This document shows, piece by piece, positions 1-49,465 of a DNA stretch of 49,465 nucleotides; positions within the stretch are counted from its first letter, which is position 1, and each line of letters opens with the position of its first letter. The position numbers were made by a program, and so were the translations under genes. The stretch comes from an uncultured bacterium. GTDB taxonomy: Bacteria > Bdellovibrionota_C > UBA2361 > JANWWW01. The notes under the pieces were generated by a model that was given only the letters and a program-made list of their open reading frames with translations, made no database searches and was not told the origin of the DNA. The stretch lies in the NCBI GenBank assembly GCA_938038205.1, contig CALHSA010000032.1:1-49465 (forward strand). Direction: 5' to 3'.

Positions 1-223
1 TTTCTACAAGCCTAACATTTCTTATCTGGCCCTTATTTTCATCAAATGCTAGTTTTAGCAGATCTCTAATTTCACTTCGATCAGAGAAGCAAAAATTCAC
101 CTCGTTATTACTATCCAAGAATTTTAATATGTTAATTACCAAAGCAGCTTTAACCTGGCACTCTAAGGTCAAACACTGGGAGGCGAGGAGGTAAGAGTGG
201 ATCAGAATAAGGGCAAACCTCAT
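1..223 (-). CDS. YfiR/DUF4154-like periplasmic protein (partial, C-terminus off window)
   Basis: Reading leftwards from the ATG at 221-223, an uninterrupted frame of 74 codons runs off the window edge. It begins with a hydrophobic signal-like segment (MRFALILIHSYLLAS), followed by QVKAALVINILKFLD and then NFCFSDRSEIRDLL. This order, a conserved KAA-x-x-x-N-x-x-KF helix and then a strand with a Cys, is typical of the YfiR/DUF4154 family. These are small periplasmic proteins often found beside sensor kinases or diguanylate cyclases and used to control them. The gene is divergent from the hybrid kinase at 290 with a 66-base spacer, so a periplasmic input partner for that kinase is a reasonable inference. 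The family call rests on about 50 residues. Confidence 0.5.
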   Translation of the reverse strand, partial: MRFALILIHSYLLASQCLTLECQVKAALVINILKFLDSNNEVNFCFSDRSEIRDLLKLAFDENKGQIRNVRLVE

Positions 224-289
224 TTAGTTAAAAAAATTTTTACAAAATACGAATTTAAAATCTAGTAAGATTTCTAAAATGAAAAAACT

Positions 290-2143
290 ATGTTGAGTGC
301 TAAAACCATAAAACAAGCACTTGAAAGGTTATCAATTATAACCATTCTGACAACAGGTTTCCTATGTTCTGTAATATCAACCTCTGTTTTTTATTATTAT
401 CATTTAGACGCATTAAAGAAATCAGGATATGGTCTTGTTTCTTTTTTGAGATCAGTTATTGCTCCATTAATCGTTGTAAACGATTCAAATCAGATTCGAT
501 CTGTTTTTCTTGCCGCTAAGGATTTAGGTGGTCAGTATATATCTGGCATCGAAGTTGTTGAGGCTAATGGTAACAAGGTTTTGTTTTTAGAACCGAAAAA
601 TGGCGATCTAGTTTTTGAGGCTCCACTAAACCTAGCTGGTCAAGATTTAGGAGTTCTTAGGTTATTTTATGATAGATCTGAGATAAATAAGAGCCTATAT
701 TATGGCGTATTAGCATCTTTTTTATCTACTTTGATAGTGACTATTGTAGGGCTGCTTCTTGTAAGGAAGTTTCACTCTAGAATAACAAACCCGATTTCAA
801 AGATTACTAAAACTTTGGGGGAGATAGCAGAAGCAAAAGATTACACTGTTCGTTTAATGGTCAATGGGCCGTATGAAATCCAGAGGATTGTAGAGGCAGT
901 AAATATCATGATGGCTGAGATTCAGCAAAGAGATGATAACTTGGAAAGGATGGTAATTTTAAAAACAAAAGAGTTAGTGGATAAACAATGCGAATTAGAG
1001 AGAAGCCTCAATGAGATTAAGCGACTTTCAGAGGCCAAAAATCAATTTTTAGCTAATCTTAGTCATGAAATAAGGACCCCTCTAAACGCGGTTTACTTTT
1101 TAGCTGAATCTCTTCTTAAGCAGTGTGACACTAATAGTGCATTAGATGCCGATCAAATTCGTGCAGATCTTAAGGTATTACACTCTTCCTCTAAACTACT
1201 ACTACATCTTGTTAATGATTTATTAGATTTTTCGCGAATAATAACTCAGAAGTTTGTGTTTAATGATGTTGATTTTGATCTTTTTCATACATTTGAAGAG
1301 GTTGTGAAATCTTTTTTACCTGAGGCAAAAGGCAAAAATTTGGATTTTATTATCAAAGCTCAGAGTAAACCGATGTTTGTTAAGGCTGACCCAACGAGAA
1401 TAAGTCAGGTTTTATTTAATTTAGTCGGAAATGCAATTAAATTTACCGAATCAGGATTTGTCAAGGTTTCGTTAGATTCTATTGAAGACGAGGGTGTAGT
1501 TAATATTTTATTCAAAGTTGAAGACTCTGGGATTGGTATACCACCAGAAAAATTAAACGACATATTTGAGATTTTTCATCAAGTTGATAACAGTTACACC
1601 CGAAGACAAGGTGGTTTAGGATTAGGATTAGCAATAACCAAACATATTGTTTCACACTATAATGGGAAGATTAAAGTTAGTAGCGAAGTAGGGAAAGGGA
1701 GTTGTTTTGAGGTTCTCTTGAGTTTACCTAAAGCTGAATCAGCTAAGATAAACAAAGATGAGGTTGAAATTCCTAATCTTGCGTCCAAGACAATTTTAAT
1801 TGTTGAAGATAATCCAGTTAATGTGATGATTGTAAAACGTTTACTCGAATCTACTAACGCAAATATCTTAGTTGCTCATAATGGAAAAGAAGCTCTGGAG
1901 ATATTGTCTCAAAACCCACATAGTGACCTTATACTTATGGACATTCAAATGCCAATTATGGACGGTGTTGAAGCTACAAAAAAAATACGAGAAGGAGGAA
2001 ACAATATAAAGATCGTAGCTTTGACTGCACATGCTTTTAACGAGGAAATACATAAGTACTTAGAAATAGGGTGTAATTCAGTACTAACAAAACCAATAAA
2101 AAAAGCTGACTTTTACTCAGTATTATCCGAGCATCTTTTATAG
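290..2143 (+). CDS. Hybrid sensor histidine kinase with C-terminal receiver domain
   Basis: This is an inner-membrane sensor kinase that would autophosphorylate on His and pass phosphate to its own receiver. Order of parts: TM helix about 15-37, a short extracytoplasmic sensor about 38-136 (CHASE8-like size), TM helix about 137-158, HAMP about 160-215, a coiled coil, then HisKA with the H-box FLANLSHEIRTPLNAV (His259). The ATPase domain has the N-box (LFNLVGNAIKFTESG), G1 box (DSGIGIPPEKL), F-box and G2 box (GGLGLGLAI). The receiver starts near residue 500, with the acceptor Asp551 in LILMDIQMP and Lys in LTKPIKK. All catalytic residues are present. No output domain or Hpt domain is visible, so an Hpt or response-regulator partner must lie elsewhere. 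A TAAAAT box at 275-280 ends 9 bases before the ATG. Confidence 0.93.
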   Translation: MLSAKTIKQALERLSIITILTTGFLCSVISTSVFYYYHLDALKKSGYGLVSFLRSVIAPLIVVNDSNQIRSVFLAAKDLGGQYISGIEVVEANGNKVLFLEPKNGDLVFEAPLNLAGQDLGVLRLFYDRSEINKSLYYGVLASFLSTLIVTIVGLLLVRKFHSRITNPISKITKTLGEIAEAKDYTVRLMVNGPYEIQRIVEAVNIMMAEIQQRDDNLERMVILKTKELVDKQCELERSLNEIKRLSEAKNQFLANLSHEIRTPLNAVYFLAESLLKQCDTNSALDADQIRADLKVLHSSSKLLLHLVNDLLDFSRIITQKFVFNDVDFDLFHTFEEVVKSFLPEAKGKNLDFIIKAQSKPMFVKADPTRISQVLFNLVGNAIKFTESGFVKVSLDSIEDEGVVNILFKVEDSGIGIPPEKLNDIFEIFHQVDNSYTRRQGGLGLGLAITKHIVSHYNGKIKVSSEVGKGSCFEVLLSLPKAESAKINKDEVEIPNLASKTILIVEDNPVNVMIVKRLLESTNANILVAHNGKEALEILSQNPHSDLILMDIQMPIMDGVEATKKIREGGNNIKIVALTAHAFNEEIHKYLEIGCNSVLTKPIKKADFYSVLSEHLL

Positions 2144-2144
2144 C

Positions 2145-3053
2145 TTAAAATCCCAAAGATGCACTAATTAAAGCTCTCCAGCCTCTAAAATCACCTAATA
2201 TTAAACCAAACTCGGGATCAATCGATACTTTCTCAAATAAGCTAAAACTCCCTCTACTGGCTAGATCTAAGTACTGACCCCTCTCACTTGACTGACTTAG
2301 GACTGGAGCAATTAAATACAAATCAGTTACATCCGAGTCAGCTTGTGTAAAACAGTACTTTGCTGAAATATTTGTAAATATTGCGTCGTATTCAATTAAA
2401 GGGCATATACTTGATGCATAAGTTTTAGCAAGCTTCCCCGATTCAGCTGTTAAAGCTACTTTAAAAAAGTCATCACCTAGAAAAGGAATTTCAAATCCAA
2501 ATTTACCTTTGAGTCTTCTTATGGTTGAGTCACCTGTTGAAGCTAGGATATCTTCATCAATTTTAAAGTATCCGCCAGCCTCGCTATAAAAAGTCAGAAT
2601 ACCTAAAGGCATTTTTCCACCTAAGCTTAGCTCAAAACCTAGGTTTTGCTTATCAATCTCTTTAGCATCTAATATGTGGATTAGAGGATGCAGCCACATA
2701 AACGCATCCTGTTCTAATGGATGAGTGTATTTTAATCCTACGTGATGGGCCCTCCAGTCAGTCTCTATAACGTTTTTAATCTGATTCCATTTTCCCCCCC
2801 AGTAAAGTGTTAGCTCTCCAAAATCGTACTGACTAAGATCTAAATCAGCACGTGCTAGAACTGTAAGCATTTCGTTTTTTAACTTGTTTCGCTTCATTTC
2901 TCCAAGTCCTACTTGTAATCCAGCAGAATCTCTACTAGAGAAATAAAGAAATTCATGGGGGAAAAATAGATTAAGTAGCATATGTGCGTTCATAGCAGCG
3001 TTCCTATCTGCCACCAAATTTAAGATGTAAAATACCAGTAAAATCCATCTCAT
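2145..3053 (-). CDS. Predicted outer-membrane beta-barrel protein, unknown family
   Basis: The 302-residue product has an N-terminal hydrophobic stretch (MRWILLVFYILNLVA) that could be a signal peptide. The rest is made of short alternating strands rich in aromatic and Gly residues, such as GELTLYWGGKWNQIK, and it ends in RALISASLGF. A C-terminal Phe preceded by alternating hydrophobics is the usual signal for Bam-dependent outer-membrane insertion. I do not recognise a named family. The stop lies one base from the convergent kinase stop. The start is only 39 bases from the divergent uvrA start; a TAATAT box (3063-3068) ends 9 bases before the ATG. Barrel assignment is inferred from composition and the C-terminus. 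Confidence 0.6.
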   Translation of the reverse strand: MRWILLVFYILNLVADRNAAMNAHMLLNLFFPHEFLYFSSRDSAGLQVGLGEMKRNKLKNEMLTVLARADLDLSQYDFGELTLYWGGKWNQIKNVIETDWRAHHVGLKYTHPLEQDAFMWLHPLIHILDAKEIDKQNLGFELSLGGKMPLGILTFYSEAGGYFKIDEDILASTGDSTIRRLKGKFGFEIPFLGDDFFKVALTAESGKLAKTYASSICPLIEYDAIFTNISAKYCFTQADSDVTDLYLIAPVLSQSSERGQYLDLASRGSFSLFEKVSIDPEFGLILGDFRGWRALISASLGF

Positions 3054-3055
3054 TG

Positions 3056-3084
3056 TTTGTAAATATTATCAGTTCTATTACAAT
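3056..3084 (+). promoter_or_regulatory. Predicted promoter of the double uvrA (short-leader type)
   Basis: TTTGTA (3056-3061), a 17-base spacer and TACAAT (3079-3084). The GTG start of uvrA follows after 8 bases, which places the expected transcription start at or next to the start codon. The opposite-strand gene at 3053 has its own TAATAT box at 3063-3068 inside the spacer, so the two promoters share the same 39 bases. Confidence 0.5.
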
Positions 3085-3092
3085 TTAAAAAA

Positions 3093-6000
3093 GTGAATTA
3101 TTTGCAGATAGTAGGGGCCAAAGAGAATAATTTAAAAAATGTAAATCTTACGATACCCCACGATAAAATAGTATTGTTCTGTGGTAGAAGCGGCTCGGGA
3201 AAGACTTCTTTGTTGATTGACATTATACATAATGAGAGTCAGCGAAATTTTTTTCAACTGTACTCTTCGTATTCTCGTCAATTTCTAGAAAAAATTCCAC
3301 CAGCAAAAGTTGATTCTGTAAAAAACCTAAGAGCCTCTGTTGCAGTACTACAGACTCGAACTGTAAGGAATTCGAAATCAACTGTGGGGACATTTTTGAA
3401 TGTAATGGATAATCTGAAAGTATTATTTGTAAATTTTGGGGTATCGGTTTGTCCAAAATGTCAAACTAAATTTGAATCTCAGGAGCCAGAAGTTATTGCT
3501 TCTGAGATATTAACAAAATTTAAATCTGATGAGTTTTTTATTGTCTGTGGTTTGGAGGAAAATTTTGAAAGCTGGGAATTCGTCAAAACAAAAGCTTTAA
3601 ATGCAGGTTTCTCCCGAGTATGGCAAGATAATCAAATAAAATTTGTTGATGAGATCAGAGACATATCCCCACCTGTTTTTTTTGTAATTGAGAGGTTTGT
3701 TGCTCCTAACGTAAATGTTTCTTATGTTAGAGAGGCGATTGAAAATGCATATACTTTTTTTAATAACCGTGTAGCCATAATCCATAAAAACGGTGTTGAT
3801 TTTTACTATAGAAATCAGTTGTGTAAATGTGGCAATTCAAACTCAACACGCTCGCAGCTTGTTTTTGATAATTTTTCCAGTTTTAGTGCCTGTAAAACCT
3901 GTAAGGGCTTTGGATACAGACTATATTATGACCTAGCGAAACTTATTGATCCTGATAAACCTCTTTTACAGGGTGGTTTAAAATTTAGTGCCTTTCCTTT
4001 TTTCTTTGAGTATACTGATAAGCTTTATAATTCCCTAAAAAAACTTGGGATTAATAAAAATCACCGATATTCTGATATTAGTGATGATCAGAGGGATTGG
4101 TTACTCTATGATAAAAAACTAGGCATTTTCAGTTTTTTTAAAAGGTTAGAAAAAAAAAGTTATAAATCCCATATTCGATCAATCATTAGTCGATTTAGAA
4201 GTGAGGAGTGTTGTCCTGATTGTGGTGGATCTGGACTAGGAGAGTTAGCTTCATCATTCACTCTCGATGGATTTACTCTAAAAGAGCTTTTTAATACAGA
4301 GATAGAAGTTCTAAGAAAAGAATTTCTACCAAAATTAAGTAAGTTATCTAAAATATCGCCTGAGGTTGATTTCGTACTTAAAAATCTCTCTGAAAAAATT
4401 AATTTTGTTTCTGACTTGAATCTTGGTTATTTGACTCTTAACAGGAAATTAAAATCGTTATCAAGTGGTGAGCTTAAAAGGTTAAGCATAATATCAAGTT
4501 TAGGGACACCTTTATGTGGTTTACAGATAATTTTAGATGAGCCGAGCACAGGGTTAGGAAAAGAGGATTATGCGTTATTAAGCGAAAGTTTAGTTAGGTT
4601 AAAAGACAGAGGGAATTCAGTATTTTTAATCGAGCACGATTCGAATTTCTTACCCATAGCTGATTACGTTGTTTTTTTAGGTCCAGAGAGAGGACTTGAT
4701 GGAGGTGAGATTGTATTCGCAGGTGAAAAAAAACAGCTCACATTTGATCCATTTTTTGCTGAATTTTCAAGATTACAGTCAGCAAAGATAAATGAATTTA
4801 TTTGTTTGAATGGACTTTCTGGAAATAACATATCTGAGGAAAGTGTAAAAATCCTTATAAATGCGCTAAATGTTATATCTGGTCCCTCAGGTTCAGGTAA
4901 ATCCACCCTCCTAAGGTTAATTTATGAAAAACTTAATCAGCAACAGAAAACAGCTTTTCTTTGTGAGCATAAATTTACACCAAAGAGTTCAAGGTCTACT
5001 GTTGCTTCATATCTAGGTATATGGGACAAGATTCGAGATGAATTTAGCCGTCGAACTGGTCTAGCCAAAAGGTATTTTTCTTTCAACTCTAACAATCAAG
5101 GAAGATGTAAAAAATGTGCTGGATTAGGTTATTTGGTAGAAGATTTGCAATTTCTTCCATCTGTCAAAATAATTTGTCCTGAGTGCGAGGGTAAAAGATT
5201 TAATGATTTTATCTTAAATGCAAAAATTGATGATTTAAATATCATTGACGTATTAAACTTAACGGTAGAGGAGCTAGGGGAATTTTTACCAGAATTAAAA
5301 GATCAAGTTGAGACAGTAAAATTTTTAGGCCTTGGGTATTTGAAACTAGGACAAACATTATCTGAATTATCTGTTGGTGAGGCTCAACGCCTAAGATTGC
5401 TTAGAAGTTTAAACAAGAATAATTCTAAAAGCTTTATTTTATTTGATGAGCCGACGATCGGTTTGCACCCAAAGGATGTTGCCGAGCTACTTAACTTGAT
5501 CTCATTTTTAATTTACAAAGGTCATACAATAGTAATGGTTGAGAATGATGAAAATTTAATTTCGCGAAGTCACCACCTCATTTTAATGGGGCCAGGTGCT
5601 GGTCCAAAAGGTGGAAAAGTTATTTATCAGGGTAAGCCAAAGGAGAGAAAAACCAAAAACCTAAAGGAACCCTCAAAAAGTTTGAAGATTACTAGATCTG
5701 AATTAAGTAAAGATCACTTGCACTTATTTGGCTGCAAAAATAATAATTTGAAAATCGATTACCTTGCTATTCCATATAATAAGTTAGTCTGCTTCACTGG
5801 GGTCTCGGGAGCTGGTAAATCAAGTTTAGTTATAGACACAATTGCTGCTGAGTCGCAAAGACTGTTTCTTAGCAACCTTAGCCCTTATACATTAAGTTTT
5901 CTTGAGTTACTTCCTAAACCGGCCACCGGGAGTTTAGATAATTTAAAACCGGTAATTTTTCTCCCTCAGTATTACGCTGTTAGTTCCAAATATCACTCTG

Positions 6001-8126
6001 TAGGCACTTTGACTGATATATTAAGCTACATCAGGGTGCTTTTAGCTAAAGAGGGGAAATATGTTTGTCCTACCCACAAGGTCCCTCTTGAAGAGGTCGA
6101 TTCTGTTAGGATCAATCAGAGCCTGCAAAAATTCTCTTCGCCTATCTTTTTATTAGGAATTGCAGTTTCAGGAAGAAAAGGGACGCACAAAGAGTTAATT
6201 GAGATGATTTGTCAGTCTGATTTAATCGGGGCATTTGTTGATGGATTATTTTTTCAAAAGGATAAATTACAAGTGTTAAATCTGGATAAAAACCGTCAGC
6301 ACACTATAGAGTTGGTCTCCGCGATTTTTAATTCTAAGAATGTACCTAATGAGCTTATAGAAAATGCAATCCAGTTGTTGAAAAAATTTGGGTGTGAAAC
6401 TATCAAGGTTTTAGATTATCATTCAAAAAAATTTGAAATTTACAGTTTCAAAAAATCTTGTCCAATCTGTGGTTATGGCGCCAGAAAACTGGATCCTGAG
6501 GATCTAAGTTACACATCAAGGAGGGGTAGATGTCAAAAATGTGATGGGATTGGTTTTACAACAGAGGGCGAGTGTTTAGAGTGTAGTGGAAGTGGAGTTT
6601 CTAAAGAGGCATTAAACATTTTATTAGATGGGAAAAACCTTGCTGATATCATGTTAATGTCAATTTATGATTTAAAGGTATTTCTTGAGAATTACTTTGA
6701 GTTAAACAGCAGCTCAAAAATAGTGCAGTCAATACAATATGAGGTAATGCCGAGAGTTGACTCTCTTATCGAGTTAGGCTTGGGGTATCTTAGCTTAAAT
6801 CGAAGGCTATCAACCTTATCAAGTGGTGAACTACAGAGAGCGCGCTTAGCTAGTTTAGTAAATACAACTTTGACTGATATTTTAATCATCTTGGATGAGC
6901 CAACAGCTAGTCTTCATCCATCGGAGGTTGAGTTGGTAATGAGAAAATTAAATGACCAGGTTAAAAAAGGGAATTCAGTTTTTATGATAGAGCATGATCG
7001 TAACGCAATACAGTCAAGTGAGTATGTAATTGAGCTTGGACCTGGTGGAGGAAGAAACGGTGGAAGGGTAGTGTTTAGTGGTAGCTTAGAGAGATACCAA
7101 ATGGTATCTCCAATTTTTTCTCTTGATGAAGAGATAGATCTTCCGAATTACCAACCTGCTATGAGTCATGTAGTTGTCTCTTTCTCAAACGTTAATAATT
7201 TAAAAATCAGAAATCTTAAACTTCCTCTCAATCGATTGGTTGGAATTTGCGGAAAATCGGGTAGTGGTAAAAGCTCGTTGGTTCATGGGACGATATATAA
7301 GGCTTTTGAACAGCCTGTTTGTGACAAATATAGGGTAGAGCTGGGAGATATAAGTGAGGTTGTTTATGTTGATCAGACACTCATCTCGAAAAATTCAAGA
7401 TCTTCTCCAAGCACTTATCTTGATATTTGGCGGCATATTCAATCTTTATTTGCAAGTACCAGGGATGCTAGGTATAGGGGTCTGAAATCAACTGATTTTT
7501 CTTTTAACGCTAGATCGTCAAAATTAATCTGTAAAGAGTGTCTAGGGACAGGTATAAAGAAATTGAAACTGGGTTTCTTGAGAGAGGAGAGGATAAGCTG
7601 CCCTGCGTGTTTTGGTAACCGTTTTAACAGCCAGGCTCTAAATATTAGGTTTAGGGGGCTGAGTATAGTAGATGTTGCTAATTTAACTTTCTCTGAGGCT
7701 TTTGAGGTCTTTAACGATATTAAGGTGGTTTCTAGAGTTTTAGATGAGGTTATAAAAGCTGGATTAGGATATTTAAAACTGGGTCAACCTCTAAGTACTT
7801 TAAGTGGGGGTGAAAATCAGAGACTAAAACTTCTTAAAAATCTTTTAAACAAGTATGTCAGAAAAATTCTTTTTCTGCTTGATGAACCAACACTCGGCTT
7901 ACATGTGTTTGATATGAAAAATTTAATAAAAGTGTTAAGAAGATTAGTTGATAGAGGACATTCTGTTTTTGTTATTGAGCATGAGGAGATAATCCTAAGG
8001 CATTGCGATTACATAATAAATCTAGGCCCTGGCGCTGCAGATGAGGGAGGTAAAGTGTGTTTTGAAGGGCCAAGCTGGGAGTATTTCAATCTTAGAAAAG
8101 CCGCTAAAAGGCAAAAAGCTTCTTAA
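3093..8126 (+). CDS. uvrA: Double-length UvrA-like protein (four ABC ATPase modules, tandem UvrA duplication)
   Basis: UvrA is the damage-recognition ATPase of nucleotide excision repair and loads UvrB on DNA. Usual UvrA has about 940 residues and two ABC modules; this product has 1677 residues and four. Walker A motifs are GRSGSGKT (about 33), GPSGSGKS (597), GVSGAGKS (903) and GKSGSGKS (1387). Signature motifs are LSSGELKR, LSVGEAQR, LSSGELQR and LSGGENQR. Walker B motifs are LDEPSTGL, FDEPTIGL, LDEPTASL and LDEPTLGL. Each half carries Cys-pair zinc modules, including the C-terminal finger pattern CxxCxGxG...CPxCxGxRFN. The second UvrA unit starts near residue 868. Both halves keep an insert where the UvrB-binding domain should be. 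Double-length UvrA is known from chlamydiae. It starts with GTG, followed by QIVGAKENNLKNVNL, the normal UvrA N-terminus. No uvrB or uvrC is nearby. Confidence 0.93.
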   Translation: MNYLQIVGAKENNLKNVNLTIPHDKIVLFCGRSGSGKTSLLIDIIHNESQRNFFQLYSSYSRQFLEKIPPAKVDSVKNLRASVAVLQTRTVRNSKSTVGTFLNVMDNLKVLFVNFGVSVCPKCQTKFESQEPEVIASEILTKFKSDEFFIVCGLEENFESWEFVKTKALNAGFSRVWQDNQIKFVDEIRDISPPVFFVIERFVAPNVNVSYVREAIENAYTFFNNRVAIIHKNGVDFYYRNQLCKCGNSNSTRSQLVFDNFSSFSACKTCKGFGYRLYYDLAKLIDPDKPLLQGGLKFSAFPFFFEYTDKLYNSLKKLGINKNHRYSDISDDQRDWLLYDKKLGIFSFFKRLEKKSYKSHIRSIISRFRSEECCPDCGGSGLGELASSFTLDGFTLKELFNTEIEVLRKEFLPKLSKLSKISPEVDFVLKNLSEKINFVSDLNLGYLTLNRKLKSLSSGELKRLSIISSLGTPLCGLQIILDEPSTGLGKEDYALLSESLVRLKDRGNSVFLIEHDSNFLPIADYVVFLGPERGLDGGEIVFAGEKKQLTFDPFFAEFSRLQSAKINEFICLNGLSGNNISEESVKILINALNVISGPSGSGKSTLLRLIYEKLNQQQKTAFLCEHKFTPKSSRSTVASYLGIWDKIRDEFSRRTGLAKRYFSFNSNNQGRCKKCAGLGYLVEDLQFLPSVKIICPECEGKRFNDFILNAKIDDLNIIDVLNLTVEELGEFLPELKDQVETVKFLGLGYLKLGQTLSELSVGEAQRLRLLRSLNKNNSKSFILFDEPTIGLHPKDVAELLNLISFLIYKGHTIVMVENDENLISRSHHLILMGPGAGPKGGKVIYQGKPKERKTKNLKEPSKSLKITRSELSKDHLHLFGCKNNNLKIDYLAIPYNKLVCFTGVSGAGKSSLVIDTIAAESQRLFLSNLSPYTLSFLELLPKPATGSLDNLKPVIFLPQYYAVSSKYHSVGTLTDILSYIRVLLAKEGKYVCPTHKVPLEEVDSVRINQSLQKFSSPIFLLGIAVSGRKGTHKELIEMICQSDLIGAFVDGLFFQKDKLQVLNLDKNRQHTIELVSAIFNSKNVPNELIENAIQLLKKFGCETIKVLDYHSKKFEIYSFKKSCPICGYGARKLDPEDLSYTSRRGRCQKCDGIGFTTEGECLECSGSGVSKEALNILLDGKNLADIMLMSIYDLKVFLENYFELNSSSKIVQSIQYEVMPRVDSLIELGLGYLSLNRRLSTLSSGELQRARLASLVNTTLTDILIILDEPTASLHPSEVELVMRKLNDQVKKGNSVFMIEHDRNAIQSSEYVIELGPGGGRNGGRVVFSGSLERYQMVSPIFSLDEEIDLPNYQPAMSHVVVSFSNVNNLKIRNLKLPLNRLVGICGKSGSGKSSLVHGTIYKAFEQPVCDKYRVELGDISEVVYVDQTLISKNSRSSPSTYLDIWRHIQSLFASTRDARYRGLKSTDFSFNARSSKLICKECLGTGIKKLKLGFLREERISCPACFGNRFNSQALNIRFRGLSIVDVANLTFSEAFEVFNDIKVVSRVLDEVIKAGLGYLKLGQPLSTLSGGENQRLKLLKNLLNKYVRKILFLLDEPTLGLHVFDMKNLIKVLRRLVDRGHSVFVIEHEEIILRHCDYIINLGPGAADEGGKVCFEGPSWEYFNLRKAAKRQKAS

Positions 8127-8295
8127 CAATGGCTCTAGCTACGGCTTGGTTGTCAATTGGGCTCTTAGGGATCTCTATTTTATCAGTAATAATCTTTTTT
8201 AATTCGCTCTCAAGTTGTTCCGTTACTCTTTTTGCCTTCTCCTGTATGTTTTGAAAAGTAGTAAGATTAATTTTTGGATCAAACTTCACAGACAT
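8104..8295 (-). CDS. Small hydrophilic protein of unknown function
   Basis: A 63-residue product, charged and mostly helical (for example EKAKRVTEQLESELKKII), with no signal peptide, no Cys and no recognisable motif. It ends inside the 3' end of uvrA, with a 23-base overlap. Overlapping convergent ends are normal in this window, which supports a real gene. The only other support is that it fills the gap between uvrA and the permease at 8349. A TATATT box lies 11 bases before the ATG on this strand. It could still be a chance frame. Confidence 0.45.
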   Translation of the reverse strand: MSVKFDPKINLTTFQNIQEKAKRVTEQLESELKKIITDKIEIPKSPIDNQAVARAIVKKLFAF

Positions 8296-8348
8296 ATAAA
8301 CCTACCAATATAATTAATCGGATAAATTTGAGAGAATTTTAGCATTAA

Positions 8349-9344
8349 ATGAAAAATGTTGTTTTGATTACGCTAGTTCTTTTTTTAAACGGCATTTTTT
8401 TATACCCTTTTCTATACAGCATTGTATGGGCAGTAATTTTAGCTCTAATTCTTTGGCCGTTACATGCTCTATTAAGTAGTAAGATAAATAGTGTTTTAAT
8501 ATCTGCGCTAGTTGTTTGTTTTTTGGTTATTCTAAGTGTTTTAATCTTAATTAGTCCGATTATCTTTAAATTATACCTAGAGTCATCGAACGTACTTAGA
8601 AACCTAAAGGAGCTAAATCTTGAAGCTTACATCAATATTCCATCTAAAATTAACATATTTACATTTGAGTTAGAGGTATCGAAATCAAAGATTGAAGAGT
8701 GGATGTCATCGATAGCAGACAAGATCCTTCCTCTAGTGACTGCTTCTCTGTCAAAGGCAGTTGGATTTTTTTGGGATTCTTTGGTGGTTATGGTTATTTT
8801 ATTTTTTCTTTTAAAAGATGGAGATAAATTCAGCAAGTTTTTAATTAGCATACTGGAATCATTAGGCCTTTCGAAATATGGTTTTCATGCTCAAATTTCC
8901 AGCATTATACGAAGGGTGTTTTATTCAACAATTTTAGTGGCTTTAATTCAAGCATTATTGAGCTTTATTGGTTTTAGTTTATTCTCAGTTAAATATTCGT
9001 TGTTCCTTGCATTTCTCGTATTTATTTTATCTGTTACACCTATTGGAGCTGTTTTAGTTTATGTTCCTGCGTCCGTATTTATCTCGTTCAGTAATCCAAT
9101 GGCTGGAATTGGAGTTCTAATTTGGCATGTAGTTCTAGTGAGTGGAGTTGATAATTTTCTCAGGCCTCTTTTACTTTCCAAGACTTTAAAAATACCGGAT
9201 GGTTTATTACTTTTTTCAACCCTAGGAGGATTAAGTGTTTTTGGTTTTTTAGGAGTATTTTTAGCTCCTATTGTGCTTGGGCTAAGTTACGCGATTGTTA
9301 ATAATGTAACTTTGAAATCTGAGACTTTAAGTGATAAAATCTGA
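8349..9344 (+). CDS. AI-2E family (UPF0118 / PerM-like) inner-membrane permease
   Basis: A polytopic membrane protein of 331 residues with about eight hydrophobic helices. Its overall plan fits the AI-2E/PerM family: two N-terminal helices, a soluble-looking segment at about 65-130, a helix with ILFFLLKDGDKFS, and a C-terminal set containing DNFLRPLLLSKTLKIP and GFLGVFLAPIVLGLSYA. The FLLKDGD and DNFLRPLLL segments are the family hallmarks. The length matches the usual 340-360. Members include autoinducer-2 exporters and Na+/H+ antiporters, so the substrate cannot be set from sequence. The next gene starts 5 bases after its stop and is probably co-transcribed. Confidence 0.85.
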   Translation: MKNVVLITLVLFLNGIFLYPFLYSIVWAVILALILWPLHALLSSKINSVLISALVVCFLVILSVLILISPIIFKLYLESSNVLRNLKELNLEAYINIPSKINIFTFELEVSKSKIEEWMSSIADKILPLVTASLSKAVGFFWDSLVVMVILFFLLKDGDKFSKFLISILESLGLSKYGFHAQISSIIRRVFYSTILVALIQALLSFIGFSLFSVKYSLFLAFLVFILSVTPIGAVLVYVPASVFISFSNPMAGIGVLIWHVVLVSGVDNFLRPLLLSKTLKIPDGLLLFSTLGGLSVFGFLGVFLAPIVLGLSYAIVNNVTLKSETLSDKI

Positions 9345-9349
9345 AAAAT

Positions 9350-9706
9350 ATGCAAAATGAAGCTGGACATATAAACCCAAAAATATTTCAGTTAGATGAT
9401 CATAAAAAATGTCTCCTTATGGTTCTATTTAAGTTGTACCAAGGGTGCACAAAAAAAGAATTTAAAATTTACACCGTTCAAGAAATAGCTACACACTTAG
9501 CTCAGCATTTCCCGAAGGGACGCAAGAATATTTTTGACACTAAGGAGCTGTACAGACTGTTATACATATTAGAGGGTTGGGAACTATGTTGCCCGGTACC
9601 GGAGACAAAATTAACATCTCAGAAATGGCGGTTAACTCAGAAAGGTTTTGAAATGGTTTTAAACGTCAAAAAAAGCTTAGAGAAAAATTTAGAATCAGTA
9701 TTTTAA
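9350..9706 (+). CDS. Unknown 118-residue protein, possibly winged-helix
   Basis: Soluble, basic protein with no signal or membrane segment. The middle reads like a helix-turn-helix arrangement (YTVQEIATHLAQHFPKG, then TKELYRLLYILEGWELCC) followed by a strand-like segment (QKWRLTQKGFEMVL). This order, two helices and then a wing ending in LTxKG, is common in winged-helix domains. I do not recognise a specific family. It follows the permease by 5 bases, so it is likely in the same transcript. It is also the last gene before the 1.25 kb gene-free stretch. Confidence 0.6.
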   Translation: MQNEAGHINPKIFQLDDHKKCLLMVLFKLYQGCTKKEFKIYTVQEIATHLAQHFPKGRKNIFDTKELYRLLYILEGWELCCPVPETKLTSQKWRLTQKGFEMVLNVKKSLEKNLESVF

Positions 9707-10956
9707 GAACGCAGCTTTAAGTTACCCTTAATTTTTTGCAGGTTTTCTGGTGTTATTCTCATCGTGGTTTCATTAAATGACGTTCTGAGCTGTAGTTTAC
9801 ATTGAACTGTAGGTTTAGAGATCAATTAAAAATTACTTAAAACCTGGAAGGATTTATTTAAAGGAAAACTGCAGCACTTAACCTAGCCGCGATTTTTGTT
9901 AATTAGGATGATAATCTAAAAAGGGTATTTTTAGAAACAATAGCACTGGGATAGAGTTACAGGCTGCATTTGCTGCTGTCTACATACAATCATGGATTTA
10001 TCAGACTTGGCTGTATCAAAAAAGCTAAAACAGGATTCCAAACAAAAAAATCCTAAGCACAAAAACTATGTTTAAATACTTTGCGAAGTTTTTTCTAAGT
10101 TTTAAATTTTTGCGATTCTTTATTATTTTAAAATGTCAAAGTTAGTTAATCACTAAGAGCAGAAGAGAGGCTTTTATAGTACAAAAGATGTTGCAAAAGA
10201 GTGCTCTTAATGTGCTTGAAAATATCAAAATAGTTGTACAAGCCAAATTAATAAGTAAAGTTAGATTGGTAGACTTCACTTTAAGAACCCTTTTCGTTTG
10301 ATTTTTTTACTGAATTTGTTTACCGAAATTGTTAACTAGAAATTATTTTGAATTAATTTTTCAGCACATAAATGGCCAAGTATTAGCTATAACTCATCGT
10401 GCGTTGCTTGTACTAGCTAAAACTTTTTTAAGTGAAGCAGATTAAAATCCAGATTTTATGGGTTAATCTGAAGAAATATGCAAATAAGTTACCTAAAAAC
10501 TTTTACTCTTTTAAATATTCTAATATGTTTTAGATAGCTTTAATGAAACTAATCTTAAACTTCTTTTCAATATTGTAATCATACTAATCAGGTTTGGAAT
10601 TTTAGATAAGGAAAAGTCTGAGAAATTTAATATCTGGGCTTAATTTAAATTTGGTTGTATCATATTAGACCTAAATAAATTAAAGGTAAACTTGAAATTA
10701 GATAAAAAAGTAATTTGCTTACGGCTTTTGTTGATTGACTAAGTAATAAGCGCTTACTGATTTTCTAGCTATAATAAAAGACATTTCAAACAGCTTTTAT
10801 TCTTAAGTGTAAAATTTTCATGATTTTAGATAATTAATGAATTACAAATAGAGAGGTTTTTTTTTGCTGAAACTCCGATACTCGAAAATGTTTGGGTACT
10901 GCTCAATGAGGTCACGATTTACAGTTAGTGAAACAGAATCGAATCCTTTAGTAATC
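9707..10956. other. Gene-free AT-rich stretch of 1.25 kb between convergent genes
   Basis: No frame of useful length, tRNA, rRNA, tmRNA or RNase P motif could be recognised. Stop codons are dense in all frames. A near-perfect 14-base direct repeat (12 of 14 matching) sits at 10380-10393 and 10410-10423. Just beyond the regulator's stop, one minus-strand frame stays open for about 40 codons down to a TAA at 10842-10844, but it has no ATG or GTG start. Possible readings are a decayed gene, an unrecognised structured RNA, or a spacer. Elsewhere in this window convergent genes nearly all overlap, so the stretch is out of character. Confidence 0.7.
10380..10423. repeat. Short imperfect direct repeat with inverted core, 30-base period
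   Basis: GTATTAGCTATAAC at 10380-10393 and GTACTAGCTAAAAC at 10410-10423 match at 12 of 14 positions. The shared TTAGCTA / TAGCTAA cores can also pair with each other as an inverted repeat around a loop of about 24 bases. It lies inside the gene-free stretch. It could be a pair of protein-binding sites or a hairpin RNA, or chance in AT-rich DNA. Confidence 0.3.
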
Positions 10957-12306
10957 TCATTTTCTCTCTATATTGTACCTCTGAATTAGCCTCCTAAGTT
11001 GAGTTCTATCGATTCTTAATTTTCTTGCAGTTTCACTTATATTCCAGTTACATTCAACAAGTGTTGAACTTATTATGGTTCTTCGATAGTCATCAACCAT
11101 ATCATTAAGGCTTGAGAACTTAACTTCTTTCTGAGATTGGCTATCTAAATGTTTTGAAGATATAACTGCTGCTCCTTCAAATAAAGCGTACTGTAGACCT
11201 CGCTCAAGAAGTATCTGCAGTTCTCTAATATTTCCCTTTAATTCCATCGTAAGAAGTAAGTTTATTGCATCTTCAGATAATCTTAGATCGGTAACTTCAC
11301 TCTTCCTACACAAATGTTGCAGTATTGAGTTTGCAAGCTCTGGGATATCCTCTTTACGCTCTCTCAAAGGAGGAATTTTTACTACGACTCCTGCTATCCT
11401 ATTTAATAAATCTTCCCTAAATTTTCCCATTTCAATTGCTTTGTTCAGATCTAGATTTGTAGCACTTATTAGCCTAAAATTTACAACCCTTTCTTCCGTT
11501 TCCCCGAGTCTTCTCACTACCTTGTCATTTAAAACGCGAAGTAACATTAGTTGAATGTTTGGTGGCAGTTCTGCGATCTCGTCAATGAATAAAGTACCGT
11601 TATCTGCTAATTCAACCAATCCAGGCTTATTTTCATTTAATCCAGTATAAGCTCCTTTTTTTGCACCAAATAACTCCACATAAACCATTTCCTCATTTAC
11701 TAATCCTGGTTGAAAAACACAAAACCTTCCAGATTTCCTTTTAACATGCAATGAGTGTACGAGTCTAGCATAATGGCTCTTGCCAGTGCCAGTTTCGCCA
11801 ACTATCAGTAAAGGTAAGTCATTCTTAGAGCAGAATAAGAGTTGACGATTAAGCTCTTGGGCTAAACTAGATTTACCAAAAAAAATTTCGCTGTTACTTA
11901 TAGCTTCAAATTTTTCTGCATACTCCCTGAGCTCATACTGTTTCGCCGCTTCATTAAGCAGTATTATTAAGTGTTCAAGGTCAAAAGGTTTGTTAACGAA
12001 AAATAAAGCACCAGATTTGATTGCTGTCCAGCCTAGATGCTTATCTTTGTTTGCTGTAAGGATGATTACTCGCGTTTTAGGATCATTTTTTAGAAGATTT
12101 TTTAAAGCAAGAAGACCTAAATCCTCAAAGTTCTCACCAAAAGACATATCAAGAATTGCAAGTTCGAAAGTATCCACTTGAGTTGTTTTGATTAACTCAA
12201 CGGGATTATCGAGTGCTACGACTGAAAAATGTGGGAAATGAGTTTCTATTAAATTTTTAAGAGTAACAAGAAGTCCTAGATCATCATCAGCTAATAGAAT
12301 TCTCAT
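10957..12306 (-). CDS. NtrC-type sigma-54-dependent response regulator
   Basis: A cytoplasmic transcription activator of 449 residues. The receiver domain (1-120) has acidic residues DDD at 7-9, acceptor Asp53 (AILDM) and Lys106 (NKPFD). The AAA+ domain (about 140-370) has Walker A GETGTGKS (170-177), Walker B TLFIDEI (238-244) and the conserved FREDLLNRI and LRERKEDIPELA segments. The Fis-type HTH (about 415-445) contains WNISETARKLRIDRTQLRR. The sigma-54-contacting loop, normally GAFTGA, reads GAYTGL (218-223): Tyr for Phe and Leu for the last Ala. It is the third gene of a minus-strand operon and starts immediately after the uppP stop. It may control that operon or receive phosphate from an orphan kinase such as the one at 290; both are inferences. 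Confidence 0.93.
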   Translation of the reverse strand: MRILLADDDLGLLVTLKNLIETHFPHFSVVALDNPVELIKTTQVDTFELAILDMSFGENFEDLGLLALKNLLKNDPKTRVIILTANKDKHLGWTAIKSGALFFVNKPFDLEHLIILLNEAAKQYELREYAEKFEAISNSEIFFGKSSLAQELNRQLLFCSKNDLPLLIVGETGTGKSHYARLVHSLHVKRKSGRFCVFQPGLVNEEMVYVELFGAKKGAYTGLNENKPGLVELADNGTLFIDEIAELPPNIQLMLLRVLNDKVVRRLGETEERVVNFRLISATNLDLNKAIEMGKFREDLLNRIAGVVVKIPPLRERKEDIPELANSILQHLCRKSEVTDLRLSEDAINLLLTMELKGNIRELQILLERGLQYALFEGAAVISSKHLDSQSQKEVKFSSLNDMVDDYRRTIISSTLVECNWNISETARKLRIDRTQLRRLIQRYNIERK

Positions 12307-13068
12307 TTAATACATCAAGAGGAATAAGGCTAAAACTGTTCGGTAAATGATAAAAAGAATGAAGAGAGACTTATTTCCTAATTTATCAAGTACATGTATA
12401 GCAAAAAAACTTGATATAAAGCCTGCAAAAAAACTAGAGGAAATAAGCTCAATATTCTGAAGGACCAGATAAAAACTTTTGAATAGCTCATAAATTGAAG
12501 CCAGAGAGAGCAGGATCATTGCTTGGATAAAAGAGAATCTAACGGAATCTTTTAAGCTTAATCCAACTAGAATACCTCCAGAAATCGCGGCCCCCGATCG
12601 ACTGACTCCTGGTATAATTGCTAATGCTTGCACTACCCCTATTAAAAAGGATTTCCATAAATTTAAGTCTGATTTTTTTTGTTTAATCAGCAAAGCTATG
12701 CCCATTAAAAAGCTACCCAAGAACAAGCCTAGTATTATCCCATTAATAGAAAATAAATTTTTCTTTACATAATCTTCGAGTAATAAAGCAATTGTTGAGA
12801 AGACACCAGCACAAATTAAGCTGTAATAAATGAAATTGGGTGTAATTCTCAACTGCATAGTATTATAGTCTCTTCCAAAATACACTCCTAAGGCTAATAC
12901 ACTCGAGGCTTGCACTACGATCGTATTAGTAGTTAAAACCTCATTACTTAAATTCAAGAGCTTGCTGCCTAGTATTAGATGAGCTGTGGAGGAGACAGGT
13001 AAAAATTCAGTTAAACCTTCTATAGTTCCTAAACATAAACCTTTTAATATATCAACATTCAGCTCCAT
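12307..13068 (-). CDS. uppP: Undecaprenyl-diphosphatase (UppP/BacA)
   Basis: A polytopic inner-membrane phosphatase that recycles undecaprenyl pyrophosphate to the monophosphate carrier used for peptidoglycan and O-antigen assembly. Both catalytic signatures are present: GTIEGLTEFLPVSSTAHLIL near the N-terminus (the EGLTEFLPVSSTxHL motif) and PGVSRSGAAISGGI in the middle (PGxSRSG). About eight hydrophobic helices and 253 residues fit the family, which is usually 260-270. Its start lies directly against the stop of the sugar transferase gene upstream, and its stop lies against the regulator's start, so the three are one tight operon. Pairing with a transferase that uses undecaprenyl-phosphate sugars makes biochemical sense. 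Confidence 0.95.
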   Translation of the reverse strand: MELNVDILKGLCLGTIEGLTEFLPVSSTAHLILGSKLLNLSNEVLTTNTIVVQASSVLALGVYFGRDYNTMQLRITPNFIYYSLICAGVFSTIALLLEDYVKKNLFSINGIILGLFLGSFLMGIALLIKQKKSDLNLWKSFLIGVVQALAIIPGVSRSGAAISGGILVGLSLKDSVRFSFIQAMILLSLASIYELFKSFYLVLQNIELISSSFFAGFISSFFAIHVLDKLGNKSLFILFIIYRTVLALFLLMY

Positions 13069-14688
13069 TTAACTTACTTTTAAAACGATAGGACGGATTG
13101 ATAATTTGTCCACAAAGCCATTATAAGTAGCTAATGGAGGAAACAGCTTGGCTGCAGCTGGATTCTCTCTAACAAATTGTTCTTTGAGTTTATCTGGCAT
13201 AATTAAGAGATAAGGAGGTTTAAGGTATGAAGTATTAGAGACGAATTTATTTTTTAGATAGAATTGAAGAGCGTAAAATTGATACCGGTAACCAAGCACT
13301 GGTAAGTTGTCAGTATTAATCTGTATCAACCAATTAGCAAGCTTTTTGTGTGAGGCTGTTTTACTCCATAGTGTGCCTAAAAGTGTGTGAATAACAAAAA
13401 TCGCACAAAGTGTTACGATTATGCTACTCCTAAAAAAACCACTAAACGGATTTGCCTCTAGTATCCTTTTCTGTTTAAGGAAAACAAAAAGAACCATCAA
13501 GCTTCCAAGAAAAGCGAACAAAAATAATAGTCTTAGATTTGGGTTATCCCGGATCATAGGGTACATATAAACTGCACCACCTAGAACCCCTAAAAAAGCA
13601 GCAATTAAAACTATCCTTGTTAACCAAATAAAACTTCTAGCATAGATCAACTTCTGATATCTATTCTGTTTAGAGGCAAGCAAAGCGCTCAGCAAACAAA
13701 TAAATGGGACTGAAGATAAAGCGTAAGCAGGTCTCTTGCCAGATGATAATGAGTAAAACAATATAGGAGTTATGGAGCAGAGTAGAAGATAACCTATCTC
13801 CTTTCTTTGCCTAAGATTTGCAAGTAGGTTTTCTAATGAAATGGTGACAAATTTAAACTCCCTCAATAAATCTTTAATCACAGTAAATAGGTTTACCAAA
13901 ATTACTGGCCCTAAACCCAATAAAAATAAGGTTAGGAATTTTAGAATGCTATTTCTGTGTGGAGCTTGCGAGCTTAAAAACCTATCTACATTCTCTCGCC
14001 AGATTACATCTAGAATTAATTTCTTATATTTTAGGTAGGCAGCAATGTACCAAGGGGCTGCTATCAAAAGTCCTAAACATGCAGCTATAAGAAGCCGTGT
14101 CGAAATCTTCCTATCTCTGGTCAATAGATAATAAAAAATAGTAAGTATAGCAGTTAGAACAAGAGCTACAGGGCCCTTAGATAAAGTTGATATTCCCAGA
14201 AAGAAGCCTGAAATGAAGATAAAAAAAGTTTTCTCATAAATTAAAAGAATCCAAGAAACTGCAAGTGAAGCACTATGGACCATATCTAATCTTGCTATTT
14301 GAGAGTTTGAGATGAAGATGGGAGATGTTAGCAACATAAAACCCATAATACGTGCAACATTACTCGAAATCTGGTTTGAGACAACTAAGTAAAAAATCGA
14401 TAGAACAAGAACACTGAAAATGTAGGAGGGTAATCTTACATAATATTCCTTAATCTCAGATCCTGATAATGCACACACTAACCAATAGAAGAAAGGCGGT
14501 TTTGAACTTCTGTTACCATCAAAACCTTTCGGCCAAAGCCATTCTCCTTGACATGCACTGACAGTATTTAAAGCCTCTCTTCCCTCTCCTCTTGTATGAA
14601 AATCTGCAAGAAAAATAAAGGGTAGGGTGATGATGCTAAGTAAAGCAAGTAATTCTAGTAGTCTGTAAAGACTCTCTTTTTTCTCCAT
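13069..14688 (-). CDS. GT83/ArnT-like lipid-linked sugar transferase (PMT-type membrane glycosyltransferase)
   Basis: A 539-residue membrane protein of the GT-C type. The first extracytoplasmic loop holds the expected acidic pair and motif: HTRGEGREALN followed by SSKPPFFYWLVC (the KPP-x-x-x-W-L signature of ArnT/PMT proteins). About eleven to twelve hydrophobic helices follow, then a soluble C-terminal domain from about residue 440 (IQINTDNLPVLGYRYQFYAL). Family members move a sugar from an undecaprenyl-phosphate donor onto lipid A, other glycans or proteins on the periplasmic side. Acceptor and sugar are unknown here. It is the first gene of the operon with uppP and the NtrC-type regulator. 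A lipid A modification role is plausible but not proven; no other arn genes are nearby. Confidence 0.8.
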   Translation of the reverse strand: MEKKESLYRLLELLALLSIITLPFIFLADFHTRGEGREALNTVSACQGEWLWPKGFDGNRSSKPPFFYWLVCALSGSEIKEYYVRLPSYIFSVLVLSIFYLVVSNQISSNVARIMGFMLLTSPIFISNSQIARLDMVHSASLAVSWILLIYEKTFFIFISGFFLGISTLSKGPVALVLTAILTIFYYLLTRDRKISTRLLIAACLGLLIAAPWYIAAYLKYKKLILDVIWRENVDRFLSSQAPHRNSILKFLTLFLLGLGPVILVNLFTVIKDLLREFKFVTISLENLLANLRQRKEIGYLLLCSITPILFYSLSSGKRPAYALSSVPFICLLSALLASKQNRYQKLIYARSFIWLTRIVLIAAFLGVLGGAVYMYPMIRDNPNLRLLFLFAFLGSLMVLFVFLKQKRILEANPFSGFFRSSIIVTLCAIFVIHTLLGTLWSKTASHKKLANWLIQINTDNLPVLGYRYQFYALQFYLKNKFVSNTSYLKPPYLLIMPDKLKEQFVRENPAAAKLFPPLATYNGFVDKLSIRPIVLKVS

Positions 14689-14857
14689 TAAGTATCAAAA
14701 AAATCGTACCTAAAAAATTAATACAAATCTACGAGGTAAGAAGATACACAAAAAAAATTGAAAGTATGCTTTAGTAGTCGAGAAAATGTTCATTCTTTTT
14801 TTTTTATTTATACAGATTTTACCAGCTATTTTCTGGCGAGCTTCTAAAATTTAGTTA

Positions 14858-14932
14858 CGTCCCCAAGGGGATTCGAACCCCTGTTTTCTCCGTGAAAGGG
14901 AGATGTCCTAGACCTGGCTAGACGATGGGGAC
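14858..14932 (-). tRNA. tRNA-Glu (anticodon TTC)
   Basis: Full cloverleaf on the minus strand: acceptor GTCCCCA paired with TGGGGAC, D-arm, anticodon arm with loop CTTTCAC (anticodon TTC at 14894-14896), and T-arm with GGTTCGAATCC. The discriminator base is G at 14858. CCA is not encoded; TAAC follows instead. Confidence 0.97.
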
Positions 14933-14953
14933 ATTTCTTTTGTTTCACACCCT

Positions 14954-14982
14954 ATCTTAATATTTGATGTAGAATATTGCAA
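14954..14982 (-). promoter_or_regulatory. Predicted promoter of tRNA-Glu
   Basis: On the minus strand TTGCAA (14977-14982), exactly 17 bases, then TAAGAT (14954-14959). The tRNA begins 21 bases after the -10 box. The -35 box lies just upstream of the divergent queG gene, so the spacer serves both genes. Confidence 0.55.
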
Positions 14983-14989
14983 ACAAAAA

Positions 14990-16066
14990 GTGCTTATTGA
15001 GCTTGTTAAAAAATTTAATCTTGTTTTTCTTGGGGCTTTGCCTATTCAGGACAAGGAGTACTTTGAGAGGGAAAAATATTACTGGTGGTTAAGTCAAGGA
15101 TTTGCCGGAGATATGAGTTATTTGAATCGAGCTATTTTAAACTTAAAATCAGCCTTCCCCTGGGGGAGAACATTACTGGCTTTTGCTTGGTTATATCCTA
15201 GAATTCAACGAAAAACAATTAAGGGTTTTGGACAAATTGCAAACTACGCAGTTTGGAGAGATTATCATAGAGTATTCAAAAAGCGCCTTATAGATTTGGC
15301 TGCTTTTTTGCAGAGTAAATACGTGCTAAATAAATTTAAAGCTATAACTGATGCTTTTCCAATACTTGAAAAGAGACTAATAGCCAGTATTGAGGGGGCA
15401 AATTTTTTTATGGGGAAAAATACCCTAATAGTGCATAAAGAGTTTGGAACATACATGCTGCTTGGTGAAATAATAACAGACATGGAAGTTTCTGAAAGTT
15501 ACTCCAACTATGGTAGAAAGCTTAGTTGTGGTTCCTGCTCAGAGTGTGAGAGGAATTGTCCCACAGGTGCTTTGAACAACTGCATTTTAGATGCAAGAAA
15601 GTGTATTTCATATCTAACAATTGAAAGTAAAGGCGCTTTTAATGAAGAGCAGATTAACATGGTTAAGGATTGGTTGTTTGGGTGTGATATTTGTCAGGAG
15701 GTCTGTCCTTTTAATCACAAACTTAGATACAAGAAATACCTGTCATTTTCTTTATCTGATAGACGTTTACCAAGTAGGATATCTCTTGAGTTTTTAATTA
15801 ACTTAACAAAAGAGCAGTTCGAGTTTGTTTTTTCAGGGACTCCTGTTATGAGAGCGGGTTACTCAGGAATGATAAGAAATGCGATTGCTGTAGCAACAAA
15901 CCAGAGATTTTATCCGATTATAGATAAATTTGATGAATTAAAAAGAAGGTTCATCAACTCGAAGCTGTCCGAAAACGAGGTGCTTAAAATTATTAAGACA
16001 ATCGACAATTCAGCTAATTACCTTTCGAAAAAAAAAAGAGTTTTAAATATCTATCACCAAAGTTGA
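14990..16066 (+). CDS. queG: Epoxyqueuosine reductase QueG
   Basis: Catalyses the last step of queuosine synthesis in tRNA, reducing epoxyqueuosine with a cobalamin and two 4Fe-4S clusters. The cobalamin domain shows FKAITDAFPILEKRL (the catalytic Asp of the D-x-x-P-x-L-E motif) and GKNTLIVHKEFGTYMLLGE. The ferredoxin part has SCGSCSECERNCPTGAL, then CISYLTIE and GCDICQEVCPFN, giving all eight cluster Cys. The C-terminus has GTPVMRAGYSGMIRNAIAVA, the usual RxG...RN segment. Length 358 fits. The start is GTG at 14990; the N-terminus MLIELVKKFNLVFLGALP fits the family. The last 24 bases overlap the convergent rpiA gene. Confidence 0.95.
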   Translation: MLIELVKKFNLVFLGALPIQDKEYFEREKYYWWLSQGFAGDMSYLNRAILNLKSAFPWGRTLLAFAWLYPRIQRKTIKGFGQIANYAVWRDYHRVFKKRLIDLAAFLQSKYVLNKFKAITDAFPILEKRLIASIEGANFFMGKNTLIVHKEFGTYMLLGEIITDMEVSESYSNYGRKLSCGSCSECERNCPTGALNNCILDARKCISYLTIESKGAFNEEQINMVKDWLFGCDICQEVCPFNHKLRYKKYLSFSLSDRRLPSRISLEFLINLTKEQFEFVFSGTPVMRAGYSGMIRNAIAVATNQRFYPIIDKFDELKRRFINSKLSENEVLKIIKTIDNSANYLSKKKRVLNIYHQS

Positions 16067-16693
16067 GAATTCCCTCTCATAAAATATGCCATGACAAAGC
16101 ACTCCAGGTAAGGAGGTCAATTCAGTGACTAAATCAATTTTAAATTCTTCCATTTTTATATCTACTAAAAGAAAGCCATTCTCCGTAATAGCAAATCCGA
16201 ACTTCCCGGAATTAACATTCCTGATTTGATGCTGAATACCTAGCTGATTTAATTTTGATTTAAATATGTCTAAAGCTTGGATATGAACTTCAAATGGGAT
16301 TAATTTTTCCGAGATATTTCCCGATAATTTTTCTTTAGTAACAATGAAGAATGTTTTTTTTGATTTTAAGTAACAAATTTTTTCTTTAAACAGAGCTCCA
16401 CCATATCCTTTGATAGCTAATTGATTATTCGGATCTATAAAATCTGCTCCATCAAAATAGAAATCGATGCTATCAACAGAGCTCAAAGATAAAACTTGAA
16501 TTCCGTGTTCTTTTGCCATTACCTCTGAATCATAACTGGATGCCACAAAATGATTAGTTACTAAGTAATTTAGAAGTTTGTTTTTGAAGAAAAGAGAGAC
16601 AGTTCTTCCGGTTCCCAGACCTATGATTGCATTATTTGGTATTTCGGAAAGAGTGTTCTCAAAGCTGCTAAGAGAAATATTGTTGTTTACCAA
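16043..16693 (-). CDS. rpiA: Ribose-5-phosphate isomerase A
   Basis: Interconverts ribose-5-phosphate and ribulose-5-phosphate in the pentose phosphate pathway. The phosphate loop is IGLGTGRTV. Catalytic residues sit in FDGADFID (both Asp) and LAIKGYGGALFKEKI (Lys and Glu). The usual Glu after the second Asp (DGADE) is Phe here, an uncommon change. Length 216 is normal. The start is TTG at 16693, because no ATG fits the family N-terminus. A TATAAT box at 16705-16710 on this strand ends 11 bases before it. It is divergent from the superoxide dismutase gene with only 23 bases between start codons. Confidence 0.93.
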   Translation of the reverse strand: MVNNNISLSSFENTLSEIPNNAIIGLGTGRTVSLFFKNKLLNYLVTNHFVASSYDSEVMAKEHGIQVLSLSSVDSIDFYFDGADFIDPNNQLAIKGYGGALFKEKICYLKSKKTFFIVTKEKLSGNISEKLIPFEVHIQALDIFKSKLNQLGIQHQIRNVNSGKFGFAITENGFLLVDIKMEEFKIDLVTELTSLPGVLCHGIFYEREFSTLVIDI

Positions 16694-16734
16694 CCTAATT
16701 GTTTATTATACCGGTTATGCACACCTTGCCTCAA
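16680..16734. promoter_or_regulatory. Interleaved divergent promoters of rpiA and sod
   Basis: Plus strand: TTGTTG (16680-16685), 18 bases, TATTAT (16704-16709), then 7 bases to the sod ATG. Minus strand: TTGAGG (16729-16734), 18 bases, TATAAT (16705-16710), then 11 bases to the rpiA TTG. The two -10 boxes overlap, and each -35 box lies inside the opposite gene's first codons. Transcription from one side should hinder the other. Confidence 0.5.
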
Positions 16735-17322
16735 TTAGACTATGCTTATGATGCTTTAGAGCCATACATTGATGAAACAACAATGATGCTGCATCATACC
16801 AAGCACCATCAAGCATATGTAAATGGCTTAAATAATGCTGAGCAAAAATTAAGAGAAGCCAGAGAGTCAGGAGATTTCTCTATGGTTAAACATTGGGAAA
16901 GAGAGTTAGCTTTTCATGGAAGTGGTCATTTTTTGCACTGTATTTTTTGGAAAAATATGAAGCCTGGCGCCCCCTCTCAACCTCAGCACCCAGATTTTCT
17001 AACTGCTGTAAATTCTAAATTTGGTAGTTTTGAGAACATGATGAAGCACTTTGTCTCCGCAAGTATTGCGGTAGAAGGCTCAGGCTGGGGTCTACTGGTG
17101 TACAACAGAACTACCAATTCGCTTGAAGTTCTTACTGCAGAGAAACATCAGAACTTAGGCCAATGGGTAGTCACCCCTCTCCTTGTTATTGATGTTTGGG
17201 AACACGCATATTATTTAAAGTACAGGAATGATAGAGCTCAGTATGTAAATGCATGGCTTAACGTAATTAACTGGGATGATGTTCAGGATAGATTTTTAAA
17301 AGCAGTTGCAAGTCATATTTAA
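16717..17322 (+). CDS. sod: Superoxide dismutase, Fe/Mn family
   Basis: Converts superoxide to oxygen and hydrogen peroxide. The start is set at ATG 16717 because the product then begins HTLPQLDYAYDALEPYID, the standard SOD N-terminus; the in-frame TTG at 16699 would add six residues that do not belong. Metal ligands are seen in MLHHTKHHQAYV (His), GSGHFLHCIFW (His) and IDVWEHAYYLKY (Asp and His). The GSGH-type second motif resembles Mn-type enzymes, but the outer-sphere position normally Gln in VQGSGW is Glu here (AVEGSGWGLL). Metal preference is therefore uncertain. 201 residues, no signal peptide, so cytoplasmic. Confidence 0.95.
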   Translation: MHTLPQLDYAYDALEPYIDETTMMLHHTKHHQAYVNGLNNAEQKLREARESGDFSMVKHWERELAFHGSGHFLHCIFWKNMKPGAPSQPQHPDFLTAVNSKFGSFENMMKHFVSASIAVEGSGWGLLVYNRTTNSLEVLTAEKHQNLGQWVVTPLLVIDVWEHAYYLKYRNDRAQYVNAWLNVINWDDVQDRFLKAVASHI

Positions 17323-17348
17323 AAAAAAATCTAAGTTAGGAATTTTGA

Positions 17349-17377
17349 TTGAATCAAGGTAGATTGGGTTTTACACT
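17349..17377 (+). promoter_or_regulatory. Predicted leaderless promoter of the 17386 gene pair
   Basis: TTGAAT (17349-17354), exactly 17 bases, TACACT (17372-17377), then 8 bases to the ATG at 17386. The spacing puts the transcription start at or within a base or two of the start codon. No Shine-Dalgarno sequence is present. Confidence 0.6.
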
Positions 17378-17385
17378 ACTCTTTA

Positions 17386-17868
17386 ATGAGTGAAAAAAAA
17401 TTTAAGTTAGATCAGATAAAGACCATAAAAGGAGGAAAAGAGCCGAGAAAATTTATAGAGGAACTAATTTTAAAAGTCGGATTTGATCCATCGGCAGTTT
17501 TAGCTGAGTCAAACGATCAGAGAATAAGATGGCTCTTGCCGATCTCTGATTCAGAGGATCTTGAGATAATTTTTGATACCCCTAAAAGTACTCAGGATGC
17601 GACTATTTATATGGGTGTTGATATTTGCGCGGTACCCTTAAAAAAAGTCACAGAGACTTTGGTTACTGCCTTGGAGTTAGCCGATGGCTTGGTTGGAACA
17701 AAAATAAGCATTGTTGGAAGATATTTAGTTTTATCCGCGACAGTTCCGGCTTACTCGAGCTCATTAGATGAGTTAGAGTACTTATACCGGCTGATTTTAG
17801 CGCAGAAGAATTGGTTTAGTAATCTTTTGGCTGAGGAATTGGATTTAGAATCTTTACCCTCTGAATGA
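17386..17868 (+). CDS. Unknown 160-residue soluble protein (YbjN or secretion-chaperone-like layout)
   Basis: A soluble acidic protein. A lysine-rich N-terminus is followed by alternating strand and helix segments (FIEELILKVGFDP, DLEIIFDTPKS, ATIYMGVDICAVP, VTETLVTALELADGL, KISIVGRYLVLSATVP). The layout of short helix, antiparallel strands and long helix recalls YbjN and type III secretion chaperone folds, but I see no diagnostic motif and do not assign a function. The stop overlaps the next gene's start by 4 bases (ATGA), so its translation is probably coupled to the MscS-like gene. It has a good promoter just upstream. Confidence 0.75.
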   Translation: MSEKKFKLDQIKTIKGGKEPRKFIEELILKVGFDPSAVLAESNDQRIRWLLPISDSEDLEIIFDTPKSTQDATIYMGVDICAVPLKKVTETLVTALELADGLVGTKISIVGRYLVLSATVPAYSSSLDELEYLYRLILAQKNWFSNLLAEELDLESLPSE

Positions 17869-19406
17869 TTCGAAGAGCTTTTATTATCCTTGTAACTTTC
17901 TTAGTTTTTAGTCAGGATTTAAATCTCGAAATACTCAACGAATTAACAGTAAAGCTTGACGAAGTAAAACTTTCTTCTGTCTCAAATTACAACACTGAAT
18001 TAGAAAACGCTTCGAACTTGGCATACTCGATTATTGTGGGTGTTAGGTATGAATCAATTCAGCAAGTAATAGAAGGGAAGTTTGAGGAATTGGAGCAAAA
18101 CGTAAAATTGTCTGATATAATTGCGCCAATACTTTTTGAAATATCTAGGAGTTTATCCAGACCTAGAGACCTTCTAAGAGAAGAGTTTAAATTATCTGTG
18201 ATAAACGGTTATATTAACAGGCTCGAGAGATCCAAATTAGCTGTCCTGGATACTCTGAACTCAGAGATTTCAAGCTCTTTAAAGGATTTATTGAAAATTT
18301 CCCTTGAGAAGATAGATGCTCATTTGAGTTCACTAAAAACAGCTAAGGCTTTATCTGAGGCTCGCATAGCAGATTTAAATTCAATCCCCCGAGGTGGGTT
18401 ATTGGCTGCTTGGAGTACATCATTATTTAATATTGCACAAGCTTTTCTAATTAGTGCGATTTTTTTTGTTCTGCTTAAACAAATCAAAATATTCGTTGAA
18501 AAGTTGCCTTTACCTGTGAATCCCTCCGTTTCGATGATTCGACGGGTAATTCTAATAACTCTTGTTATAGTAAATTTTCTTGGCAGTATTTTAGTTTTTA
18601 CTTTCACCCTTTATTTAAAGGGTGAACTATTCCTTCTTGGTATTTCAATCCTTATTATAGTTGCTGTAGGGGTACTGTCGAAAAGATTAATTACAGACTT
18701 TTTCTCTCAAGCAGCTATTCTTCTTAATCTGGGTTTTGTAAGAGAAGGAGAGTTGATAATATTCAAAGATCTTCCATTTAGACTCAGATCACTAGGTTTT
18801 ATTTGTTTTCTGGATAATCCTATGTTAAGACACAGTGTTGTAAGAGTTCCACTATCTGATTTAGTTGATCAAAGATCATTTCAGCCTGATTCTGATCTTG
18901 ATTGGTTTCCTACTAAAGAGGGTGATTTTATTTTTTTAGAAGGAGATACTCTACCATCTCAAATTCTTGAGCAATCGATTAATTTTATTAAGATTTGTAG
19001 ACCGGATAAAAGTTTAATGGAAATTCCTCCAAAAAATTTTTTGAACGCCAAGTTTAGGAAAATATCTGAAACTTTTGTTGTATTTTTGAGGTTAGGGATT
19101 GCTTACAAACATTTGCCTAATATTTCTGATTTATCTGACAAGCTAAAAAAAACTTTAGAAAGTTTTTGCCCTGCTGAGTTAGAAAAAGCATCTGTGCCTA
19201 ACTTTAATGAGATAACTTTTAACGCTAGTTTCCTTGATTTTGCTCAAAGCTCACTAGACTTCGGTTTATCCGCTACCTGCAAACAGCTTCATGCACCATT
19301 TTATGGTTTAATTCGTAGAAGCTTGGTTAATGCTTTTTTGATGTTTGTTTTGGAGAATAATCTAGAGATTCCATTTAATTCAATAACTGTTTACAGAGGT
19401 AATTAA
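17865..19406 (+). CDS. MscS-like mechanosensitive channel family protein
   Basis: Inner-membrane protein of 513 residues. The N-terminal hydrophobic segment (1-17) could be a signal peptide. A helical, coiled-coil-prone periplasmic region follows (about 20-175), then three or more TM helices (about 180-270). Next comes a small beta domain (EGELIIFKDLPFRLRSLGF ... VVRVPLSDLVDQ) that matches the MscS middle domain, and an alpha/beta C-terminal domain ending NNLEIPFNSITVY, like the MscS end NxIEIPFPQxxV. The usual PNS motif of the beta domain is VPLSD here. This is a divergent MscS. It is translated right after the unknown 17386 gene and overlaps the convergent pilin by 4 bases. Confidence 0.7.
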   Translation: MIRRAFIILVTFLVFSQDLNLEILNELTVKLDEVKLSSVSNYNTELENASNLAYSIIVGVRYESIQQVIEGKFEELEQNVKLSDIIAPILFEISRSLSRPRDLLREEFKLSVINGYINRLERSKLAVLDTLNSEISSSLKDLLKISLEKIDAHLSSLKTAKALSEARIADLNSIPRGGLLAAWSTSLFNIAQAFLISAIFFVLLKQIKIFVEKLPLPVNPSVSMIRRVILITLVIVNFLGSILVFTFTLYLKGELFLLGISILIIVAVGVLSKRLITDFFSQAAILLNLGFVREGELIIFKDLPFRLRSLGFICFLDNPMLRHSVVRVPLSDLVDQRSFQPDSDLDWFPTKEGDFIFLEGDTLPSQILEQSINFIKICRPDKSLMEIPPKNFLNAKFRKISETFVVFLRLGIAYKHLPNISDLSDKLKKTLESFCPAELEKASVPNFNEITFNASFLDFAQSSLDFGLSATCKQLHAPFYGLIRRSLVNAFLMFVLENNLEIPFNSITVYRGN

Positions 19407-19852
19407 CAACCGGGTGAGTTTTTAGGGATTGATATCGAATACTCAGAACCATCTCCATACTGAATAGTTTGGATTAATTTACAAGCATTAGCATGATCAA
19501 CAACCACTCCAGCTAATGTGCATGACTGAGAGTCACATGAGCTATCGACTTGAAGTGTTAAGGTTACCCTGTTTGGTAACATGAAGCCCCAAAGGAGCTC
19601 TCTTAAAGTAGGAGAATTCTGGATCTGGGATTGATTGGTTATTATCTCTACCAGATTTATTGAACCTCCCCCTTCAAGAAGCTGAACGAGACCAAGAGAC
19701 AAGGCCGTTTTAATTTGCCTTACAGTTGCTTGGCTTATACTAAATGCTGCAACGTGTTTTGCTCTGTAATAAGAGCTTACTGAAAGTAGACCTAACGCAG
19801 ATATAATAGCGATTACGATTATAAGCTCCACTAACGAAAAACCTCTCTTCAT
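19403..19852 (-). CDS. Type IV pilin-like / pseudopilin protein
   Basis: The start is placed at ATG 19852 because the product then begins MKRGFSLVELIIVIAIISAL, a class III prepilin signal: basic leader ending in Gly, cleavage before Phe, Glu at mature position 5, and a hydrophobic helix. An upstream in-frame ATG would add 23 residues before the leader. The globular part has Cys pairs (SSCDSQSC and the NACK ... SPGC region) that may form disulfides. 149 residues before processing fits minor pilins and GspG/H-type pseudopilins. It needs a prepilin peptidase and assembly machinery encoded elsewhere. It overlaps the MscS-like gene by 4 bases. Confidence 0.85.
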   Translation of the reverse strand: MKRGFSLVELIIVIAIISALGLLSVSSYYRAKHVAAFSISQATVRQIKTALSLGLVQLLEGGGSINLVEIITNQSQIQNSPTLRELLWGFMLPNRVTLTLQVDSSCDSQSCTLAGVVVDHANACKLIQTIQYGDGSEYSISIPKNSPGC

Positions 19853-19944
19853 TTTGTAATACTGATAATCAAAAATTATGCCTATTTTTTCCAATAATAT
19901 CAAAATCGCGTTTTTACACATTTTGTATTTTGTAACAATTTTTG

Positions 19945-20856
19945 TCAGTTTCTTACACCTTTTAAAATTACTTTTTCAAAACCTCGACAATCAATTTTGT
20001 TTAAAAATGGTTTTAAATCTAAACACACTCTTTCATTAAAAATCCAAGCTGAAGAGTAATTTTTGCAGATAGCTTCAAGGTTTAGAGTTTTGGTGCAGTC
20101 TATCTGCCTAATGTGCTTATCAAGGGTCATTCTCGGACTTGATAAGGTCACTATAAGATTTACGATAATAAGTGCAAAGGTGATAATTAATCTTTCTTTT
20201 GTAGAGATTTTTCGTAAAGAGAGCAGGATCGCGGTAATAGGATCCAGAACTGTCATTGAAGCAAAAAAAATTGCGAATCGATTACCGTTTTTAGCGAGCA
20301 AATAAATAAAGAATGGTGTTAAAAGGTTATAATTCCTGACTAATTCAGCTAATATAGTTCCCGAGCTTTTTATTAAGCAGTAACTAGGTATCAAAAGGAA
20401 GAGAGTGATTTTTCTAATAGGTTTAAATCTTCGTGACGCAAGAAACAAAAGTGAAATAACTGTCAAATCAAATGAAATTAAAAGTGCTAACAATGAAAAG
20501 ATTAAAGCTACTATGATTGGTTGAGTTAGTGAGATAAAAATTACAACAGGGGAGATAAGTGAAAGTGCATGTTTTACATTAAAAATAAGCATAGCAAAAA
20601 TAGCATAGAGAATAAGGTTTAATAACTTGATATTTAAACCTAGTCCTCTACTTACCAGTGCTATGCTGAGCTCTCGAGTGAACTCAATTGGAATAAAAGG
20701 TGGGAGAATAGAAACGAGAGCTAAAGGGGTTAATGCTAATAAAGGTTCTTTAAGGAACCCCCCACATAGAATTGCAAGGGTATCAATTAGAGACTTTGGC
20801 AAAGGTAAAAGAAGCAATGGAAGAAGGGATAAAAGAATATTCCTAAAAACACTCAT
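19945..20856 (-). CDS. Unknown polytopic membrane protein
   Basis: 303 residues. Residues 1 to about 235 are almost entirely hydrophobic, with roughly seven or eight helices (for example LLLPLPKSLIDTLAILCGGF and KHALSLISPVVIFISL). A C-terminal soluble tail of about 65 residues has four Cys (QIDCTK, LEAICKNY, RVCLDL, KIDCRG), which suggests a disulfide-bonded extracytoplasmic domain. I do not recognise the family. The start overlaps the end of the upstream 137-residue gene by 14 bases, so the two form a pair. Confidence 0.75.
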   Translation of the reverse strand: MSVFRNILLSLLPLLLLPLPKSLIDTLAILCGGFLKEPLLALTPLALVSILPPFIPIEFTRELSIALVSRGLGLNIKLLNLILYAIFAMLIFNVKHALSLISPVVIFISLTQPIIVALIFSLLALLISFDLTVISLLFLASRRFKPIRKITLFLLIPSYCLIKSSGTILAELVRNYNLLTPFFIYLLAKNGNRFAIFFASMTVLDPITAILLSLRKISTKERLIITFALIIVNLIVTLSSPRMTLDKHIRQIDCTKTLNLEAICKNYSSAWIFNERVCLDLKPFLNKIDCRGFEKVILKGVRN

Positions 20857-21256
20857 TCAACCTAACTTTCCGTAGATTTAATTGATAGTCTGAGCAACTC
20901 TTGTTAATCTTAACAACTTTTCCCTCGATTTTTCTCTCAATTCGATTGACAACTAACCTCGTTTCTTTATCTTTCTCATAGAAGCAGAAGGATAAGCTGT
21001 TTAGAGGTCCAAAAACAGTTGTTCTCTTTTTTGTTCTTAAAATAAGCAATGGTAGATTTGAGACTTCAGAGTATCTCAAACTTACTGTTTCTGTTTTTAA
21101 TAATTCTTTGTTTAGGCATTTTGATGAAAATTCAATCTTATTTAACTCGACATTGTAAGATTCATTGGTATACGCCAAGTAAAGAATTACACCTATTCCT
21201 AAGGTTAATGTTGATGCAAAAAATAAATAACTTAACTTGAAGGATATTTTATTCAA
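20843..21256 (-). CDS. Unknown single-pass membrane protein
   Basis: 137 residues, with one TM helix near the N-terminus (about 8-28, LSYLFFASTLTLGIGVILYL) and a basic extracytoplasmic domain. Four Cys (SSKCLNK, LSFCFYEK, NKSCSDYQ, final ECF) may form disulfides. The start is TTG at 21256; a TATACT box at 21264-21269 on this strand ends 7 bases before it. It overlaps the next gene, also Cys-tailed, so the two may work as a unit. No family recognised. Confidence 0.65.
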   Translation of the reverse strand: MNKISFKLSYLFFASTLTLGIGVILYLAYTNESYNVELNKIEFSSKCLNKELLKTETVSLRYSEVSNLPLLILRTKKRTTVFGPLNSLSFCFYEKDKETRLVVNRIERKIEGKVVKINKSCSDYQLNLRKVRLNECF

Positions 21257-21266
21257 CAGTTATAGT
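21237..21266 (+). promoter_or_regulatory. Predicted promoter of tRNA-Thr
   Basis: TTGAAG (21237-21242), an 18-base spacer and TATAGT (21261-21266); the tRNA starts 17 bases later. The -35 box lies inside the first codons of the divergent gene at 21256. Confidence 0.4.
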
Positions 21267-21283
21267 ATATTTAAAAACAAAAG

Positions 21284-21356
21284 GCCGTCCTAGCTCAGTT
21301 GGTAGAGCATTTCATTCGTAATGAAAGGGTCGTGGGTTCGAATCCCACGGACGGCT
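21284..21356 (+). tRNA. tRNA-Thr (anticodon CGT)
   Basis: Acceptor GCCGTCC pairs with GGACGGC, D-loop AGTTGGTA, anticodon stem TTTCA/TGAAA around loop TTCGTAA (anticodon CGT), and T-arm GTGGG-TTCGAAT-CCCAC. Discriminator T at 21356. CCA is not encoded. Confidence 0.95.
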
Positions 21357-21415
21357 AAGCTTTTGATCTAAAATCTAAATCTGATAAAATATCGAGCTAG
21401 GGAAATAAATTTTGT

Positions 21416-21489
21416 GGCCCTATAGCTCAGTTGGTTAGAGCAGCCGGCTCATAACCGGTAGGTCCTAGGTTCGAGTCCTAGTGGGGCCA
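21416..21489 (+). tRNA. tRNA with anticodon CAT, probably tRNA-Ile2
   Basis: Acceptor GGCCCTA pairs with TGGGGCC, anticodon stem CCGG(C)/CCGG around loop CTCATAA (anticodon CAT), T-arm CTAGG-TTCGAGT-CCTAG, discriminator A. CCA is not encoded. The acceptor and D-arm (GGCCC start, AGCTCAGTTGGTTAGAGCAG) look more like tRNA-Ile2, whose C34 is changed to lysidine, than elongator Met. It is not an initiator tRNA. Met identity is not excluded. Confidence 0.9.
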
Positions 21490-21550
21490 TTTTTCTTGAA
21501 CTAAATTTATTTTCCTTCTGATAAATAAATAAAAGGAGCAAGCAAAAGCC

Positions 21551-21997
21551 GTGAGGTATTTATTTATACTATTCTTATTTTTATTGAATTCAGTTTATGC
21601 ACAGGTGGTATGTAATATGTCTGGAGACGGTAGGAAATTTATTTTCTATGAGTTCTGGACTTTAGGAAGGGGTGAAACTATTACTTTCGCTCTGCATAGA
21701 ACCCATAATCATCGAAAAATTGTAGAGGTTCAGCAATTGGGGCCTAATAACGAGGTAATTAAATCCACAGATATATGTGAGGTATCAGTAACAACAATAA
21801 GGCGGTTAGTTGCAGATGTTGCGCTTAAATATTTTCCGACGGATTTAATAGTTAAGCATACCGTTACAACTAGAAAAATTAGAAATTTAAAATCACTCCA
21901 TTTACAAGGTATTAAGGCTTGGGTAAAAAAAATGATAGAACCTTTACGATCTCAAGGGGATTATTTGTTACAAGATTTTGGTTGGTTTAGAGTTTAA
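21551..21997 (+). CDS. Small secreted protein of unknown function
   Basis: 148 residues with a clear Sec signal peptide (MRYLFILFLFLLNSVYA, cleavage expected after VYA). The mature part is basic, with two Cys (VVCNM and DICEV) about 50 residues apart that may form a disulfide, and ends GDYLLQDFGWFRV. The start is GTG at 21551, with an AAGGAGC Shine-Dalgarno-like sequence about 13 bases upstream, one of the few visible here. No family recognised. It lies between tRNA-Ile2 and rplO. Confidence 0.75.
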   Translation: MRYLFILFLFLLNSVYAQVVCNMSGDGRKFIFYEFWTLGRGETITFALHRTHNHRKIVEVQQLGPNNEVIKSTDICEVSVTTIRRLVADVALKYFPTDLIVKHTVTTRKIRNLKSLHLQGIKAWVKKMIEPLRSQGDYLLQDFGWFRV

Positions 21998-22032
21998 GGT
22001 ATAAACCTGACTGTTAAGTTTTTGTTGCCAAT

Positions 22033-22061
22033 TTGATCGGATACTAGAAAAAAAGTATAAT
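22033..22061 (+). promoter_or_regulatory. Predicted promoter of rplO-secY
   Basis: TTGATC (22033-22038), exactly 17 bases, TATAAT (22056-22061), then 11 bases to the rplO ATG. The mRNA leader would be about 5 bases. This gives rplO-secY its own promoter rather than reading through from an spc operon. Confidence 0.65.
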
Positions 22062-22072
22062 CTTCCAGGATT

Positions 22073-22534
22073 ATGATTTTAAAGCCACATAAGCTAAAGC
22101 CTCAGGTTGGGAGCTTTCATAGACGTAAAAGAGTTGGTAGAGGTGAGGCTTCTGGGCATGGTAAAACCAGTTGTAGAGGAGGTAAGGGCCAAACTGCAAG
22201 AACGGGTGGAAAAATTAATAGGCATTTTGAAGGTGGCCAGATGCCTCTTTATCGTAGGGTTCCAAAAATCGGGTTTAATAATAAGGCTTTCAATGAAAAG
22301 CCAAAAATTATTGATGTAAATAAAATTTTAAAAATTGCTGCTGATAAAGAATTAAATGAAATAGATTTAAGGAATCAGGCTCTTGGATTGAAGGGAAGTG
22401 ATAATATGAAAGTAATAGGTAAAATTTTGATGCCTACCGAGAGTACTAGGTTAAAGCGTATAATAGCCAAGGCCTTTTCACATAAATGTCAGAGGGCTTT
22501 AGAAGCCATTGGAATAGAGTGCGTAACAATTTAG
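22073..22534 (+). CDS. rplO: 50S ribosomal protein L15
   Basis: A large-subunit ribosomal protein. The N-terminus follows the family pattern: [20 protein letters not shown], then [20 protein letters not shown], the Gly/Lys/Arg-rich extension that reaches into 23S rRNA. Later segments [15 protein letters not shown] and the C-terminal [14 protein letters not shown] complete the match. Length 153 is typical. It precedes secY by 24 bases, as in the spc operon, but the gene upstream is a secreted unknown rather than rpmD, so the rest of the operon is absent. Confidence 0.96.
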
Positions 22535-22558
22535 TTTTCGATGTTTTAGAAGAATGGA

Positions 22559-23890
22559 ATGATTCCAGGTTTAAGTTTAAAAAGACTTCCTGAATTAAAG
22601 TCTCGTCTTTGGTATACCCTGCTTTTTCTGGCGGTTTACAGGCTGGGCATTTTTGTTTCTGTACCGGGTTTAGATTTAGCGCTTTTACGTGAGCAGCTCT
22701 CAAGTATGTCAGATAGTGTTTTTGGTATTATTAATCTTTTTTCTGGTGGGGCTTTAGAGAATTTCTCCATGTTTACGCTTGGTATAGCCCCTTATATTTC
22801 TGTGTCAATAATAATTCAGCTTTTAACACCAATTGTCCCTTATCTTGATTCTCTACGTAAGGAAGGGGAGATGGGAAGAAAACAATTAACAGCATTAACC
22901 CGAAGAGGAACGATATTATTAGCCTTGATCCAGAGTTATTTTGTAACAATAGGGTTAGAGAGAAGCTCTGGCTTAGTTTTAGATCCAGGGTGGCAGTTTA
23001 GGATAGCATCCATCCTCACTTTGACAGGGGGAACAGCGTTTCTTATGTGGCTTGGGGAGCAAATAACTGACAGAGGGTTAGGTAATGGTATAAGTGTAAT
23101 TATTTTTGCGGGTATTATAGCAAGAATTCCCGCAAGCATTGCCTCAGTATTTGAACTTTATCGACAACATGAAATTAGTGGCTTTACAGTTATATTTATC
23201 TTTGTTTTCATAGTTGTATCAATTTGGGCTATTGTCTTTTTTGAAACAACAGTTAGGAAAATTCCAGTTTATTACCCCTCAAAAAAGGGTAGTATTGAAA
23301 GCCTTGCTCAGCAACAGCATTTTATTCCTATCAAATTTAACCCAACAGGTGTTTTGCCCCCAATTTTTGCGTACGCTTTATTGGCTGTACCTTCAACTGT
23401 TTTGAGTTTTGGCCAGAGTGAGATGCTTGATACCCTAAGAGCGTACTTAACCCGAGGGCTACCAGTTTACGAAGTAATACTTGCAGCTTTAATTATTGCT
23501 TTCACTTATTTTTATGTAACACTTGTTTTTAATCCAGAGGAAATGTCTGAAAATCTAAGAAAATCCGGAGCTTTTATTCCTGGTTATCGTCCTGGGTCTG
23601 AGACTGCGAAGTTTTTTGAAGACACTTTGTATAGAATATGTCTTTGGGCTAGCTTATATCTAGCTACCATTTGTGTTATACCTGAAACCATTTTTGGGTA
23701 CCTTAATGTAAGGCCGCTTGCTTTTGTTTTTGGTGGTACTGCAATCTTGATAGCAATATCGGTAGCCTTGGATATTATTAATCAAATTCAAGCAATGATT
23801 GTTTCTGGATCGTATGAAGATTTTTTAAAATCCTCCCAAGAGAGATTAAAATCTTTAAAAAAACAGCTTTACAGAAGAAACCTAACATAA
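22559..23890 (+). CDS. secY: Protein translocase subunit SecY
   Basis: The channel subunit of the SecYEG translocon in the inner membrane. It has ten hydrophobic helices, and family segments are easy to see: PGLSLKRLPELKSRLWYTLL, FVSVPGLD, NLFSGGALENFSMFTLGIAP, ISVSIIIQLLTPIVP, MWLGEQITDRGLGNGIS and FNPEEMSENLRKSGAFIPG. These cover the plug, the gate helices and the cytoplasmic loops that bind SecA and the ribosome. Length 443 fits. It is co-transcribed with rplO. The usual downstream genes (adk, map, infA) do not follow; an AT-rich gene-free stretch does. Confidence 0.97.
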   Translation: MIPGLSLKRLPELKSRLWYTLLFLAVYRLGIFVSVPGLDLALLREQLSSMSDSVFGIINLFSGGALENFSMFTLGIAPYISVSIIIQLLTPIVPYLDSLRKEGEMGRKQLTALTRRGTILLALIQSYFVTIGLERSSGLVLDPGWQFRIASILTLTGGTAFLMWLGEQITDRGLGNGISVIIFAGIIARIPASIASVFELYRQHEISGFTVIFIFVFIVVSIWAIVFFETTVRKIPVYYPSKKGSIESLAQQQHFIPIKFNPTGVLPPIFAYALLAVPSTVLSFGQSEMLDTLRAYLTRGLPVYEVILAALIIAFTYFYVTLVFNPEEMSENLRKSGAFIPGYRPGSETAKFFEDTLYRICLWASLYLATICVIPETIFGYLNVRPLAFVFGGTAILIAISVALDIINQIQAMIVSGSYEDFLKSSQERLKSLKKQLYRRNLT

Positions 23891-24772
23891 ACTTGGAACC
23901 ATGCTTAAATTTTAAACTGACAAAATCTGCAGTTTTTTTAAAGCATAATTTTGCTCCAGTGTGCATTTTTAACTAAGTATTAACAGTAACAATATAAGAA
24001 CAAAATTTAGTGTTTCTTTACACAAATTTATTTCAGTTATATTAATCTAAAGTAGTCAGAAATATTTTTTTAATTTGTATTTAACGTTAAAACTCTATAA
24101 ATGCTCGTTAAAAATTAATGAATTTTAAAATTCTTAGATGCATATGAATTTAAAAACCTTAAAACATTCTCAGAAATTTAATAAAAATCTTAGGGAGCCA
24201 TTAGTTGATTAAGTTTTGTTGAATCTAAAGCAAATATCAAATTTAAATGCAGAAAGGTTTGAGAATTGAACTAAGTTTCATAAAAAATTTTTTTTAAGCA
24301 AAATAACGGTGTTGTTTTTAATCGTAACGCAGAGAACGATACATAGTTCTTCCCAAATAATAGGGAAAATAAATCAAGGAGAGAGTTAAAAAAGATAAGA
24401 ATGAAAACATTCGAATTTTTGGGTATCTCTTACAAAATAGGTAAAACTAAAATCTTTAGGCAACTTAAAAATCAATCTAGGAGTAGATTTTTAGAATTTA
24501 ATTTTTAACTAAATTATTATTTAGTAAATTACCTAAGTTGGGTGGATGATTTTACTATTCTCTCGTTTTAATTTATTACTTAAACCTGAGTACTCGTTTT
24601 TTAAGCCTAAAATTCGGTACCAAATTTTTGGCACACATTTAATTTTTTCTAGCTTTTTCAAAAAGATCCTAGAAATATGCGCGAAAAGGAGAGTATTCTT
24701 TCGACAGATTTAAATGTATTACCGTTTAAGGCTCTTTAACCGATTTTTTTTAAAGGAACCTTTTTTTAGGAA
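23891..24772. other. Gene-free AT-rich stretch of 0.88 kb between secY and menA
   Basis: Apart from the terminator-like hairpin at its left end, I see no gene, tRNA or known RNA motif. The longest frame of interest is a 35-codon ATG frame at 24401-24508 (MKTFEFLGISYKIGKTKIF...), with AAGGAGAG about 18 bases upstream. Its composition is like random AT-rich sequence and I do not call it. Just before menA, AAAGGAACCTTT at about 24752-24763 is a small perfect palindrome followed by T-rich sequence. It may be an operator, or the stem of a weak hairpin in the menA leader. Confidence 0.65.
23901..23946 (+). terminator. Possible intrinsic terminator of rplO-secY
   Basis: Outer stem ATGCTT (23901-23906) / AAGCAT (23941-23946) encloses inner stem AAACTG (23914-23919) / CAGTTT (23930-23935), with a run of seven T at 23933-23939. 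It begins 10 bases after the secY stop. The stem is AT-rich and imperfect, so this is a moderate call. Confidence 0.4.
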
Positions 24773-25549
24773 ATGATTAAAGATTTTCTTCTAAGACAGG
24801 TTAGGTTTAAAACTTTATCGGTAAGTTTTAATGTAATAACATCTGTTTTTTTACTCTCCAATGCATCATTTTTAAAATATTTAATTGCTTTGGTTATTGG
24901 ATTTCTCCTTCAGGGTTTGGCAAACATATTTAACAGCTTCCAAACAGAAGTCAAGTCAGCTTCAAGTAGAAATCTAATCTACTTACTCCTTGCCTGTTTA
25001 TTACTCCTTGGTGGAGTAGCCTCAGGCACCAATATTTATTTATGGGCTGTTGGACTTCTGGCAATCTTGATAGTTTTTAGTTACTCGTACAAAGGAGCTA
25101 GATGGAGAGTGAGAGTTTCAGAAACCCCCCTTGCAGACATTTTTATTATTCTATCTTTTGGGCCGTTGGCAACCTATGGCGCGGCGGAGTATTTTGGGGT
25201 GGAACATATCACTCAGATTGCAGTTTTGTCAATCTTGAATGGGATTCTGGCTCATAATCTTTTATGGATTCATCGAATCAAGGACATTGATAAGGATTTA
25301 TCTGCTGGAAAAAAAACTTTAGCCGTTTTGCTTGGAAAAGATTACTCACTTGTGTTAATGATGTTAGAGAATTTATACGCTATTCATTTGGTTTACCAAA
25401 ATTTTGGAGTTCTTTGCGCTGGATTGATTCTTGGAATTTTTACACTAATTATAAGCTTGATAAAATTTAATAACCTCTATTATGCCTTTCATTTTTGGAT
25501 TTTATTCTTGCTTATGAACCCATTTGTTTTAAAATTGTATGCATTTTAG
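24773..25549 (+). CDS. menA: Divergent MenA-like prenyltransferase (UbiA superfamily)
   Basis: Should join a polyprenyl chain to 1,4-dihydroxy-2-naphthoate in the inner membrane. About eight hydrophobic helices and 258 residues (MenA is usually near 300). The second Asp motif is intact: KDIDKDLSAGKKTLAVLLGK. The segment SETPLADIFIILSFGPLATYG matches the MenA region before it. The first Asp motif, normally N-D-Y-x-D in MenA, reads FNSFQTEV: the two Mg-binding Asp positions are Ser and Thr, with a Glu next door. Activity therefore needs testing, though the place at the head of a men operon argues that it is MenA. The start is ATG 24773 with AGGAA directly before it. Confidence 0.85.
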   Translation: MIKDFLLRQVRFKTLSVSFNVITSVFLLSNASFLKYLIALVIGFLLQGLANIFNSFQTEVKSASSRNLIYLLLACLLLLGGVASGTNIYLWAVGLLAILIVFSYSYKGARWRVRVSETPLADIFIILSFGPLATYGAAEYFGVEHITQIAVLSILNGILAHNLLWIHRIKDIDKDLSAGKKTLAVLLGKDYSLVLMMLENLYAIHLVYQNFGVLCAGLILGIFTLIISLIKFNNLYYAFHFWILFLLMNPFVLKLYAF

Positions 25550-26525
25550 GATCTTTAAAGATTTTTTGCTTAACCAGGACACTTTCTATTTTTCCTCTGA
25601 TGATTTCAAGTTGCCAATTCCAGAGGAGCTAAAATTGAATCATATTATTTTTGAGACCTCTGGCACTCTAAAAAAGAAGCGAGTTTTTATAGCTAAGGAT
25701 GCTTTTTTAAGGGCTTGTTCTTATTCAATTAAAGAGTTCGGGATAAGTAAGGATGATGTTTATGGCTACTGTTTGCCACACAATTATATTGCAAAAGCAT
25801 TAATCTATGGAAGGGGAATAATATCAGGGTGTCAGATTAAAGGTTTTGAAGAATCTTGGAATCCAATATCTTTTTATGACTTTTTAAAACAAAACTCAGT
25901 GACACTTTTAAGCCTTGTTCCCACTCAACTCTTCGATATTTTGCAACTTGAATTACGGCCTGTAAAATCCTTACGACTTGTTTTTGTATCTGGTGGAAGA
26001 GTTTCCTCTAACTTACTTGCTAAAGCTAAGAATCTTAGATGGCCAATAGTTGTTACTTTTGGTGCTACAGAGACATGCGGAATGTTTGCAAAACTCCAAG
26101 GTAATATTTTTAAGGTTTTCACTGATGCTGTGGTTTTTTCTAGAAACAAAAAACTTTGTATTAAAAGCTTAACCTGTGCATCAGCTATACTTGAAGGAGA
26201 TAAGCTTTCAATAACAAATAATTTGGTTTGTTTAGCTGATATTGTTAAGGTTATTACTCCAAAAAGCTTTAAGTTTTATACTCGTGAGCATAGTTCAGTA
26301 AAGGTTAAGGGGTTTATTGTTAATCTTGAGGAAATAAAAAAATTTCTTCTAGAGTTTGGCATTTCCTCTTCAGTTAGGGCAATGAAAGATGAAAGAGTTG
26401 ATAATCAGATTAATATTTATGTTAGAAACCATGAGTGCAAAGAGTTAACTGAGAGAGTAGTTGCTTCAAGATTTCCCTTTTTAAAAGGGTGCATTAATGT
26501 TTTAGTTGAGGGCTTTATTAAGTAA
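25539..26525 (+). CDS. menE: Short o-succinylbenzoate-CoA ligase, MenE-like (AMP-binding family)
   Basis: Adenylates o-succinylbenzoate and makes its CoA ester in menaquinone synthesis. 328 residues against about 450-490 for most MenE. The ATP loop is FETSGTLKKKRVFI, shorter than the usual TSGSTGxPKGV. The A5 motif FGATETCGMF is clear, and VSGGRVSSNLL matches the GGA segment. The C-terminal domain is cut down (SVKVKGFIVNLEEIKKFL). The protein ends EGFIK, so the last Lys could stand in for the catalytic A10 lysine. It overlaps menA by 11 bases and precedes menB by 11. Assignment relies on motifs plus operon position. Confidence 0.8.
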   Translation: MHFRIFKDFLLNQDTFYFSSDDFKLPIPEELKLNHIIFETSGTLKKKRVFIAKDAFLRACSYSIKEFGISKDDVYGYCLPHNYIAKALIYGRGIISGCQIKGFEESWNPISFYDFLKQNSVTLLSLVPTQLFDILQLELRPVKSLRLVFVSGGRVSSNLLAKAKNLRWPIVVTFGATETCGMFAKLQGNIFKVFTDAVVFSRNKKLCIKSLTCASAILEGDKLSITNNLVCLADIVKVITPKSFKFYTREHSSVKVKGFIVNLEEIKKFLLEFGISSSVRAMKDERVDNQINIYVRNHECKELTERVVASRFPFLKGCINVLVEGFIK

Positions 26526-26536
26526 TAATACTGATA

Positions 26537-27328
26537 ATGAGCGAAATTATAAAGGAGGAAATTAACCTTGACGAAAAATTAAAGGCATTTAGGGTTGCAA
26601 TTAATAGACCGTCTAGATTAAACAGTTGGACTAGTGACACTATTGATGAGCTTATTTTAGCTTTTGAAGAGGTAAGATATAGAAAAGACATCAGGGTAAT
26701 TATTCTTGGTAGCTCCTCCGAAAAGGCATTCTCTACAGGGGGTGATGTTAAAGAGAGAGGTTCAACTGGGTACAAATCCTCGACCGTTGGGGAAAAAATA
26801 AACGTTCTAAGGTTATACGATACTATAAGATATCATCCTAAACCAGTAATAGCTGTTGTAAAAGGGTATGCTATTGGGGGAGGGCAAATATTGCAGCTTT
26901 GTTGCGACATTACAGTAGCAGCTGACAATTCAATTTTTGGGCAGAATGGCCCACGAGTGGGTTCGTTTGATGCTGGTTACGGAGCTCAATTGTTGATTGA
27001 AACAATTGGGCTGAAAAGGGCGAAAGAAATGTGGCTTACATGTAGAAGGATCTCTGCAAAAGAGGCTCTATCCTGGGGTTTAGTGAATTATGTTGTACCG
27101 TTAAATGAAGTTGATGAGTTTTCCTTAAAGATTGCCAGCGAGATTGCCAAGTTAAGCCCTACAAGTGTGAAATTTTTAAAGTACTCTTTGAATGCTAGGT
27201 ATGATGGTATGTATGGATTCACCCATTTTGCTCACGAAACAACCAGCCTCTTTTACTCATCTGAGGAAAGTAAGGAAGGAAAGCTTGCTTTTGTAGAAAA
27301 AAGGGAACCAGATTTTTCTAAGTTTTAG
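26537..27328 (+). CDS. menB: 1,4-dihydroxy-2-naphthoyl-CoA synthase MenB
   Basis: Crotonase-fold enzyme that closes the second ring of the naphthoquinone from succinylbenzoyl-CoA. Matches are strong along the whole length: INRPSRLNSWTSDTIDELI, AFSTGGDVKERG (SGGDQxxRG region), VKGYAIGGGQILQLCCDITV (oxyanion hole), NSIFGQNGPRVGSFDAGYGA, and the ending KREPDFSKF. The Gly in GQNGPRVGSFD suggests the bicarbonate-using type rather than the type with an Asp side chain. Length 263 is normal. It is the best conserved enzyme of this operon. It shares one base with menF. Confidence 0.97.
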   Translation: MSEIIKEEINLDEKLKAFRVAINRPSRLNSWTSDTIDELILAFEEVRYRKDIRVIILGSSSEKAFSTGGDVKERGSTGYKSSTVGEKINVLRLYDTIRYHPKPVIAVVKGYAIGGGQILQLCCDITVAADNSIFGQNGPRVGSFDAGYGAQLLIETIGLKRAKEMWLTCRRISAKEALSWGLVNYVVPLNEVDEFSLKIASEIAKLSPTSVKFLKYSLNARYDGMYGFTHFAHETTSLFYSSEESKEGKLAFVEKREPDFSKF

Positions 27329-28260
27329 TGATCATTCCTCAAGAAATAATTTTCCAATTAGATGATTTTAATTTTCTAAAACTTACAAGCCCTTTTATTG
27401 TAATAAATGAGCCTTGTGATAATTCTATCATCTTTGCCTTAACTGATCGTAGTTTTCAACTTCTGTTACCATCAAGTTTTGAAGTCACTCAAAAATTGGT
27501 ACTACCTTGTTACCGGTTCGTGCCAAATTATGTAACACCATTTGATGAGTATGGCGTCAAATTCCAGGAAGCTCAAAAATATTTGGAAAAAGGTAAACTA
27601 AGCAAAATCGTACTCACCATAACTGAAAATGGTCGATTTTTTTCAGAAGCATCCTCTAAAAAACTTTTAGATAGGGAAAGTTCTCACTACTTTTACGCAA
27701 TAAATTTTGGTGATTTTGATTTTGTAGGTTTTTCTCCCGATCCTTTCATACGTCAAAAACTAGGTAACAGACCTATTCTTGAGATAACGGCTGGGACATC
27801 TCTGGATCTTACAAAATTGCCAACAAAAGAGATGGATGTGTCAATAGCTAATTATCGAGACTGGAAAGTAAATGATTGCAGAGTTGTGAAGGCTGGAGAG
27901 TTATATCACCTTCGTGCAACATTAACAGCCCCATACGATAAAGTTAATATTCAGAACCTGTTAGAAATTTACCCACCTGAAACTATTTTTGGATCTCCGT
28001 ATGGTGAGGCAGTTTTATTCAAGAACCGACTAAACCCTGTTGAGCATCCATGGGGTTCACTTGTTGGTTTTTGGGGAGATTTAGCTGATGGTAATATTTT
28101 TAGATCTATTTTGTGTATTAGGGGAGCTTTTTTATTTAAAAATGGTACTTACAAAATTATAGCTGGATCGGGGGTTGTGGCAGGGTATACGTGTGATAAA
28201 GAATATTCTGAATGTTTGGACAAAGTTAGATCAATAAAAAATTTACTAAGTGAAACTTAG
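27328..28260 (+). CDS. menF: Short isochorismate synthase, MenF-like (chorismate-binding family)
   Basis: Converts chorismate to isochorismate, the first menaquinone step. 310 residues against about 430 usual; the N-terminal subdomain is missing. The chorismate-binding fold is visible: LSKIVLTITENG (general base Lys), YFYAINFGDFDFVGFSPD (normally ...SPE), EITAGTSLDL (the AGT motif), IFGSPYGEAV (usual GGxP), GSLVGFWGDLADG, SILCIRGAFL and AGSGVVAGYTCDKEYSECLDK. The general acid Glu of SPE is Asp. The helix that normally reads KDxxEH, with a Mg-binding Glu, is compressed and I cannot find that Glu. Start is GTG 27328. Confidence 0.85.
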   Translation: MIIPQEIIFQLDDFNFLKLTSPFIVINEPCDNSIIFALTDRSFQLLLPSSFEVTQKLVLPCYRFVPNYVTPFDEYGVKFQEAQKYLEKGKLSKIVLTITENGRFFSEASSKKLLDRESSHYFYAINFGDFDFVGFSPDPFIRQKLGNRPILEITAGTSLDLTKLPTKEMDVSIANYRDWKVNDCRVVKAGELYHLRATLTAPYDKVNIQNLLEIYPPETIFGSPYGEAVLFKNRLNPVEHPWGSLVGFWGDLADGNIFRSILCIRGAFLFKNGTYKIIAGSGVVAGYTCDKEYSECLDKVRSIKNLLSET

Positions 28261-29707
28261 TCATTTAATCCTGGATCTGTGTGTAAAAATAGGCGTAAAG
28301 GTAGCAGTTTTATGCTCTGGCTCCAGAAATAAATTCTTAGTTAATTCGTTGGTTCAAAAGTTGAAGGTGGTAACCGTTCCTGATGAGCGTTCTGCAGGTT
28401 TTTTTAGTTTAGGCATTAATAAAACCGCTAGTTCTTTAGCTTCCTTGGTGTGCGTGACATCAGGTACAGCTGTAGCTGAGCTTTTCCCTTCATTACTTGA
28501 GGCTTATTATAGCGGAACGCCATTTTTAGTTTTATCAGCTGATCTTCCTAAACGTTTTAGTGGAACTGGATTTCCTCAGAGTATTAACCAGAGAAATTTT
28601 TTTGGCGAATACGCTGAATACTCGGAGATCGATTTTGAAAGCAAAGAAAATTTAGTAAAGCTATCAATGTTAAAACCTAATCATTGGAATATTAGATATT
28701 GGGAGGATGATATTGAAATTAAGGAACTGAAATTTGAACTAATAAATCAAGGCCCTCAGGGAGAAAAATCCTCTATATCCAAAATTAAAAAACCAATTGC
28801 AATCGTTAGTATGTTAGACAAAGATTTAATAAACATCACTGTAAATTTTCTGACCAAAACAAAAATCCCTGTGCTTGTTGATCCGTTTAACGATAAGGAA
28901 TTAAAAAGTAAAATACCATCGGAGTTACGGTTATTTACTGTTCCGGATGATTTTAAATCTGTTTTAAGAATAGGTAGAGTTCCATCTTTAAGAATTTGGA
29001 GAGACTTATTCAGAAAAAAAGATTTTTTAAAAAAGCAAATATTTGTTTGTTCACAAGATAATTTCCAAGGGGGCGACAGAGTGGAGAGATTTTTGAGTTT
29101 TTCTGAATTACAGAATTTGGAGATAGATCAATTGCCAATAATTTCTAAATTCACAAAATACGCTATACCCCAAAAGACAGAGCATGCATTTATGCAAAGA
29201 ATACTAAATAATTTTGCTGAATTTACCTTTTTTGTTGGAAATAGTTCTCCGGCATACACACTCCCTTTTCTAAATCACTATTCAGTTACTATCTTTGGTA
29301 ATAGAGGTGTAAATGGTATCGATGGTCTAGTTAGTACTTTTGCTGGGTGTGCTTATAATTTACCTTGCATTGGTATCGTAGGTGATCTCTCTTTTCTTTA
29401 TGATTTACAAGGATTGTTATTATTGAAATTCGTTAAAAAACCATGGATCTTATTTATTATAAATAATGGTGGAGGTTTGATCTTTGATTACTTTAATATT
29501 TCAAAAAAAATGAATTTAAAAGCGAGACAAGTTTTGGTTTCACCTTACTCGGCAGATTTATCAAAAATTGTAAAAGGTTTTGGATTAAGCTTTGCTCAGG
29601 TAGATTCTGAGAGAAAGTTGGATAAAATTAGGCCCTTCACTGTTGTAGAGATAATTCCTGATGTGAAAATCACTCAGAGATTTTGGCGTGAGCTGGATTG
29701 TAGATAA
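28250..29707 (+). CDS. menD: SEPHCHC synthase MenD
   Basis: A thiamine-diphosphate enzyme that joins isochorismate and 2-oxoglutarate. 485 residues, shorter than the usual 550. N-terminal segments CSGSRN (PGSRS), VPDERSAGFFSLGI (cofactor-activating Glu), CVTSGTAVAELFPSLLEAYY and LSADLPKRFSGTGFPQSINQ are all present. The cofactor-binding domain shows FGNRGVNGIDGLVSTFAGCA, IGIVGDLSFLYDLQGLLLL (GDL) and NNGGGLIF. Most shortening is in the middle domain. Start is GTG at 28250, overlapping menF by 11 bases. The 3' end overlaps the convergent membrane gene by 38 bases. menC, menH, menI and menG are not in the window. Confidence 0.95.
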   Translation: MKLSHLILDLCVKIGVKVAVLCSGSRNKFLVNSLVQKLKVVTVPDERSAGFFSLGINKTASSLASLVCVTSGTAVAELFPSLLEAYYSGTPFLVLSADLPKRFSGTGFPQSINQRNFFGEYAEYSEIDFESKENLVKLSMLKPNHWNIRYWEDDIEIKELKFELINQGPQGEKSSISKIKKPIAIVSMLDKDLINITVNFLTKTKIPVLVDPFNDKELKSKIPSELRLFTVPDDFKSVLRIGRVPSLRIWRDLFRKKDFLKKQIFVCSQDNFQGGDRVERFLSFSELQNLEIDQLPIISKFTKYAIPQKTEHAFMQRILNNFAEFTFFVGNSSPAYTLPFLNHYSVTIFGNRGVNGIDGLVSTFAGCAYNLPCIGIVGDLSFLYDLQGLLLLKFVKKPWILFIINNGGGLIFDYFNISKKMNLKARQVLVSPYSADLSKIVKGFGLSFAQVDSERKLDKIRPFTVVEIIPDVKITQRFWRELDCR

Positions 29708-30605
29708 AATCCTTAACCTTTAATCCTAATGTTGCCATGCTAAACAATCCACTTGGAATTAGAACAACATAATTCATAAGATGTGAAAGTATCCCAATCG
29801 CAACAAAGAGCTCTGTATCGTAGCCTTTAATGTGAGCAAATAGAGCAAAAGATGCCTGGTATGGTCCCACAAAACCAGGTGAGCTTGGAATTGATATAAA
29901 TAGGCTATTTAGAACGGTAAGCAGTATTACCTCATCAAAGGTTAAGTTTACAAGCATTGCTTTAGCAGTAAGAAAATGAAAACAAGCAGTTATAAGCCAA
30001 ATTGCCAGTGATATTATAAGTGTTAATGGATAATTTATTTCAGAGGCTTTTTTTAACTGAAAAAGTATTTGGGCAATTTTTTTTGGTAATTGTATCGATA
30101 ACAGAATTTTCATAATTTTTCCAGAGCGTAAAAATTGCAAAAATAGAACACCAAAGATGATCACTAGGAAAAAGAATACTAACTGAGGATTATGTGAACC
30201 TATATGTGTGCTTAAAGTGTTTGCTGAAAAAGTAAAAAAAACCAAAACAATTAATAAATCAAACATTCTCTCAATAAAAACCGCGAAAATTGATTTGGTT
30301 ACTGAATTCTTTTCAATATGTAAAGCTCCAATTTTGGCTATTTCACCTATCCTGAAGGGAAGAATCGCATTTAAAAAATTTGACGCAAAAATAACTTTAT
30401 AAGAATGAGTTCTGCTACTTAGTTTAGCTATTATTTTAAGTCTTTCCCCTCTTACTAAAAAATGAGTAACAAGCGCAAGAGCTGAGAGAAAAGTCCAGAA
30501 AAGATTGGCTGATTTTAAGTGAGTGATTATTTTTTGAGTATCTAAAAAATAGAAACCTATAAGAATAAAAACAGCAAGGATAATAAAACTCCAGATAACT
30601 TTCAT
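29670..30605 (-). CDS. Flippase-like membrane protein (UPF0104 / LPG-synthase TM family), copy 1
   Basis: 311 residues, about eight TM helices. Family marks are the segment SNFLNAILPFRIGEIAKIGAL (normally N-x-x-x-P-x-R-x-G-E) and KSIFAVFIERMFDLLIVLVF (the VxxERxxD region). These proteins resemble the transmembrane half of lysyl-phosphatidylglycerol synthase (MprF) and are thought to move lipids or lipid-linked sugars across the inner membrane. Substrate unknown. A TAAAAT box on this strand ends 6 bases before the ATG, so a leaderless start is possible. A second member of the family lies at 33784. Confidence 0.85.
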   Translation of the reverse strand: MKVIWSFIILAVFILIGFYFLDTQKIITHLKSANLFWTFLSALALVTHFLVRGERLKIIAKLSSRTHSYKVIFASNFLNAILPFRIGEIAKIGALHIEKNSVTKSIFAVFIERMFDLLIVLVFFTFSANTLSTHIGSHNPQLVFFFLVIIFGVLFLQFLRSGKIMKILLSIQLPKKIAQILFQLKKASEINYPLTLIISLAIWLITACFHFLTAKAMLVNLTFDEVILLTVLNSLFISIPSSPGFVGPYQASFALFAHIKGYDTELFVAIGILSHLMNYVVLIPSGLFSMATLGLKVKDFIYNPAHAKISE

Positions 30606-30646
30606 TTCAGAATTTTAGTGATTTTTGTATCATACTCCTAGTCTTA

Positions 30647-33334
30647 ATGGAATTTAAAAAGCCTATTGAAACTCAAATAATAAAGGATTTTTCATCAGTC
30701 ATAGTAAAAAGAATCTACGAAAGTACTTATAGTGAGAAGCAATTACAGGCTAGTAAAGGCGTTATCATAGAGGTTGCAAACGATGGAGTATATTGTTGTT
30801 TGTCTGATCAAACTAATGAGTTGATTGAATCTATTTTTTTATCGATATTTACAAGAGATAAAAGAAAATTCAACGATGTTTACTACTCAGGTAATCTGTC
30901 TGATATAGCACTGTTTAAGGATTTTAAGAACCTATATTCACCGTTTGGCGAGAGAATAAAAATTTTATTTGGAGCTTCTAAATTAAAAATATTAGCCAGG
31001 ATCTCTGATTTAGCTGAATTGAGATTTTTGTACGAGGATAATGATATAGAGGTTTTTTTTGATTCAATTACGTTAATTAAACAGTTTCGTAGAGGTGAGA
31101 TTAGATATTACATAACAGATTCGTTAAATCCGTCTTTGAGTAGATTATTATCAAAGGGTACTCTAATTCATGTTGAAATTGACGAACTCGGTTGGATCTT
31201 CAAGTTAATTCAGGATAGTGGTATACCGGTTGACTATTTAGGAGAAAAGCCAAGTCTTAGGTTGATAAGGCCAGGTTGTGTTCTTGAGTTTACTAACCTT
31301 AAAGTTGAAAAAAATTTTATATCTCTTAGTGGACTCTTGAGATTTTTGTATCCCAAAAGCTCCCGCAAGGTAATTTATTTGAAAAACTTTGAAATAGAAT
31401 CAAAAGTTAAATTCTTTTTGATTGAAGGTGGATTTGAGTGCTTGGATGATGGCGTATTTGCAGTTAATGATGTAGCTTATAAAGTTTTGGTAAATCCTAA
31501 TCAATTTATAAATCAGCTTTCTGTACCAGGTATATCATTAAATCTTAAATTTGATGAAAAAGTTCTTTCTTCATTGAAGTTTAAAAACATAACTTTCAAA
31601 TGTAATTTCATTATGCCAGATCGTATAGTTGTAGAAACAAATTTAAGTAAAGATGAGTTTAAATTTTTAAATGAGGCATTGGTTGATGAAAGTTTGATGG
31701 CACGATCTTGGTTAAGTTTAAATGAAAGAATTCTCAACCTTCCCTTTAAATCCCTTGAGATGTTTAAGCTTTTTTTAGAGTATTACAATGGAAGGCCAAA
31801 ATACGATGATTCCAGCTTTGTTTTTGATAACCTTAATGATATTCTCACTTTTAGTTTTTACTCTTTTTGTGAAGGCAACTCTGCGTTTAAGCTGTCAGGC
31901 TTTGAAAGAGTAAAAAAAGCAATAAAAGCGATAACCAGCTTGGAGGATATTGATCTTAAAGCATATCCGTTTTTGAGAGATTACCAAATCAAGGGTGTAT
32001 CATGGCTTATCCACTTATACAAACATAAACTCGGTGGTTTACTAGCGGATGAAATGGGCTTAGGTAAAACAGTACAAGCATTAGTCGCGCTTGATTGGCT
32101 ATTTAATCAAGGTTTGGCTAAGAAGGCTTTAATAGTTTGCCCAACATCCGTTGTGAGAAATTGGGAAAGGGAGGCAAAAAAATTTACACCCTCACTTGAT
32201 GTTTATGTTTTTTACGGCCCCAGAAGAAAAGATGATTTAGATAAGCTGCGAGGCTCTCAATTAATTTTGACAACTTATTCGATTTTGCGATTCGATGAAA
32301 TTCTATTCTCAGATTTCGAATTTTCGATAATTATTATTGATGAGGCTCAGCTGATTAAAAATGTTGATTCTGTAACAACTAGAATAGTTAAAAGCTTAAA
32401 GGGTGATGTAAAATTTGCACTCTCTGGCACGCCAATTGAAAATAGACCTTTAGAGCTTTGGTCTATTTTTGATTTTATTCTGGAGAGAGGTTTAGGCTCA
32501 AAATATTTCTTTAAAACTGCTATAGAGAGGAAAATTGACTCAGATGGAGCTTTAAGGCTTGCAAAATCCATTGAGCCTTTTATTTTAAGGAGATTAAAAC
32601 GAGACACTTTACACTCTTTACCACCTAAAGTTGAAACAGTTGAGGTGTGTGAGATGACGACTGGACAAAGAGAGCTATATGAAACGTATGAAGCGAACGC
32701 TCGCAGATTAGTTCAATCTTTTAGTCCAAGTTCTAGAGTTGGTTTTGCTCATATTTTTACTGCACTAACTAGATTAAGGCAAATTTGTAATCACCCCGCA
32801 TCTTTACCGGATGGTGAAGGTTTAGAGGCTCTCGGTTCTGGTAAGCTTTCTAGACTTCTGGAAATGGTTGATCAACTTATCGCTAATGGCAGAAAGGTTG
32901 TGATTTTTTGCCAGTTTTTGGAGATGATTCGGATAATCAGGGATGTTTTAGTGGCTAATTCGATTAAAGTTTTTGTTTTTACAGGTGCAACAAAGGATAG
33001 GTTAGGCTTGATTGATGAGTTTAACTCAAGTAACGATCCCTGCTGTTTGGTTATGAGTTTAAAAGCTGGGGGACTGGGGATTAATCTAACTGGAGCTTCT
33101 GATGTAATTTTGTATGATCCGTGGTGGAATCCTCAGGTTGAGAATCAAGCAATTGATAGGCTTCATAGAATAGGCCAGGAAAAGGTTGTTTTTGTGTACA
33201 GGCTTGTAACAAACGACACAATCGAAGCTAGAATGGAATTAATTAAGGAAAGGAAGCTAGAGATTTTTGAAACGGTATTAACTGGGAAAAGGGGCCTTTT
33301 GAATCTCTCTGTGCTTAAAAATCTTTTAGAGTAA
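30647..33334 (+). CDS. SNF2-family (HepA/RapA-like) helicase/translocase
   Basis: 895 residues. The N-terminal 430 residues form a domain I do not recognise, with no zinc-finger Cys cluster. The C-terminal part is a complete SNF2 motor: LLADEMGLGKTVQALVALDW (motif I), IVCPTSVVRNWEREA (Ia), IIIDEAQLIKN (II, DEAQ type), ALSGTPIENRPLELWSIFDF (III), VVIFCQFLEMI (IV), MSLKAGGLGINLTGASDVIL (V) and DPWWNPQVENQAIDRLHRIGQ (VI). It would move along duplex DNA using ATP. Bacterial relatives help RNA polymerase recycling or act in phage defence; the isolated setting here gives no lead. The start is 41 bases from the divergent flippase-like gene. Confidence 0.93.
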   Translation: MEFKKPIETQIIKDFSSVIVKRIYESTYSEKQLQASKGVIIEVANDGVYCCLSDQTNELIESIFLSIFTRDKRKFNDVYYSGNLSDIALFKDFKNLYSPFGERIKILFGASKLKILARISDLAELRFLYEDNDIEVFFDSITLIKQFRRGEIRYYITDSLNPSLSRLLSKGTLIHVEIDELGWIFKLIQDSGIPVDYLGEKPSLRLIRPGCVLEFTNLKVEKNFISLSGLLRFLYPKSSRKVIYLKNFEIESKVKFFLIEGGFECLDDGVFAVNDVAYKVLVNPNQFINQLSVPGISLNLKFDEKVLSSLKFKNITFKCNFIMPDRIVVETNLSKDEFKFLNEALVDESLMARSWLSLNERILNLPFKSLEMFKLFLEYYNGRPKYDDSSFVFDNLNDILTFSFYSFCEGNSAFKLSGFERVKKAIKAITSLEDIDLKAYPFLRDYQIKGVSWLIHLYKHKLGGLLADEMGLGKTVQALVALDWLFNQGLAKKALIVCPTSVVRNWEREAKKFTPSLDVYVFYGPRRKDDLDKLRGSQLILTTYSILRFDEILFSDFEFSIIIIDEAQLIKNVDSVTTRIVKSLKGDVKFALSGTPIENRPLELWSIFDFILERGLGSKYFFKTAIERKIDSDGALRLAKSIEPFILRRLKRDTLHSLPPKVETVEVCEMTTGQRELYETYEANARRLVQSFSPSSRVGFAHIFTALTRLRQICNHPASLPDGEGLEALGSGKLSRLLEMVDQLIANGRKVVIFCQFLEMIRIIRDVLVANSIKVFVFTGATKDRLGLIDEFNSSNDPCCLVMSLKAGGLGINLTGASDVILYDPWWNPQVENQAIDRLHRIGQEKVVFVYRLVTNDTIEARMELIKERKLEIFETVLTGKRGLLNLSVLKNLLE

Positions 33335-33341
33335 AATCAGT

Positions 33342-33368
33342 TTAAGTTTTTTTTTAGTTTGCCGAGTA
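33342..33368 (+). promoter_or_regulatory. Sigma-28 (FliA)-type promoter upstream of fliS
   Basis: TTAAGTTT (33342-33349), exactly 11 bases, GCCGAGTA (33361-33368). The flagellar sigma-28 consensus is TAAAGTTT, 11 bases, GCCGATAA, so 7 of 8 and about 6 of 8 positions match with perfect spacing. The fliS ATG follows 9 bases later. Confidence 0.65.
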
Positions 33369-33377
33369 AAATAATTA

Positions 33378-33800
33378 ATGAGTGTAACTCTTAAGTACGC
33401 TGAGGCAGATATTTATTCGAGTGATAGGTTAACTCTTCTACTACAAGTTTATGAAGGGACAATAAACTTTATGCAGCTGGCAATAATAGCGCTAGAGAGA
33501 AATGATATTAAAGAATTTTGCACTAATATTCTCAAAGCCCAAGATTGCGTTTTGGATTTGATTGAGTGTTTGGATTTTAAGGTTTCTGAGGATATATGCT
33601 CAAAGTTGTATAAAGTTTACGACGCAGTTTTAAACTTTTTAACTGAGGCTAATTTAAAGAGGGATCCAAAACCAATAAAGGATTCGATTAATTGCATTCA
33701 AAAGTTAGCCTCTGCCTACAAGGATATTCAACAAAAACTTAATAATTCATGCCTTAATCCGAATGAAAAGATTGATTTAGAGTTTAAACTTTTGGTTTAA
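33378..33800 (+). CDS. fliS: Flagellar export chaperone FliS
   Basis: Binds unpolymerised flagellin in the cytoplasm and hands it to the flagellar export gate. 140 residues, all helical. SSDRLTLLLQVYEGTINFMQ matches the usual SPxKLIxMLYDGAIxFL helix, NILKAQDCVLDLIECLDF matches the KAQDIIxELMxSLD helix, and KVYDAVLNFLTEANLKRD matches LYDYMxRRLxEANLKKD. It stands alone: no flagellin or fliD is adjacent. A sigma-28-type promoter precedes it, consistent with late flagellar expression. The 3' end overlaps the convergent flippase-like gene by 17 bases. Confidence 0.85.
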   Translation: MSVTLKYAEADIYSSDRLTLLLQVYEGTINFMQLAIIALERNDIKEFCTNILKAQDCVLDLIECLDFKVSEDICSKLYKVYDAVLNFLTEANLKRDPKPIKDSINCIQKLASAYKDIQQKLNNSCLNPNEKIDLEFKLLV

Positions 33801-34680
33801 GATTTAAATTACCTATTATTCCAATAACAGCCCCAACCACGCTTCCGATTATTACAGCTGCAAGCCAAATTAGAGAATAATTAACTACTTGAGTGACTTC
33901 AAATGGAACCGGTGTTAGGTAAAGCAAAAGCAAACTCTCTCTTATTCCTACACCATTCCAACTAAGTGGCAAAGAGGAGAGAATGTTGATAAGCGGCATT
34001 ACAGCGGCCCAATGAAAAGGTGATAACTGAACACCGATGCTTTTAGCATAGATATACAGGGTGAAAAGTTGGAGTAAGTGAAATATTACCGAAATAAAAG
34101 TGACTTTGATAAGATTAGGGAGATCTAAGGATGCTGAAAAAGTAAGTAATTCAATAATTTTGCCAAACTTTTCAGTGTGAATTCTTTTAAGTGCAAAACT
34201 AAAAAGGATACCAGCTATCCCAGCAAGAACTATCCCCAACTGCAAAACTGCAACCAGTGTATTTTTAAAACTCCAGTCTGGATTATTTAAAACAGCCGTA
34301 AAGCCACCAATTGCTGCTAGAACTAAAAAGCCATGAAATCTGTCAAAGAGAACTGAAATTGCCGCATTCTTACTTGATTTTGGATTGATAGTAACAGCTC
34401 TTATTATGTCTCCTCCAACGATACCAAGCCCGAAAGAGTTAATGTACATTCCAAGGAAATAGGATTTAGTGCAATCCCATAATGTTTTTCTTTCCCCAAG
34501 AGCCGCAAGAATCAGCTTCCATTTTAATGCGCTTACGAGTTGAGATACCAAATATAACCCAGATATTAATACAAAAAGCCAAAAAGGGATTTTCAGGATT
34601 TCCTTTAATAATGGGCCCTGATGGGATGCATAGACTATTACACTTGTGAGTAAAACAGCAGCAATAAAAAACCTAAACAT
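33784..34680 (-). CDS. Flippase-like membrane protein (UPF0104 / LPG-synthase TM family), copy 2
   Basis: 298 residues with about eight TM helices. Family segments: FLGMYINSFGLGIVGGDIIRA (the N-x-x-x-P/G-x-x-GGD-x-x-R region), NAAISVLFDRFHGFLVLAAI (VxxDRxxG) and SLPLSWNGVGIREsLLL (GxGxxE/RE). It is clearly paralogous in layout to the product of 29670-30605 but keeps the GGD form of the central motif. It starts one base after the heptose kinase stop, so it is in the same transcript; a role in moving an LPS-related lipid is a guess from that context. Confidence 0.85.
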   Translation of the reverse strand: MFRFFIAAVLLTSVIVYASHQGPLLKEILKIPFWLFVLISGLYLVSQLVSALKWKLILAALGERKTLWDCTKSYFLGMYINSFGLGIVGGDIIRAVTINPKSSKNAAISVLFDRFHGFLVLAAIGGFTAVLNNPDWSFKNTLVAVLQLGIVLAGIAGILFSFALKRIHTEKFGKIIELLTFSASLDLPNLIKVTFISVIFHLLQLFTLYIYAKSIGVQLSPFHWAAVMPLINILSSLPLSWNGVGIRESLLLLYLTPVPFEVTQVVNYSLIWLAAVIIGSVVGAVIGIIGNLNLKPKV

Positions 34681-34681
34681 T

Positions 34682-35671
34682 CTAAATTAAAACACTCTTA
34701 ATGTCTTGTAAGAGTTCTTCTTTGGTTATGTAGCTTGTACCAAACCGTTGAACTACTCGAGCTCCTGCTCTATTAGCAAGAGTTGCTGCAACGTCTACCT
34801 GTTTTAGAACCGTAAAAATAAGGGAGAAAACAACTAGAAAAGTATCCCCAGCTCCTGAAACGTCGCTAATTTCAACTACTTGGGCATCGTAAATTCGTCC
34901 AGAGTTCTCATAGTTTATATAGCACCCACGCTCACCTAAAGTAACAATGACTATTTCGGTGCTCAAGTTTTGCTTTACCATTTCAGCTAACCTATCAAGC
35001 TGAGATCTGCTTTGCACTTCCTCTCCCAATATTGACGACGCATCGACTTGGTTTACTTTAAATGCAGAGCAGCTTTTTATAAATTTAAAATTACCAGATC
35101 TTGTGTCTAGAAATAATGGTCGGCTATTGATGTTTATGTATCCTGATTTTGAAAGCTCATCGAGATAAGAAAAGATTTTAGCTGAAAAAAAAGAAGTTGC
35201 ATGATCAGACGCTAAAATGCAATCTGACCAAAGTATGCCTTCTTTTATTTTTTCTTCAAGTTCAATCTGCTCTTGATTCTGCAGCTTCCACAACTGCTCA
35301 ACATCAACACGAAATACTTGTTGTTTTTTTGATACAAATCTTTCCTTTAAAGTTGTTTTGACCTGCTTTGAACGAAGACATAATGACGTGTCTATACCTT
35401 TCGAGTTCAAAAGGTTGAGAAGTCTGTCTCCACTCTCATCCTCTCCTAAAACTGTCACTATCTTAATGTTATTTGCGAGCTGTTTTGCATTTAAGGCCGT
35501 GTTACAAGCCCCTCCTAACCTCTCTTCATATGTTTGCACTTCAAAAACTGGTATTGGGGCTTCCCTACTAATTCTACTAATAGAGCCAAAAGTATACTTA
35601 TCTAAAATACCATCTCCTAAAACTAAAACTTTTAAAGAATCAAGCTGTTCAAGGATTTCATGGGGATTCAC
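34682..35671 (-). CDS. rfaE1: D-beta-D-heptose 7-phosphate kinase (RfaE N-terminal domain type)
   Basis: A PfkB-family kinase that makes heptose-1,7-bisphosphate for ADP-heptose in LPS inner-core synthesis. Segments: KVLVLGDGILDKYTFGSISR, SREAPIPVFEV (RISPEAPVPV), RLGGACNTALNAKQL (GGAxNVA), FKVNQVDAS and the C-terminal DVSGAGDTFLVVFSL (anion hole and catalytic Asp). Only the kinase domain is present; the nucleotidyltransferase half of HldE is missing and must be separate. I prefer GTG at 35671, because AAGGA lies 6-7 bases before it; a TTG at 35695 would add eight residues. Divergent from the HU-like gene. Confidence 0.9.
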   Translation of the reverse strand: MNPHEILEQLDSLKVLVLGDGILDKYTFGSISRISREAPIPVFEVQTYEERLGGACNTALNAKQLANNIKIVTVLGEDESGDRLLNLLNSKGIDTSLCLRSKQVKTTLKERFVSKKQQVFRVDVEQLWKLQNQEQIELEEKIKEGILWSDCILASDHATSFFSAKIFSYLDELSKSGYININSRPLFLDTRSGNFKFIKSCSAFKVNQVDASSILGEEVQSRSQLDRLAEMVKQNLSTEIVIVTLGERGCYINYENSGRIYDAQVVEISDVSGAGDTFLVVFSLIFTVLKQVDVAATLANRAGARVVQRFGTSYITKEELLQDIKSVLI

Positions 35672-35703
35672 TCTCAATCCTTCTTGTAGGTTCAACTTTA
35701 TGC

Positions 35704-35709
35704 TAAAAT
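35704..35709 (+). promoter_or_regulatory. Predicted -10 box of the HU/IHF-like gene
   Basis: TAAAAT ends 8 bases before the ATG at 35718. With a 17-base spacer the -35 position reads TTCTTG (35681-35686). The placement supports the shorter start of the HU-like protein and a leaderless mRNA. Confidence 0.4.
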
Positions 35710-35717
35710 GGCCGAAA

Positions 35718-36017
35718 ATGTCAAGGAATGTTGGCAGAGCTCAGATAGCTCAAAAAATAGCTGATGAATTAGGTCTTCGTAGATCGCAAACCCCTTATAA
35801 GCTTGTTATGCTATTAATCCAACACCTTAAAGATTGTATTTTTAATGCTGGAGAGTTATCGATTCATAGATTTGGTGTTTTTTATTTACTAAAAAGAAAA
35901 TCTCGTATTGGCCGTAATCCCCAAACTGGGGAGAAAATAATACTTCCCGAGCGTATCGTAATCAAATTCAAAGCCTCGCCTCTACTCAAGGATTTTTTCA
36001 CGTGTGAGAATTCTTAA
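35718..36017 (+). CDS. HU/IHF-family DNA-bending protein
   Basis: 99 residues. The start is set at ATG 35718, giving MSRNVGRAQIAQKIADELGL, the normal helix 1 of HU/IHF proteins. An ATG six codons upstream is possible, but it lies inside the predicted promoter. Key segments are LSIHRFGVFYLLKRKSRIGR (family GFGTFxxxxRxxRxGR) and NPQTGEKIILPERIVIKFKA (family RNPxTGExIxIPxxxVxxFK), which form the DNA-binding arm with its intercalating Pro. The body between these is IHF-like in length. It overlaps the next gene by 14 bases, so this nucleoid protein heads the TamB-TamA transcript. Confidence 0.93.
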   Translation: MSRNVGRAQIAQKIADELGLRRSQTPYKLVMLLIQHLKDCIFNAGELSIHRFGVFYLLKRKSRIGRNPQTGEKIILPERIVIKFKASPLLKDFFTCENS

Positions 36018-39000
36018 ATTCACTGAGAGAATTGTACTCACACTTATTTTAGCTCTTTTAGTCCTGCTTAAAGCAGGAGAGATTTTTCTCGAGTTTTATC
36101 TATTTGATTTGCTTGCTAAGGAAGTAAATGTTCCTACAGGTTGTAAATTAGAGGCAGATGTTTGGGATCTAAGTATTTTTAGGCTCTCTGGAATTGGGGA
36201 AAAGGTAAATATTGTTTGTGAGAAAGATAAGGTTGTTACGGTTGAAAAAATTCAAGCTGAATTCTCTCTTAGGGAAATTTTCAAAAAAAAAGTTAATCTT
36301 AATTTAATTCTTTTTGATGCTTACTCGGATGGTTTTTGGGAGGATACAGTCTTATATAAGTTTATTGATTACCTTGCTTTAGAGCCTGAGAGAGAACCAT
36401 TTATTCGGCTAACCCTAAAAAAAATGAGTATCTTTGGAATCAAGTCAGAGGGAGACTTTGAGGGTTTTAAAGTTAAAGCATACGGGAATCTTGAGTACAA
36501 TCGCACCTGGGATGATACGATTGGCCTAATCGTAGATATCAAAGACGCAGTGATTAACAAGTTTAGAACAAGTAACCTGAATCTTAGATTTAGTATCTCT
36601 GATATAGTTCAATTAAAGGAAATCTTAGGAAGTATTGAATCATTTTTGATCTCTGGTAGTGGTTTTTTTAACTCAACCAAATCTTTAAATTTAGCTATGG
36701 TAAATGAATTAAATAATCTCTTGATCACTTGGGAAAAAGATGAGAAGAGTCGTTTAAGAATCAGTGCTGAAGGTGAGGAATTTGAATTAAGTGGAATTCA
36801 AATTAAAGACTACAGCTCGAAGGTGGCTCTTCAAGATCTATCGCTTTTTGATGGCGAACTTGATGATTTAGAGAGTGGAGTACCTTTTTTTTACAATTTG
36901 ATGTTAAGCTCAGATATAGATTTTTACGCTAAGGAAATTAAATTTTTAGATATTTCTTTCTACGACTTAAAATTTGAGCTTCATGAAAAAAAAGCTTTTT
37001 TTGAAGCTAATAACATTGATTTTTCTGGCTACAATATTGGCTGTGTTAGATTTGAGGTGGAGCAAGATAAAAACGTACTGGTTTTTTCTGTGTTCGAGCC
37101 TTTTGAGGCTGTAATTCGATTGTTTGTTCCTGATAGGAGCTTTTTTATCGAAAAGATTCGTTATGATTTCTTTGAAGCATATGAAACATCAGGAAAAATT
37201 AAAGTTAACTCAATTTTAGGTAAAACTCGTTTCTTTAACAGCGTTTACGAATTTAGCATATCCAAGCCTTTATTTTACTTAAAAGAGCTTCAAGGGAAAG
37301 TTTTAGTTGAATATAACAATGCACTTAATATTAGTTTGAAAGATTACGAGTTTGATATAAATTGCGCAAGGTTGAGTGTTCATGCCTCATTAAAAAGTGG
37401 TTTTCTTGATATACAAAATTTAAAAGTACAAACCAACTGCTATGGATTTTCGGGCTGGTTTTTATTAGAGGGGATAAAGACTTCGGCTAACCGCATTAAT
37501 GTAAACTCTAATATAAAGTCCTCTATGGGGGATATAAGCTTGCTTGTTCATGGAAATTTTGAAAATTTAAGTTTTAAACTATTTGGCGATATTAATTTTA
37601 CTCCGGTTAATTTTACTGATTTTCATTATTCCGCTCCATCAAAATTAGAATTGAGCGGTAGTTTAAATAGATTCAAACTTAGGAAACTTGATGGAAGAAT
37701 TGATATCACAGACGGAACAATAATACATACCTCAAACCTTATAAGTGTAAAGAGAATTAACGCAGAGGCGGACTTCGATTCTCAGGGTTTTTATTTAAGA
37801 AAATTCACTGGGCAAGTTAATGACGGAGAATTTAGCTTACATGGAATGTTTAGATCTTCTAATGACAAGTTTTTAAAAGGGGAATTCAAGGATGTAAAAC
37901 TTCGATACCTGGATAACTTAGACGCGTTATTTAGTGGAGATTTTGATTATAAAGATACTCTTAAGGTCAATTTATTGGCTACAAAACTCGATTTAAAAGT
38001 GCCTGAAACCTCACTAATTTTTTCTCTGTTTGAGAGAACGAAATCTCAGCGTTTTGATGATTTCCTCCAAATTTTAAAAACCATAGATGTTGATCTTGGA
38101 TTTCAATCTATAGGTGGTGTCAATCTTGAAATACCGGGGTTATCTACACGACTATTAGGTTTCATACGGTTAAAAAATACTAACGGTCAAATTAGCAGCG
38201 AAGGAAGCTTAAGCCTTGTAGGAGGATTCATTAGTATATCTGCAAATCTATTTGAAATCAGGCGTGGGCGAGTGTACTTTAACTCCTCATTAATTCCTCA
38301 GGTAGATATAACAGCATCACGGATTTTCTATTATTCTAGACTGTTTCCTGTAGAAATATTCATTAATTTAAAAGGAGATGCTTTTGAACCAAGAGCAAAT
38401 CTTTTTTCCTCATCTGAGCTTACTCAGGATGAAATTCAAAAAATTATTTTTACACGTGATCCTGCTTTTTATAACTTCTCCCCAAAAGGAGTAACACTTC
38501 TACAAGAATCGGATATACCTCTCAAGGTTTTACCTGATTTTTTAGTTAAGAATTTTCTTCCCGGCACAATATCTTTAGATTTTATACCTCAAGAGGGAGA
38601 TCAAACCGTTTATAGCTTACAGTTCGGTAAACAGATGACAGAGAGAATAAAACTTCTGGCTGAGACAACTTTTTATGAGAATTACTCAACGAATAAAATT
38701 CGCTTAAAATTCTCACCACTTGAGAGATTTACTTTATTAGGGGAGGTCTCTAATAACCCACTTCTTGCTCAAACTGGATTTAGTGGGGATGTGTTGTACT
38801 CAGCTATTGATTCAAGTTTAGATTCAATTTTTAGCTTTAAAGGGAATAAACATTTTAGTGCTTCAGCTCTAAGAGCTTACATTCCTAAAGTTTCTATTTT
38901 AAACATCTCCCTTCTTTCAACGCTAACTAAGATGCTTGAGTTTTATTATAAAAACTCTGGATTCCTACATGCTCGGGTTGAGGCGTTATGTTTAAAGAAA

Positions 39001-40989
39001 ATAGATGATTTTTGTATGAAGGTGCAGTTTCAAATATTTGAGGGTCCCAGGTATGTATTAAGAAGAGTCTATTCAAATATTGAAGGGCCTAAGTTTGAGT
39101 CTTTGCCTGCAACGGATGAGAACATAGGCTCCATTCTATCTAAGCTAAAAAGAAGTCAGATTAGGGAAGGATTCTTTATAGGAGATTTGAGTGTGAGAAA
39201 AAATTGCCACGATATCAATTCCACTCTGGTTGAATGTGACTTAATCATCCATGTTGGAGTGAGAAGAAATATAAAAATAGTTAGCAAAAATTCTAGTGAT
39301 ATAGAGTTCTTTATCTCTTTATTTGAGAATATAGATGATCCTTTAAATCTAAGTGAGAGTTTTTATCTGAATTTCTCAAGAAATATTAGTTTAAAAACTG
39401 GCCGTCTCATTAAGGTTAGAATTGTAGATCAAGGGTCAATAACTTTTTTTGAAATACAAAGCTCTCCGTTACAAATTGATGTGGATGTTGATGGTGTTGT
39501 GAGAGAATCTTTTCAATCAAAAGCTTTGTCAGAGGTTTTATCAAGTCTTACTGAAATCTTGAGGGATAAGAATTTAGTTTTACAAAAGTACCAAATAAAT
39601 TGGAGTGAATCGGGAGAGGTAAAACTAATAGCTAGCGCGTCGAGTTTAAATCAGAGTGTTGAAGCAGATTCAAATTCTTTATCTGGAAGTGATACTGTGG
39701 TTGCTAATCAAGATTTAAGGGATACCAAATTCGAAAAAGAGTATGAGGTAGATTTAGATAAAAATTTTGAAGTAAACTTAAATTCCGATAAAAATCAGCC
39801 CAAAATTTTTGGCCGTAGTAAGCAGATATCTGATATTACAATATTTAATTTTGATGGCAAGGTGCCAAGGTACATCCGAAAATTAGCTAGAAGTTTTATT
39901 GGCAAAACTGCTGATGATCAAACTATATCAGAGTTAATAAACAGTATTGAAAAACTTAAGGTTTTTAAAATTGTTGATTATTCCTTAGATAAGGAGGAGG
40001 GAAGTCTAAAATTGTATTTAAGGAGAATGCCTTATCGAAGTTTAAATTTAGGAGGTGGTTATCATTCAGAGCTTGGTTGGCATTTATTTGCAATAGGATC
40101 AGATCAATCCCTTTTTGTATCAGGTCAACAACTTTATGGAAAGATGGATATTTATCTAAAAGAAGATTTCTCGGAATTGAACCTTGGGGCTGTTAGCATA
40201 TCTTACCGTGATCCTTTAATAAATTTTGAGAGGTATACATTTGAGTCAGATCTGGGTTTTCAAAGAACTAAACAGTCTGAATTACCGTTCAGCCTGGAAA
40301 GATCGAAGATGAGTCTAAACCTTAACTGGCTTGGTCCTGTTTACTTAAAATCAAAGTTTGGCGTAGTCTCTGACTCTGTTTTTGATGTCAAGCCTGATAT
40401 AACCAGTGGGACTAATGATGTAAGTTTAGTATTTTTGGGACTCGAGGGAAGAATTACAGAGTTAGACAATTTTGTATTACCAAGGAGTGGCTATAATTTA
40501 TTCGGGGAGATAAAGTTTGGATTTCTTGATTTTAATCATTTTGAGTTTAAGCTTGGCAACTCATACCATTTTAGTTTTCTAGATGATTTTTCAATATATT
40601 TAAGTGGTAAGTTAAGTCAAATAGTAAGTGATGAGGTTGTGCCGATCTCTTACAGATATTTTTCTGGGGGTAGAGATACTATCAGAGGTTATAAGCTCTT
40701 TAAACTTGGCAAAAAGGGCGCGGAGGGGAATCCTGTGGGTGGAAAACGATTAGTTCTGACAAGATCTGAGTTAAGCTTGACAAAATTTGAGCCTATTATT
40801 GGTAGCTTATTTCTTGACGCAGGATTTCTCGATAATAAAACTAGGGAATCGACTGGGGTCGGCATTGGTTTTGGTTTAAGGTATGCGACCCCTGTTGGGC
40901 CTGTTGGAGTGGAGTTTGCTCGAGGAATTTATGATAATTCTGCTTCTCGAGATTTTGCTTTTTACCTGTCTGTTGGAGTGAATTTTTAG
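36004..40989 (+). CDS. TamB-TamA fusion: TamB-like translocation protein joined to an Omp85/TamA barrel in one chain
   Basis: 1661 residues in one frame. The N-terminus is GTG then MRILKFTERIVLTLILALLV, an inner-membrane anchor. Residues about 30-640 are long repeated beta strands, as in AsmA/TamB proteins. Residues about 690-930 match the TamB C-terminal domain (DUF490): LVGGFISISANLFEIRRGRV, YFNSSLIPQVDITAS, then LFSSSELTQDEIQKII. Near residue 940 POTRA-type repeats begin (FSFKGNKHFSASALRAYIPK), with later ones near 1010-1130 and 1325-1385. A Ser/Asp/Lys-rich linker lies about 1220-1310. A 16-strand Omp85-type barrel follows, with the lid-lock motif DTIRGYKLFKLG near 1558 and the terminal strand ending SVGVNF. 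TamA and TamB are normally separate proteins. It sits between the HU-like gene (14-base overlap) and the CorC-like gene (zero gap). Confidence 0.9.
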   Translation: MRILKFTERIVLTLILALLVLLKAGEIFLEFYLFDLLAKEVNVPTGCKLEADVWDLSIFRLSGIGEKVNIVCEKDKVVTVEKIQAEFSLREIFKKKVNLNLILFDAYSDGFWEDTVLYKFIDYLALEPEREPFIRLTLKKMSIFGIKSEGDFEGFKVKAYGNLEYNRTWDDTIGLIVDIKDAVINKFRTSNLNLRFSISDIVQLKEILGSIESFLISGSGFFNSTKSLNLAMVNELNNLLITWEKDEKSRLRISAEGEEFELSGIQIKDYSSKVALQDLSLFDGELDDLESGVPFFYNLMLSSDIDFYAKEIKFLDISFYDLKFELHEKKAFFEANNIDFSGYNIGCVRFEVEQDKNVLVFSVFEPFEAVIRLFVPDRSFFIEKIRYDFFEAYETSGKIKVNSILGKTRFFNSVYEFSISKPLFYLKELQGKVLVEYNNALNISLKDYEFDINCARLSVHASLKSGFLDIQNLKVQTNCYGFSGWFLLEGIKTSANRINVNSNIKSSMGDISLLVHGNFENLSFKLFGDINFTPVNFTDFHYSAPSKLELSGSLNRFKLRKLDGRIDITDGTIIHTSNLISVKRINAEADFDSQGFYLRKFTGQVNDGEFSLHGMFRSSNDKFLKGEFKDVKLRYLDNLDALFSGDFDYKDTLKVNLLATKLDLKVPETSLIFSLFERTKSQRFDDFLQILKTIDVDLGFQSIGGVNLEIPGLSTRLLGFIRLKNTNGQISSEGSLSLVGGFISISANLFEIRRGRVYFNSSLIPQVDITASRIFYYSRLFPVEIFINLKGDAFEPRANLFSSSELTQDEIQKIIFTRDPAFYNFSPKGVTLLQESDIPLKVLPDFLVKNFLPGTISLDFIPQEGDQTVYSLQFGKQMTERIKLLAETTFYENYSTNKIRLKFSPLERFTLLGEVSNNPLLAQTGFSGDVLYSAIDSSLDSIFSFKGNKHFSASALRAYIPKVSILNISLLSTLTKMLEFYYKNSGFLHARVEALCLKKIDDFCMKVQFQIFEGPRYVLRRVYSNIEGPKFESLPATDENIGSILSKLKRSQIREGFFIGDLSVRKNCHDINSTLVECDLIIHVGVRRNIKIVSKNSSDIEFFISLFENIDDPLNLSESFYLNFSRNISLKTGRLIKVRIVDQGSITFFEIQSSPLQIDVDVDGVVRESFQSKALSEVLSSLTEILRDKNLVLQKYQINWSESGEVKLIASASSLNQSVEADSNSLSGSDTVVANQDLRDTKFEKEYEVDLDKNFEVNLNSDKNQPKIFGRSKQISDITIFNFDGKVPRYIRKLARSFIGKTADDQTISELINSIEKLKVFKIVDYSLDKEEGSLKLYLRRMPYRSLNLGGGYHSELGWHLFAIGSDQSLFVSGQQLYGKMDIYLKEDFSELNLGAVSISYRDPLINFERYTFESDLGFQRTKQSELPFSLERSKMSLNLNWLGPVYLKSKFGVVSDSVFDVKPDITSGTNDVSLVFLGLEGRITELDNFVLPRSGYNLFGEIKFGFLDFNHFEFKLGNSYHFSFLDDFSIYLSGKLSQIVSDEVVPISYRYFSGGRDTIRGYKLFKLGKKGAEGNPVGGKRLVLTRSELSLTKFEPIIGSLFLDAGFLDNKTRESTGVGIGFGLRYATPVGPVGVEFARGIYDNSASRDFAFYLSVGVNF

Positions 40990-41796
40990 ATGTTGTACTT
41001 TGGTATTTTAGTTCTAGCACTGTTTATTTTTTTTGTTTGGTATTTTTATTTAAAGCCAAACGAATTAAAACCGCAACAGAACTTTGAGCAAGAGATAATA
41101 AAAAACCAAGAAGTATTTAAGGATTTAAAGGTGCGGCATGTATTTACCCATATTTCAAAGGTTGAGTATGTAGATTTGAATTGGGAGTTTGAAAGAATTT
41201 TAAAAGTTGTTTTAGAGAGCAAATATAGTCGTTTCCCTGTTATTTCTGAATCAATAGATAGTCCTGAAGGTACTTTACTTGCTAAAGATTTTTTAAAAGC
41301 GGTTATTCAGGGTCAAGAGTTCTCTATAAAAGATCTTTGCATCCGCCCTGTTTTTATTCATCTGGATCAAACTCTTTCGAAAGCTTTAAAGAAAATGCTT
41401 AGAACACGAACACACCTTTTTTTTGTTATAGATGATTACGGGTGTGTTGATGGAATAATTACTTTAGAAGATGTTTTGGAGAAGCTTGTTGGAGAGATTT
41501 ACGATGAATCAGACAAGCAGGAGATAAGCATAGTTGAAACACCTGCAGGAGAGATTGTTCTACCGGTGGATACCCCTGTAGGTGATGTTTTTGTTAAGTT
41601 GGATTTAGATGTTGGAGAGGACATTGAGCCAGTAACGATTCTAGGTTGGGTTAAAGAGAGGCTTGGTCGCGATTTAAAACCAGGGGAGGCTGTTGAAATT
41701 CAGTTAGGTGATGGTGATATTCCTTTTGTGAATCCGCTAAGGTTAAGTATAACTTTATCTGAAAGGCAGGATACGCTTGTCATAAAGAAGGTATAG
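40990..41796 (+). CDS. CorC/HlyC-type CBS-domain protein with one N-terminal membrane helix
   Basis: 268 residues. A single TM helix at about 3-20, then a CBS pair (about 50-170; VRHVFTHISKVEYVDLN, SKYSRFPVISE, DYGCVDGIITLEDVLEKLVG) and a C-terminal CorC/HlyC transporter-associated domain (EIVLPVDTPVGDVFVKLDLD ... TILGWVKERLGR). The order matches CorC, which is linked to Mg/Co efflux; the four-helix CNNM/DUF21 domain of larger relatives is absent. The ATG follows the fusion gene's stop with no gap. Its last 42 bases overlap the convergent DUF2878 gene. Confidence 0.85.
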   Translation: MLYFGILVLALFIFFVWYFYLKPNELKPQQNFEQEIIKNQEVFKDLKVRHVFTHISKVEYVDLNWEFERILKVVLESKYSRFPVISESIDSPEGTLLAKDFLKAVIQGQEFSIKDLCIRPVFIHLDQTLSKALKKMLRTRTHLFFVIDDYGCVDGIITLEDVLEKLVGEIYDESDKQEISIVETPAGEIVLPVDTPVGDVFVKLDLDVGEDIEPVTILGWVKERLGRDLKPGEAVEIQLGDGDIPFVNPLRLSITLSERQDTLVIKKV

Positions 41797-42252
41797 TTTT
41801 TTAAGAGTAACTCCATACACAGCCCAAATAAGTCCCAATATATAATTTTTGTTGCAATCTAAGCTTCCAAGTTTGTACAAAGATGACCCAGCTAAATAAC
41901 CTCCTAAGCCGAATAATGTTAGTGTAAAAAAAAAGTTTAGGTGAGGTAGTTTTGAATCCCTATAAAAAGAAAGAAAAATCATCCACATTCCAACTATCCA
42001 ACTTGGTGGAAGGTTTGTTACACCAACATACTTACACCCAAAGACAGAGATTAATAATGTATCAGCAAACGCAAAAATAAATGCCAAAATAATATTCGTG
42101 AGTATTTTTGAGCGATGGTAGAAACCACAGAAAAGAAGGGAAATTATTAGGGAGATAAAATCTGATTTTGTACCGTAAGTGGCAAGTATCAACCATACGA
42201 GTTGAAAAATTATTAGGTAAATTATAACAGAAAGTTTGCTAACCCACTTCAC
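41755..42252 (-). CDS. DUF2878 family membrane protein
   Basis: 165 residues, about five TM helices. The segments LIIFQLVWLILA, FADTLLISVFG and PPSWIVGMWMIFLSFYRDS match DUF2878, a membrane family usually found next to DUF1295, DUF1365 and cyclopropane-synthase-like genes, as here. I place the start at GTG 42252: the family begins close to that point, and the in-frame TTG at 42286-42288 is itself part of the predicted -35 box. TTGTTA, 17 bases, TATTTT ends 7 bases before this GTG. Function unknown. It overlaps the CorC-like gene by 42 bases. Confidence 0.75.
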   Translation of the reverse strand: MKWVSKLSVIIYLIIFQLVWLILATYGTKSDFISLIISLLFCGFYHRSKILTNIILAFIFAFADTLLISVFGCKYVGVTNLPPSWIVGMWMIFLSFYRDSKLPHLNFFFTLTLFGLGGYLAGSSLYKLGSLDCNKNYILGLIWAVYGVTLKKLYLLYDKRILPFR

Positions 42253-42264
42253 CTCCCATAAAAT
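42236..42264 (+). promoter_or_regulatory. Predicted leaderless promoter of the DUF1295-CFAS cluster
   Basis: TTGCTA (42236-42241), exactly 17 bases, TAAAAT (42259-42264), then 8 bases to the ATG at 42273. The -35 box and most of the spacer lie inside the divergent DUF2878 gene. Confidence 0.6.
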
Positions 42265-42288
42265 ACTTTTCAATGTTTGAAATAACAA
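42260..42288 (-). promoter_or_regulatory. Predicted leaderless promoter of the DUF2878 gene
   Basis: On the minus strand TTGTTA (42283-42288), exactly 17 bases, TATTTT (42260-42265), then 7 bases to the GTG at 42252. Its -35 box lies within the first codons of the DUF1295 gene, and its -10 box overlaps the opposite -10 box. Confidence 0.55.
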
Positions 42289-42998
42289 TTTTAAGTTTAA
42301 CTTTAATAATCATTACTGTTTTTGGTCTACTTGTTGTAGCCTTTAAAAGAGGTGAGATATTTGATTTAGGTTGGGCATTAGCGATTCTGGTTTCCTACTA
42401 CTCTGCTTTTTTGGCAACTAAATCCAACTACCTTGGCCTTACTTTGATTTTAATACTAGTTTGGGCTGTTAAACTTTTAACAGTTATTTTTTTTAGAATA
42501 TTTCATTTTGAGCAAGATTTTCGGTACAAGGATATTAAAAATCATATACTAGCTGGATTATTTCAGTGGGTATCTGCAGTAATTTTTGCCTTACCTGTTT
42601 TATTAGATACACGTAATCCAGGAGTTTTCAGGGCTGTTTTTTGGATTTCATACACTGTAGCGGCTATAGCCCTTGTTTTAAACTCAATCTCAGATTTCCA
42701 ATTACTTTCTCACCGCTTAAAAGGTAATAAAACCTTTTTAGCCAGTGGGATGTGGAGGTTATGTAGGTACCCGAATTATTTTTTTGAGCTTGTATTTTGG
42801 TTCTCAATAAGTATCTCGTTAGTAAACTCCAACCAAGAGTTTTTCAGTTTGCTTTTACCAATATACCTATACTTAATTCTTAGATATTTCTCTGGTATAG
42901 CTCCACAGGAAAGAAGAAGGTTAGAAAAGTACGGAGAGGAATACAAATTATACTGTAACGAGGTACCTTTATTATTTCCTTTTTTAAGGTTTAAATGA
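42273..42998 (+). CDS. DUF1295 family protein (steroid 5-alpha-reductase-like membrane protein)
   Basis: 241 residues with about six TM helices. The C-terminal half shows the family signature: SDFQLLSHRL, then GMWRLCRYPNYFFELVFWFS (normally GLWxxSRHPNYFGExxxW), and a final ERRRLEKYGEEYKLYCNEVP. This region binds NADPH in the related reductases and methyltransferases. In many bacteria it is clustered with CFA-synthase-like genes, so a role in membrane-lipid or fatty-acid modification is likely; the exact reaction is unknown. It overlaps the next gene by 4 bases. Confidence 0.9.
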   Translation: MFEITILSLTLIIITVFGLLVVAFKRGEIFDLGWALAILVSYYSAFLATKSNYLGLTLILILVWAVKLLTVIFFRIFHFEQDFRYKDIKNHILAGLFQWVSAVIFALPVLLDTRNPGVFRAVFWISYTVAAIALVLNSISDFQLLSHRLKGNKTFLASGMWRLCRYPNYFFELVFWFSISISLVNSNQEFFSLLLPIYLYLILRYFSGIAPQERRRLEKYGEEYKLYCNEVPLLFPFLRFK

Positions 42999-44005
42999 TT
43001 AAATTGGCTCTAAAACTAGCAGAGGAGGGGCACCTCCCTAGTTTTTTTTTAAATTTTGGTGCCTGGACTTTTACTTTATTAAGATCAATCTCTTGCTTAA
43101 AAAATTTCTCATATGAGTATGTACTTAAGTTTTGGAGTGATCTTGCACAAAAACCTTTAGATATCTTTGAGGATGAAGCAAACTTACAACACTATGAATT
43201 TGATTCCAGATTTTTTGATTTAGTCTTAGGTAAATGGAAGAAATATAGCTGCTGTTATTTTAAAACGCCTTATGACGATCTATCCTTAGCTGAGGAGCAA
43301 ATTCTAGACCTATACATTTCACTGGTAGGCGATTTGGGGAACAAAAAGGTTTTAGACCTTGGATGTGGGTGGGGGTCATTAACTGCATACTTACTAAGCA
43401 AGTTTCCTGAAATAGATTTAGTCAGTGTTACTAATTCTTTCTCCCAGAAAGAGTTTATTGAGAGTCGGTACGAAAAGGCAAAGGTAATAAAAACACCTTT
43501 TAGCAAGCTTGAGTTGAAGGATAAATTTGACATCATTTTTGTAATTGAAATGTTGGAACACATACAAAACTGGCCTGAAGCATTTAAAATAATCCGAGGT
43601 TTCTTAAAAGATAACGGAAGATTATTTATCCATTTTTTTGGAAGCAGGTTTAGTCCCTACATTTATGATCAAGCTGGGTCCACAGATTGGATGGCTCAAA
43701 ATTTTTTTTCTGGTGGATTAATGCCATCTCCTTTTTTCTTAAACTTTCAAGAATATTTCAAGGTAGTTAGAGTGGTTGAATTATCAGGCTTACATTACAA
43801 ACATACTGCAGCTAAATGGTTGGATAATTTGGAGAAGAATAAGGAGGTTATTTTAAACCATTTTCAACAGAGAGGGCTCTCTTTAAGAGATTCGGAGATT
43901 ACATTAAATAGGTGGAGGATGTTTTTTATTGGCTGTAAACAATTTTTCGGTTTCTTATCTGGGAGGTTTTTTAAAGTATACCTAGCTCTTCTTGAAGCTA
44001 AATGA
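42995..44005 (+). CDS. CFA-synthase-like SAM-dependent methyltransferase
   Basis: 336 residues. A helical N-terminus (to about 95) is followed by a class I methyltransferase fold: KKVLDLGCGWGSLTAYLLSK (motif I), VSVTNSFSQKEFIE, FDIIFVIEMLEHIQNWPEAF and the C-terminal WMAQNFFSGGLMPSPFFLNF. The TDW-M-A-x-x-FF-x-GG-x-MPS segment is typical of a subgroup of the cyclopropane-fatty-acid synthase superfamily that travels with DUF1295 and flavin oxidase genes. In alphaproteobacteria related enzymes methylate desaturated fatty acids on the way to furan fatty acids. It overlaps both neighbours by 4 bases. Confidence 0.85.
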   Translation: MIKLALKLAEEGHLPSFFLNFGAWTFTLLRSISCLKNFSYEYVLKFWSDLAQKPLDIFEDEANLQHYEFDSRFFDLVLGKWKKYSCCYFKTPYDDLSLAEEQILDLYISLVGDLGNKKVLDLGCGWGSLTAYLLSKFPEIDLVSVTNSFSQKEFIESRYEKAKVIKTPFSKLELKDKFDIIFVIEMLEHIQNWPEAFKIIRGFLKDNGRLFIHFFGSRFSPYIYDQAGSTDWMAQNFFSGGLMPSPFFLNFQEYFKVVRVVELSGLHYKHTAAKWLDNLEKNKEVILNHFQQRGLSLRDSEITLNRWRMFFIGCKQFFGFLSGRFFKVYLALLEAK

Positions 44006-45162
44006 GAGTTGGCATTATTGGTTCTGGTGCGGCTGGGTTATACTGCGCGTATCTTTTAAACAAACAGGGTGTACCATGCACATTAATTGAAAAGCAAAAC
44101 AGAGTTGGGGGAAATATTTACCCGATAAGAGTGGGTAATAGTTGGATAGATTTGGGATTTCAGGTCTTTAATAAAGATTTTTACCCCCTTGTGCTTAAAC
44201 TATTTAATGAGCTGGGGTTAGATTTTCAAAAAACGGATATGAGTTTTGGTTTTGATATTAGGAAAAACGGAGAAAGGTTTTGTTGGGGTTCCAGTTATAA
44301 TCATTTTTTTCAAGCACTAAAAAAGAATGGAGCTCGAAGATCACTTACTTTTTACCTGGAGTTAATATTTTTTTTGATTAAATCAAAGTTTACTGAGGAT
44401 ACACCAAGGATTTCAGGAAGAGTCTTTGATTATTTTATATCCCCGCTTGCAAAAACACTCTGGTCGTTACAAAACTCGAATATCGGGGACACAGAGCTTG
44501 ATTTTGTTTTTTCTTTCCTTCGAAACCATAAAATGTTGAATTTGATAGAGGGTGCAGATTGGTATACCTTAAGCGGCTCCTCTAAAGTTTATTTAGATAG
44601 GTTATTAAAAACGCTTGCAAAAACTGAGGTTGTTTTAGAATGTGAAGTTAAAAAAATTAGGGTAACCGAGAGAGGTATAAAAATATACTCGAATCAACAC
44701 GAGTTTGAGTTTGACAGAGTTATTATGTGTCTTGATGCAGATATTCTTTTTGAGATTTTAAAAGAATCTGGTATTTTTAAGGAGCTTCCGAAAAAACCCA
44801 CATATTCTGATACAAGCTTAGTAGTTCATACCTCTTCTGAGTTTTTACCTCCGATCTCAGGCGCTTGGAATATGATTATACAAGAGAATTGTAGTTATAT
44901 AACATATGATTTAAAGAAGCTGCAGGGATTTGATTTGCTTGTTACACTAAACTATCCTGATAAGATTCATTCAGAGGCATTTAGATGTAATCTTCGCCAT
45001 CCAATTATAAATCAGGACTTATTTTTATGGAGAGACTTTCTAGATGCTAATCAAGGGGTTAATAATCTTTTTTATGCTGGTGCGTATTTTGGTAACTGTT
45101 TTCATGAGGATGCGTTTAGATCAGCATTAAAGGTTGTAAATAGACTAATGTGCTCAGTGTAG
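44002..45162 (+). CDS. FAD-dependent amine oxidase-type protein (candidate fatty-acid desaturase)
   Basis: 386 residues. The N-terminal Rossmann motif is VGIIGSGAAGLYCAYLLNKQ, then IEKQNRVGGNIYPIRVG (RxGG motif) and SWIDLGFQVFNKDFYPLVLK, which matches the family segment DxGFxVFNxxxYPNL. The C-terminus has LFYAGAYFGNCFHEDAFRSA, where related proteins read CGAWxGYGFHEDGLxSA. This subfamily sits beside DUF1365 and CFA-synthase genes in many proteobacteria. A relative in Rhodobacter is reported to desaturate methylated acyl chains during furan fatty acid formation; that link is by analogy. It overlaps the next gene by 13 bases. Confidence 0.88.
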   Translation: MRVGIIGSGAAGLYCAYLLNKQGVPCTLIEKQNRVGGNIYPIRVGNSWIDLGFQVFNKDFYPLVLKLFNELGLDFQKTDMSFGFDIRKNGERFCWGSSYNHFFQALKKNGARRSLTFYLELIFFLIKSKFTEDTPRISGRVFDYFISPLAKTLWSLQNSNIGDTELDFVFSFLRNHKMLNLIEGADWYTLSGSSKVYLDRLLKTLAKTEVVLECEVKKIRVTERGIKIYSNQHEFEFDRVIMCLDADILFEILKESGIFKELPKKPTYSDTSLVVHTSSEFLPPISGAWNMIIQENCSYITYDLKKLQGFDLLVTLNYPDKIHSEAFRCNLRHPIINQDLFLWRDFLDANQGVNNLFYAGAYFGNCFHEDAFRSALKVVNRLMCSV

Positions 45163-47087
45163 ATTCTGTTTGGCTTGTTAAAGGAGTAACAACTCATGCT
45201 AGGTTCAAGCCAAAAGAGAACAAGTTTTGTTATCGTCATGATGGGCTTCTTTTCAACATACTCTCGGACAAGAATTGGTCACTTTTGAATAAAATCTCTA
45301 ATTTATTGCCAATAAAGATAAAGAACTCAGATTATCTTTTTGGAAAAAATGAAGAGATCATACACCAGCTTCGAAGATTTCTAACTCAAGCTAATTACGA
45401 TTCTGATTTTACAACTTGTTTCTTGTTTACAGTTCCAAGGTTCTTTAATTTTGCGTTTAACCCTGTTAATTTTTACTGGGGTTTTAATGATAAAAAGCTT
45501 GTTTTTTTTATTGCAGAAGTTAATAACACGTATGAAGAAAGGTATGTGTATTTTAGTAGTGAGGCTAGATATTTTACCTGGGTAAAAAGTTTTTTTGTAA
45601 GTCCATTTTTTCCTGCAAAAGGGGAGTATAAAGTTTTCCAAAAAATAGACTCAAACTTTGTTTATGTAGCTTTTAACTACTATTTTGAGCAGAGCAGGGT
45701 TTTTTTTGCAGATTTTAAAGGTTATTTAGAGGAATTAAAATCGCCTTTAAAAGTAGGAGTTTTTATAGCCAAAAATCCGCTCTCCTTTGGGTTTACTCTT
45801 TTAAAGATATATCTTCAAGGGTTAAAATTGTGGAGCTTGAAAATGTTAAAAGTGCAGCCGAAACCTCAACCGAGGGGAATTGTTTATTCAAGGCCGTATG
45901 CTTGGTTAGATGGTTGGTGTTTTAATAGAGCTCTTGAGGCGTTAAACAAAGCTAAGAAGGGGATCCTAAAGATGCGTGTGGCGAATGAAGTGTACACTTT
46001 CGGTAACAAAGAGGAAGGGTATGAAGCTGAGTTGAATGTTAACGATTACAGTTTTTTTAGAAAACTAGTTTTTGGTGGCAGTGTTGGATTTGGTGATAGC
46101 TACGTCGATGGATTCTGGAGTTCAGATGACCCGGCTAAGGTAGTTGCTTTCCTGCTGAACAACTGGGATTTTTTTGGATCTCACGGAGGTTATTTTTTTA
46201 GGCTAGTAAATTTTCTCTTACATCTAAAAAATTCAAACTTTATAACGGTATCCAAAAAAAACATCTCTTTCCATTACGACAAACCGGTTGAGTTCTTTAG
46301 TTTATTTTTAGATCCAACATTAACCTACTCTTGTGCTTTTTTCGAGAACACTCATGATTTAGAGCAGGCCCAGTTAAAAAAAATTGATTCAATCATAGAG
46401 GAGATAGAGTTAAAAAGCTCTGATGTTATACTTGAGATTGGAAGTGGGTTTGGCTCTTTTGCTTTAAGAGCTGTTAAGAAAACTGGATGTAAGGTTGTTA
46501 CTATTACTCTTTCAAAGGTTCAGTATGAGTACTTACAGAGGGTAATAAACGAACAGGGTTTAAATGATTATGTGACAGTTCTTTTAACCGATTACAGAAA
46601 TATCGAGGGAAGGTTTGACAAGGTTGTTTCAGTTGAAATGATAGAGGCAGTTGGTGATATGTTTTTATCAACTTACTTTAAAAAAATTGATTCGGTATTG
46701 AAGCCAGGTGGTGTAGTTTCTATCCAGGCTATTGTGTATCCAGATTATGATTATAAAAGTTACTTAAAAAGGGCAGATTGGATTCAGCTTAGAGTTTTTC
46801 CTGGGTCTTTCTTACCAAGTCTTTTAGCAATTCATAAAGCTATTGAGGGAACGAGGCTTTGTTTAGATTTTTGTTACAATAGAGCACAAGATTATGCGAA
46901 AACTTTGAGACTCTGGAGAAGTAATTTATATGAGAACAGAGAACAAGTTTTACAGTTTTTTACAGAGAGGGAGTTTCGGTGTTGGGAGTTCTATCTAGCC
47001 TCCTGTGAGGCTGAGTTTGCAACATCTTGGTTAAGGCTTTTACGTATGAGGTTTAGTAGACCAAATGAGCGAGTTTTTAAGATGTAA
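45150..47087 (+). CDS. DUF1365 domain fused to cyclopropane-fatty-acyl-phospholipid synthase
   Basis: 645 residues, two families in one chain. Residues 1 to about 235 are DUF1365: LVKGVTTHARFKPKENKFCY (VxHxRxxPxxHxFxY), FTVPRFFNFAFNPVNFYWGF (PRxxGYxFNPVSFYxC) and EVNNTYEERYVY (EVxNTxGExH). Residues about 255-645 are a CFA synthase: GSVGFGDSYVDGFWSSDD, DVILEIGSGFGSFALRA (SAM loop), SVEMIEAVGDMF (conserved Glu), VFPGSFLPSLLAIHK and NRAQDYAKTLRLWRSNL (conserved Tyr). The His of the E. coli enzyme's LHTIG segment is replaced (IQAIV). The two domains are normally encoded by adjacent genes. Start is GTG at 45150. It overlaps pgeF by 11 bases. Confidence 0.92.
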   Translation: MLSVDSVWLVKGVTTHARFKPKENKFCYRHDGLLFNILSDKNWSLLNKISNLLPIKIKNSDYLFGKNEEIIHQLRRFLTQANYDSDFTTCFLFTVPRFFNFAFNPVNFYWGFNDKKLVFFIAEVNNTYEERYVYFSSEARYFTWVKSFFVSPFFPAKGEYKVFQKIDSNFVYVAFNYYFEQSRVFFADFKGYLEELKSPLKVGVFIAKNPLSFGFTLLKIYLQGLKLWSLKMLKVQPKPQPRGIVYSRPYAWLDGWCFNRALEALNKAKKGILKMRVANEVYTFGNKEEGYEAELNVNDYSFFRKLVFGGSVGFGDSYVDGFWSSDDPAKVVAFLLNNWDFFGSHGGYFFRLVNFLLHLKNSNFITVSKKNISFHYDKPVEFFSLFLDPTLTYSCAFFENTHDLEQAQLKKIDSIIEEIELKSSDVILEIGSGFGSFALRAVKKTGCKVVTITLSKVQYEYLQRVINEQGLNDYVTVLLTDYRNIEGRFDKVVSVEMIEAVGDMFLSTYFKKIDSVLKPGGVVSIQAIVYPDYDYKSYLKRADWIQLRVFPGSFLPSLLAIHKAIEGTRLCLDFCYNRAQDYAKTLRLWRSNLYENREQVLQFFTEREFRCWEFYLASCEAEFATSWLRLLRMRFSRPNERVFKM

Positions 47088-47655
47088 TCTCCAAAGTGGT
47101 TAGATTATTGATTTTTGTTTTCTCCCTTCTAAATGAGTGCCAAGCATGGTTGCAAATTGTGCAAATACTTATTTCCAAGGTTGGAATTTTGAGTTGTGAA
47201 AGCGCAGTTCTCTGAAGATTAAAAAAAATCTTTCCCTCCTTTTGGCTAAAAAACTTGGATTCAAAATTTTCTAGGAAATCCTCTTGAACTTCATAACAGC
47301 AAACTCTTGCAGACGGTCCTATTACAGCAAATTGGGGTTTTTTTAATAGACGCAAGGCTTCAAGAATGATCCCAGATTTTAATCCTCTCCAACCAACATG
47401 TAATAGACAAGCTTGAAAATTGTCAAAAATTGCTATGGGCATGCAATCTGCGCTCCAAACCCCTGCTTTAAGAATAGAAGCACCAATTAAGAATCCATCT
47501 CCCTCCGTTTCATTAGGTCCAGTAGCAATGTAATTTGAGTGTTTTTGATTTAAAGTGTAAACAGTTGAATTAGTAGCTTTTTTGTTAAAAAATTTAAGGG
47601 CAAAATTTTTAACAAAAACCTCAAAACCGTGGTCAGTCCGTTTAAAACTAAACAA
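47077..47655 (-). CDS. pgeF: PgeF/YfiH family protein (peptidoglycan editing / purine nucleoside phosphorylase)
   Basis: 192 residues, against about 240 usual; the N-terminus is short. Zinc-site segments are present: LNQKHSNYIATG (QvH), GVWSADCMPIAIFD (ADCxP) and ACLLHVGWRGLKSGII (HxGWRG), then AVIGPSARVCCYEVQEDF (GPxIxxCxYEV) and ICTICNHAWHSFRREKT (CT...FSxRR). Members act on purine nucleosides and remove wrong amino acids from peptidoglycan precursors. Its start overlaps the miaB stop by 8 bases, so the two are translationally coupled. It is cytoplasmic. Confidence 0.92.
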   Translation of the reverse strand: MFSFKRTDHGFEVFVKNFALKFFNKKATNSTVYTLNQKHSNYIATGPNETEGDGFLIGASILKAGVWSADCMPIAIFDNFQACLLHVGWRGLKSGIILEALRLLKKPQFAVIGPSARVCCYEVQEDFLENFESKFFSQKEGKIFFNLQRTALSQLKIPTLEISICTICNHAWHSFRREKTKINNLTTLEITS

Positions 47656-48952
47656 TCTCGCCTCTAAGGGTATTTGAGTTGATCTCAGTTATTTTTACAT
47701 TAACAAAACCATCAATATCAGGTTTTCTGTTTACTACAACATAGACGTTATGCTCTGATCGTCCTTGTAAATCTAAATCAGGTGTTTTGGCTGCAGGCCC
47801 CTCAATAAGCACCTCAACAGTTTTTCCAAGAAATCTTTGTAATCTTTTTCTTGTTAATTCTTTTTGAAGCTCTTGAAGTTCTTGAAGTCTTTGAAGAGCA
47901 ATGTTTTTTGGTACTTGGTTTGGCATTCCTGCAGCTTTAGTTCCAGGTCTTGGTGAAAAAACAAAGGAGAAGCTACTATCAAACTCAACCTGTTTCATTA
48001 CATTTAAAGTTTGGTTGAAATCCTCATCTGTTTCCCCAGGGAAACCTACTATTATATCCGTAGAGATAGAAAGGTCTGGTATCTTTTCTTTTGCCTCGGC
48101 CACAATATCAAGGTATCTCCAGATTTTATAGTTTCTGTTCATAAGTTTTAGAATTCTATCACTTCCAGACTGAAGAGGAAGATGCATGTGCTTACCAAGC
48201 TGAGGGTGTTCAGCTATAAAATCTAACAACTCGGAGCTCATTTCTTGGGGATGAGGGCTTGTAAACCTAACCCGCACTCTTGGATCAAGTTTAATAACCT
48301 CTTGAAGCAGGTGAACAAATCTTTTTTTTGGTTTTAAGTCTTTGCCCCAACTGTTTACTGTTTGACCAAGTAGGGTTATCTCTTTTACCCCCTGAAGTAA
48401 AAGAATTTTGCACTCCCTAAGGATTTCCTCAAGGGGTCTTGATACTTCAGGTCCTCTTGTTTTAGGAACTATGCAAAATGAGCAGTTTTTATCACAACCT
48501 CGGGAAATGCTTACAAAAGCAGTTACGCTTGAGTTGTTATATCCAAGTGGTAAACTTTCCCATTCATCCCGATAGTCAACTGCAACCTGTTTTCCTCTTC
48601 CTTGTTCTACGTTTTTAATAAGAGAGGGGATAAGGCTAAGGTTATGAGTTCCTACAACAAAATCAACAAGCTCTGCTTTTTGAATTATTCTTTCACCCTC
48701 TTGTTGAGCAACACATCCTCCAACACCAATCTTAAGATTAGGTTTTTGAGATTTTAGTTTACTTAAAGCACCAATAGCTGAGTAAAGTTTCTGCTCAGCT
48801 TTATCTCTAACTGAGCAAGTGTTTATAAAAACCAAATCAGCCTCCTCTAGGTTTGAGGTCTCTTCATACTCATTGGATAAAATCTTCAAAACTTTTTTTG
48901 TGTCATACTCATTCATCTGACACCCAAAAGTTTTTACAAAAACTTTTCTCAC
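47648..48952 (-). CDS. miaB: tRNA-2-methylthio-N6-dimethylallyladenosine synthase MiaB
   Basis: A radical-SAM enzyme that adds a methylthio group to i6A37 in tRNAs reading UNN codons. The N-terminal MTTase domain binds one cluster (FVKTFGCQMNEYD, INTCSVRDKAEQKLYSAIG, GGCVAQQEG). The radical-SAM motif is SRGCDKNCSFCIVPKTRG. MHLPLQSGSDRILKLMNRNY and IVGFPGETDEDF follow. The C-terminal TRAM domain (about 370-434) contains FLGKTVEVLIEG and NVKITEINSNTLRGEI. 434 residues is normal. Start is GTG 48952; a TATAAC box on this strand ends 8 bases before it. Confidence 0.97.
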   Translation of the reverse strand: MRKVFVKTFGCQMNEYDTKKVLKILSNEYEETSNLEEADLVFINTCSVRDKAEQKLYSAIGALSKLKSQKPNLKIGVGGCVAQQEGERIIQKAELVDFVVGTHNLSLIPSLIKNVEQGRGKQVAVDYRDEWESLPLGYNNSSVTAFVSISRGCDKNCSFCIVPKTRGPEVSRPLEEILRECKILLLQGVKEITLLGQTVNSWGKDLKPKKRFVHLLQEVIKLDPRVRVRFTSPHPQEMSSELLDFIAEHPQLGKHMHLPLQSGSDRILKLMNRNYKIWRYLDIVAEAKEKIPDLSISTDIIVGFPGETDEDFNQTLNVMKQVEFDSSFSFVFSPRPGTKAAGMPNQVPKNIALQRLQELQELQKELTRKRLQRFLGKTVEVLIEGPAAKTPDLDLQGRSEHNVYVVVNRKPDIDGFVNVKITEINSNTLRGEIV

Positions 48953-49042
48953 AAAAGTATGTTATACAACTTACAAGAATCAATAAAGATTTTTAATGTT
49001 CTATTTAACACAAAAATAATTTCACGCATAACAAATTAAGTT

Positions 49043-49324
49043 ATGAAAAGAGGAGAGAACACAGAGAATGAAGTAACAAATCACGAGTTATCAGAGTTAA
49101 TGAGGGCTATAATTTTAAGGGCTATTGAGGATTTAAGGCAGGGAGGTGAGATTGCTGAGGATGCCCGGAGGTTTTTTATGGATTACAATCTTGATGATGA
49201 TCATCCTTTTAGTTTTCGCTCGATTTGTAACTATTTAGGTCTTAATGCAGAATTAACCAGGGATAAAATTTTTGAGACTTTGGAAAATAACTATAGAATA
49301 AGCACTCGTAGAAGGCATATTTAA
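49043..49324 (+). CDS. Small conserved-type protein of unknown function
   Basis: 93 residues, acidic N-terminus, no signal peptide. The core EIAEDARRFFMDYNLDDDHP followed by FSFRSICNYLGLNAELTRDK resembles a small bacterial protein family I have seen as hypothetical, with a pattern of A-x-x-W/F-F ... PFSFxxxCxxLGLxPxxLR. It looks like a short helical, possibly HTH-like DNA-binding fold. The C-terminus is basic (RISTRRRHI). It is divergent from miaB by 90 bases and overlaps the partial gene at 49321 by 4 bases. Confidence 0.7.
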   Translation: MKRGENTENEVTNHELSELMRAIILRAIEDLRQGGEIAEDARRFFMDYNLDDDHPFSFRSICNYLGLNAELTRDKIFETLENNYRISTRRRHI

Positions 49325-49465
49325 ATTATTAACCAGGGTTTAGGCTCTGGGGCACCGAAATTAGGATCTAGGTAAGCTAAAAACCTAGATTTTTTAAGCT
49401 CTTCAGGATCGTACAGGCTAGCTATATATGCACTATCAACTGCTGATTTAATTATCCCAACCATA
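49321..49465 (-). CDS. Partial or very small protein, C-terminal part only
   Basis: A minus-strand frame enters from the right window edge and stops at TAA 49321-49323. The visible residues include YDPEELKKSRFLAYLDPNFG and end APEPKPWLII. An ATG at 49462-49464 could be a start giving 47 residues, or an internal Met of a longer protein; the window edge prevents a decision. The text is protein-like rather than random, and the 4-base overlap with the neighbouring gene is the local rule. No family recognised. Confidence 0.5.
   Translation of the reverse strand, partial: MVGIIKSAVDSAYIASLYDPEELKKSRFLAYLDPNFGAPEPKPWLII

Follow-up and report, generated by a model that had tools for sequence, protein, structure and literature searches.

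In Escherichia coli, TAM is formed by two proteins, TamB and the Omp85 protein TamA. TamB binds phospholipid and contacts the POTRA domains of TamA, and deletion of TamA POTRA1 impairs growth (PMC12800296). The six-strand C-terminal domain of E. coli TamB pairs through its last strand with strand 1 of TamA and sits partly inside the barrel (PMC12800296). Operons of TamB with a BamA-type Omp85 have also been described; in the published view, tamB initially had BamA as its partner, and TamA arose from duplicated BamAs, of which some have seven POTRAs (PMC4494059). In the BAM-TAM of Borrelia, TamB works with a BamA-type Omp85, and a hybrid barrel has been predicted (PMC13382580, PMC11361582). Outside Proteobacteria, the TamB-Omp85 pairing has hitherto been deduced chiefly from gene neighbourhood and from models. 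Ten Omp85 architectures have been catalogued, and none of them was found to contain TamB when the text of that paper was searched for TamB, DUF490, and fusion (PMC4104836).

We analyzed one stretch of DNA (the window, 49,465 nucleotides in full) and found that TamB and an Omp85 protein are encoded there by a single gene. An earlier note on this DNA had described one uninterrupted frame, and this was borne out, as no stop codon interrupts it. The features of the gene and its neighbours are listed below by position and strand.

35358..36017, + strand: upstream ORF, its C-terminal part HU/IHF-like as judged by eye
36004..40989, + strand: fused tamB-omp85 gene, an uninterrupted frame of 1661 aa with a GTG start
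36031..36093, + strand: N-terminal signal-anchor helix for the inner membrane, residues 10-30, from hydropathy
36121..38565, + strand: TamB body forming the beta-groove, residues ~40-854, the N-terminal part assigned by homology and the rest modelled from residue 575
38071..38757, + strand: TamB/DUF490 match (PF04357), residues 690-918, 31.7 bits against a cut-off of 22.4
38566..38808, + strand: six-strand TamB C-terminal sheet, residues 855-935, from the AF2 strands (281-361 of the model) and alignment
38809..38829, + strand: fusion junction, residues ~936-942, from the junction alignment
38830..40026, + strand: POTRA region, residues 943-1341, predicted by AF2
40036..40986, + strand: 16-stranded Omp85 barrel, residues 1345-1661, from PF01103, AF2, and VIA-align
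40681..40692, + strand: IRGY motif of Omp85 loop 6, residues 1560-1563, from the translation
40990..41796, + strand: downstream CBS-domain CorC/HlyC-like protein, beginning immediately past the fusion stop codon

The upstream ORF and the start of the fusion share 14 bp, a possible case of translational coupling. Elsewhere in the window (3093-8126, + strand), we observed an ORF of 1677 aa containing five stretches of ABC_tran and two of the UvrA-interaction domain, which looks like a tandem double-length UvrA.

The domain order given in the earlier note, an anchor followed by TamB/DUF490, POTRAs, and an Omp85 barrel, was recovered by Pfam, hydropathy, and AF2, with a POTRA profile match at residues 944-992 that was weak (17.5 bits, below the cut-off of 21.3). 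The sole strong hydrophobic segment of the chain was found at residues 10-28 (peak 2.44); this anchor call comes from a hydropathy scale and not from a trained predictor. A signal peptide inside the chain was considered and rejected, as hydropathy revealed none. The Omp85 match (PF01103) at residues 1409-1661 scored 75.6 bits against a cut-off of 24. The IRGY motif was confirmed, with its RG columns conserved in alignments of homologues, and the last residue is a Phe, as previously noted. All the hallmarks of the Omp85 superfamily were found in the fusion: PF01103, a 16-strand barrel, an RGF/RGY motif, and at least one POTRA. The AF2 models of window residues 575-1661 (pLDDT 77.6, pTM 0.69) and of a homologue from genome G007 (pLDDT 86.1, pTM 0.79) both contain TamB strands, two or three helices, a six-strand sheet, POTRAs, and a 16-strand barrel, and VIA-align matched the barrel to Sam50, BamA, and TamA with Z of 22-25. 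The C-terminal helices and six-strand sheet described for TamB (PMC12800296) are kept in both models, consistent with TamB membership.

The host genome of the window is a fragmented draft (1.22 Mb, 81% complete), and a long open frame in such a genome might be an assembly join or frameshift near 38821, the junction position given in the earlier note, which agrees with our alignment. We give this explanation virtually no credence, as it is refuted by independent relatives: genome G001 and more than 20 other independent assemblies encode proteins homologous from end to end, and they have one junction in common. The artefact is further opposed by selection across the junction, with omega below 0.2 (dN/dS 0.155-0.183 in family f5, similar to the rest of the gene), and by the GC content of the TamB and Omp85 halves (0.333 and 0.346), which shows no composition break. 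The junction evolves under purifying selection.

The single-frame architecture was found in ~31 of the 45 genomes of the class. Both halves lie in one frame in 28 of the 45, a few of them cut by a contig end; the ~31 also include G012, G039, and G043, whose broken or partial loci are compatible with the fusion. The two-ORF state was observed in 13 genomes, and a TamB match was missing in G011. Of the 24 families, 15 were fused, 8 were split, and 1 was without TamB. The earlier note had placed the fusion in this organism, and it is indeed present in the window, but it spans 15 families, and the assemblies that contain it stem from many independent projects. No fusion was found at 54 loci of other phyla, which typically had two adjacent genes, tamB then omp85, or, by TamB frame length, in 115 genomes of two other phyla, where the longest frame was 1405 aa; the absence outside the class applies to these 54 loci and 115 genomes. 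A scan of genome contigs with the single fusion protein as query returned no match. The fusion is an old, conserved natural trait of a little-known uncultured class. The earlier proposal that TamB and an Omp85 form one covalent chain, with a membrane segment at either end, is supported.

To see what was lost and what was kept, the junction was aligned across fused and split loci. At this position, TamB ends with a stop codon in the split relatives and Omp85 starts anew, with a signal peptide and, in most cases, an extra POTRA of ~80-100 residues. In every member of the main fused clade, this signal peptide and this extra POTRA are missing, and the last TamB strand, with the consensus (G)ADLxYT, passes straight into the next POTRA. 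In the window, strand 6 of the TamB sheet is TGFSGDVLYSAID (residues 923-935), and a POTRA follows within ~7 residues. The terminal beta-signal Phe is absent from this strand (...GDVLYSAID, compared with ...LDLLYQFEF in E. coli TamB), and the fusion has no TamB beta-signal with a terminal Phe/Tyr at a protein end.

One alternative is periplasmic cleavage of the fused precursor close to the junction, in which case the machine would still be a two-protein TAM and the fusion would only equalise amounts. This would resemble the split relatives, which are two proteins, and a 1:1 complex would benefit from equal production (PMC12800296). However, across 19 fused proteins, hydropathy showed a single anchor each and, at the junction, no second hydrophobic or signal-peptidase-like segment, there is almost no linker between the last TamB strand and the first POTRA in the main clade, and the junction is conserved like the domains. 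We consider such cleavage distinctly unlikely.

In most of the diderm relatives sampled from other phyla, including Nitrospirota, Desulfobacterota, Acidobacteriota, and Fibrobacterota, tamB is followed by omp85 in adjacent or overlapping ORFs. Within the class, fused and split loci have a pdhC-lipA/lipB-tamB neighbourhood in common (pdhC and lipA/lipB were named by eye from the sequence). This common synteny suggests that the fusion most likely arose in place from adjacent tamB and omp85 genes. In this process the stop codon would have disappeared, together with the signal peptide and first POTRA of the Omp85, and the two frames would have been joined. In two split members of the class, G004 and G017, the ORFs overlap by 4 bp and the Omp85 is already without its first POTRA. 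By comparison of these loci, the split state of this type (L046, L053) appears intermediate-like and shows that little remained for fusion.

In trees, 19 fused proteins formed a single clade (SH-aLRT 99), and the fused protein of G015 (L052:7226-12853) grouped with the split clade (support 99). G015 differed from all other fusions in its junction, ahead of which it retained a longer TamB tail, as in the split group. Its placement and distinct junction make two fusions plausible, and there may have been two fusion events in the class; a single origin was not rejected on the tree (AU p=0.11).

The barrel half had been called TamA in the earlier note. Its assignment to the Omp85 family holds, but it is not a strict TamA: the fusion scored 69 bits against the NCBIfam TamA equivalog NF047950 (cut-off 625) and 60 bits against canonical BamA, TIGR03303 (cut-off 297), failing both. 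In profile alignments, the barrel half matched E. coli BamA over 642 columns (score 267), better than TamA (485 columns, score 178), and in a tree it grouped with Omp85 proteins of tamB operons, apart from the BamA of the class (support 98). The window model has three confident POTRAs and a low-confidence stretch of about two, and the G007 model has six, suggesting that the barrel half probably has five or six POTRAs and not the three of TamA. It is a BamA-like, many-POTRA Omp85 of tamB operons, which fits the published view of TamA originating from BamA (PMC4494059).

Another protein of the window genome passes TIGR03303 at ~463 bits; the genome has a separate canonical BamA on contig C9. A third, small Omp85-like protein with a single POTRA was found on contig C27 (L055:2996-4630), where its divergence keeps it below the Pfam Omp85 cut-off. 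Omp85/BamA-profile matches additional to the fusion were present in all 42 class genomes searched. Most class genomes have a third Omp85-like protein, in frames of ~600 aa, besides canonical BamA and the TamB-linked Omp85.

The window and G001 (L035) make up family f1, which has a small low-GC genome, a rearranged tamB neighbourhood, and a very long branch (~2.9 substitutions per site). The window fusion is 33-34% identical to its nearest relative. This high divergence and the poorly predicted POTRA stretch suggest that the function of the window copy may have drifted. A further possibility is that the fusion no longer has TAM function and has become a diverged surface or structural protein of a reduced-genome lineage, as the long branch and the low-confidence POTRA middle of the AF2 model might indicate. 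We regard this as very unlikely, since the anchor, the DUF490 sheet, and the barrel are all kept, and since a whole-genome profile search found the fusion as the single TamB match and an AsmA (PF05170) search of the same genome found no match. The fusion is thus the only candidate of its kind found in the window genome.

The architecture, conservation, selection, synteny, and predicted fold point instead to an inherited fusion of TamB with its neighbouring Omp85 that works as a one-piece TAM, a reading we hold to be very probable and from which we infer its cellular topology, lipid transport, and uncleaved state. By analogy with E. coli, the best reading of the chain is a covalent TAM-type trans-envelope bridge for lipid or OMP assembly. 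It would enter the inner membrane through its N-terminal anchor, its hydrophobic TamB groove would span the periplasm, and its C-terminal barrel would insert in the outer membrane, probably aided by the separate BamA. With its ends inseparable, it would serve as a lipid path and/or OMP-assembly bridge, a role carried over from E. coli. The covalent link would take over the holding of TamB to Omp85 that a distal POTRA performs in E. coli.

The earlier note had also argued that the TamB C-terminus could no longer insert into the barrel seam. The free end and the terminal Phe are indeed lost, but the six-strand domain is kept in both AF2 models, and from its position directly ahead of the first POTRA it may still form a pair with strand 1 of the barrel. 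VIA-align rows frequently start in TamB strands (at model residues 198-200 and 283) that are placed at the start of barrel strand 1, and TamB residues 210-213 and 304-305 of the second model are likewise set there. This hints that the TamB sheet lies near the seam in both models, but these are ranges only and might result from a few stray aligned residues, so the hint carries no weight in our reading. In outer-membrane protein topology, the substrate-like last strand of a hybrid barrel ends at the periplasmic side. With the end of strand 6 facing the periplasm in a hybrid barrel, the POTRA that follows is not forbidden. That the covalent machine arose twice in the class (in the main clade and in G015), with the sheet forming a permanent cis hybrid barrel and a lipid conduit between the membranes, seems rather unlikely.

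A literature search covering part of the literature found no published TamB-Omp85 fusion, in line with the earlier note, whose author knew of no covalent TamB-TamA. The fusion appears to be undescribed: its parts are known, and what is new is their covalent and conserved fusion, which may have happened more than once. By 'Rosetta stone' logic, a natural fusion that has been conserved argues strongly that TamB and the BamA-type Omp85 of its operon work together directly. As a single chain of 185-210 kDa anchored in both membranes, it would be a simple object for cryo-EM. It allows one to ask whether the TamB C-terminus is required as a free end, whether the first POTRA serves for docking alone, and whether the subunits of TAM must come apart during their cycle, and it provides a direct test of how the TamB/Omp85 bridge between inner and outer membrane works.

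Several known systems resemble the fusion in part. TamL-TamB of Bacteroidota likewise combines TamB with an Omp85 partner, TamL being a separate lipoprotein (PMC12045153). The Borrelia BAM-TAM consists of two proteins and uses the only BamA of the organism, whereas the genome with the fusion has a separate BamA. The E. coli TAM has the same inner-membrane anchor, TamB beta-groove with DUF490, helices followed by a six-strand TamB C-terminal sheet, POTRAs, and 16-strand Omp85 barrel. The fixed 1:1 ratio that the earlier note attributed to the covalent link holds, but it is no change, as TamA and TamB of E. coli are already 1:1 (PMC12800296). The fusion differs from the E. coli TAM in being one chain and not two, in the order B-A and not A-B, in having probably five or six POTRAs and not three, and in its strand 6, which is internal and without the final Phe. 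The nearest relatives of both halves outside the class are the tamB-omp85 gene pairs of Nitrospirota, Desulfobacterota, Acidobacteriota, and their relatives. These pairs encode both proteins, in an identical order, in adjacent ORFs; unlike in the fusion, the ORFs are separate, and the Omp85 carries a signal peptide of its own and has one POTRA more.
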